From an uncultured Bacteroidota bacterium (GTDB lineage Bacteria > Bacteroidota > Bacteroidia > Chitinophagales > Chitinophagaceae), in assembly GCA_903878475.1 (NCBI GenBank), contig CAIRHQ010000242.1:1-35481 (forward strand): 35,481 bases of DNA. The letters run 5' to 3'. This document shows positions 1-35,481 of the stretch, one piece after another. Below the pieces are notes generated by a model. It did no database searches. It had not been told where the DNA came from and worked only from the letters and a program-made list of their open reading frames with translations. The position numbers and the translations under genes were made by a program. The number at the start of each line of letters is the position of its first letter. The first letter of the stretch is position 1.

Positions 1-185
1 CCCGGCATTTGTGCCCCGCCACCATTGTTATCACGGAATAAACGCAGGGTAATTTTATACAGTTTTGTATTGGGATTTGTACCCGGACTCATGTATTCAT
101 AGATGATCTCTCCGCCAGAAATATGATTGGCAAATACCTGAAAAATCGACAAGCTCAATAAAACAGAAATGAAAAACTTCCTCAT
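1..185 (-). CDS. Partial secreted protein, N-terminus only (large Bacteroidota surface protein type)
   Basis: This minus-strand gene starts with ATG at 185-183 and runs off the left edge of the window, so only about 61 residues are visible. They begin MRKFFISVLLSLSIFQVFA, a clear signal peptide, followed by HISGGEIIYEYMSPG and a segment containing KLYKITLRLFRDNNGGG. The short motif 'H-x-S-G-G-E-x-x-Y-E-Y' right after the signal peptide is what I associate with large secreted Bacteroidota proteins that often end in a gliding-motility or type IX secretion sorting domain; that link is from memory of the family and cannot be tested here because the C-terminus is missing. Just upstream on the minus strand (about 199-207) is a TAATTTTTG stretch that resembles the -7 promoter element. 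Identity of the full protein is unknown. Confidence 0.6.
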   Translation of the reverse strand, partial: MRKFFISVLLSLSIFQVFANHISGGEIIYEYMSPGTNPNTKLYKITLRLFRDNNGGGAQMP

Positions 186-280
186 ATTAGTCCGATATGC
201 AAAAATTAGACCTAAAATTAACGAAAATTACTGCCTTAACGGATAAGTTGGGGGATTATTGATGAACGGGGGGTTTGTGC

Positions 281-460
281 GTTTAAGACGTTTAAGGGTT
301 TAAGTCGTTTAAGGGTTGGGGAGGCAGGGATTTAAGGTTTAAAGTTTAAGGTTTAAGGTTGGTTGAGAAGTTGAGGGGTTGAGGAGTTTGGTGATTGCGT
401 TAACATCATGAGCTTTCTAGTTGATTGAACCTCCAACCTCCAACTTCCAACCTCCAACTA
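281..460. repeat. Heptamer repeat cluster with facing arms (GTTTAAG / TTGAGG, then CCTCCAA)
   Basis: This intergenic stretch lies between the hydrolase stop codon and the promoter region of the gene at the left edge. It holds degenerate GTTTAAG and TTTAAGG units on the plus strand (about 281-360), then TTGAGG-like units (360-390), a unique core (391-427), and about four CCTCCAA units (428-460), which are TTGGAGG on the minus strand. The two arms therefore face each other. The last unit overlaps the hydrolase stop: the CTA at 458-460 is both the end of the repeat and the TAG stop codon read on the minus strand. No coding potential is seen. Confidence 0.85.
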
Positions 461-1255
461 CTCACTGCCTCGTAAAAATCCCGACAACACCGTAAAGAAC
501 TTCTCCCTCTCCTCCAGCATACTCATATGTGCAGTATCCCTGAAAATGTTTACATGCGATTGAATGGGCAGATAGCATTGTTGCATGCTGTGTGCAAAAG
601 GAATGGCCAGGTCGTGTTCACCGATGATGAATAATATCGGTTTAGGGAATTGTTTTAATACAGCGGTTCTGTTGGGCCGCGCGATCATAGCCCGTAAATG
701 CTGAATCAGGGTTGAGGCGGTAATTTGATTTCCTTTTTCCAGCAGATCGGCAATGGCGGGTTTATTGGATTCCTTGTTAGGCATGAATAAGCCCGGTATG
801 CTGGTCTTTAAAAATGCTGCGGAGCCGTTCTCCGTAATAAAAGCAATGGATTTTAAGCGGGCCTGTTTTTTTTCATCACTATCAGCAAAAGCAGATGAAT
901 GGACCAGTCCAAAAGCGTTTAGGCGTTCGGGATATTTTTCGGCAAATGCAAGGGTGATATAACCGCCCATGCTATGTCCGATTATGATAAATTTTTCGAG
1001 CTGCTCTTTATCGGCAATGGCCTTCATCATTTCCGCATAGGTTTCCATGCCAACCTCCTCCCGATAGCTATCGGGACCAACCTCCAACTTGATCTCAGGA
1101 ATGATCAAACAAAATTCTTTTTCCAACTTAGCAGCGGTCTCATCCCATATGCGTCCATCTTCACCAAATCCGTGTATTAACATGATGGGCTTGCCTGTCC
1201 CTGTCTTGCGGTAATGGATGGGGCCAATATCACTGTTGATGCTGCATTGCTTCAT
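458..1255 (-). CDS. Alpha/beta-fold hydrolase
   Basis: A 265-residue alpha/beta hydrolase, probably cytoplasmic since no signal peptide is seen. Visible motifs are the oxyanion region LIHGFGED near residues 26-33, the nucleophile elbow GHSMGG with Ser95, a probable acid Asp215 in GEHD, and His243 in DTAHMSM, giving a complete Ser-Asp-His triad. Substrate is unknown; such enzymes include esterases, haloperoxidase-like and C-C hydrolases. It lies 35 nt behind the DUF4105 gene and is likely the last gene of a guaB-DUF4105-hydrolase transcript. Two oddities: residues 56-69 (KLEVGPDSYREEVG) are encoded by a palindromic repeat also present between dprA and guaB, and replace the segment where relatives usually have a glycine-rich turn; and the TAG stop is the edge of a TTGGAGG array. 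Whether the insertion harms activity is unknown. Confidence 0.88.
   Translation of the reverse strand: MKQCSINSDIGPIHYRKTGTGKPIMLIHGFGEDGRIWDETAAKLEKEFCLIIPEIKLEVGPDSYREEVGMETYAEMMKAIADKEQLEKFIIIGHSMGGYITLAFAEKYPERLNAFGLVHSSAFADSDEKKQARLKSIAFITENGSAAFLKTSIPGLFMPNKESNKPAIADLLEKGNQITASTLIQHLRAMIARPNRTAVLKQFPKPILFIIGEHDLAIPFAHSMQQCYLPIQSHVNIFRDTAHMSMLEEREKFFTVLSGFLRGSE
1049..1090. repeat. Palindromic repeat inserted in frame within the hydrolase gene
   Basis: The plus strand reads CCAACCTCCT, then the perfect palindrome CCCGATAGCTATCGGG (1060-1075), then ACCAACCTCCAACTT. The same architecture, with a few substitutions, occurs at about 4331-4370 between guaB and dprA (palindrome core CCCGAATGCTTTCGGG). 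The outer parts are the TTGGAGG heptamer found in the intergenic arrays. Here it is read in frame as 14 residues of the hydrolase. Confidence 0.8.
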
Positions 1256-1290
1256 TGTTATGGCGATGCTGTTTTAGTTTAGATATTTGA

Positions 1291-2496
1291 TCAGGCTCGG
1301 GCAATGCGTGCGCTTCTGTATAGCAACAACAATACAAAAGGGATCAATCCGGGATTGAGTTGCTGCGGTAAAAAGAACCAGCTAATTAATAACAGGATCA
1401 ACAGTGCGCTGTTGAACCCAAAATATTTTTTTACCCATGCTTTTTTACTGTTCACAAAAAAGGCCATGATAAAATGTGGCGGAAAGGCCCATAGCAGGTT
1501 GAAATTATTTTTGCACATGGAATGATCGGTGCCCAGCCACATAAAGATCAATATGATGCCCAGGGTTCCGGTCAGGAAAAATATTAGTCCATCCAATCCG
1601 GTTAATATTCCTTTTGCCAGCGTGAAGCCAGTTTGTTTCCGGCTAAAAAAATCAAGTAGTACAACGAATAACAAGAACAGGGAAAACACCGTAAAAGGAT
1701 TAAATATATTGGTGTCGGCAGGCGTTGGTATTACCGTATACAACTGTTTTTCGGACGCCACATACAAATGCTGTTGATTGCTGCTGTCTAAACTCTTCAT
1801 CAGGTTATCGGGCAAAAATTGCTCCTGCTCAGGGGTCATTAATCCATCACAAGGTAGCCCCAGCAGGATATCGATGCCCAGCTTACTCCAGTCCTTATCA
1901 TTCTTGTCAAGATATTCATGTATGGCCTGCCGAAACCTGCTATGGGCAGGCATTACCGACCGCTTGCAAAAACTGCTGTCGTGCTGTTTTTTGATGATAT
2001 CGCGAAGCCTGGTAGTGCAGTTGTCGAAGAAGAAATCGTATTTGTAAAATTTATTCTCGGGTTTCAGGTTATCATTTAAAAAAATGCGGATCCGGCTTTT
2101 TTCTTCGGCCGATAATTGCAATACCTGTTCGGTGATGCCCCGGTTCTCCGACTGGTAATCGTATTTGAAATTGGAAAAATTTTCAACAGACACATAGTAC
2201 AGCAATTTGCCCTGCACGAATTTCAGGTAGAAGCCCTCGTCGTCGAAATTGAACGTACCATAATTGTACACCAGGTCGGTTACGCTATTGCTGTCGATGA
2301 CCCGGATGGCACTATGCCCAAAGGTGGAATACAATTCATCGCCGGGTGTGCAGGTAAGCAGGGAGATCTGTAAACGCGACCCTTCCTGTGCATGGCTGTT
2401 CAGCGGCAATTGCATCAGCAGTCCGATGAACAAGCACCAGATCCAGTGCATGCTGAATCTTCGTTTACTGCGTATATGGCTACTGGTTATGTTCAT
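1291..2496 (-). CDS. DUF4105 (Lnb N-terminal-like) membrane-associated protein
   Basis: A 401-residue protein taken to start at the ATG at 2496-2494, giving MNITSSHIRSKRRFS followed by a hydrophobic stretch and SHAQ, a plausible signal peptide with a basic n-region. The open frame continues 25 codons upstream and an alternative start is at 2451. The N-terminal half carries the DUF4105 pattern: TCTPGDELYSTFGHSAIRV, then VYNYGTFNFDD, then FFFDNCTTRLRDI, where conserved His, Asn and Cys residues suggest a papain-like or NlpC-like fold. The C-terminal part (roughly residues 265-401) has about four hydrophobic segments typical of membrane anchoring. Function in Bacteroidota is uncharacterised; in bifidobacteria a related domain is in lacto-N-biosidase-associated proteins, but substrate here cannot be inferred. 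It sits 109 nt after guaB and 35 nt before the hydrolase. Confidence 0.82.
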   Translation of the reverse strand: MNITSSHIRSKRRFSMHWIWCLFIGLLMQLPLNSHAQEGSRLQISLLTCTPGDELYSTFGHSAIRVIDSNSVTDLVYNYGTFNFDDEGFYLKFVQGKLLYYVSVENFSNFKYDYQSENRGITEQVLQLSAEEKSRIRIFLNDNLKPENKFYKYDFFFDNCTTRLRDIIKKQHDSSFCKRSVMPAHSRFRQAIHEYLDKNDKDWSKLGIDILLGLPCDGLMTPEQEQFLPDNLMKSLDSSNQQHLYVASEKQLYTVIPTPADTNIFNPFTVFSLFLLFVVLLDFFSRKQTGFTLAKGILTGLDGLIFFLTGTLGIILIFMWLGTDHSMCKNNFNLLWAFPPHFIMAFFVNSKKAWVKKYFGFNSALLILLLISWFFLPQQLNPGLIPFVLLLLYRSARIARA

Positions 2497-2605
2497 AAAT
2501 AGTATGTGGTACAAGTGAGTGACACAACGATGATGCCTAAAGATATGCTGCCGGTAAAAAAATATTTTCACAAAATTGGCTGCAAGTTTTCAGGCCCTCG
2601 TGCTG

Positions 2606-4114
2606 CTATCGACTATAATTCGGGGCTTCCTTGGTGATGTCGATATCGTGTGCGTGACTTTCTTTGATACCGGCATTGCTGATCTTCACAAATACTGCTT
2701 TTTGTAATTCGGCTACATTTTTTGCACCGCAATATCCCATACCAGCCCTTAATCCGCCGGTGTATTGTTGGATCACTTCGCGAATATTTCCTTTGAAGGC
2801 CACCCTGCCTTCAATGCCCTCGGGTACAAATTTTTTGATATCGGCTTCCACGTCCTGGAAATAGCGGTCGCTGCTTCCCTGGGCCATGGCACCCAATGAA
2901 CCCATGCCTCGGTATTGTTTAAATTTTCTGCCTTCGTAGATGATGGTTTCGCCCGGACTTTCTTCTGTGCCGGCAAATACATTTCCCATCATCACACAAC
3001 TGGCGCCTGCTGCCAGGGCCTTTACCATGTCGCCGGTATACCTGATGCCGCCATCGCTGATGATGCCGACCTTTTTATTTTTAAGGGCTTTAGCTGCTTC
3101 CATCACCGCCGTGATCTGTGGTACTCCAGTACCGGCCACGATGCGGGTGGTACAGATAGAACCCGGTCCGATCCCAACTTTCACCGCATCGGCACCTGCA
3201 TTGGCCAGGGCGAGTGCACCCTGCGCTGTGGCCACATTTCCAGCGATCACCTGCAGGTCCTTGTATGTTTTTTTGATCAGTTTTAAAGTATCCATCACAC
3301 CCTTGGTATGTCCATGGGCGCTGTCTAAACAAATGATATCGGCTCCTGCTTTGTACAAGGCAGAAACCCTATCCATCGTGTCTTTGGTGATGCCCACTCC
3401 GGCACCTACCAGCAAACGACCGAAAGAATCTTTAACGGCCAGCGGATGTGATTTCAGTTTCAGGATATCGCTGAAAGTGACCAGTCCGATCAACTTACCC
3501 GATTTATCCACCACCGGAAGCTTTTCAATTTTATTTTTTTTGAAGATCAGTTCTGCTTTTTTCAAGTCGGTGCCTTCGGGTGCGGTGATGAGGTTGTCTT
3601 TCGTCATCACCGTACTTACTTTTTGCTGGTAATGGGTTTCAAAGCGAAGGTCGCGGTTGGTGAGTATGCCTACCAGTTTATGCTGGGCATTTACGATGGG
3701 AATACCGCCGATCTTATTTTCACGCATGAGGCGCAGGGCTTCACCGATTGTGGCATCAGGACTCAGCGTAACCGGATCCAATATCAGTCCGTTCTCACTT
3801 CTTTTTACCTTACGCACCTGGTCGGCCTGTTGGTCAATGCTCATGTTCTTGTGCAGGATGCCGAGCCCGCCTTCTCTTGCCAGGGCAATGGCCAGGGAGG
3901 CTTCGGTAACGGTATCCATGGCTGCGCTCAGCATGGGTACATGTAGCCGTATGGTTTTGGTGAGTTGGGTGCTGATATCTACATCGCGGGGCAATACCTG
4001 CGAATACGCGGGCATCAGCAGAACATCATCGAAGGTCAAGCCTTCACCGAAAAATTTTTGGGAACCATTGGCTGTCGGTTTGATAGCCTTGCGGGAATTA
4101 TTTCTTGTTGCCAT
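2606..4114 (-). CDS. guaB: Inosine-5'-monophosphate dehydrogenase
   Basis: A 502-residue IMP dehydrogenase, which oxidises IMP to XMP with NAD+, the rate-limiting step of guanine nucleotide synthesis in the cytoplasm. The N-terminal barrel begins [14 protein letters not shown] (residues 25-38). Two CBS domains occupy about residues 110-222 and probably bind adenine or guanine nucleotides for regulation. The catalytic loop [12 protein letters not shown] carries Cys321. The phosphate-binding [10 protein letters not shown] and the flap near GMGSLGAM are also present. I chose the ATG at 4114-4112, not the longer open frame starting at 4147, because a near-perfect Bacteroidota promoter ends three bases before it and because homologs start near this point. 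The first 20 residues (Lys/Asn/Ser-rich) are a short non-conserved extension. It leads the guaB-DUF4105-hydrolase gene run. Confidence 0.97.
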
Positions 4115-4148
4115 AGGCAAAGGTAGAGAAAAGTTGAAAATTTTCAAA
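4115..4148 (-). promoter_or_regulatory. Bacteroidota-type promoter of guaB, apparently leaderless
   Basis: Read on the minus strand, TTTG (4148-4145) is followed by a 19-bp spacer and TACCTTTG (4125-4118), matching TTTG-N19-TAnnTTTG exactly. Only three bases (CCT) separate the -7 box from the ATG, so transcription should begin at or next to the start codon. Confidence 0.75.
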
Positions 4149-4158
4149 TTGGGGACGA

Positions 4159-4200
4159 AAGTTTAAGGTTTTAGGTTTAAAGTTTAAGGTTTAAGGTTTT
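4159..4200. repeat. GTTTAAGG heptamer array upstream of guaB
   Basis: About five degenerate units (GTTTAAGG, TTTTAGG, TTTAAAG, TTTAAGG, TTTAAGG) lie on the plus strand, just upstream of the guaB promoter. It is the left arm of a facing pair whose right arm is the TTGGCGG-type palindromic element at 4331-4371. Confidence 0.8.
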
Positions 4201-4212
4201 GGAACTTCAACT

Positions 4213-4292
4213 ATAGACTTTCTAAGCCGTTGGTCGGGAGACCAGACGGCGGCGGAAAGCACGAGAAAGCTAACGTCATCCCTTCGGGATTA
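4213..4292. other. Structured non-coding element with nested hairpins
   Basis: Between guaB and dprA the sequence can fold into a strong hairpin: GCCGTTGGTC (4226-4235) pairs with GACCA-G-ACGGC (4240-4250) with one bulged G and a GGGA loop. An outer stem is possible between CTTTCT (4218-4223) and AGAAAG (4264-4269). A separate small palindrome, ATCCCTTCGGGAT, lies at about 4278-4290. No reading frame is evident. It could be an untranslated region structure, a small RNA, a terminator-like element or a mobile repeat; it is not a family I can name. Confidence 0.5.
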
Positions 4293-4330
4293 TTTTTAAG
4301 ATGAAGACAGCAATCAGAGCGTATTCCTTG

Positions 4331-4371
4331 TCAACTGCTCCCGAATGCTTTCGGGACCAACCGCCAACTGA
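4331..4371. repeat. Palindromic repeat with TTGGCGG arms, downstream of dprA
   Basis: Homologous to the element inside the hydrolase gene: TCAACTGCT, palindrome-like CCCGAATGCTTTCGGG (4340-4355), then ACCAACCGCCAACTG. It begins 12 nt after the dprA stop codon in the direction of transcription. Its outer units are variants of the TTGGAGG heptamer. Confidence 0.78.
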
Positions 4372-4379
4372 ATTAGCGT

Positions 4380-5480
4380 CTAATTGAGCTGATAAACCTT
4401 CCCCGGCAGCGCCGTTACCAATCCCTGCATTTCCAGCATGAGCAGGGCCTGTGCTACCTTACTGCTGCTGAGTCCGCTTTTGAAATAGAGTTCGTCTACG
4501 GCGATGCCATTTTTTTCTTGAAGCAGTTGAACGATGGATCTTTCTTCGGCGCTCAGTTCTATGAATAGTTCGCGTTGTGCCGGGGCTTTCCGTTTTTGTG
4601 TTTCCTTCCAGCCCATTAGTTCCAGCAGCTGTTTGGCGTCCTGCACCAGGGCGGCTTTATTGTTGCTGATCAGAAAATTACAGCCTTCGCTTTTGGGATC
4701 GTTCGTTCTGCCGGGCAGGGCAAATACATCTTTATTGTAACCATTACCCAATTCAGCGGTGATGAGCGATCCACCTTTTTTTCCACTTTCGATCACGAGG
4801 ATGCAATCGCACATGCCGGCCACGATGCGGTTGCGTTTGGGAAAATTTTGTTTATCGGGTTTGCTGTTGCTGGGGAAATCGCTGAGCAGTCCGCCCTGTG
4901 CGGTCATTTGTTTGGCCAGCGATTTATTTTGGTGCGGATACAACATATCCAATCCATGTGCCAGTACCCCAACCGTATTCATATTGTGTTTGATGGCAGC
5001 GCGATGGGCCAGGGTGTCGATGCCGAATGCGAGTCCGCTCACAATTAAAATATCTTCTCCTTGCAGGGCTTCGATCATTTGTTCGCAGGCCCATCTTCCA
5101 TAATCAGAATGGTTACGAGTGCCTACCACGGCGAGTATGCGGGAGGCGTTGAGGTTGGCGGTACCGCGGTAATACAGCAGGGCAGGACTATCATAACAAT
5201 TCAATAACCGTTGCGGGTAGTCGCAGTCGGTGAGGTAAAGCGGTTGTATGCCGTATTGTTCAATGAATTTGATCTCGGTTTCGGCCCGCGAAAAATCTGT
5301 AAAGTTTTTGATCGACCGGGCACGGATGGTACCGATGCCTTCAATTTTTTCGAGTGCTCGTTTCCGGGCTTTAAAAATGGCTTCGGCAGTAGGGTAGTGC
5401 TGCAGCAACGTCTTCGTTTGTACGTCACCGATATTAGGCACTTGGGTAAGCGCGATCCGGTAAAGCAGGTCGGGGTTCAT
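4380..5480 (-). CDS. dprA: DNA-processing protein DprA
   Basis: A 366-residue DprA, which loads RecA onto incoming single-stranded DNA during natural transformation and protects it in the cytoplasm. The N-terminal helix-hairpin-helix (SAM-like) part is about residues 1-75 (IALTQVPNIGDVQTKTLL, then IEGIGTIRARSI). The Rossmann-fold core contains VVGTRNHSDYG, VSGLAFGIDTLAHRAA, HGLDMLYPHQN, FPKRNRIVAGM and KKGGSLITAE. The C-terminal winged-helix domain (about 305-366) includes VDELYFKSGLSSSKVAQALLMLEMQGLV. I chose the ATG at 5480, giving MNPDLLYRIALTQ, because relatives start there; the open frame extends 12 codons further. It lies 56 nt downstream of the OmpA-family gene and may share its transcript. 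A ComEA-like outer-membrane gene lies about 4.5 kb away. Confidence 0.95.
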   Translation of the reverse strand: MNPDLLYRIALTQVPNIGDVQTKTLLQHYPTAEAIFKARKRALEKIEGIGTIRARSIKNFTDFSRAETEIKFIEQYGIQPLYLTDCDYPQRLLNCYDSPALLYYRGTANLNASRILAVVGTRNHSDYGRWACEQMIEALQGEDILIVSGLAFGIDTLAHRAAIKHNMNTVGVLAHGLDMLYPHQNKSLAKQMTAQGGLLSDFPSNSKPDKQNFPKRNRIVAGMCDCILVIESGKKGGSLITAELGNGYNKDVFALPGRTNDPKSEGCNFLISNNKAALVQDAKQLLELMGWKETQKRKAPAQRELFIELSAEERSIVQLLQEKNGIAVDELYFKSGLSSSKVAQALLMLEMQGLVTALPGKVYQLN

Positions 5481-5536
5481 GGGTACAAAAATTTCCTGCG
5501 GCAATGATAAAAACATTTTTCATTACCGTCCCCAAC

Positions 5537-7477
5537 TTAATTACTTAATACGGATAATTCGGTGCGGCGGTTCTGTGCCCGGCCATTCTCGGTGCCATTC
5601 TCGGCAATGGGTTTTTGAGCACCCCATCCTTTGAAGCTGAGTCTGGTAGCCGCAATACCTTTATTGGTAAGATAGCTGACCACGGCCTTGGCCCGGTTAT
5701 TACTCAAGAGCAGGTTGTCTTTATCCTGTCCAATATTATCAGTAAAACCGCTGATGAGGATCTTCATGTTTGGGTTCTGGTTGAGCAGGATCACCAGTTT
5801 ATCCAGTTCGCCTGTGGAAGCAGGCTGTAAATTGAATTCTTTGCTGTTGAAAAAGGTATTATTCAGGATCACCGCTGCTCCGGCTTCAATGGGAACCAGG
5901 GCAATGTCTTTGGTGTAGGCGCTGTCGGTTCCCTGTTGCTTCATATAAAAATGATCGGAATAGAACAGATAACCCTGCCGGTTCACATTGAAGGCATAGT
6001 CTTTTCCCACGGGTAGCGTAACCAGGTAATTGCCGTCTTCATCCGTTTGGATGCGGGTGATCAAACTGCGTGTATTCAAATCCGTTAGTTCAACGGCGGA
6101 AGGTAAACCCAAGGTTGTTTTTTTATCGTAAACCTTACCCCGCACCCAGTAGGTTTGTATGGGTCGCAGGTCTTCCCGCAGGGTAAATTTATATAGGTCG
6201 AGCCCGCCCTTGCTATCACTTCGGTCGCTGGCATAATAACTGGTTTTGCCGTCTGCGGCCACGATCAGTGAGCCTTCATCGTCGATGGTATTCACTGGGT
6301 AGCCCAGGTTTTCGGGGCTTCCCCAGGTGCTGTCGCTGGTCTTGCGTGACAGGTACAGATCGGTGAGTCCATACCCGGGATGGCCATTGCTGTTGAAATA
6401 CAGGGTTTGGTTATCGGCATGCATGAACGGGCAACCTTCATCGCCTACAGTATTGATGGTGGGGCCGAGGTTCTCGGGTGTGCCCCATCTTCCATTGGTT
6501 AGTCGGTGCGATACCCAGATATCTTTTCCTCCATACCCACCGTTACGGTTACTCGAAAAATACAATGATTTTTTATCGGGCGAAAGGGAAGGGGAGGATT
6601 CCCAGAATTCGGTGTTGATCTGTCGGCCCATGTTCTGGGCTTCTGTCCAGCCACTGTTGTTCTTTATCGAATAATACAGATCACAACTACCTTCTCCTTC
6701 AGGATAATTGCAACCGGTGAATACCAGCATTTGTCCATCCTGCGAAATATTTTGTGCGCCCTCATTCAGGTTGGTATTCACTTTGCCCGAAAGGGGCTTT
6801 GCCTTTGTCCAATTGCCGTTATCCAGATCGCTTTCATAAAAATCCTCGTCCTGATCAACCCGGCGGGTAAAGATCATCTTGCTGCCTTCGATGGTGAGCG
6901 AAGGAAAATATTCGAGCTCTCGGGTATTGATGCTATCGCCCAGGTTCAGCGGCGCAAATACATAATCGGTGGCGGGATGTTGTTTGGCATAATCTAACGC
7001 AAAGGCATAGCTGCTTTGTCGGTAATGCCCCGCCTTGATGCTTTGTTGATTGAGACTGGGGTTGGCTAAAAACCGGTTCACCGCATCCAGGGCTTCGGTA
7101 AATCTTCCGCATCCGGCCAAAGAAATGGAATAGGGAAGCAGGAAGGTGCTTGAATACACCGAATCCATATTCAGTGCGATATCAAAATCAGCCACAGAGT
7201 TATTGTATTGTTTCAAATTGGCATAGATGCCCGCCCGGGAAAGATAAGCATCAACCAATTTAGGATCAATGGCCAATGAAGCCTTAATTTCTTCGAAAGC
7301 AATATTGTATTGTCCGGCATTGGCCGCTTCATAAGCCCTGGCATAATGTTCGGCGGCTTGCTTATTCACTTTATCCGGATCGTACCATTGGGCTTTTGTT
7401 GTTTGGGTAAACAAGCAAAGAACAAAGGGTAAGCAAGCAAACAGAATATGAACAGTCTTGAATTTTTGCATCATCAT
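5537..7477 (-). CDS. TPR, PD40 beta-propeller, OmpA-family cell-envelope protein (PorE-like architecture)
   Basis: A 646-residue exported protein. After a signal peptide ending near TTKAQ (about residue 29), TPR-like helices span roughly 35-160 (AAEHYARAYEAANAGQYNIAF, DAYLSRAGIYANLKQYNNSV). Four or more PD40/WD40-like blades follow at about 185-430, with repeats of the type 'F-S-S-N-R-x-G-G-Y-G-x-x-D-[IL]'. A carboxypeptidase-regulatory-like Ig domain lies at about 445-520 (VRGKVYDKKTTLGLPSAVEL). The C-terminal OmpA peptidoglycan-binding domain is about 540-646 (ISGFTDNIGQDKDNLLLSNNRAKAVVSYL, then FKGWG). This domain order matches PorE of the type IX secretion system and related OmpA proteins; which paralog this is cannot be settled here. 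PorE is a lipoprotein, but no lipobox cysteine follows this signal peptide, so it may instead be a soluble periplasmic or otherwise anchored relative. Start codons are ambiguous among three consecutive Met. Confidence 0.9.
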   Translation of the reverse strand: MMMQKFKTVHILFACLPFVLCLFTQTTKAQWYDPDKVNKQAAEHYARAYEAANAGQYNIAFEEIKASLAIDPKLVDAYLSRAGIYANLKQYNNSVADFDIALNMDSVYSSTFLLPYSISLAGCGRFTEALDAVNRFLANPSLNQQSIKAGHYRQSSYAFALDYAKQHPATDYVFAPLNLGDSINTRELEYFPSLTIEGSKMIFTRRVDQDEDFYESDLDNGNWTKAKPLSGKVNTNLNEGAQNISQDGQMLVFTGCNYPEGEGSCDLYYSIKNNSGWTEAQNMGRQINTEFWESSPSLSPDKKSLYFSSNRNGGYGGKDIWVSHRLTNGRWGTPENLGPTINTVGDEGCPFMHADNQTLYFNSNGHPGYGLTDLYLSRKTSDSTWGSPENLGYPVNTIDDEGSLIVAADGKTSYYASDRSDSKGGLDLYKFTLREDLRPIQTYWVRGKVYDKKTTLGLPSAVELTDLNTRSLITRIQTDEDGNYLVTLPVGKDYAFNVNRQGYLFYSDHFYMKQQGTDSAYTKDIALVPIEAGAAVILNNTFFNSKEFNLQPASTGELDKLVILLNQNPNMKILISGFTDNIGQDKDNLLLSNNRAKAVVSYLTNKGIAATRLSFKGWGAQKPIAENGTENGRAQNRRTELSVLSN

Positions 7478-7508
7478 TTTTCGAATGGTGAAGGTAAAAC
7501 GAAATGAA

Positions 7509-7529
7509 CTGGGTTTTAGTCTAACCCAG
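7509..7529. terminator. Hairpin between queE and the OmpA-family gene
   Basis: CTGGGTT (7509-7515) and AACCCAG (7523-7529) form a perfect 7-bp stem with a 7-nt loop. On the minus strand it lies 38 nt downstream of the queE stop and is followed by a mixed T-rich stretch (TTCATTTCGTTTT), so it may end the folD-queE transcript. The T-tract is imperfect, so this is tentative. Confidence 0.45.
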
Positions 7530-7567
7530 GGAAAAATAACATTTCACATAAGCCCGCTGGGAATGCC

Positions 7568-8221
7568 TCAGGGAACATTGATGTATTTATGAATTTGCAG
7601 GGATAGTTCCCATTGCGGATTTGCTTTGATGTATTCGATCAGCAGCGGCGTGATGGTTGCTGCCTTTTCCCATTCGGGTTGTAAGTATAATTTGCAGGTG
7701 GGCGATACCAGGGCTGCATATTTTTCGGCCCAGTCGAGATCCGATTTATTGAAGACCACTATTTTTAATTCATGGGCAAGCGGAAGTATTTCAGGAAGTG
7801 GGGCTTTAAATTTTTTGGGTGATAAACAGATCCAATCCCATGATCCGGTTAAGGGATGCGCCCCCGATGTTTCAATATGCGTGGCAATGCCATTAGCGTT
7901 AAGCGTTTCCGTTAGTTCTGTCAGTTTGTGCATCAGGGGTTCTCCTCCGGTGATCACGGCCAGCTTAGCGGGTGTTTGTTTTACAAACGCAACGATCTCG
8001 GCAATGGGGAAATGCGGATGCGCTAAAGCATCCCAGCTTTCTTTCACATCGCACCAGCTGCAACCTACATCACATCCTGCCAGTCGGATAAAATAAGCTG
8101 CCCTGCCCTGATGAAATCCTTCTCCCTGCAGGGTATAAAAATGTTCCATCACCGGAAGGGTAATGCTGTCGGTAGTATTTGAAAGCGCTATGCTGCCGGG
8201 TTTATCGTTGTGCACTGGCAT
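7568..8221 (-). CDS. queE: 7-carboxy-7-deazaguanine synthase (radical SAM)
   Basis: A 217-residue QueE, which converts 6-carboxytetrahydropterin to 7-carboxy-7-deazaguanine, the radical-SAM step in preQ0 and queuosine synthesis. The protein shows FYTLQGEG near residue 28 and a CX3CX2C cluster motif (CDVGCSWC, Cys50, Cys54, Cys57) that binds the 4Fe-4S cluster. VITGGEPL (SAM-binding GGE motif) and [10 protein letters not shown] follow. The CX3CX2C spacing and the length, about 210-220 residues, are right for QueE. The start codon overlaps the end of folD by 20 nt, so the two are probably translationally coupled. Queuosine partners queC/queD are not in the window. Confidence 0.94.
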
Positions 8222-9074
8222 GGAATGTATTCATCAAAAGTGCTGCGATGGTCATCAGTCCTACACCACCGGGTACCGGCGTAATATAACTGCATTTGGG
8301 TGCCACATCGGCAAAATCCACATCGCCTTTTAGGGCAAAACCGCTTTTCTTGCTGGCATCCGGAACACGGGTGATGCCCACATCGATCACTACCGCTCCT
8401 TCTTTTACCATATCGGCTTTCAGGAATTCGGCAATGCCCAATGCGGCTACAATGATATCGGCTTGCAGGCAGATCTCTTTCAGGTTCTTTGTGCGACTAT
8501 GGCATACCGTTACTGTGCAATTTCCGGGGTAGGCATTGCGGCTCAGCAGGATGCTCATGGGCCTGCCCACGATATTGCTGCGGCCGATCACCACGGCGTG
8601 CTTGCCACTGGTTTCAATCTTATAATGTTCCAGCATCAGCAGGATACCATAAGGAGTAGCCGGGATATAAGTGGGAAGTCCCTGTACCATCTTACCAATA
8701 TTCATCGGATGAAATCCATCAACATCCTTATCGGGATGAATGCTGTTGATGATCTTTTCTTCATTGAAATGTTTGGGCAGGGGTAGCTGTACCAAGATGC
8801 CATCGACATCGGCATCGGCATTCAGCCGCTCAATATTTTCCAGTAAAACTTCTTCGGTAACATTTTCATCCAATCGGATCAGGGTGCTTTTAAAACCTGT
8901 TTCAGCGCAGTTCTTCACTTTGCTGGCCACATAAGTTTCACTGGCTCCGTTGGTGCCCACTAATACTGCTGCCAGATGGGGAGTTTTTTTGCCTTCAGCA
9001 TGGTGAAGCGCGAGTTTTTGGATGAGATCGTCCTTTACAGCCTGTGAAACGATCTTGCCGTCTAAGATTTGCAT
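8202..9074 (-). CDS. folD: Bifunctional methylenetetrahydrofolate dehydrogenase / cyclohydrolase
   Basis: A 290-residue FolD that interconverts 5,10-methylene-, 5,10-methenyl- and 10-formyl-tetrahydrofolate, feeding purine and formyl-Met synthesis in the cytoplasm. Family signatures are [12 protein letters not shown] (catalytic Lys52 and the Tyr48 of the YxxxK motif), [26 protein letters not shown], the nucleotide-binding [14 protein letters not shown], and the C-terminal [17 protein letters not shown]. Length is typical. It is the first gene of a folD-queE pair with a 20-nt overlap. On the minus strand a TATTTTTG box at 9086-9079 lies four bases before the ATG, suggesting a very short or absent leader, although no convincing -33 box accompanies it. 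Confidence 0.97.
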
Positions 9075-9185
9075 GGCACAAAAATAAAGAACAATTCACA
9101 GAATAATTTTTTTATGCACATCGGTTTTTGGGCTCAGTTTTAAAATTTATTTTGGCAGCAATCCTTAACCCAAATCTACCCTACA

Positions 9186-10013
9186 ATGAAAACAAAAACA
9201 GCATTGCTGCTTTGCTGTGCGTGCTATGCATGGCAGGCAGGTTCCCAATCCCTTCGTGACCCAATGGCATCAGCCTATATTCAGATGGGTGCATATAGTT
9301 CGGTTGGCCAATCTCCTTTTTCTTTTACCGGCAACACGGCTGCGCTGGCCCGTGTAAAGCAATCGGGCTTCGGCATCTATGGCGAGCGCCGATTCATGCT
9401 GGCACCCATCGGTATGTACCAGCTTTGCGCGGTGCTTCCTTCCTCGCTCGGAAAATTCGGCATCGCCGTCAATTATGCGGGGTTTAAAAATTTCAGTGAA
9501 AACAGTTTTGGACTGGCTTATGGAAAAAGCCTTGGCAAGCGGCTCGACCTCGGTATCCGGTTCAATTATTATGGCTACCATATTCCGGCCTATCCCGGTG
9601 GTGCTGCGGTGAATGTTGATATTGGCGCCATGGTACATATTACCCGCAACTGCCAGTTTGGTATCCAGGTAAATAATCCCATGCCGGTTTCGCTGGGAAA
9701 AGCACGGCAGGAAAAGCTGCCCAGCACCTACCGTTTTGGTATGGGCTATGATTCCGGCGAACGATTTTATACCGGTGCCGAGATCGTGAAAGAAACCGAT
9801 AAGCCGGTGAATATTCGCGCCTCTGCCAATTACCGGTTTGCCCGCATATTATTTGCGGCGCTGGGCATCAGTTCGGATAATGGGTCGTTGTTTGGCGGGG
9901 CCGGACTGGCATGGAATAATATGCGGTTAGACCTATCCGTTAGTTATCACCCTCAATTGGGGTTCACCCCCGGAATTTTATTGATCATGCAACAAAAACC
10001 CAAACAGCCATGA
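9186..10013 (+). CDS. Secreted outer-membrane beta-barrel-like protein, partner of the downstream HhH protein
   Basis: A 275-residue protein with a signal peptide (about residues 1-20, CACYAWQAGSQ) and then many alternating glycine- and aromatic-rich strands such as FGIAVNYAGFKNFSENSFGLAYGK cut at its motif GKFGIAVNYAGF, and RLDLGIRFNYYGYHIP. These features resemble the PorV/PorQ or OmpP1-like barrels of Bacteroidota, but I cannot assign it to one of them. The TGA stop overlaps the next ATG (ATGA at 10010-10013), so it is almost certainly translated together with the helix-hairpin-helix protein. Function is unknown; an outer-membrane accessory or chaperone for its partner is a reasonable guess. 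Confidence 0.75.
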   Translation: MKTKTALLLCCACYAWQAGSQSLRDPMASAYIQMGAYSSVGQSPFSFTGNTAALARVKQSGFGIYGERRFMLAPIGMYQLCAVLPSSLGKFGIAVNYAGFKNFSENSFGLAYGKSLGKRLDLGIRFNYYGYHIPAYPGGAAVNVDIGAMVHITRNCQFGIQVNNPMPVSLGKARQEKLPSTYRFGMGYDSGERFYTGAEIVKETDKPVNIRASANYRFARILFAALGISSDNGSLFGGAGLAWNNMRLDLSVSYHPQLGFTPGILLIMQQKPKQP

Positions 10014-12067
10014 AAAAAATAATCCTTTCCTTATTGCTTAGTCTAACCATCATTTCAAGCCGTGCACAAGTGACTGATCCGCTTTCCGGAAATACCGAAC
10101 AGCGGCTCGAAATTCTCACCGAAAAAAATGCCGGCACAGAAACCGAAGACGATGGCTGGTTGCAACAAATGCAGCATTTTTTAAAACATCCGCTGAACCT
10201 GAATACTACTGATATGGCCGGACTGGAATCTTTACAAATCCTTAATCAGCTTCAAATTCAGGCGTTTATGGACTATCGGAAATTGTTCGGGAAATTCATC
10301 AATTTCTACGAACTGCAGGCCATACCGGGCTGGTCGGAAAACTTGCTCGATAAAATTCGTCCATTCATTACAGTTAGTACTGAAGAAAAAGGTTTTTCAT
10401 CCATAAAAAAACAATTTTTATCCGGTGATGATATATTGCTGTTGAGGGCCTCCTGGGTGCCTGAAAAATCAAAAGGCTATTTGAAACCTGACAGTAACCA
10501 AACCAATTTTTATCCGGGTAGCCGGCAACAAATATTTGTTCGGTACTCGCACCGTTACCGCAATAACTTACAGTATGGCATACTCGCAGAAAAAGACCCG
10601 GGAGAACAATGGTTCAAGGGCGGGCAACGCCGGGGCTTTGATTTTTATTCGGCTCATATCTTTATCAAAAATCTTGGTATCATCCGCAGTCTCGCCCTCG
10701 GCGATTTTACGGTGAATATGGGGCAGGGACTGATCCAATGGCAGTCGCTCGGATTCCAGAAAACTTCCGATGCCCTACAGATCAAAAGAAATTCGCCCGT
10801 TTTTCTGCCCTATCATTCCTCAGGAGAAAGCAATTTTCACCGGGGACTGGGCATTAGCCTGGGTATTCGGCAATGGCAAACAGGGTTTTTCCTCTCGTAT
10901 AAAAAGATCGACGCCAACCTGGTGCCCGATTCACTGGGCATTTCGGATTATGTCAGTTCTTTCCAAACCTCTGGTTTGCACCGCACGGCTGCTGAGCTTT
11001 CCGATCGGGGTATTCAGCGCCAGTTTGCTGTGGGGGCCTTTGTTTCCCGCAGTTTTGGAAAATGGCATATCGGATTCAATGGCATCCGTTTTCAATTCAA
11101 ATTACCGATCCAAAAAACGCCTGATCCTTACAACAAATACGCACTCTCTGGCAATACGCTACAGAATTTTAGCATGGATTACAGTTACACGCATAAAAAT
11201 TTTCATGTATTCGGGGAGGCGGCAATATCAACCCCTTTGCATAAAGCACTCTTAGCAGGAATGTTGATCAGTCTTTCTGCTCGTACAGACCTGGCCTTGC
11301 TTTATCGCCATATTGATCCGCAGTACCAGTCTTGGCAGGCCTCCGCCTTTACCGAAAACAGTACTCCGATAAATGAAACCGGGTGCTATACCGGCATTCA
11401 AATTCGGCCGGCACCTGCCTGGCGCATAGACGCTTTTGCCGATATTTACCGGTTCCCTTGGTTAAAATACAGGGTTAACTCAGCATCTTCAGGGGCCGAT
11501 TATTTTCTGGAGATCAACTGCAAACCCAACAAGCAGTGCGAGTTTTACAGCCGTTACAGCAGTGGCCATAAGGCACTAAATATGAACGATGCTAATGATG
11601 TATTATCTCCTGTAATACAGCAATACAAACATAACTGGAGATTGCAATTTGGCTATCAGTTCAACCCTGCCATCAGCTTTCGCAGCAGGACCGAAATAGT
11701 TTGGTTTCATCCTCAAAATCAGCCTCCGGAACAGGGCTTTATGGAAAATGCTGATGTTCTTTTTCATCCACCGTTAAAACGGTTTTCTGGGGGGCTGCGA
11801 CTGCAATATTTTGAGTCGGAGGGGTATAATAGTCGGATTTATGCCTACGAAAATGATGTTTTATATAGTTTTTCTATCCCTGTTTTCGACGGAAAAGGCT
11901 TTAGATATTACATAAATTTTAATTATGACATTAACAAAAAGCTAAACGCCCAGTTTCGCTGGTCGCAAACCATTTATTCTGATAGAAGCCTTATTGGTAA
12001 AGGATTTGATGAAATAACCGGAAATCACCGATCGGCGCTAAAATGCCAGTTGATCTATAGGTTTTAA
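10010..12067 (+). CDS. ComEA-like helix-hairpin-helix domain fused to an outer-membrane beta-barrel-like protein
   Basis: A 685-residue exported protein. The signal peptide is about residues 1-20 (LTIISSRAQ). Residues 60-121 form a ComEA-type tandem helix-hairpin-helix domain: LNLNTTDMAGLESLQIL, AFMDYRKLFGKFINFYELQAI, and PGWSENLLDKIRPFI, matching the familiar 'N-x-N-T-A-x-x-x-x-L ... Y-R-x-x-x-G-x-F-x-x-x-x-x-L-x-x-I' order. From about residue 140 to the end the sequence is a series of aromatic-rich amphipathic strands ending in a terminal Phe (LIYRF), typical of outer-membrane barrels. ComEA binds DNA in the periplasm during transformation, so a DNA-uptake role is conceivable but unproven; the HhH fold may have been reused for another partner. 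It is coupled to the upstream gene by a 4-nt overlap. Confidence 0.8.
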   Translation: MKKIILSLLLSLTIISSRAQVTDPLSGNTEQRLEILTEKNAGTETEDDGWLQQMQHFLKHPLNLNTTDMAGLESLQILNQLQIQAFMDYRKLFGKFINFYELQAIPGWSENLLDKIRPFITVSTEEKGFSSIKKQFLSGDDILLLRASWVPEKSKGYLKPDSNQTNFYPGSRQQIFVRYSHRYRNNLQYGILAEKDPGEQWFKGGQRRGFDFYSAHIFIKNLGIIRSLALGDFTVNMGQGLIQWQSLGFQKTSDALQIKRNSPVFLPYHSSGESNFHRGLGISLGIRQWQTGFFLSYKKIDANLVPDSLGISDYVSSFQTSGLHRTAAELSDRGIQRQFAVGAFVSRSFGKWHIGFNGIRFQFKLPIQKTPDPYNKYALSGNTLQNFSMDYSYTHKNFHVFGEAAISTPLHKALLAGMLISLSARTDLALLYRHIDPQYQSWQASAFTENSTPINETGCYTGIQIRPAPAWRIDAFADIYRFPWLKYRVNSASSGADYFLEINCKPNKQCEFYSRYSSGHKALNMNDANDVLSPVIQQYKHNWRLQFGYQFNPAISFRSRTEIVWFHPQNQPPEQGFMENADVLFHPPLKRFSGGLRLQYFESEGYNSRIYAYENDVLYSFSIPVFDGKGFRYYINFNYDINKKLNAQFRWSQTIYSDRSLIGKGFDEITGNHRSALKCQLIYRF

Positions 12068-12153
12068 CAATTTTTGAGGGCAAAAGCAGCTATTTCGGTT
12101 CGGCTGTTGTCATTAATCAGAATTTGGTGGAAGAACTATTTTTTTAACATTTT

Positions 12154-12183
12154 TTTGACGTTAAGAAAATATTCTTATTTTTA
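12154..12183 (+). promoter_or_regulatory. Promoter of the susCD operon
   Basis: TTTG at 12154-12157, an 18-bp spacer and TATTTTTA at 12176-12183 match the Bacteroidota TTTG-N19-TAnnTTTG pattern with one mismatch. The predicted transcription start is near 12187, giving a short leader of about 24 nt before the ATG at 12211. Confidence 0.65.
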
Positions 12184-12210
12184 CACATCATTAAACTCAA
12201 TTAATCGCAC

Positions 12211-15200
12211 ATGAGAAGATTTTTATCACTGTTTACAATGCTTATGCTCTGTGGAGTTTTGGCATTTGCACAAAACCGGGTGGTGTCCGGTAAGGTTACT
12301 GATACTGACGGTAAACCTGTTCCTTATGCAACCGTTAAAATCAAAGGTGGATCTGTAGGTCTTCCTGCTGATGCAAATGGCGCATTTTCTATCAAAGTAA
12401 AAGATGGCGATGTACTTGAAATTTCAAGTGCCAGCTTTGAAATGCAACGTATTACTATCCGTAACACTACTGGTGCAGTTAACGTGCAATTGAAAGCAGC
12501 AGTTTCTATGGAAGGTGTTGTTGTTACCGGTTACGGTATCAAAAGACAAGCTAAAGAAATTGGTTACTCTGCAGCTAGAGTAAATACTGACGAACTGAAC
12601 CAAGCTAAGGTTACCAGTATCGCTACTGGTTTGGCTGGTAAAGTATCTGGTATGGCTATCAACTTGGTTAACAACAGCGTTAAACCTGATGTTCGTATCC
12701 TGTTGCGTGGTACTCGTTCATTAACCGGAAACAACCAACCTTTGTTGGTTATTGATGGTGTGCAGATGTCAAGTTTAAGCTATCTCGCTTCACTGAATCC
12801 AAATGACGTAGATAATGTTACCGTGTTGAAAGGCGGTTCTGCTTCTGCAGTTTATGGATCAGATGGATCAAATGGTGTGATTATTGTTACTACTAAAAAA
12901 GGAACTACAAAGACTCCAGTTATTAAACTGAGCAGTACTGCTAGTTTTGAGAGCATTGCCTATATGCCCGAATTTCAAAATGAATTTGGACAGTGGGGCG
13001 GTGAACCCGCAAATGCTCCCGGTATGATCGTTTTCCCTGATCAACCCGGATTTATATATGCTCCATACGAGAACCAGAACTACGGTCCTCGTTACAACGG
13101 TCAAAAAGTGCCCATCGGTGGTCCTGTTCGTGTGTACAGGAACGATGGTAGCTTCTTTACCGCTCAGGATTCTGCAATCTATTCAGCCAAACCAAATGCT
13201 AAAAGAGCTTTCTTTGATAAGGCCTTAACCTTTACCAATGATGTTTCTTATGCAGCAGGCGACGACAAAAGCAAATTCTTCTTCTCTTTCCAGGATGTGA
13301 ATACTAAGGGTGTTTTACCCGGTGATGTTAACCGCAGAGATGCCATCAGGGCAAACGGTTCTAGAGAATCTGGAATTTGGAGAGTTGATTATACAGTTGG
13401 TTATACCATTAGTAAAACCAATACTTCTCAGGGTTCTTATTTCCAGGACAGACCTTTATACTGGACTATTATTAACCAACCAGCCAATGTGGATCTGAGG
13501 AATTATCGTAATTGGAGGCAGGATCCATTTGCTAGTCCTGATGGATACTTTAATGCTTATTATGGAAACCCATGGTGGCAGATCGATGCTTCAAGATTAG
13601 ATGAAAGGAATAATGACCTTATCGGATCATTTAGTATTGGTGTAAAACCAGTTGAATGGTTAGATATATCTTATAAAGTAGGTTATACTCGTAATGATTA
13701 TAGCAATAAATATACTCGTGAAGGATATAATTTCGCTGATTGGGCTATTGCTGATCCTTTGGGAGCTGGTAATATTCCAAGTGGTGTAAAAGTATTGTCT
13801 CCAACAGAAAGCGATGCGATGAGTTATAGCCGCAGGCTTACTGGTGACTTCATGGCCACTTTGCACAAAACTCATAAGAACTTTGATTATAAATTCATCG
13901 TTGGTTCTCCAATGTTGGATGGTTATTCAAGGAGTATGAATATGTCAGCCACTTCATTGGTTATTCCAGGTTTATACAATATTGGAAACCGTTTGGGTGA
14001 GGCTAACGTATCGGAAGGTATTTCTCAGTTCCGCAGAGTTGGTGCTTATGTTGATTTAACAGTTGGCTTTAAAAACTACTTGTTCTTACATGGTTCTGCC
14101 AGGAACGATTGGGATTCAAGGCTTGCTGAAAAGAATCGTTCATTCTTCTATCCAGGTGCTGATATCTCCTTTGTGTTCAGCGATGCTTTCAAAGCATTAC
14201 AGAATAACAAATCTTTCCTGAGCTATGGTAAGTTAAGGGGTGGTTATTCAAAAACTGGTAACGTAAACGTTGGTGTTTACCAATTGGCTAATACATTTGA
14301 TGTAGGTGGTGGTTTTCCTTTTGGATCTATCCCCGGTTTTACAGTTAACGGAAGCTACAAGAATCCAAACCTGAAACCTGAGTTCATTACCGATTTAGAA
14401 GTTGGTCTTGATCTGGGCTTCCTGAAAAACAGGATCAATTTAAGTGGTACTGTTTATAAATCAAATTCAATCAACCAGACTTTAACAGCGTTGATCAGTC
14501 CTGCAACAGGATTTACCTCTTCACTGGTTAATGATGGGGAAGTTCAGAACAGGGGTTATGAAATTGACTTGAAACTGACTCCATTATTAAAGAGCCGTTC
14601 AGGTATTCGTTGGGATGTAGGTGCTAACTATTCTTATAATGAGAGTAAAGTAATTAAACTGAACGGCGGAACACAAGAAATTTCTTTGGGAAATAGTGCT
14701 TATGCAACCGTAGGTAAACCTTATCCTCAATTGAAAGTTTCTGATTGGAATCGTGATGCAGACGGACATATCATTGTAGATAAGAACACCGGTTATCCAT
14801 CAAGGGCTACCGCTACTACTTATATGGGAACTTCTACTGCTCCAACAAGGGTTGGTATCAATACTTCAGTTAGCTATAAAGGATTTACTTTGAGCGCTGT
14901 TGCTGATGGTCGTTTCGGTGCTGTTATTGATAATGCGATTGGATCAAGCTTAGACTTTACTGGGGTTTCTGCCTATTCTGCACAGTCTGGTCGTCAACCA
15001 TTCGTTATTCCAAACACCGTATATTTTGATGGAGCTAAATATGTTCCTAATACCAATATCAATACACAGAATGGTAACCTCGGTTTCTGGGCCAATACCT
15101 GGAACACTGCAGAAAGCAATTATGTAACTAGTGCTGATTTCTGGAAATTAAGGGAAGTTTCTTTGGGCTATTCAGTTCCTAAGAAAGTACTTACCGGATA

Positions 15201-15378
15201 CATCAAAGCCATCAGCATGCAGGTTACTGGAAGGAATTTATTTACTAAGAAAGCAAAGGAGAATATGTGGACCGATCCTGAATTTGCAAACACAACCGGA
15301 AACTCAAGTGGTGTAACTGATATTAACCAGTTGCCTCCAACTAAGTTTGTTCAGTTCAGTTTAAACTTTACTTTTTAA
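12211..15378 (+). CDS. susC: SusC/RagA-family TonB-linked outer-membrane transporter
   Basis: A 1055-residue SusC homolog that forms the outer-membrane barrel of a SusCD pair and imports a ligand with TonB energy. The signal peptide ends near LAFAQ (about 21). A carboxypeptidase D regulatory-like domain follows (about 23-105: VVSGKVTDTDGKPVPYATVKI), then a TonB-box-like EGVVVTGYGIKR, and the plug domain with GLAGKVSGMAI and LLRGTRSLTGNNQPLLVIDG. The C-terminal barrel ends in FVQFSLNFTF with a terminal Phe. Length is typical. Codon choice is skewed to GGT, CGT and GTT, as in fusA of this window, which suggests high expression. The operon has no glycoside hydrolase, sulfatase, peptidase or sigma/anti-sigma partner here, so the substrate cannot be predicted. 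The symbol denotes the family, not the starch transporter. Confidence 0.95.
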   Translation: MRRFLSLFTMLMLCGVLAFAQNRVVSGKVTDTDGKPVPYATVKIKGGSVGLPADANGAFSIKVKDGDVLEISSASFEMQRITIRNTTGAVNVQLKAAVSMEGVVVTGYGIKRQAKEIGYSAARVNTDELNQAKVTSIATGLAGKVSGMAINLVNNSVKPDVRILLRGTRSLTGNNQPLLVIDGVQMSSLSYLASLNPNDVDNVTVLKGGSASAVYGSDGSNGVIIVTTKKGTTKTPVIKLSSTASFESIAYMPEFQNEFGQWGGEPANAPGMIVFPDQPGFIYAPYENQNYGPRYNGQKVPIGGPVRVYRNDGSFFTAQDSAIYSAKPNAKRAFFDKALTFTNDVSYAAGDDKSKFFFSFQDVNTKGVLPGDVNRRDAIRANGSRESGIWRVDYTVGYTISKTNTSQGSYFQDRPLYWTIINQPANVDLRNYRNWRQDPFASPDGYFNAYYGNPWWQIDASRLDERNNDLIGSFSIGVKPVEWLDISYKVGYTRNDYSNKYTREGYNFADWAIADPLGAGNIPSGVKVLSPTESDAMSYSRRLTGDFMATLHKTHKNFDYKFIVGSPMLDGYSRSMNMSATSLVIPGLYNIGNRLGEANVSEGISQFRRVGAYVDLTVGFKNYLFLHGSARNDWDSRLAEKNRSFFYPGADISFVFSDAFKALQNNKSFLSYGKLRGGYSKTGNVNVGVYQLANTFDVGGGFPFGSIPGFTVNGSYKNPNLKPEFITDLEVGLDLGFLKNRINLSGTVYKSNSINQTLTALISPATGFTSSLVNDGEVQNRGYEIDLKLTPLLKSRSGIRWDVGANYSYNESKVIKLNGGTQEISLGNSAYATVGKPYPQLKVSDWNRDADGHIIVDKNTGYPSRATATTYMGTSTAPTRVGINTSVSYKGFTLSAVADGRFGAVIDNAIGSSLDFTGVSAYSAQSGRQPFVIPNTVYFDGAKYVPNTNINTQNGNLGFWANTWNTAESNYVTSADFWKLREVSLGYSVPKKVLTGYIKAISMQVTGRNLFTKKAKENMWTDPEFANTTGNSSGVTDINQLPPTKFVQFSLNFTF

Positions 15379-15419
15379 TAGGATAAAAACCTGATTTATT
15401 TATTTGTAAATAAGAAAAA

Positions 15420-16889
15420 ATGAAAAAATTATCAATATTCATAATCGTTGCGGCCTTGATTGTGTCAGGATGCTCAAAGAGTTTCTATGACGTCAATACC
15501 AACCCCAACACATCAACTAGTGCCAGTGTTGAACTGGTACTGTCAACAGCGCTGAAAATAACTGGCGCTCGCCAAATCAATAATATGACCTTTGCTAGTC
15601 AATGGTGTGGTTATTGGGCTCCAAGTGGTTCTTATGCCATTAGTTCTTCCGATCTGTCTAGCTATCGTGAAACCACAGATTTTGCTGATGGTTACGGTTT
15701 ATGGACCAATGCTTATGATAATCTGGAAGATTATGATTATATCGAGAAAACGGCTACTAAAAATAATCAGTATTTTTATATTGCCGCAGCAAAAACAATG
15801 AAGGCTTATCAGTTCCAGCAATTGGTTGATAATTTCAACAACGTGCCATACACTGAAGCTTTAGCTGGTGTTAGTAATATCACTCCTAAATACGACAAGG
15901 GACAAGCTATTTATGAAGCACTTTCTACTGATCTGGGTGCAGCTGTTACTTTGTTCCAGCGTGCTGATGCGATTGGTTCTTCAACACAGGATATATTGTT
16001 TGCGGGCGACCGTACCAAATGGGCAAAATTTGCCAACACCCTGCGCTTGAGGATTCTGATGCGTCAATCTCAAATGAGCGGAAGGGCTGCTTATATTCAA
16101 ACAGAGATCAATAAGATCGTTGCTAATACTAGCGGTTTCTTAACTACTGATGCTGCTGTTAATCCAGGATATTCTAATTCAACCGGTAAGCAAAATCCAT
16201 TCTATGGATCAGCTTATAGTGTTGCCGGTATCTTTACACAGGATTTCTGGAGGGCTAATGCTTATACAGTTGCTTTCTGTAATGGCAATGGTGATCCACG
16301 TTTGGGTCGTTTATATGCTCCAATTTCTGGTGGTTCTTATGTAGGTTGTGTACCGGGTGCTTCTGGAAATCCAGTGGGTAGCTTGTCTTCAACTTGGGGA
16401 CCTGGTGTACTGGTTTCAGTATCTCAGCCAGCCGTTATCATGGGTGCAGCTGAATCCTATCTCTTACAAGCAGAAGCTGCTTTAAGAGGTTGGTTACCTT
16501 CTGTTAATGCTAACACAGCATTCAACAGTGGTGTTACTGCTAACTTTGCATTCCTTGGTTTGAGTGCTGGTGCTGCTACTACTTATACTAGTCAAAACAA
16601 TACACAAACTAACTATGCTGTTTGTGCTACTGATGCTCAAAGGCTGGCTTGTATCATCCGTCAAAAATGGATGGCATTCCACGATGTTACGCCGTTTGAA
16701 GCATGGTGCGATTACAGAAGAACTGGTTATCCTGCCGATATGCTGTTGTCAGTAAATCCGGGAAGAGATGCTAATAATATACCTGTTCGTATGTTGTATC
16801 CAACAATTGAGTATACTACCAATGCAGCTAATGCAACTGCAGAAGGTACAATCGATCATCATACTACAAAAGTATTCTGGAACCAATAA
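15420..16889 (+). CDS. susD: SusD/RagB-family nutrient-binding outer-membrane lipoprotein
   Basis: A 489-residue surface lipoprotein that acts as the lid of the SusC transporter. The N-terminus is a lipoprotein signal with lipobox VSGC and acylated Cys18. The sequence YDVNTNPNTSTS right after it and the mature part resemble the second SusD family (SusD-like 2). Family features include LEDYDYIEKTATKNNQYFYIAAAK cut at its core DYIEKTATKNNQYFY, FQQLVDNFNNVPYTEAL, KYDKGQAIYEALSTDL, GDRTKWAKFANTLRLRI and the C-terminal IIRQKWMAFHDVTPFEAWCDY. It starts 41 nt after susC and is certainly co-transcribed. Rich GCT and ACT codons again suggest high expression. The ligand is unknown. Confidence 0.95.
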   Translation: MKKLSIFIIVAALIVSGCSKSFYDVNTNPNTSTSASVELVLSTALKITGARQINNMTFASQWCGYWAPSGSYAISSSDLSSYRETTDFADGYGLWTNAYDNLEDYDYIEKTATKNNQYFYIAAAKTMKAYQFQQLVDNFNNVPYTEALAGVSNITPKYDKGQAIYEALSTDLGAAVTLFQRADAIGSSTQDILFAGDRTKWAKFANTLRLRILMRQSQMSGRAAYIQTEINKIVANTSGFLTTDAAVNPGYSNSTGKQNPFYGSAYSVAGIFTQDFWRANAYTVAFCNGNGDPRLGRLYAPISGGSYVGCVPGASGNPVGSLSSTWGPGVLVSVSQPAVIMGAAESYLLQAEAALRGWLPSVNANTAFNSGVTANFAFLGLSAGAATTYTSQNNTQTNYAVCATDAQRLACIIRQKWMAFHDVTPFEAWCDYRRTGYPADMLLSVNPGRDANNIPVRMLYPTIEYTTNAANATAEGTIDHHTTKVFWNQ

Positions 16890-16928
16890 GCAAAGTATAA
16901 CCATTACTTTATAAATAAATAAAATAAT

Positions 16929-17864
16929 ATGAAACAAAATTTAATTTTTAAAAACCTGATTGCAATCGTACTGGCAGGCAGCACTATGTTCCTTGCATCA
17001 TGTGTGAAAAATAGGAATTCGGGTGCAACTGATTTCAGTCAGTTGAGCCCAATCGTTCAAATCACTGAAGGTGGTATGGCTAAATACTCTTCTCAGTCTT
17101 TGCTGTTCCCTGCTTCAGATCTTTCTGATACTGCCTATTTTACATTGAACTATGCAGCTACTAATGTGGCTCCATCAGATATTACTGTAACAATAGGTTA
17201 TGATGCTGCTGCCCTGGCTGCTTACAATGCTGCTAACCCAACTGCTATCAATGCAAAATTCCCTGATAGTATCTACAGGTTCACACAAACATCAGTAGTA
17301 ATCAAAGCCGGACAGAATTATTCTGCTCCAGTTAAACTGACTGTTTTCCCTTACAAAGTGGATCCTTCTAAGAACTATATGTTCCCCATCTCTATTACAG
17401 ATGCTGGTGGTAACAAGATCAGCGGAAACTTTGGTACTATCTACTATCATTTCATTGGTAACCCATTGGCCGGAACTTACAATAACGTAGGTACTCGTTA
17501 CAACTATAGCGGTGTTATTGGATACACTGGTGGTGCTATTCCTCCAGCTACTGCCGGAACTGCAGTTTGCGGTACTCCAAAAGTATTGGCTCCATTGAGT
17601 TCTACAGTAACAACTGTTTATTATGCTAACCTCGGTGCGGGTACAGACAGGGATTATTATTTCTCTTATGATCCAGCTGTTAGCTTAACCAATGTAGGTG
17701 TTGATTTTACACAAAGCTTTAAAGATGGTATTTCTAATATCGGGATCTTTATTCATACTTACGATCCAGTATTGAAGAAATTACATATCCTTTCTACTTA
17801 CAATAACCTGCCTGGTGCAGCTGGTTCTGATCGTATTGTTGAAGAAACAATGACTCACCAGTAA
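16929..17864 (+). CDS. DUF1735 (BT_3987-like) surface lipoprotein
   Basis: A 311-residue lipoprotein with lipobox FLASC and Cys25. After a linker, residues of about 40-160 form a beta-sandwich of the DUF1735 type (VQITEGGMAKYSSQSLLFP, then DSIYRFTQTSVVIKAGQ, then NYMFPISITDAGGNKISG), a domain common in Bacteroidota SusCD loci and often binding glycans. The C-terminal half, with repeated Thr, Tyr and Gly segments, is of unknown fold. It is 39 nt downstream of susD and closes the operon ahead of a strong terminator, so it is probably a surface glycan-binding-protein equivalent. It has no recognisable catalytic motif. Confidence 0.87.
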   Translation: MKQNLIFKNLIAIVLAGSTMFLASCVKNRNSGATDFSQLSPIVQITEGGMAKYSSQSLLFPASDLSDTAYFTLNYAATNVAPSDITVTIGYDAAALAAYNAANPTAINAKFPDSIYRFTQTSVVIKAGQNYSAPVKLTVFPYKVDPSKNYMFPISITDAGGNKISGNFGTIYYHFIGNPLAGTYNNVGTRYNYSGVIGYTGGAIPPATAGTAVCGTPKVLAPLSSTVTTVYYANLGAGTDRDYYFSYDPAVSLTNVGVDFTQSFKDGISNIGIFIHTYDPVLKKLHILSTYNNLPGAAGSDRIVEETMTHQ

Positions 17865-17887
17865 TACCAAACGGTTTTACATATTAG

Positions 17888-17925
17888 AACGGGCGCCTCT
17901 TTAGAGTGCGCCCGTTTTATTTTTC
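17888..17925 (+). terminator. Rho-independent terminator of the susCD operon
   Basis: AACGGGCGC (17888-17896) pairs with GCGCCCGTT (17908-17916), a perfect 9-bp GC-rich stem with an 11-nt loop, followed by a T-rich tract. It closes the SusC-SusD-DUF1735 transcript. Confidence 0.9.
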
Positions 17926-17978
17926 TCAAAATCAGCAATTGGAATTTTCTTTCAGTACAATTAAAACATTGGATTAAT

Positions 17979-17986
17979 TATCTTTG
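17979..17986 (+). promoter_or_regulatory. -7 box ahead of the DUF3467 gene
   Basis: TATCTTTG exactly matches the TAnnTTTG consensus and lies 18 nt upstream of the ATG at 18005. A matching -33 box is not clear. Confidence 0.55.
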
Positions 17987-18004
17987 CTTCCTAAATTTAC
18001 ATGT

Positions 18005-18319
18005 ATGGCCAACAATCTTGAACAACCCAACCAGATCAATATAGAGATATCAGAAGAAGTATCAGAAGGCAATTATGCCAACCTGGCCATCATTACCCAT
18101 AGTCATGCCGAATTTGTGATCGACTTCGTTAATGTAATGCCCGGCACACCCAAGAGCAAGGTAAAAAGCCGCATCATCCTTACCCCATTTCATGCCAAAC
18201 GCTTTATGAAGGCCATGGTCGATAACGTAAAAAAATTCGAAGCCGCCAATGGTACCATACAGGATATGGAAGCCGTGGAGATACCGTTTAATTTTGGTGG
18301 GCCGACAGCGCAGGCTTAG
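18005..18319 (+). CDS. DUF3467 family protein
   Basis: A 104-residue cytoplasmic protein of the DUF3467 family, which is widespread in Bacteroidota and other bacteria but without a known function. Typical segments are EGNYANLAIITHSHAEFVID, FVNVMPGTPKSKVKSRIIL and TPFHAKRFMKAMVDNVKKFE. I chose the ATG at 18005 (MANNLEQPNQ) because homologs begin with such short polar leaders; the open frame starts seven codons earlier. It is a single-gene unit with its own -7 promoter box. Six bases after its TAG stop a long TTGGAGG array begins, and it faces the minus-strand four-helix-bundle gene. Confidence 0.88.
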   Translation: MANNLEQPNQINIEISEEVSEGNYANLAIITHSHAEFVIDFVNVMPGTPKSKVKSRIILTPFHAKRFMKAMVDNVKKFEAANGTIQDMEAVEIPFNFGGPTAQA

Positions 18320-18325
18320 GGCTTG

Positions 18326-18422
18326 TTGGAGGTTGGAGGTTGGAGGTTGGAGGTTGGAGGTTGGATGTTGGAGGTTGGAGGTTGGAGGTTGGAGGTTGGA
18401 GGTTGGAGGTTGGAGGTTGGTT
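18326..18422 (+). repeat. Tandem TTGGAGG heptamer array (about 14 copies)
   Basis: Nearly perfect tandem TTGGAGG units, with one TTGGATG variant, fill 97 bp between the DUF3467 gene and the four-helix-bundle gene. It starts six bases after the DUF3467 stop. A shorter array of the same unit on the opposite strand (18874-18901) lies on the other side of the four-helix gene. The dense GG runs make two-quartet G-quadruplexes possible on the plus strand. The open frame across it is only the repeat read through and is not a gene. Confidence 0.95.
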
Positions 18423-18445
18423 AAATTTGAGGGTTTCTAAGATAG

Positions 18446-18832
18446 TTATTTTTTGACTGGCTTTATTAGGTAATTCGTTTTAGTGAGATAGCTGATGAAT
18501 GCAAATATTTTTTTTCCAAGCATGTCAGAGTAAGCAATTCTTTCTTGTAAAATAAGGTCATTGATATAATTTTTATCAAACGCACGGTAAAGCTGTGACC
18601 TCACTTCAGCGTTTGATCCTTTGGCGATGATAAGAAATTGCTTGAATTCATTTTTTGAGAACCTGTCAAATCCCTCTGCAATATTATCCATTACAGAACC
18701 TGAAGAGCGATTTAATTGATTGATCAATTCAAAATCATTTTTGAATTTACTGAGCAGGTACGAAATTTCCTTAGCCTGTATTCTTGCTTGCTGCCAAATT
18801 TCCAGATCTTCAAACCTTGTTATAGTTGCCAT
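18446..18832 (-). CDS. Four-helix-bundle protein (S23 / 23S rRNA-intervening-sequence family), copy 1
   Basis: A 128-residue helical protein of the S23/IVP family. Key motifs: [12 protein letters not shown] (residues 6-17), [15 protein letters not shown] (43-57), [12 protein letters not shown] (62-73) and [16 protein letters not shown] (75-90). The family was first found as ORFs inside rRNA intervening sequences; members form ring-like oligomers and are related to the Avd accessory protein of diversity-generating retroelements. No rRNA or reverse transcriptase is nearby. Both flanks carry TTGGAGG arrays facing each other (18326-18422 and 18874-18901), and the gene lies downstream of radC in the same orientation. 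It shares roughly half its residues with copy 2 at 34879-35286. Its function here is unknown. Confidence 0.92.
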
Positions 18833-18873
18833 AATTATTCATTTAATAGAATTCTACTTTAAATTTAATACTC

Positions 18874-18901
18874 CCAACCTCCAACCTCCAACCTCCAACT
18901 A
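18874..18901 (-). repeat. TTGGAGG heptamer array at the radC stop codon
   Basis: About four units (CCAACCTCCAACCT on the plus strand, TTGGAGG on the minus) form the right arm facing the long array at 18326-18422. The last unit supplies the TAG stop codon of radC (18901-18899). Confidence 0.9.
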
Positions 18902-19594
18902 TTTCTCGTCCTCAAAACTATAATACCCCTCCTCACTCACTATAATATGATCGAGAAGTTGAATATCGAAGAGCTGTGCTGCCGACCTGATCTTTTGGGT
19001 GATGGCATGGTCTGCCTGGCTGGGCTGTAGGTTGCCCGAAGGATGGTTATGGCAAAGAATGATGGAGGTGGCGTGCTGTTCCAGGGCTTTTTGCATGATG
19101 ATGCGGATATCGGCAACGGTGCCGGTGATGCCACCGCGACTGATGATCTCAAAATGATTGACCTTATTGGCGCGGTTCAGGAATACTACAGCAAATACCT
19201 CGTAGGGGTGATCGGTAAGGCGCGATCGGAGAAAGGTAGCTATATCGGCTGCGCAATGTATGGCAACTTTTTTGGGAGGTAAAATGTTTTGCCTTCTCCT
19301 GCCTAATTCAAGCGCAGCGGCGATGGTAATGGCTTTGGCCTTGCCTATTCCGTTGATCTTTTGCAGTACAGGCAAGCTAAGCTTTCCTAGTTCGTGCAGA
19401 TTTGATTTGCCGGCTTGTAATACATCTTTGGCGATATCTACGGCAGATTTGCTTCGGGTACCGGTTTGAATTAAGATGGCCAACAGCTCAGAATCACTGA
19501 GGGAAGAGGCGCCCATGCTGAGTAATTTCTCCCGGGGGCGATCGTCGGGCGCCCATGATTTGATGGATGTGGATGGCTTGTTGACATTTTTCAT
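18899..19594 (-). CDS. radC: RadC family protein (JAB/MPN domain)
   Basis: A 231-residue RadC. The N-terminal helical part has LSDSELLAILIQTGT and INGIGKAKAITI, a helix-hairpin-helix. The JAB metal-binding domain has the JAMM motif CHNHPSGNLQPSQAD with His182, His184 and Asp195, as in a metallo-isopeptidase-type fold. Its exact role is disputed; the name comes from early DNA-repair mapping. The last residues are SFEDEK followed by a TAG contributed by the TTGGAGG array, where relatives commonly run a few residues further (Asp-Glu-Gly-hydrophobic). The C-terminus has therefore probably been replaced by insertion of the repeat, without touching the active site. It is divergent from prs; TAAATTTG (19607-19600) is a good -7 box just five bases before the ATG. 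Confidence 0.94.
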   Translation of the reverse strand: MKNVNKPSTSIKSWAPDDRPREKLLSMGASSLSDSELLAILIQTGTRSKSAVDIAKDVLQAGKSNLHELGKLSLPVLQKINGIGKAKAITIAAALELGRRRQNILPPKKVAIHCAADIATFLRSRLTDHPYEVFAVVFLNRANKVNHFEIISRGGITGTVADIRIIMQKALEQHATSIILCHNHPSGNLQPSQADHAITQKIRSAAQLFDIQLLDHIIVSEEGYYSFEDEK

Positions 19595-19599
19595 CCTTT

Positions 19600-19634
19600 C
19601 AAATTTAAATCATGTGAACTAAATGATACTTTCG
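19600..19634. promoter_or_regulatory. Divergent promoter region between radC and prs
   Basis: For radC (minus strand), TAAATTTG at 19607-19600 is an exact -7 match placed five bases before the ATG. For prs (plus strand), TTTA (19604-19607), a 19-bp spacer and TACTTTCG (19627-19634) match the consensus with one mismatch in each box. The two promoters overlap. Confidence 0.5.
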
Positions 19635-19673
19635 TGTAATCATATTAGTCACTTAATTTTCAATACATCTATC

Positions 19674-20627
19674 ATGGAACTGAATGCAAAAATATTTTCG
19701 GGAACAGGATCACAGTACCTGGCCGAAAAGATCGCAAAAAAATTCGGCGGACCGCTGGGAAAGATCAATATCCAACGTTTTAGTGATGGAGAAATCTATG
19801 TTGAATTTTTGGAGAGCATTCGTGGACGCTTTGTATTCTTGATCCAGAGTACTTATGCGCCTGCTGATAACCTGATGGAATTATTACTGATGATCGATGC
19901 AGCAAAAAGGGCCTCGGCTTATAAGGTGATCGCCGTGATCCCTTATTATGGATTTGCCAGGCAAGACAGAAAGGATCGTCCTCGGGTAGCCATTGGGTCG
20001 AAGTTGGTGGCCAATATGCTTACTGCTGCGGGTGCCGACAGGGTGATCACCATGGACCTGCATGCCGCACAGATACAGGGCTTCTTTGATATACCCGTGG
20101 ATCATCTGGATTCATCGGCGGTATTCATTCCTTATATTGAAAACCTGAAACTGGAAAACCTCACCTTCGCTGCTCCGGATGTGGGCAGCGCCAACAGGAT
20201 CCGCGAAATTGCCACTTATTTTGAGTGCGAGATGGTGATCTGCGATAAGCATCGGAAACGGGCCAATGAAATTGCCAGCATGGTGGTGATCGGCGACGTA
20301 AATAACCGCGATGTGGTGCTGATCGATGATATCTGTGATACCGGAGGCACCCTCATTAAAAGTGCCGCCCTGATGAAGGAAAATGGTGCCAGAAGCGTTC
20401 GTGCACTATGTACCCATCCTGTATTAAGCGGCAATGCCTATAACAATATTGAAAATTCAGTGCTGGAAGAAATGGTGGTTTGTGATACCATTCCACTGAA
20501 GGGGGAATGCAGCAAAATTAAAGTAGTTTCTACCGACGAATTATTTGCAGTTACCATACGTAATGCCTTTGAAAATAAGAGCATTAACAGCCTTTTCATG
20601 AGAAGTAGGATGGCGAATAAAAAGTAA
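19674..20627 (+). CDS. prs: Ribose-phosphate pyrophosphokinase (PRPP synthetase)
   Basis: A 317-residue PRPP synthetase, which makes 5-phosphoribosyl 1-diphosphate from ribose 5-phosphate and ATP for nucleotide, His and Trp synthesis. Motifs: KINIQRFSDGEIYVE-like region, the ATP-binding GFARQDRKDRPRVAIGSKLV, MDLHAAQIQGFFDIPVDHL, the regulatory flexible loop near VICDKHRKRANEI, and the PRPP-binding loop VVLIDDICDTGGTL. The start at 19674 (MELNAKIFSG) fits family length; the open frame upstream adds 17 codons of non-conserved sequence. rplY follows after 90 nt with its own promoter. Confidence 0.97.
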   Translation: MELNAKIFSGTGSQYLAEKIAKKFGGPLGKINIQRFSDGEIYVEFLESIRGRFVFLIQSTYAPADNLMELLLMIDAAKRASAYKVIAVIPYYGFARQDRKDRPRVAIGSKLVANMLTAAGADRVITMDLHAAQIQGFFDIPVDHLDSSAVFIPYIENLKLENLTFAAPDVGSANRIREIATYFECEMVICDKHRKRANEIASMVVIGDVNNRDVVLIDDICDTGGTLIKSAALMKENGARSVRALCTHPVLSGNAYNNIENSVLEEMVVCDTIPLKGECSKIKVVSTDELFAVTIRNAFENKSINSLFMRSRMANKK

Positions 20628-20661
20628 ACGGAATTCCGCTTACAAACGGGTAATTGCTTCA

Positions 20662-20691
20662 TTGAAAAATGCAGCAAATTCCCTACCTTTG
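20662..20691 (+). promoter_or_regulatory. Promoter of rplY
   Basis: TTG (20662-20664), a 19-bp spacer and TACCTTTG (20684-20691) match the Bacteroidota consensus closely. The start codon is 26 nt after the -7 box. Confidence 0.75.
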
Positions 20692-20717
20692 CGCCTCATT
20701 AAAAAAATCAAATTATC

Positions 20718-21344
20718 ATGAAATCAATTACAATCGAAGGACAACTGAGGACCGAAAGCGGAAAAAAAGCCACCCGCCTACTTCGCTCTCAGCAACTGGT
20801 GCCAGGTGTAATTTATGGTGGTGCAAAAGAGATCAATTTCTCCGCTCCTGCAACTGCTTTTAAAGACATCGTGTATACACCCGACTTTATGCTGGCAGAT
20901 GTGAAGATCGACGGAAATTCTTACCGTTGTATTTTAAAAGACATCCAGTTCAACAAGGTATCCGACCTGCTTACCCATGTTGATTTTCTGGAACTGGTAG
21001 ACGACAAAAAAGTGATCGCCACTTTGCCGCTTAAATTTGTTGGTGCAGCTGCAGGTGTGAAAGCCGGTGGTAAACTAGTAACCAAGATGAAATCATTGAA
21101 GGTGAAAACTTTTCCTAAGTACCTGAAAGGTTTTATTGAGGTAGACATCAACAACCTGGAGCTGAATGGCAATATCAGGGTAGAAGATGTGAAGCTGGAA
21201 AATATGGAAGTGTTGAATTCACCCCGTATTCCCATTGCATCTGTAACCATGACCCGTCAGTTGAAACAGGATGAAGCTACTGCTCCGAAAGCTGCTGCTG
21301 CTCCGGCTGCTGCTGCCGCTGCTGCTCCTGCCGCTAAAAAATAA
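20718..21344 (+). CDS. rplY: 50S ribosomal protein L25 / general stress protein Ctc
   Basis: A 208-residue bL25 of the long Ctc type, which binds 5S rRNA in the large ribosomal subunit. The N-terminal L25 domain (about 1-90) begins MKSITIEGQLRTESGKKATR and includes RLLRSQQLVPGVIYGG and the ILKDIQFNKVSDLLTHVDFL signature. The C-terminal TL5/Ctc domain (about 95-185) includes PLKFVGAAAGVKAGGKL and GFIEVDINNLELNGNIRVEDV. A low-complexity Ala/Pro/Lys tail (about 187-208) is common in Bacteroidota. It has its own promoter and a strong terminator, so it is a single-gene unit. Confidence 0.96.
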   Translation: MKSITIEGQLRTESGKKATRLLRSQQLVPGVIYGGAKEINFSAPATAFKDIVYTPDFMLADVKIDGNSYRCILKDIQFNKVSDLLTHVDFLELVDDKKVIATLPLKFVGAAAGVKAGGKLVTKMKSLKVKTFPKYLKGFIEVDINNLELNGNIRVEDVKLENMEVLNSPRIPIASVTMTRQLKQDEATAPKAAAAPAAAAAAAPAAKK

Positions 21345-21363
21345 GGTAAAAATCATTGTATAT

Positions 21364-21394
21364 AAATGCCCTCCCCACCCGGAGGGCATTTTTT
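21364..21394 (+). terminator. Rho-independent terminator after rplY
   Basis: AAATGCCCTCC (21364-21374) pairs with GGAGGGCATTT (21381-21391), followed by a T-run. The stem is perfect, with a 6-nt loop. Confidence 0.92.
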
Positions 21395-21425
21395 AGTATT
21401 CGGTTTTATACCATCAAACTTTAAT

Positions 21426-21433
21426 TACCTTTG
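21426..21433 (+). promoter_or_regulatory. -7 box of the yidC promoter
   Basis: TACCTTTG matches the consensus exactly. A TTTT/TTTA stretch at 21403-21406 lies 19 bp upstream as the likely -33 element. The ATG at 21453 follows by 19 nt. Confidence 0.65.
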
Positions 21434-21452
21434 CCAACTTAAACAACTACAC

Positions 21453-23297
21453 ATGGGAATGGATAGAAATACGGTCATCGGGTTTGTACTGATCGGAGCC
21501 TTATTGATCGCGATGTTTGTGATCAATAGTCGCAGCAACCAGGCCTATCTGGCTGAGACCAAAAGACATGATGATTCAATTGCCGCCCTCAAGCCAAAGA
21601 AAGATACTTCCGCCATCGCCCTCGACATGGCGAAAGCAGATTCGATCAGCAAAGCTAGAGCGCTTCAACCAGCCTCCGTTTTCATTACTGATACCAGCAA
21701 CCGCGAAGAACTGACCGTTCTGGAAAATGAAGTTTTCAAGATCACGTTCACCAATAAAGGTGCCCAACCAAAGGAAGTGGAACTGAAACAATTCAAAACC
21801 TTCGACGGCAAGCCCATCTTATTGCAAACCGGAAACTTCAATAAAATTTCATACAAGATCAATGCAGCTGATAAATCGGTAGAAACTGCCGATCTCAATT
21901 TCGTTCTGGGCGAGAAAAAAATAAACGCCGATAAATCACAATCGGTTTCGTTTATCCTGAAAGACAGCAGCGGACATGAACTCATTCACCAGTATACCAT
22001 CCGTCCGGATGATTATATGCTCGATTTTACCATCTCCATGAATGGTGCCGATAAACTGGTAAACCAAAACAGCATCAACTTGCTCTGGCAAACAGAATCA
22101 CGTCAGGTGGAGAAAACCATTGCTTATGAAAAGCAGCAATCGCATGTTTGTTACTATAGCAATGAAAAATATGATTTTCTGCAATTAGGTAAAGGAGGCA
22201 ATGAAAAATTTGAAAAGCCCGTTGAATGGTTGGCCATGAACCCTCAGTTTTTTATCACGGCGCTGGCTGCAAAAAATAAATTTCAATCGGCAGTGCTCGA
22301 CTGGGTTTCGCCCGATGATTCTTTGAAGATCATTTCTCAGGCCAGTGCTACCTGCCGCATTAGTTTGCCGGCCGGTGCTATTGCCAATGTGCCCCTGCAA
22401 TTGTACTATGGTCCTAATGATTATACGATCCTCAATAAGTACCACAATAATATGGACCAGATCGTAACCTATGGTAGCGGTCCGTTCTCCTTTGTAAAAT
22501 ACATTAACCGTCATCTGTTATTACCCGTATGGGATTTTATTCGCGGACATGTGGCCAGCTATGGTTTGGTGATCTTTCTGCTCACCCTGCTCATCAGGTT
22601 GATCACCTCACCCATCCTGTACAAAAGCTATGTAAGCGGTGCTAAGATGAAGGCCCTTAAGCCTGAGATTGATAAACTGAAAGAAAAGCATGGAGAAGAT
22701 AAGCAGGCCTTCAGCATGGACCAGATGAAACTCTGGAAATCGGCAGGGGTGAGTCCACTGGGCGGTTGTTTACCGGCCTTGTTGCAGATCCCCATCTTTA
22801 TGTCGCTGTATTATTTCTTCCAGGCCAATATTGCCTTGCGCGGACAAAGCTTTTTATGGGCCAAGGATCTGGCTGCTTACGATTCAATTTATCAGCTGCC
22901 ATTTTATATTCCCTTGTATGGCGATCATATCAGTTTGTTTACCCTTACTGCAGTGGTTACCAGTTTGCTCATCTCTATCTACAGCATGAGCAGCATGCAA
23001 GACAATAGCAATCCGGTAATGAAGTATATGCCCTATATTTTCCCCATCATGTTATTGGGTGTATTCAACCGTTTGCCTGCGGCACTTACCTGGTACTATA
23101 CCGTTTCCAATACCATCACGTTGATCCTGCAGATCGTGATACAGAAATACATCATCGACCATGATAAGATACTGGCACAGATCTCGGAGAACAGAAAAAA
23201 ACCGGTGAAGCAAAGCAAATTGCAAGAGCGGATCCAGGCCATGCAGGATAGCAATAAAAAACTGCAGGAAATGAAGGATAAATCGAAGAAACGTTAA
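21453..23297 (+). CDS. yidC: Membrane protein insertase YidC
   Basis: A 614-residue YidC, the inner-membrane insertase that works alone or with Sec to insert and fold membrane proteins. The first transmembrane helix is near the N-terminus (NTVIGFVLIGALLIAMFVI). A large periplasmic beta-sandwich domain runs to about residue 340. The five-helix insertase core follows (about 350-570), with LLIRLITSPILYKSY, the LGGCLPALLQIPIFMSLY signature containing the P-x-P-I-F element, and LPAALTWYYTVSN. The Lys-rich C-terminal tail (about 580-614) probably contacts the ribosome. I chose the ATG at 21453 because the promoter box lies 19 nt upstream; the ATG at 21459 is also possible. It is ended by a terminator. 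Confidence 0.97.
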   Translation: MGMDRNTVIGFVLIGALLIAMFVINSRSNQAYLAETKRHDDSIAALKPKKDTSAIALDMAKADSISKARALQPASVFITDTSNREELTVLENEVFKITFTNKGAQPKEVELKQFKTFDGKPILLQTGNFNKISYKINAADKSVETADLNFVLGEKKINADKSQSVSFILKDSSGHELIHQYTIRPDDYMLDFTISMNGADKLVNQNSINLLWQTESRQVEKTIAYEKQQSHVCYYSNEKYDFLQLGKGGNEKFEKPVEWLAMNPQFFITALAAKNKFQSAVLDWVSPDDSLKIISQASATCRISLPAGAIANVPLQLYYGPNDYTILNKYHNNMDQIVTYGSGPFSFVKYINRHLLLPVWDFIRGHVASYGLVIFLLTLLIRLITSPILYKSYVSGAKMKALKPEIDKLKEKHGEDKQAFSMDQMKLWKSAGVSPLGGCLPALLQIPIFMSLYYFFQANIALRGQSFLWAKDLAAYDSIYQLPFYIPLYGDHISLFTLTAVVTSLLISIYSMSSMQDNSNPVMKYMPYIFPIMLLGVFNRLPAALTWYYTVSNTITLILQIVIQKYIIDHDKILAQISENRKKPVKQSKLQERIQAMQDSNKKLQEMKDKSKKR

Positions 23298-23316
23298 ATA
23301 AATAGTTAAATTAAGT

Positions 23317-23354
23317 AAGCCTGCCCCTTGAATTCAAGTAGCAGGCTTTTTTTG
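23317..23354 (+). terminator. Rho-independent terminator after yidC
   Basis: AAGCCTGC (23317-23324) pairs with GCAGGCTT (23341-23348), followed by seven or more T. An inner TTGAATTCAA palindrome sits in the loop. Confidence 0.85.
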
Positions 23355-23412
23355 TGATTTCTACGGAATCTTTGGCACAGGATTTTATTACCTTTAATAA
23401 AATAATGGAACG

Positions 23413-24075
23413 ATGAAAAAGTTATGGTTTATTGGATTGGTTTTGTTGGTGAATAATTTTACCGTTTCTGCTCAAAGAATGATGTCGGAAGGCACCCTTG
23501 CTTATAATTTGCAGATCATGATCAGTGGTGGGGTAGCGCAACCCAATGATGCTCCGATTGATGCCAATGCCACGCTTTACCTGAAAGGCACTAGCCGGCG
23601 TACCGATCTGCTGAGTCCCCTGGGAAATGAAACTACTATCTATGATGGGAAAGCAGGGAATGGGGTTATTTTAAAATCATTCAGCGGTCAAAAATTAATG
23701 ATCACATTGAATAAGGACGACTGGATGGATTTTCATAAAACATATGCCGGGATTCAGTTTGAAGCATTGAACGAAACGAAGGATGTGATGGGATATCCCT
23801 GTAAAAAAGCGATTTCTAAATTGGCTGATGGCGGTAGCTTGGTGGTGTATTATACACCCGATATTCAGATGGTGAATAAAGATTACAATCCCACTTTTGT
23901 GAACCTGAATGGTGTTCCAATGGAATACGAATTGGCTACCGGAAAAATGAAAGTGAAATACACCATTACAAAAATAAATTTCGATCCTGTACCGGCAGCG
24001 AAATTTGAATTTCCAAGATCGGGTTACCGGGTCATGACCTATGCCGAGAACAAGGCGATGAAAAAAACAAATTGA
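23413..24075 (+). CDS. Secreted protein of unknown function, DUF4412/GLPGLI-like
   Basis: A 220-residue exported protein with a signal peptide ending at VSAQ (about 20). The remaining part is a beta-rich fold with EGTLAYNLQIMISGG, YLKGTSRRTDLLSPLGNETTI, DVMGYPCKKAISKLADG and VVYYTPDIQ. The order 'strand, Lys-Gly... , I-x-Gly-Tyr-x-Cys-Lys-Lys' resembles the DUF4412 and GLPGLI groups of Bacteroidota secreted proteins, but this is pattern-based and could be wrong. A lone Cys in GYPCKK is the most conserved element of that group. It is a single gene with a bidirectional terminator downstream. Confidence 0.7.
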   Translation: MKKLWFIGLVLLVNNFTVSAQRMMSEGTLAYNLQIMISGGVAQPNDAPIDANATLYLKGTSRRTDLLSPLGNETTIYDGKAGNGVILKSFSGQKLMITLNKDDWMDFHKTYAGIQFEALNETKDVMGYPCKKAISKLADGGSLVVYYTPDIQMVNKDYNPTFVNLNGVPMEYELATGKMKVKYTITKINFDPVPAAKFEFPRSGYRVMTYAENKAMKKTN

Positions 24076-24100
24076 TAAAATTTACTTCATGCATACCCAT

Positions 24101-24133
24101 AAAAAAACCTTTCCAGTAGAAAGGTTTTTTTTA
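24101..24133. terminator. Bidirectional terminator between two convergent genes
   Basis: AACCTTTC (24106-24113) pairs with GAAAGGTT (24119-24126), with an A-run on the left and a T-run on the right, so it can act in both directions for the genes at 23413-24075 and 24151-24501. Confidence 0.85.
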
Positions 24134-24150
24134 TAATGCGTTTTGTAAAA

Positions 24151-24501
24151 TTAATGCGGACGAATGATGATTTTCATTCCAGTATATCCCTGCCTGATCT
24201 CTGGTACAGAAATCACATGTTTGTAAGGGATGATGTAAACAGTATTTCCTTTTTGGTAAGTAACCAAGCTGTTGCTGAAAATTGAATTGTCATTTGTTTT
24301 TTGCTTAACCAGCAAACTACCCGTGTACCTTAAACCCGATTTCAGATTCACTGAAATAGAATTTTTTAAGGTGGAAGGCATGGCAATATTCAAACTAACT
24401 TTTGCCTTGCTTTTTTTCCCAATGCCAGTATCCGCCAGACTGCTGAAAGCGATGCCCGAGCATATACCCAGTACCAGCAATATTTTGGTTATTTTCATCA
24501 T
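24151..24501 (-). CDS. Small secreted protein of unknown function
   Basis: A 116-residue protein with a signal peptide (MMKITKILLVLGICSGIAFSS, cleaved near SLADTG) and a short beta-rich mature part (SGLRYTGSLLVKQKTND, NTVYIIPYKHVISVPEI, GYTGMKIIIRPH). I do not recognise the family. Its codon use and clear signal peptide support it as a real gene, and it is bounded by a terminator on its 3' side. The start may be the first or second Met. No operon partner. Confidence 0.7.
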   Translation of the reverse strand: MMKITKILLVLGICSGIAFSSLADTGIGKKSKAKVSLNIAMPSTLKNSISVNLKSGLRYTGSLLVKQKTNDNSIFSNSLVTYQKGNTVYIIPYKHVISVPEIRQGYTGMKIIIRPH

Positions 24502-24659
24502 TAGGTGTTAATTTTCTATACAAATATACCGAATTATTTCCGGAATCGGAGAACCGCTCATCCATTCTTTTCCCATTTATTTAACGTTTAAACATAAAAT
24601 TTGTTACCTAAACTTGCATTTTTCTTTAAAAGGGCTTAATTTACAATAACCTATAGCGA

Positions 24660-26081
24660 ATGAGCAAATTTCCCTACCGACAGGACCGAGAAGAATTGCG
24701 AGCGTTATTGCAACAGTTTGATAACCTCCGAGCGGGCAGATCCCATTCTTTCATTGATGAGGATTCCTTCGAACGTATTATTGATTATTACGATGAGAAA
24801 GAGCAGTTGCCCCAGGCCCTGGTAGCGGCTGATTATGCTGTAGAACAATACCCTTATTCTTCAAGTCTGCTGCTTAAGAAAGCAGATGTGCTGATCGCCC
24901 TACGCCGGTATCAGGAAGCCCTCGATATATTGGATAAAGCCAACCTGCTCGACAGCAAGGATACCAACCTGTACATCCTGAAAACAGACGCCTACCTCGC
25001 GCTGGATATGCAACAAAAAGCAGCCGCAGTGCTCGAATCGGCCCTTGATGATTTTGAAGGGGAGGAGAAGATCGACCTGCTTTTTGAACTGGCCGATGTG
25101 TACGATGATTATGAGAATTTTGAAAAAGTGTTTGATTGCCTGAAAATGATCTTGCAACAGGAGCCCAGCAATGAAGAGGCCCTGTATAAGATCTGCTTCT
25201 GGACCGATTTTACCGGTCGCAATGAAGAAGGGATAAAATTACACCAGCATATCATTGAAGATTTTCCTTTTAATGAACTGGCCTGGTTCAATCTGGGAGC
25301 AGCTTATCAGGGCATCAAGCTCTACGAAAAAGCCATCGATGCCTATCAGTATGCAGTAGCGATCGACGAAAAATTCGATTATGCCTGGCGTAATATGGGA
25401 GATGCGTTTATCCGTTTACGTAAGTATCGTGAGGCCATTGAAGTACTCGAGAAAGTGCTGGAACTTACCCGCCCCGAAGACGTGGTCTATGAGGCCATTG
25501 GCCATTGTTATGATAAGGCAGGCAATTTTGCCCAGGCGCGCTTCCATTACCGCAAAGCCAGTCACCTCAACAACGACGACAGTCAGCTCCATTACAAGAT
25601 CGCCTGTACCTACATGAATGAAGGGATCTGGGACAGCGCCATAAAAAGTCTGGAACAGGCCATGCGCATACATCGCCTGCAGCCTGAGTATAACCTGGCC
25701 ATGGGACAATGTTTTATGGAACTGGATAAACTCGACGACGCCATCACCTATTTTGGCAATGTGGTTCGGGTGCGGCCTAAAAAACTGAGCGGTTGGATCG
25801 AATTACTTAAATGCCTGTACAAGGCAGAAATGTATGAAGAAGCTTTAGAATATTCTGGTTTTGCTTTTGAACAAACCGACAATAAGCCCATCTTTCTTTT
25901 TTATAAAAGTGCCGTATTGTATGCCATGGGCAAATCAAAAGAAGCGCTGATCCAATTGGAAGCAGGCATGGCACGCAACCCAAAACTGATCAAGAAATTC
26001 ATAGAATTGAATCCTTCAATTTTACAGCACCAGCAGGTGGTAGATATCATCGCCCGGTTCAAAAAACGCAGGTCGTTCTAG
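24660..26081 (+). CDS. Tetratricopeptide repeat protein
   Basis: A 473-residue protein made almost wholly of TPR units, with no signal peptide, so cytoplasmic. About eleven helix-turn-helix repeats are visible, for example ALVAADYAVEQYPYSSSLLL, AWFNLGAAYQGIKLYEKAID, AWRNMGDAFIRLRKYREAIE and YNLAMGQCFMELDKLDDAIT. The C-terminus is basic (ARFKKRRSF). TPR arrays mediate protein contacts; the partner is unknown. It is followed after 71 nt by the phosphosulfolactate synthase homolog, which has its own -7 box, so co-transcription is possible but not required. Confidence 0.88.
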   Translation: MSKFPYRQDREELRALLQQFDNLRAGRSHSFIDEDSFERIIDYYDEKEQLPQALVAADYAVEQYPYSSSLLLKKADVLIALRRYQEALDILDKANLLDSKDTNLYILKTDAYLALDMQQKAAAVLESALDDFEGEEKIDLLFELADVYDDYENFEKVFDCLKMILQQEPSNEEALYKICFWTDFTGRNEEGIKLHQHIIEDFPFNELAWFNLGAAYQGIKLYEKAIDAYQYAVAIDEKFDYAWRNMGDAFIRLRKYREAIEVLEKVLELTRPEDVVYEAIGHCYDKAGNFAQARFHYRKASHLNNDDSQLHYKIACTYMNEGIWDSAIKSLEQAMRIHRLQPEYNLAMGQCFMELDKLDDAITYFGNVVRVRPKKLSGWIELLKCLYKAEMYEEALEYSGFAFEQTDNKPIFLFYKSAVLYAMGKSKEALIQLEAGMARNPKLIKKFIELNPSILQHQQVVDIIARFKKRRSF

Positions 26082-26131
26082 TGGGCAATGAATATTAATT
26101 TTTCGTTATCAATTTATTGGAGTTCTGTGGT

Positions 26132-26139
26132 TATCTTTG
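26132..26139 (+). promoter_or_regulatory. -7 box ahead of the phosphosulfolactate synthase gene
   Basis: TATCTTTG is an exact TAnnTTTG match 13 nt before the ATG at 26153. No convincing -33 box is seen. Confidence 0.5.
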
Positions 26140-26152
26140 CCCACTTAAATAA

Positions 26153-26929
26153 ATGTCTATGAATTTCAATCTTTCCCAAATACCCGAACGAGCAGCGAAA
26201 CCTCGCAAACATGGCATCACCATGGTGATGGATAAGGGACTTAGCACAGAAGAAGCCAAGAATTTCATGAGTGTAGCCCATCCGCATGTGGATGTGGTAA
26301 AGCTTGGTTTTGGAACCGCATTTGTTACACCTACTTTGAAGGAAAAGCTGGAAGTGTATCGCAGTTATGATATGCCCGTGTATTTTGGAGGTACTTTATT
26401 TGAGGCATTTCTGATCAGGAACCAGTTCGACAATTATATAGAGATATGTAAGGAGTTTGGCGTACAGTATATGGAAGTGAGCGATGGTTCCATCACCATC
26501 CCACACGCAGAAAAATGTGGTTATATAGAAAAATTGACCAAGCATGGTACGGTATTGAGTGAGGTTGGAAGCAAGGATGCTGCCCATATCATTCCGCCAT
26601 ACAAATGGATCGAATTGATGAAAGCTGAACTGGAAGCGGGTTCTACTTATGTGATCGCCGAAGCCAGAGAAGCCGGTAATGTGGGTATCTATCGTGGAAC
26701 CGGAGAGGTTAGGGAAGGACTGGTACAAGAGATCCTGACGCAGATACCTGCCGAAAAGATCATCTGGGAAGCACCCCAAAAAGCACAACAACTTTATTTC
26801 CTGGAACTGATCGGTTGCAATGTGAACCTGGGAAATATTGCTCCCAATGAAGTGATACCCCTGGAAGCCATGCGCATTGGATTGCGTGGTGATACTTTCT
26901 TTTTATACCTCGATAAAAAAGAAGCCTAA
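26153..26929 (+). CDS. Phosphosulfolactate synthase family protein (ComA homolog)
   Basis: A 258-residue (beta/alpha)8-barrel protein of the ComA family. In archaea ComA adds sulfite to phosphoenolpyruvate to give phosphosulfolactate, the first step of coenzyme M synthesis. Supporting segments: KPRKHGITMVMDKGLSTEEA, HVDVVKLGFGTAFVTP, VYFGGTLFEAFLI, YMEVSDGSITIP, ELEAGSTYVIAEAREAGN and IIWEAPQKAQQLYFLELIGCNVNLGNI cut at its core EAPQKAQQLYFLELIG. No comB, comC, comD or comE is present, so coenzyme M is unlikely to be the product; sulfolactate or a sulfonolipid precursor are possible alternatives. The TAA stop overlaps the aroE ATG by one base (TAATG), which indicates tight coupling. A start at 26159 is also possible. 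Confidence 0.82.
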   Translation: MSMNFNLSQIPERAAKPRKHGITMVMDKGLSTEEAKNFMSVAHPHVDVVKLGFGTAFVTPTLKEKLEVYRSYDMPVYFGGTLFEAFLIRNQFDNYIEICKEFGVQYMEVSDGSITIPHAEKCGYIEKLTKHGTVLSEVGSKDAAHIIPPYKWIELMKAELEAGSTYVIAEAREAGNVGIYRGTGEVREGLVQEILTQIPAEKIIWEAPQKAQQLYFLELIGCNVNLGNIAPNEVIPLEAMRIGLRGDTFFLYLDKKEA

Positions 26930-27669
26930 TGAATAAAGTTTATGGAATCATTGGATATCCATTAACACATTCGTTCTCACAAAAATATTTTTCAGAAAAA
27001 TTTCTGCAGGAAGGCCTCAGCGATTGTCGCTATGAGGTTTTTCCGTTAACCGATATCAATGCCTTCCCGGCATTGATCATTAGCCAGCCCGAACTATTGG
27101 GCCTCAGTGTTACTATTCCGCATAAACAAACCGTGATCGCCTTGCTGGATCATACAGATGGGATCCCTAGCGGATTGCATGCCTGCAACTGCATCAAATT
27201 AATGGATGGGAAAACTTATGGTTTTAATACTGATATCATCGGTTTCGAAGGTTCATTGGTCCCATTATTACACAGCGGTCACCGAAATGCGCTGGTGCTG
27301 GGAAACGGGGGTGCCGCAGAAGCCGTAAGATTTGTATTGGATAAATTGGGCATCACGCATACTACCGTTAGTCGTAGTGCAACTGCAGAAACCGGGTTAA
27401 CTTATGCGGCGCTTGACAAGGCCCTGATTGAAAAAAATACGCTCATCATCAATACCACTCCGCTGGGCACTTTTCCAAATGTGGAGGCATGTGCAGCAAT
27501 ACCCTACGAGTTTCTGGGCAAGCAACATTTGTTGTACGATCTGGTATATAATCCTGCTCAAACCTTATTTCTTGAAAAGGGCGCCGCACAAGGCGCACAA
27601 ACTAAAAATGGTTATGAGATGTTGCTCATCCAGGCGGAAGAAAGCTGGCGCATATGGAATGATCGTTAA
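26929..27669 (+). CDS. aroE: Shikimate dehydrogenase
   Basis: A 246-residue NADP-dependent shikimate dehydrogenase that reduces 3-dehydroshikimate in aromatic amino acid synthesis. Substrate-binding THSFS is at residues 13-17, catalytic Lys66 in VTIPHK and Asp102 in GFNTDIIGF. The NADP-binding loop is GNGGAAEAVRF. C-terminal signature YDLVYNPAQTLFLEKG and TKNGYEMLLIQA are present. It is slightly shorter than the E. coli enzyme, as is usual in Bacteroidota. It is translationally coupled to the upstream ComA homolog, and its last four bases overlap the convergent thioesterase gene. Confidence 0.95.
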   Translation: MNKVYGIIGYPLTHSFSQKYFSEKFLQEGLSDCRYEVFPLTDINAFPALIISQPELLGLSVTIPHKQTVIALLDHTDGIPSGLHACNCIKLMDGKTYGFNTDIIGFEGSLVPLLHSGHRNALVLGNGGAAEAVRFVLDKLGITHTTVSRSATAETGLTYAALDKALIEKNTLIINTTPLGTFPNVEACAAIPYEFLGKQHLLYDLVYNPAQTLFLEKGAAQGAQTKNGYEMLLIQAEESWRIWNDR

Positions 27670-28097
27670 GCGGCGATGATCGATTTAAGGGCTTCGGGTA
27701 TAGTAACTACTTTCTTTGCTGTATAATCATATCCAACGATGCAGGTTCTGGCATTGGCCAATAATACTGGTTGACCATTTCTGATAGTACTCATTTTGTA
27801 ATAGAGTTCAAAGCTTACCCTGGTTTGATCGCCTGCACCAATTTCAAATAAAATGGTATCTCCATACACCGCTTCCAGTTTATATTCAATGACCAGTTCA
27901 CTCATGATGAGTCCGATGCCTGCGGCCTGTAATTCGGAGTAGCCATGCATACCCAGCCATTGCATTCTTGCCTCATGGATCAGCGATACAAATGAATCGT
28001 TGCCCACATGATTGCCGTAGTTGATATCGGTGATGCGCACAGGGATGCTGAGTTGTGCAAAATAAGTCTTCGGCATTTCAAGATTAATTCTTGCCAT
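27666..28097 (-). CDS. Acyl-CoA thioesterase, hotdog fold (4HBT family)
   Basis: A 143-residue hotdog-fold thioesterase. The 4-hydroxybenzoyl-CoA thioesterase pattern is seen in VRITDINYGNHVGNDSF and SLIHEARMQWL, with the Asp of ITDINYGNH in the usual active-site position. It probably hydrolyses an acyl-CoA; the acyl group cannot be inferred. Its start overlaps the end of rdgB by 14 nt, so the two are probably translated together. It converges on aroE with a 4-nt overlap. Confidence 0.87.
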   Translation of the reverse strand: MARINLEMPKTYFAQLSIPVRITDINYGNHVGNDSFVSLIHEARMQWLGMHGYSELQAAGIGLIMSELVIEYKLEAVYGDTILFEIGAGDQTRVSFELYYKMSTIRNGQPVLLANARTCIVGYDYTAKKVVTIPEALKSIIAA

Positions 28098-28674
28098 ATT
28101 TTTCGTTTAAAAAATCAATGAGTTGTTGCATGGCTTTTTTTCGGTGACTGAACCTGTTCTTTTCTTCCAGCGACATTTCTGCAAAACTAACCTGGCTTCC
28201 ATCGGGGATAAAAACAGGATCATAACCAAAGCCCTTTGTGCCTGATTTTTCATGAGCGATCTGTCCGGTACAGATGCCTTCAAATAAATATTCCTGATCA
28301 TCAAGGATCATTGAGATCACGGTTCTGAACCGGGCCTTTCGGTTGTTGATATTTTTCAACTTGAACAAAAGCTTTTCTGTATTGTCGGCGAATTCGTTTT
28401 CGCCTGCTGCATACCGTGCAGATTTTACGCCGGGCTCACCTTGCAGGGCATCTACTTCCAGTCCGGTGTCTTCACTGAAACAATTCTTTCCCGTTAGTTG
28501 ATGTATGGTTCTTGATTTCTCTGAAGCATTGGCCTGCAGGGTATCATGGGGTTCTTCAATGTCGATAAGAATACCGGCTTCTTCCAGTGAAAGGATCTGG
28601 AAACTGTTTTGCAGCACCGATCTTACTTCATCTACTTTATGCCGGTTATTGGTAGCGAATATGAGTTTGTTCAT
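28084..28674 (-). CDS. rdgB: Non-canonical purine NTP pyrophosphatase (RdgB/HAM1)
   Basis: A 196-residue inosine/xanthosine triphosphate pyrophosphatase that removes ITP, dITP and XTP from the nucleotide pool. Motifs: KLIFATNNRHKVDEV near the start, FSEDTGLEVDALQGEPGV, SARYAGEN-like region (RYAAGENEFAD), KGFGYDPVFIPDG and FAEMSLEEKNRFSHR. I chose the ATG at 28674 because homologs start at this Met; the open frame continues 8 codons upstream with no conservation. It overlaps the thioesterase gene and lies 13 nt downstream of the psi-like gene. Confidence 0.96.
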   Translation of the reverse strand: MNKLIFATNNRHKVDEVRSVLQNSFQILSLEEAGILIDIEEPHDTLQANASEKSRTIHQLTGKNCFSEDTGLEVDALQGEPGVKSARYAAGENEFADNTEKLLFKLKNINNRKARFRTVISMILDDQEYLFEGICTGQIAHEKSGTKGFGYDPVFIPDGSQVSFAEMSLEEKNRFSHRKKAMQQLIDFLNEKYGKN

Positions 28675-28687
28675 GTGGGTGAAATTA

Positions 28688-29188
28688 TCAGATGCCAAAA
28701 AGCTGTTTTAGACAGTTCCAGAGTTTTAGCTTTTCAGCCTTGTCTTGTTCCAAAGTATTCAATGCGGGAGCCGACAAATAGGTTTGATTGTTGAACCCTT
28801 GTATTTGATAACGCGGGAACTGTAAGGGTAATAATAGTTCGGAAGGTTCAACATCGAACATCAATATTTTTTCTGATTGTAATTGAGTATGTATAAGATC
28901 ATGGGTAATGCCATTGTTCTTCGACAGATTGACAAGGGCTATATCATCCATGGATAATTTGCAGGCGCTTAAAATTCCCAGCAGGAATTTAAGTGATGCA
29001 TCAGATAAATAAATAGCCTCCTCATCGTGCACCAGCAGGGTGATCATTTTTTTATTATTGCCCAAAAAGGGGATCGTGTTCGCGTTAGCGATAGGGTCTG
29101 ATGCTTGGATTTTTTTCTCCTGAATCAATGCATGCTTATACAGATTCTGCCAAAGGATTGGGGTAAGTTGAATATTGTCTAAACTCAT
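28688..29188 (-). CDS. Unrecognised protein with weak resemblance to DNA polymerase III psi subunit
   Basis: A 166-residue cytoplasmic protein that I do not recognise with confidence. The order of features parallels HolD (psi): a short N-terminal helix, a MITLLVHDEEAIYLSDASLKFL segment comparable to the psi core strand and helix, a central LLGILSACKLSMDDIALVNL, and a C-terminal YLSAPALNTLEQD followed by KLKLWNCLKQLF, comparable to the SPAL...ALW region of E. coli psi. Length is longer than E. coli psi (137). The resemblance is by eye and low identity. It is upstream of rdgB with 13 nt spacing and divergent from ilvE. Confidence 0.65.
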   Translation of the reverse strand: MSLDNIQLTPILWQNLYKHALIQEKKIQASDPIANANTIPFLGNNKKMITLLVHDEEAIYLSDASLKFLLGILSACKLSMDDIALVNLSKNNGITHDLIHTQLQSEKILMFDVEPSELLLPLQFPRYQIQGFNNQTYLSAPALNTLEQDKAEKLKLWNCLKQLFGI

Positions 29189-29244
29189 ACATGCACCGTT
29201 TATAGTCTTGTTTTTTTCGTTTCTTTGCTGTAAAATTAACGATT

Positions 29245-30309
29245 ATGATTGCCACTCCCGAGATAAATATCATCCGATCCACCCAAACCAAACTGAATGA
29301 AATTGACCTCACGAATATTCCTTTCGGGAAATATTTTTCGGATCATATGCTGGAAGTGGATTACGCGGACGGGGAGTGGAAGCAGCCGGTGATCAAACCT
29401 TATCAGCATTTGTCGCTGGCCCCTTCTTTGGCCGCCCTGCATTATGGGCAAGCAATATTTGAAGGGATCAAGGCCTATAAGAATGCGGCAGGTGAGGCCT
29501 TTATGTTCAGGCCGCTGGATAATTTCAAAAGATTTAATGTGTCGGCAGAGCGCATGCAGATGCCACAGGTTCCGGAAGCCATTTTTATGGAAGGGATGCG
29601 CATGCTGGTGGAGCTTGATAAAGCATGGATCCCGGAGCAGGAAGACCATGCCCTATACATCCGGCCCTTTATGTTCAGCAGTGATGAAATGATCGGCGTG
29701 CGGCCAAGTGAGCAATATAAGTTCATGATCTTGTTAAGTCCTACCGGTCCATATTACAGCGCCCCCATGCGCATTTATGTGGAAGAAAAATATGTGCGTG
29801 CAGTACCCGGAGGCGTGGGGTATGCTAAGGCAGCCGGCAATTACGGCGCGGCCATGTATGCTACTGCGGAGGCTAAAAAGATCGGGTACGACCAGGTATT
29901 ATGGACGGATGCCTTTGAGCATAAATATGTACAGGAATGCGGTACCATGAATGTTTTTTTTATTATTGGAAACCATGCCATAACGCCGGAACTGGATGCC
30001 GGCACTATCTTAGCGGGGGTTACCCGCCAAAGCACCATCACCTTATTGCAGGAAATGGGTTTTATCGTGGAGGAGCGCCCATTGAGTATTGATGATATCA
30101 TCAGCGCTCATAAGGCAGGCTTGTTATACGAGGTATTTGGAACCGGTACTGCGGCTACCATTTCCCTGATCCGGGAATTGCGGTACAAGGATTATGTGAT
30201 GGATTTTGACGTAGATAAATGGCAGGTGGCCCCGGCAATTAAGACCCGGCTGAATGCCATCCGGTATGGACAAGTGGCTGACCCTCATGGCTGGATGTAC
30301 CGAGTATAA
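29245..30309 (+). CDS. ilvE: Branched-chain amino acid aminotransferase
   Basis: A 354-residue class IV (fold type IV) aminotransferase that makes valine, leucine and isoleucine from their 2-oxoacids using glutamate. Lys195 in GGVGYAKAAGNYGAA binds PLP. Other marks are LHYGQAIFEGIKAY, FRPLDNFKRFNVSAERM, LYIRPFMFSSDEMIGVRPSE and the C-terminal FGTGTAATISLIREL. Length fits the long bacterial BCAT group. The TTTCTTTG box at about 29220-29227 is a one-mismatch -7 element. It is divergent from the psi-like gene. Confidence 0.95.
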   Translation: MIATPEINIIRSTQTKLNEIDLTNIPFGKYFSDHMLEVDYADGEWKQPVIKPYQHLSLAPSLAALHYGQAIFEGIKAYKNAAGEAFMFRPLDNFKRFNVSAERMQMPQVPEAIFMEGMRMLVELDKAWIPEQEDHALYIRPFMFSSDEMIGVRPSEQYKFMILLSPTGPYYSAPMRIYVEEKYVRAVPGGVGYAKAAGNYGAAMYATAEAKKIGYDQVLWTDAFEHKYVQECGTMNVFFIIGNHAITPELDAGTILAGVTRQSTITLLQEMGFIVEERPLSIDDIISAHKAGLLYEVFGTGTAATISLIRELRYKDYVMDFDVDKWQVAPAIKTRLNAIRYGQVADPHGWMYRV

Positions 30310-30457
30310 TGGGTACAAAAAGATCAGAATATGGCCAAACTGCAAGTTTCTGCCCCCGGCGGGTCGCTCCGGCATTGAGTTAGGGGCTATTTTTGGGGAA
30401 TGTGTATAAAAATTCATTTTTTTCGGTATTAATTTTCCATTTTCAAATCATAATTCC

Positions 30458-30465
30458 TACCTTTG
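30458..30465 (+). promoter_or_regulatory. -7 box of the rpsL-rpsG promoter
   Basis: TACCTTTG is an exact consensus match. A TTTT stretch at 30433-30436, 21 bp upstream, is the likely -33 element. The ATG at 30491 follows by 25 nt. Confidence 0.72.
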
Positions 30466-30490
30466 CCGTCCGAAAAATAAAAGGACCATA

Positions 30491-30871
30491 ATGCCTACCA
30501 TACAACAATTAGTAAGAAAAGGAAGAGAAATCATTAAAGCGAAAAGCAAATCCAGGGCACTGGATAGCTGTCCACAACGCCGTGGTGTTTGTACCAGGGT
30601 GTATACCACCACGCCAAAGAAACCGAATTCGGCTTTGCGTAAAGTGGCTAAGGTGCGCTTGACCAATAAAATTGAGGTAATTGCCTATATTCCCGGTGAA
30701 GGCCACAATTTACAGGAGCACTCCATTGTACTGATCCGTGGTGGTAGGGTAAAAGACCTTCCGGGGGTACGTTATCATATCGTAAGGGGTAGTTTGGATA
30801 CAGCTGGTGTAAAAGACCGCAAACAAAGCCGCAGTAAATACGGTACCAAAAAAGAAAAAGCAAAGAAATAA
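30491..30871 (+). CDS. rpsL: 30S ribosomal protein S12
   Basis: A 126-residue uS12, part of the decoding site of the small subunit. Signature [15 protein letters not shown] is complete and the C-terminus is Lys-rich as usual. Lys43 and Lys88 (in GGRVKDLPG), the residues that are changed in streptomycin-resistant mutants of model bacteria, are both wild type here. Followed by rpsG after 45 nt, this is the start of a str-type operon. Confidence 0.98.
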
Positions 30872-30916
30872 TTTAATAAATGGCCCGGCCTATTTCGCCA
30901 GCCAAAATAAATAACA

Positions 30917-31384
30917 ATGAGGAAGACACAACCGAAGAAAATCCCTTTAGCGCCGGATCCAAAGTTCAACGACAAGTTGGTTACCCGTTTTGTAAACAAC
31001 CTGATGTGGGCCGGTAAGAAAAGTGGAGCTTATATTATTTTTTATGATGCCCTTGATAAGGTATCCAAACAAACCGGCGAGAACGGTTATGAGATTTGGA
31101 AAAAGGCACTTGCCAATATCACTCCGGGTGTGGAAGTTCGCAGCCGCAGGATCGGTGGTGCAACATTTCAGATCCCTGCTGAGGTACGTGCCGACAGGAA
31201 GATCTCTTTGAGCATCAAATGGATGGTAAAGTATAGCCGCGACAGGAATGGTCGTAGTATGGCTGATAAACTGGCTAACGAGATCGTTGCTGCCAGCAAA
31301 GGTGAAGGAGCTGCTTTCAAAAAGAAAGAAGATACCCACCGTATGGCAGAAGCCAACAAGGCATTTGCACATTTCAGGATCTAA
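30917..31384 (+). CDS. rpsG: 30S ribosomal protein S7
   Basis: A 155-residue uS7, which nucleates assembly of the 30S head and in some bacteria represses the str operon translationally. Typical segments: KFNDKLVTRFVNNLMW, KALANITPGVEVRSRRIGGATFQIP and SIKWMV. A terminator 23 nt after its stop separates it from fusA. Confidence 0.98.
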   Translation: MRKTQPKKIPLAPDPKFNDKLVTRFVNNLMWAGKKSGAYIIFYDALDKVSKQTGENGYEIWKKALANITPGVEVRSRRIGGATFQIPAEVRADRKISLSIKWMVKYSRDRNGRSMADKLANEIVAASKGEGAAFKKKEDTHRMAEANKAFAHFRI

Positions 31385-31406
31385 TTATACCGATAAAATA
31401 TAATAG

Positions 31407-31440
31407 AAACCGTTGGATTAACTCTCAACGGTTTTTTTAT
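31407..31440 (+). terminator. Rho-independent terminator after rpsG
   Basis: AAACCGTTG (31407-31415) pairs with CAACGGTTT (31426-31434), followed by a T-run. It separates rpsL-rpsG from fusA, so fusA needs its own promoter. Confidence 0.88.
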
Positions 31441-31448
31441 TTCCTGGC

Positions 31449-31479
31449 TTTGCAATTCCAAAAAATCGGCTTACCTTCG
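31449..31479 (+). promoter_or_regulatory. Promoter of fusA
   Basis: TTTG (31449-31452), a 19-bp spacer and TACCTTCG (31472-31479) match the Bacteroidota consensus with one mismatch. Transcription should start near 31483, giving a leader of about 240 nt before fusA. Confidence 0.7.
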
Positions 31480-31483
31480 CGGC

Positions 31484-31722
31484 GCTAAAAGGAAGGCGGT
31501 AATGAGGATGGAACCGTACTCATTTAGCATACTATGAGAGTAGCAATATCATATCAGCCAGTTCCCAGTACTTACGGGAAATAAATGCAGCGATCACACT
31601 GCATCCTTACAGACGAACAAAGCAGCAACAATACAAACATAAAAAGGTGCACGGTGAGGAGGAAACAAATCAAACCGATCACCATAAAAAATAATAAAAA
31701 CTTAAATTTTAAATAAAACACA
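31484..31722 (+). promoter_or_regulatory. Long structured fusA leader with three tiled mini-ORFs
   Basis: This 239-nt stretch has no ordinary gene but holds three short frames in line. Mini-ORF 1 at 31502-31537 encodes MRMEPYSFSIL. Mini-ORF 2 at 31534-31584 encodes MRVAISYQPVPSTYGK and overlaps mini-ORF 1 as ATGA. Mini-ORF 3 at 31585-31716 encodes 43 basic residues starting immediately after the TAA of mini-ORF 2 and ending six bases before the fusA ATG. Three hairpins are possible: AATGAG/CTCATT (31501-31506 with 31519-31524), GCATACT/AGTAGC with a bulge (31527-31533 with 31539-31544) and ATGCAG/CTGCAT (31585-31590 with 31599-31604). Each mini-ORF start lies in or beside one of them. A purine-rich GGTGAGGAGG lies near 31651-31660. 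It could be a leader regulating EF-G, or chance; nothing proves translation. Confidence 0.5.
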
Positions 31723-33873
31723 ATGGCAGATTTACGGTATCAAAGAAATTTTGGAATTGCCGCTCATATTGATGCGGGTAAGACCACTACCACCGAGCGT
31801 ATATTGTATTATACCGGGGTGAATCATAAAATCGGAGAGGTGCATGATGGCGCCGCTACCATGGACTGGATGGCACAAGAGCAAGAAAGAGGTATCACCA
31901 TTACTTCAGCGGCCACTACCTGTTTCTGGAATTTCCCAACTGTTCAGGGCAAAAAACTGCCTGATACCAAACAATATAAATTCAATATCATTGATACTCC
32001 GGGTCACGTGGATTTTACCGTAGAGGTAGAACGTTCACTGCGTGTACTGGATGGTTTATTGGCGTTATTCTGTGCCGTTAGTGGTGTAGAACCCCAGAGT
32101 GAAACCGTATGGCGCCAGGCCAACCGTTACAAGGTTCCCCGTATCGGGTTTGTAAATAAAATGGATCGTGCCGGTGCCGACTTCCTGAATGTGGTAAAAC
32201 AGATCAAGGAAATGTTGGGTGCTAAAGCCGTGCCATTACAATTACCGATCGGCGCAGAAGATGGTTTTAAAGGGGTGGTTGATCTGATCACTTTGAAAGC
32301 CATGGTTTGGGATGATGATACACAGGGTATGACCTATAGCGAAGTGCCTATTCCGGAAGATATGGTAGATGATGTGAACGAGTGGAGGCAACACCTGATT
32401 GAAGCCGTTGCTGATTATGATGATAAATTACTGGAAAAATTCTTCGAAGATCCTAATACGATCACCGAAGACGAAATACATGCAGCGATCCGTAAAGCCA
32501 CCATCGATATCTCTATCATCCCGATGATGTGCGGTTCTTCTTTTAAGAACAAAGGGGTACAAACTGCGCTTGATGCGATTGTTCGTTACCTGCCCGGACC
32601 AATGGATATTGAAGCCGTTAAAGGAACAAATCCTGATACCGGAGAAGAACTCTTGCGTCATTGTGATCCAAAAGAACCATTCAGTGCATTGGCCTTTAAG
32701 ATCATGACCGATCCGTTTGTGGGTCGTTTGGCGTTCTTCAGGGCGTATAGCGGAAGACTGGATTCAGGATCTTATGTACTGAACACCAGAACCGGAAAAA
32801 ATGAGCGTATCAGTCGTATCATGCAGATGCACGCCAACAAACAAAACCCTGTTGATTTTATCGAAGCAGGTGATATTGGTGCAGCTGTTGGATTTAAAGA
32901 TATCAAAACAGGTGATACCCTTTGTAATGAGGATAATCCGATCGTTCTGGAAGCGATGACCTTCCCTGAGCCGGTAATCTCTGTGGCAGTAGAACCTAAA
33001 ACACAGGCCGACGTTGATAAGATGGGTATGGCCATTGCCAAACTGGTAGAAGAAGATCCAACCTTAAGGGTTAAGACAGATGAAGAAACAGGACAAACCA
33101 TCCTGAGTGGAATGGGTGAACTGCATCTGGAGATCATTGTTGACCGTATGCGTCGCGAATTTAAAGTAGAGATCAATCAGGGTGCACCCCAGGTAGCTTA
33201 TAAAGAAGCGTTTCAAAATGCTATTGAGCATCGTGAAACGCTTAAGAAACAAACTGGTGGTAGGGGTAAATTTGCCGATATCATTTTTGAGATCGGGCCC
33301 GCTGATGAAGAATTCCTGAAAGAAGGTAAATCAAACTTCCAGTTCGTGAACGGATTGTTTGGTGGTAGTATTCCAAAAGAATTTGTACCAGCCATTCAAA
33401 AAGGTTTTGAAAGTGCTATGACTACTGGTGTACTTGCCGGTTATCCAATGGAAAGCATGAAAGTGCGCGTATTTGATGGTAGCTTCCACCAAGTGGATAG
33501 TGATGCCATGAGCTTTGAATTATGTGCTAAGCAAGGATACCGTGAGGCTGGCCGTAAAGCGAAACCTGTTTTGCTGGAACCCATCATGAAAGTGGAAGTA
33601 CTTACTCCTGATCAATACATGGGTGATGTAACAGGTGACCTTAACCGCCGTCGTGGTATGCTGGAAGGAATGGACAGCAAGCATGGTGTACAGGTGATCA
33701 AGGCAAAAGTTCCTTTGAGTGAAATGTTTGGATATGTAACGCAATTGCGTTCACTGTCGTCTGGTCGTGCTACTTCTACCATGGAATTCAGCCATTACAA
33801 CCCGGCTCCGAACAATATCGCTGAGGAAGTGATCGCTAAGCAAAGAGGTAAGACTAAGATCGGAGAGGAATAA
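31723..33873 (+). CDS. fusA: Translation elongation factor G
   Basis: A 716-residue EF-G, the GTPase that drives ribosome translocation. Domain I carries the P-loop [10 protein letters not shown] (residues 14-23), switch [10 protein letters not shown] and NKMD for guanine recognition. Domain II, III, IV and V follow in order, with [17 protein letters not shown] in domain IV and [22 protein letters not shown] near the C-terminus. Length and motifs fit the canonical form, not the EF-G2 paralog. Codon choice is biased as expected for an abundant protein. It has its own promoter with a long leader and a terminator, and is not followed by tuf or by the S10 operon. Confidence 0.98.
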
Positions 33874-33895
33874 TCTTCATCAAGATTTTATATGT

Positions 33896-33929
33896 AAAAT
33901 CCCATGCCGAAAAGCATGGGATTTTTTTA
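33896..33929. terminator. Strong terminator between fusA and the convergent ALDH-like gene
   Basis: AAAATCCCATGC (33896-33907) pairs with GCATGGGATTTT (33914-33925), followed by more T. The left A-run makes it usable in both directions. Confidence 0.92.
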
Positions 33930-33964
33930 TACTTGTTTTGAAAGATCAGTTACAAAATAGCTGA

Positions 33965-34849
33965 TCAATATCCAGCCTTGGCGCCACCGATATTTTCAAT
34001 GGGATGCCAGGTAGTTTTAATTTCCTGAAAGTCCATGATATAATAAGGAGATTGTGCTCCATCAGTTAACCATTTCACCTGATCATAGATATGCACTCTT
34101 TTAACATTGAGTGATGCTTTTTCTTTGATCATTTGTTGAATGGCCCGGTCTGTTTCACAATAGACTGCTGCATTTACATCCATATGGTCGGCAAAGAAGG
34201 GAGCCAATTCAGAAACCTTACCCGTTAAAATATTTACCACTCCACCGGGTAGGTCGGAGCTATTCAATACTTCAGCAAAAGTAACGGCACAAAGTGGTTT
34301 TGTATGTGATGCCAGCACTACACAGCTATTGCCTCCGGCAATGATCGGCGCGATCAGGGATACCAATCCGATCAATGAATCATTTTGCGGAGCAATGGCT
34401 GCCACTACACCGGTTGGTTCAGGAACCGAGAAATTGAAATGCGATGATGCCACTGGGTTAACGGCACTGTATACCTGCTGAAATTTATCGCACCAACCGC
34501 TGTAATAGATCAACCGGTCGATACACAGGTTCACTTCTTTTTCGGCAGCAAGCTTGCTGGCATCCTGTTTCATCAACTCCTCAATGAATTGCGCTTTTCT
34601 GCCTTCCAGCATTTCGGCTATGCGGTACAGTATTTGTCCGCGGTTAAAAGCAGACCTTGCACTCCATCCGCCAAAAGCACTACGCGCTGCCACCACAGCA
34701 TCCCTGAAATCCTTTCGGGAACTGAGGCAAACATTGGCCAGTTTCTGTTGCTTGCTGTTTGAAGCAATATAGAATCTTCCCGATTCGGTTCGGGGGAATT
34801 GGCCGGCGATGTAGATTTTGTAGGTTTTGAGCACTTCAATTCTGGACAT
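33965..34849 (-). CDS. Half-length aldehyde dehydrogenase homolog lacking the catalytic domain
   Basis: A 294-residue protein that matches the N-terminal NAD-binding half of aldehyde dehydrogenases (usual length about 480-500). Recognisable parts are TYKIYIAGQFPRTESGRF, FRDAVVAARSAFGGWSARSA, NRGQILYRIAEMLEGR, EPTGVVAAIAPQND, IIAGGNSCVVLAS and LPGGVVNILTGK. After about residue 215 it diverges and ends; the catalytic Cys region and the Glu-Leu-Gly-Gly motif are absent. It reads cleanly with no internal frameshift, so it is more likely a stable non-catalytic partner than a broken gene. A preceding minus-strand gene ending at 35440 looks like the end of a full ALDH, which would make a pair in which this is the pseudo-subunit; ALDH16 proteins fuse a catalytic and a non-catalytic ALDH domain in the same way. 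Confidence 0.85.
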   Translation of the reverse strand: MSRIEVLKTYKIYIAGQFPRTESGRFYIASNSKQQKLANVCLSSRKDFRDAVVAARSAFGGWSARSAFNRGQILYRIAEMLEGRKAQFIEELMKQDASKLAAEKEVNLCIDRLIYYSGWCDKFQQVYSAVNPVASSHFNFSVPEPTGVVAAIAPQNDSLIGLVSLIAPIIAGGNSCVVLASHTKPLCAVTFAEVLNSSDLPGGVVNILTGKVSELAPFFADHMDVNAAVYCETDRAIQQMIKEKASLNVKRVHIYDQVKWLTDGAQSPYYIMDFQEIKTTWHPIENIGGAKAGY

Positions 34850-34854
34850 AATAT

Positions 34855-34888
34855 GTTTAAAGTTTAATAGTTTAAAGTTTAAAGTTTT
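34855..34888 (+). repeat. GTTTAAAG array, left arm of the element around four-helix-bundle copy 2
   Basis: Four GTTTAAAG-type units broken by an AATAG interruption. The first 25 nt (34855-34879) match the inverse complement of 35381-35405 at 23 of 25 positions, including the interruption. The array ends in the last codons of the four-helix gene and contains its TAA stop (34881-34879). Confidence 0.9.
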
Positions 34889-35286
34889 TTTGGTGCCTGC
34901 TTTTTTCGAATTCCCTGCACCTCACTGTTTTGAAGATAAGCGATGAAATTTTGTAACAATCCACTTATTTGCAAAACCAATATTTTTAGATTTTCAAATT
35001 CTATTGATGAGATATAATTCCTGTCAAATGCTCTGTGTAATTGTGAGCGCAATTCGCCACAAGAACCCTTCGCATAACCCAGAAATTGTATAAACTCAGC
35101 TCTGGTTCCTCTTTCAAATCCTTCTGCAATATTATCCATAATTGATCCAGAAGAACCCTCAATTTGATTTACTAGTTTGTAACTATTTTTAAAATTACCT
35201 GCATCTATAATTTCGCCTAACAGCTTACAAACAACTCTTGCTTTTTTCCAGCCTTCAATATCTTCAAATCGTTTAATTGTTGCCAC
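34879..35286 (-). CDS. Four-helix-bundle protein (S23 / 23S rRNA-intervening-sequence family), copy 2
   Basis: A 135-residue paralog of the protein at 18446-18832. Motifs: [40 protein letters not shown] and ELRSQLHRAFDRNYI. The start codon is GTG at 35286-35284, giving (M)ATIKRFEDIEG, which aligns with [11 protein letters not shown] of copy 1. The C-terminus is Lys-rich and its stop lies in the repeat arm. The gene is enclosed by 25-nt inverted repeats and apparently sits between two aldehyde-dehydrogenase-like genes. Function unknown; no rRNA, reverse transcriptase or transposase is visible. Confidence 0.92.
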   Translation of the reverse strand: MATIKRFEDIEGWKKARVVCKLLGEIIDAGNFKNSYKLVNQIEGSSGSIMDNIAEGFERGTRAEFIQFLGYAKGSCGELRSQLHRAFDRNYISSIEFENLKILVLQISGLLQNFIAYLQNSEVQGIRKKQAPKKL

Positions 35287-35344
35287 AATAAAGTGTTTTT
35301 AACGATCTGAAATTCGATATTATTTTAAAATTGGTCAAGGTTAA

Positions 35345-35370
35345 AAAACTCTAAAAAAAGTTTTTATTCA
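35345..35370. other. A/T hairpin upstream of four-helix-bundle copy 2
   Basis: AAAAACT near 35345-35351 pairs with AGTTTTT near 35359-35366. In the minus-strand direction it lies between the right repeat arm and the four-helix-bundle gene. It could be a weak terminator for the preceding gene or part of the element. Confidence 0.35.
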
Positions 35371-35380
35371 CGTATGCCAT

Positions 35381-35445
35381 AACCTTAAACTATTAAACCT
35401 TAAACCTTAAACCTTAAACGAATTAAACGAATTAAACCCTTAAAC
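35381..35445 (-). repeat. GTTTAAGG array, right arm of the element around four-helix-bundle copy 2
   Basis: About six CCTTAAAC/GAATTAAAC units on the plus strand (GTTTAAGG on the minus). The 25 nt at 35381-35405 are the inverted partner of 34855-34879 with two mismatches. The outermost unit overlaps the TAA stop of the partial gene at the right edge. Confidence 0.9.
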
Positions 35446-35481
35446 GAGATTGACATACCCCGACAGCCCATGCAATCCTCC
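35440..35481 (-). CDS. Partial C-terminus of a minus-strand gene, possibly a full-length aldehyde dehydrogenase
   Basis: Only the last 13 codons and a TAA are visible: GGLHGLSGYVNLV. The spacing Gly-Gly-x-x-Gly-Leu-x-x-Tyr is what is found at the C-terminus of many aldehyde dehydrogenases, which usually read Gly-Arg-Glu-Gly-Gly-x-x-Gly-Leu-x-x-Tyr. It precedes the half-length ALDH gene on the same strand, supporting a pair. The evidence is short and the call is tentative. Its stop codon is inside a GTTTAAG repeat unit. Confidence 0.4.
   Translation of the reverse strand, partial: GGLHGLSGYVNLV

Follow-up and report, generated by a model that had tools for sequence, protein, structure and literature searches.

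On balance we favor a reading in which S23/IVP genes belong to a widespread small mobile element that consists of one S23/IVP gene between two facing arrays of 7- or 8-nt units and that would spread by the mechanism set out below. The parts of this reading carry different weights: judging from sequence comparison, the S23 gene and its arms likely form one mobile unit, and the chances that the S23 protein acts on the arrays are about even. From one genome to another, a given host spacer can hold the whole package, arrays alone, or neither. The window, that is, the whole stretch of DNA analyzed, comprises 35,481 nt of contig CAIRHQ010000242.1 (assembly GCA_903878475.1, 245 contigs) from an uncultured Bacteroidota bacterium of the Chitinophagaceae, whose genome is labeled G000 here.

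Element 1 contains a gene with a GTG start at 34879..35286 on the reverse strand, which encodes an S23/IVP four-helix-bundle protein of 135 aa (PF05635, E = 4.6e-27; TIGR02436, E = 4.3e-26), flanked by two arrays identified on the same strand by tandem-repeat search. The upstream arm, 5' of the gene (35381..35437), is composed of GTTTAAG/GTTTAAT-type units on the coding strand, and its end adjoins the GTTTAA that ends the upstream ALDH gene; the downstream arm (34849..34887) is an inverted array of GTTTAAG/GTTTAAT-type units that holds the S23 stop codon. As an earlier note on this DNA had claimed, the gene is bounded by 25-nt inverted arms (34855-34879 and 35381-35405, with 501 nt between them) that are complementary at 23 of 25 positions (92%), both being heptamer arrays (GTTTAAR) with a common AATAG interruption. 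For each S23 gene we calculated an arm score by matching the upstream 200 nt, without gaps, to the reverse-complemented downstream 200 nt and taking the best value, with a threshold of 12; element 1 scores 19.0, and a score of at least 18 was reached in 2 of 600 mismatched upstream/downstream pairs. The note had also described the arms as terminal inverted repeats, which holds for their inversion but not for a fixed terminal repeat, the arms being degenerate arrays with a unit that differs between elements. Its placement of the element between two ALDH-like genes is borne out by the downstream neighbor (33965..34849, reverse strand; PF00171, E = 7e-38) and by the final codons of an upstream gene cut by the window end (35440..35481, reverse strand), which by eye look like the C-terminal ends of ALDH proteins encoded at syntenic loci; at L122, a locus of a relative in which the genes are arranged alike, the upstream gene is an ALDH gene.

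The other inverted repeats of at least 25 nt within 700 nt in the window are those of a second S23 gene (96-100%) and an AT-rich pair of 31 nt, the latter located at 31019/31680 and matching at 81%. The second gene (element 2; 18446..18832, reverse strand) encodes 128 aa (PF05635, E = 4e-27). Inverted-repeat and tandem-repeat searches placed its arms on the same strand, the upstream one at 18874..18899, with GTTGGAG units on the coding strand and 26 nt that are 100% complementary to the other arm, and the downstream one, with 13.7 heptamer copies, at 18325..18420. Its host neighbors are radC (18899..19594, reverse strand; PF04002) and a DUF3467 gene (17984..18319, forward strand; PF11950). The genome contains three PF05635 matches in its 245 contigs, the third (L011) having arms AATTAATAATTAAGAATTA that match at 19 of 19 positions and are built on a GAATTAA-like unit, and thus all three S23 genes are enclosed by inverted arrays, with a different unit each. 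Between the arms of the window elements, S23 is the one gene with a family match, and neither a transposase nor a Y1/HUH protein was found there. An Rfam search of the window matched no known RNA family, and the neighbors of the elements are protein genes, so that the elements do not lie inside an rRNA gene; a PHROGs search at 0.001 returned no phage-family match. A defense assignment of the second window S23 protein was considered and set aside, PADLOC giving one weak DpdH match (E = 0.0015) over 92 of 1015 model positions.

Inverted arms are a common property of S23 genes. We assembled an order-level set from the two genes of the window, L011, 29 loci returned by a search of related genomes, and 60 regions picked from the upper part of the match list of that search; from 97 gene hits, 93 from 32 genomes were kept, and four that repeated the same protein or had less than 120 nt of flank were left out. 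Inverted arms reach the threshold at 62 of these 93 genes; arms in direct orientation do so at 6 of the 93, and among mismatched-locus pairs the count is 20 of 600. Among ordinary genes in a 416-kb sample of the genome (including 7.6 kb of N), the same score is attained by 9 of the 303 that encode 90 aa or more and by 1 of the 54 in the range of 90-160 aa. A second set was obtained by scanning a species-genome collection with the L033 S23 protein and taking the best 80 loci of at least 570 stretches from many phyla; 87 S23 genes were counted, with two that had short flanks left out. In this best-loci set, many members of which are MAG contigs that may be misbinned, inverted arms occur at 65 of 87 genes and direct ones at 9 of 87, and the high rate among mismatched pairs (121 of 600) arises because related units recur around the L033 subfamily. 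These recurrent units (GGCACAAA, GGTTCAAA, and kin) have a period of 8 and were seen, for example, in Bacteroidota, Nitrospirae, Verrucomicrobia, Desulfobacteraceae, and Planctomycetes. Plasmids yielded 34 records with an S23 match, and 8 of the 13 examined reach a score of 12 (mismatched pairs, 17 of 156). The earlier note had named the absence of arms around most family members as an outcome that would speak against a mobile unit; arms are found around the majority, and the S23 genes below threshold number 31 of 93 (order), 22 of 87 (cross-phylum), and 5 of 13 (plasmid). The best period is 7, 8, 14, or 15 in 72 of 360 arms and in 6 of 680 control stretches located 600-900 nt away. On two cyanobacterial plasmids (L301, L307) S23 lies between cas6 and cas4 with differing array units, in agreement with the 18 IVP genes reported in cas loci in the available text of one study (PMC3936711). 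In three genomes of the genus (L041, L042, L046), S23 genes with differing flanking units lie between genes that by eye resemble atpD and atpC.

The arms and the neighboring genes have a preferred orientation relative to S23. At armed loci, the upstream arm contains more G than C in 57 of 62 (order) and 57 of 65 (cross-phylum) cases, and when neighbors are taken as mechanically called ORFs of 100 codons or more, the upstream neighbor runs in the same direction as S23 at 84 of 93 genes of the order-level set and 82 of 87 of the cross-phylum set, and both neighbors do so at 72 of 93 and 77 of 87, respectively. This fixed polarity and the co-directional upstream ORF are what would be expected if S23 regulated its own operon as a repressor or by binding RNA, with the arms serving as operators or as an mRNA hairpin and host or IS functions moving the package; the match between unit and protein described below would fit such self-binding as well. 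We regard this explanation as improbable, given that pairs of arrays without S23 are common far from any S23 gene, that S23 is the sole gene within the elements of the window, and that the arms are without RNA wobble bias. A hairpin maintained by selection on the transcript is likewise not supported, the arm mismatches on the coding strand having no wobble bias (59 vs 58 and 45 vs 60).

The array unit follows the S23 protein. We compared arm similarity with S23 identity for 170 genes of 105-145 aa and found that arms are shared by 180 of 459 cross-phylum pairs with at least 60% S23 identity (39 of 459 in a control with one arm reversed), by 8 of 2286 cross-phylum pairs with less than 50% identity, and by 0 of 138 same-genome pairs with less than 50% identity. 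For pairs without a homologous neighbor gene, arms are shared by 471 of 2704 at 50% identity or more and by 98 of 10840 below; the observed value was reached in 0 of 1000 label permutations. Given that shared arms rise with S23 identity and are absent from dissimilar pairs in the same genome, the unit is tied to the S23 lineage and not to the host; since a gene and its arms transferred or inherited jointly would give the same match, this result speaks for a package and not for binding as such. At the ALDH site the arrays start at the host GTTTAA stop, and by eye a locus with a GTTTGA stop (L144) has GTTTGGG units, such that the units there could be copied from target sequence, or the elements could choose matching targets; the match between protein and unit argues for the choice of matching targets over copying. 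One array-only ALDH spacer (L149) has a 9-nt CGCACCAAA-like unit.

Arrays also occur without S23. In the window, facing arrays of GTTTAAG-type and then AACCTCC units at 279..459 are a probable satellite, and a single GTTTAAG array at 4158..4199 has no gene inside (both from tandem-repeat search, with no strand assigned); the latter adjoins a gene that by eye resembles IMP dehydrogenase. After removal of four stretches of N, the 416-kb genome sample contains 26 period-7 stretches as compared with 6 of period 8 and at most 2 of each other period from 4 to 12. Close S23-less array pairs, 20 in all, were drawn from sampled contigs, the window, and loci chosen for their arrays; in 18 of them the two arrays are in facing orientation (GTT...AAC). 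Units of resident S23 elements are amplified in their genomes: the GTTGGAG dimer occurs 46 times in G000 and once in 38 relatives together; the GTTTAAR dimer occurs 158 times in G000, 57 times in G002, and 0-9 times in the other relatives; and the GTGAATC dimer, whose unit is carried by the S23 gene of G017 at L104, occurs five times in G017, twice in G009, once in G014, and not at all in 36 others. S23-less facing pairs of resident units are scattered in the window genome and are probably satellites of S23 elements, although no resident S23 gene carries the unit of the dispersed GTTGGCA arrays and, in G002 with its 57 GTTTAAR dimers, no evident matching S23 was found among the eight genes examined. 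The cores of such pairs share little (score of at least 10 in 11 of 136 pairs vs 4 in shuffled sequences), and a common core, for which this excess is weak, is not claimed.

These arrays can also be read as host minisatellites expanding through slippage and gene conversion, in which S23 merely lodges without a role. Consistent with that reading, many arrays are without S23; GTTGGCA, a third heptamer family dispersed in the genome, is carried by none of the three resident S23 genes; and heptamer arrays have been reported from other genomes in accounts whose available text does not mention S23 (PMC4679880, PMC4692102). GTTGGCA arrays, facing pairs included, were seen at L265, L274, L276, L297, and L300. 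We nevertheless consider minisatellites an unlikely explanation, because across phyla it is the S23 protein and not the genome that the unit follows, the arms on either side of S23 are oriented toward each other and have sequences specific to the locus, and such enclosure was seen for only 9 of 303 ordinary genes.

Comparison of host spacers supports the mobility of the package and differs between the two sites of the window. In the radC/DUF3467 spacer S23 is present in the window genome, G021, and G014, and the S23 gene of G009 adjoins radC. The proteins are 26-28% identical between window or G014 and G021 or G009, 51% between window and G014, and 91% between G021 and G009, so that, apart from the one 91% pair, identities of 26-51% imply that this spacer was entered by two or more separate lineages. 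Of 29 further radC loci, at least 16 have radC and DUF3467 -3 to 128 nt apart with no S23 between them, the radC stop having been placed at locus position 2202 where it was missed automatically, with a check by eye for part of these loci; at several other radC loci DUF3467 was not found nearby. The ALDH spacer was inspected at 23 of 30 loci: S23 is present at 10 and apparently cut by the contig end at one more, arrays stand alone by eye at six (L124, L134, L135, L136, L144, L149), the spacer is empty by eye at three (L122, L126, L130), and three are unclassed. Among the seven remaining loci, L123 has S23 and L131 a split S23. In the tree, 11 ALDH-site S23 proteins form one clade (support 0.98) together with L053 and L078 from elsewhere, the S23 gene of L078 being located upstream of that ALDH gene at a distance of 1.7 kb. 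Because the ALDH-site proteins form one clade, gain at this site would be old and the polymorphism largely due to loss; the ALDH site thus seems to hold an old inherited insertion that was repeatedly lost or reduced. The earlier note had proposed a small mobile or repeat-maintained unit without a known transposase, to be checked by comparing loci with and without it, and had counted a gene in the same place in all syntenic genomes against the idea. Empty radC and ALDH spacers were found instead, and together with the arms on most family members they support such a unit, with the qualifications that the insertion at the ALDH site is mostly old and inherited and that S23-less pairs occur too. 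The exact ends and target-site duplication that the note hoped for are not visible at the radC or ALDH sites, where the empty sites compared are not near-identical to the occupied ones.

The S23 proteins of the window belong to the family by profile search, at 94.8 and 95 bits for PF05635 (cut-off, 33.8) and 91.3 and 84.1 for TIGR02436 (cut-off, 24). The AF2 model of the element 2 protein (pLDDT 93.3) contains four helices, and the best PDB matches in a Foldseek search are 2gsc (Xcc0516; chain B, E = 5.2e-5, TM 0.82/0.89) and 2rld, which are also recovered by profile search (4.1e-33 and 6.8e-19, respectively); Xcc0516 is described in the title of its paper as five four-helix bundles. These are followed by Avd (4dwl) and DGR ribonucleoproteins with E values of 0.1 or worse and TM scores near 0.7-0.8, chain D of 4dwl matching with TM 0.68/0.80, probability 1.00, and E = 0.099. 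The Avd fold raises the alternative of a retroelement, in which S23 would play the part of Avd, a reverse transcriptase would be supplied in trans, and the package would spread by reverse transcription. In addition to the fold, PF05635 is the commonest Pfam family in DGR neighborhoods according to the available text of one survey (PMC10053308), and one S23 pair lies beside a reverse transcriptase in G038. We deem this alternative very unlikely, given that PF00078 has no match in G000, which disfavors reverse transcriptase-driven spread for this genome, and was found in 9 of 39 genomes (absent from 30) whereas the S23/IVP family is present in 38 of the 39 searched; moreover, the G038 pair scores 10.5, below the threshold. 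A distant reverse transcriptase missed by PF00078 would revive the retroelement reading. In that G038 locus (L111, contig C24) the two S23 genes stand next to the reverse transcriptase as in a DGR.

Returning to the mobile element that we favor, we predict that the Avd-fold S23 protein probably binds its own array, and we posit that it would do so as duplex, hairpin, or single strand. Such binding would let host replication or recombination functions copy or insert the array-bounded DNA, a reverse transcriptase seemingly not being needed in this host, and S23-less array pairs would thereby spread as satellites. One arm may be copied from the other, for example, by template switching, which would fit the mirrored order of variant units; this order is significant (p ≤ 0.05) at 44 of 87 loci and exceeds all 200 shuffles at 11, values that are only suggestive because the loci were pre-selected for high scores. 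In its broadest form, in which S23/IVP, a gene that annotations across bacteria call 'four helix bundle protein' or 'S23 ribosomal protein', is the sole gene of a class of transposase-free elements that recognize and spread their own heptamer or octamer arrays, specific to each lineage, with the 23S intervening sequences (IVS) as members and many so far unexplained bacterial heptamer arrays as satellites, we hold the hypothesis to be evenly poised.

The link to rRNA draws on two cases. The S23 gene of an Azospirillum plasmid (L313) lies inside LSU rRNA (RF02541, 2140.6 bits), and inverted arms of 36 nt, matching at 31 positions and containing heptamers such as AGAGGAC and GGATGAC, surround the whole ORF; with the automatically chosen start codon this locus scores 10.0 and was counted as a miss in the tally of 13 plasmids. 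Its transcript is strongly folded (z = -8.95). In print, the Coxiella IVS is described, in the text available, as having an S23 ORF, a terminal stem of 28 bp, and, ahead of the S23 start, a heptamer in two or three tandem copies (PMC4990558). Based on these two cases, 23S IVS and spacer S23 elements look like one kind, and the 23S IVS would represent an S23 element that inserted into an rRNA gene. The suggestion in the earlier note that such flanking repeats were undescribed is qualified by the Coxiella repeats; in the PMC literature as available, to which subscription papers and bioRxiv do not belong, we found nothing linking S23 genes to matched flanking arrays.

If correct, this explanation gives a setting and a partner, its own array, to the S23/IVP family, which is known mainly by name; it explains why an S23 ORF lies inside the inverted repeats of 23S rRNA intervening sequences, and it supplies a source for the heptamer arrays reported from Bacteroidetes, Cyanobacteria, and Xanthomonas. 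An element that spreads while encoding neither transposase nor reverse transcriptase would represent a new type of mobility, and the pairing of each protein with its array would open the recognition code to direct testing.

Among the closest known systems are the 23S IVS, which are sporadic and, in the literature available, have been proposed to be mobile or remnants of transposition. Like them, the spacer elements have an S23 ORF between inverted repeats; unlike them, they occupy spacers that separate protein-coding genes, frequently at several places in one genome, with a unit tied to the S23 lineage and with S23-less relatives. With DGRs they share the Avd fold of the accessory protein (4dwl_D), in contrast to which the PF00078 search of this genome gave no match. 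The 7-nt arrays in spacers resemble the heptamer repeats of Xanthomonas, Nostoc, Beggiatoaceae, and Bacteroidetes, as far as the available accounts describe these. Cyanobacterial repeats were reportedly the subject of work by Mazel in 1990. Published examples include 70 facing GGGAATC pairs in X. campestris (PMC4692102) and TAACTGA heptamer arrays (PMC4679880), and it is the S23 link, absent from the available text of both accounts, that sets the present elements apart. The S23-less pairs are short and gene-less with inverted ends, as are MITEs, but they have no parent transposase, no target-site duplication was found, and their ends are variable arrays. REP/RAYT systems combine one resident gene with short matching inverted repeats that flank it and with gene-less copies dispersed elsewhere. 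The S23 elements differ from these in having no Y1/HUH transposase and a tandem array of 7 or 8 nt in place of the REP palindrome, and they resemble REP/BIME-RAYT in the same combination of a single resident gene, matching inverted repeats, and gene-less copies scattered through the genome.
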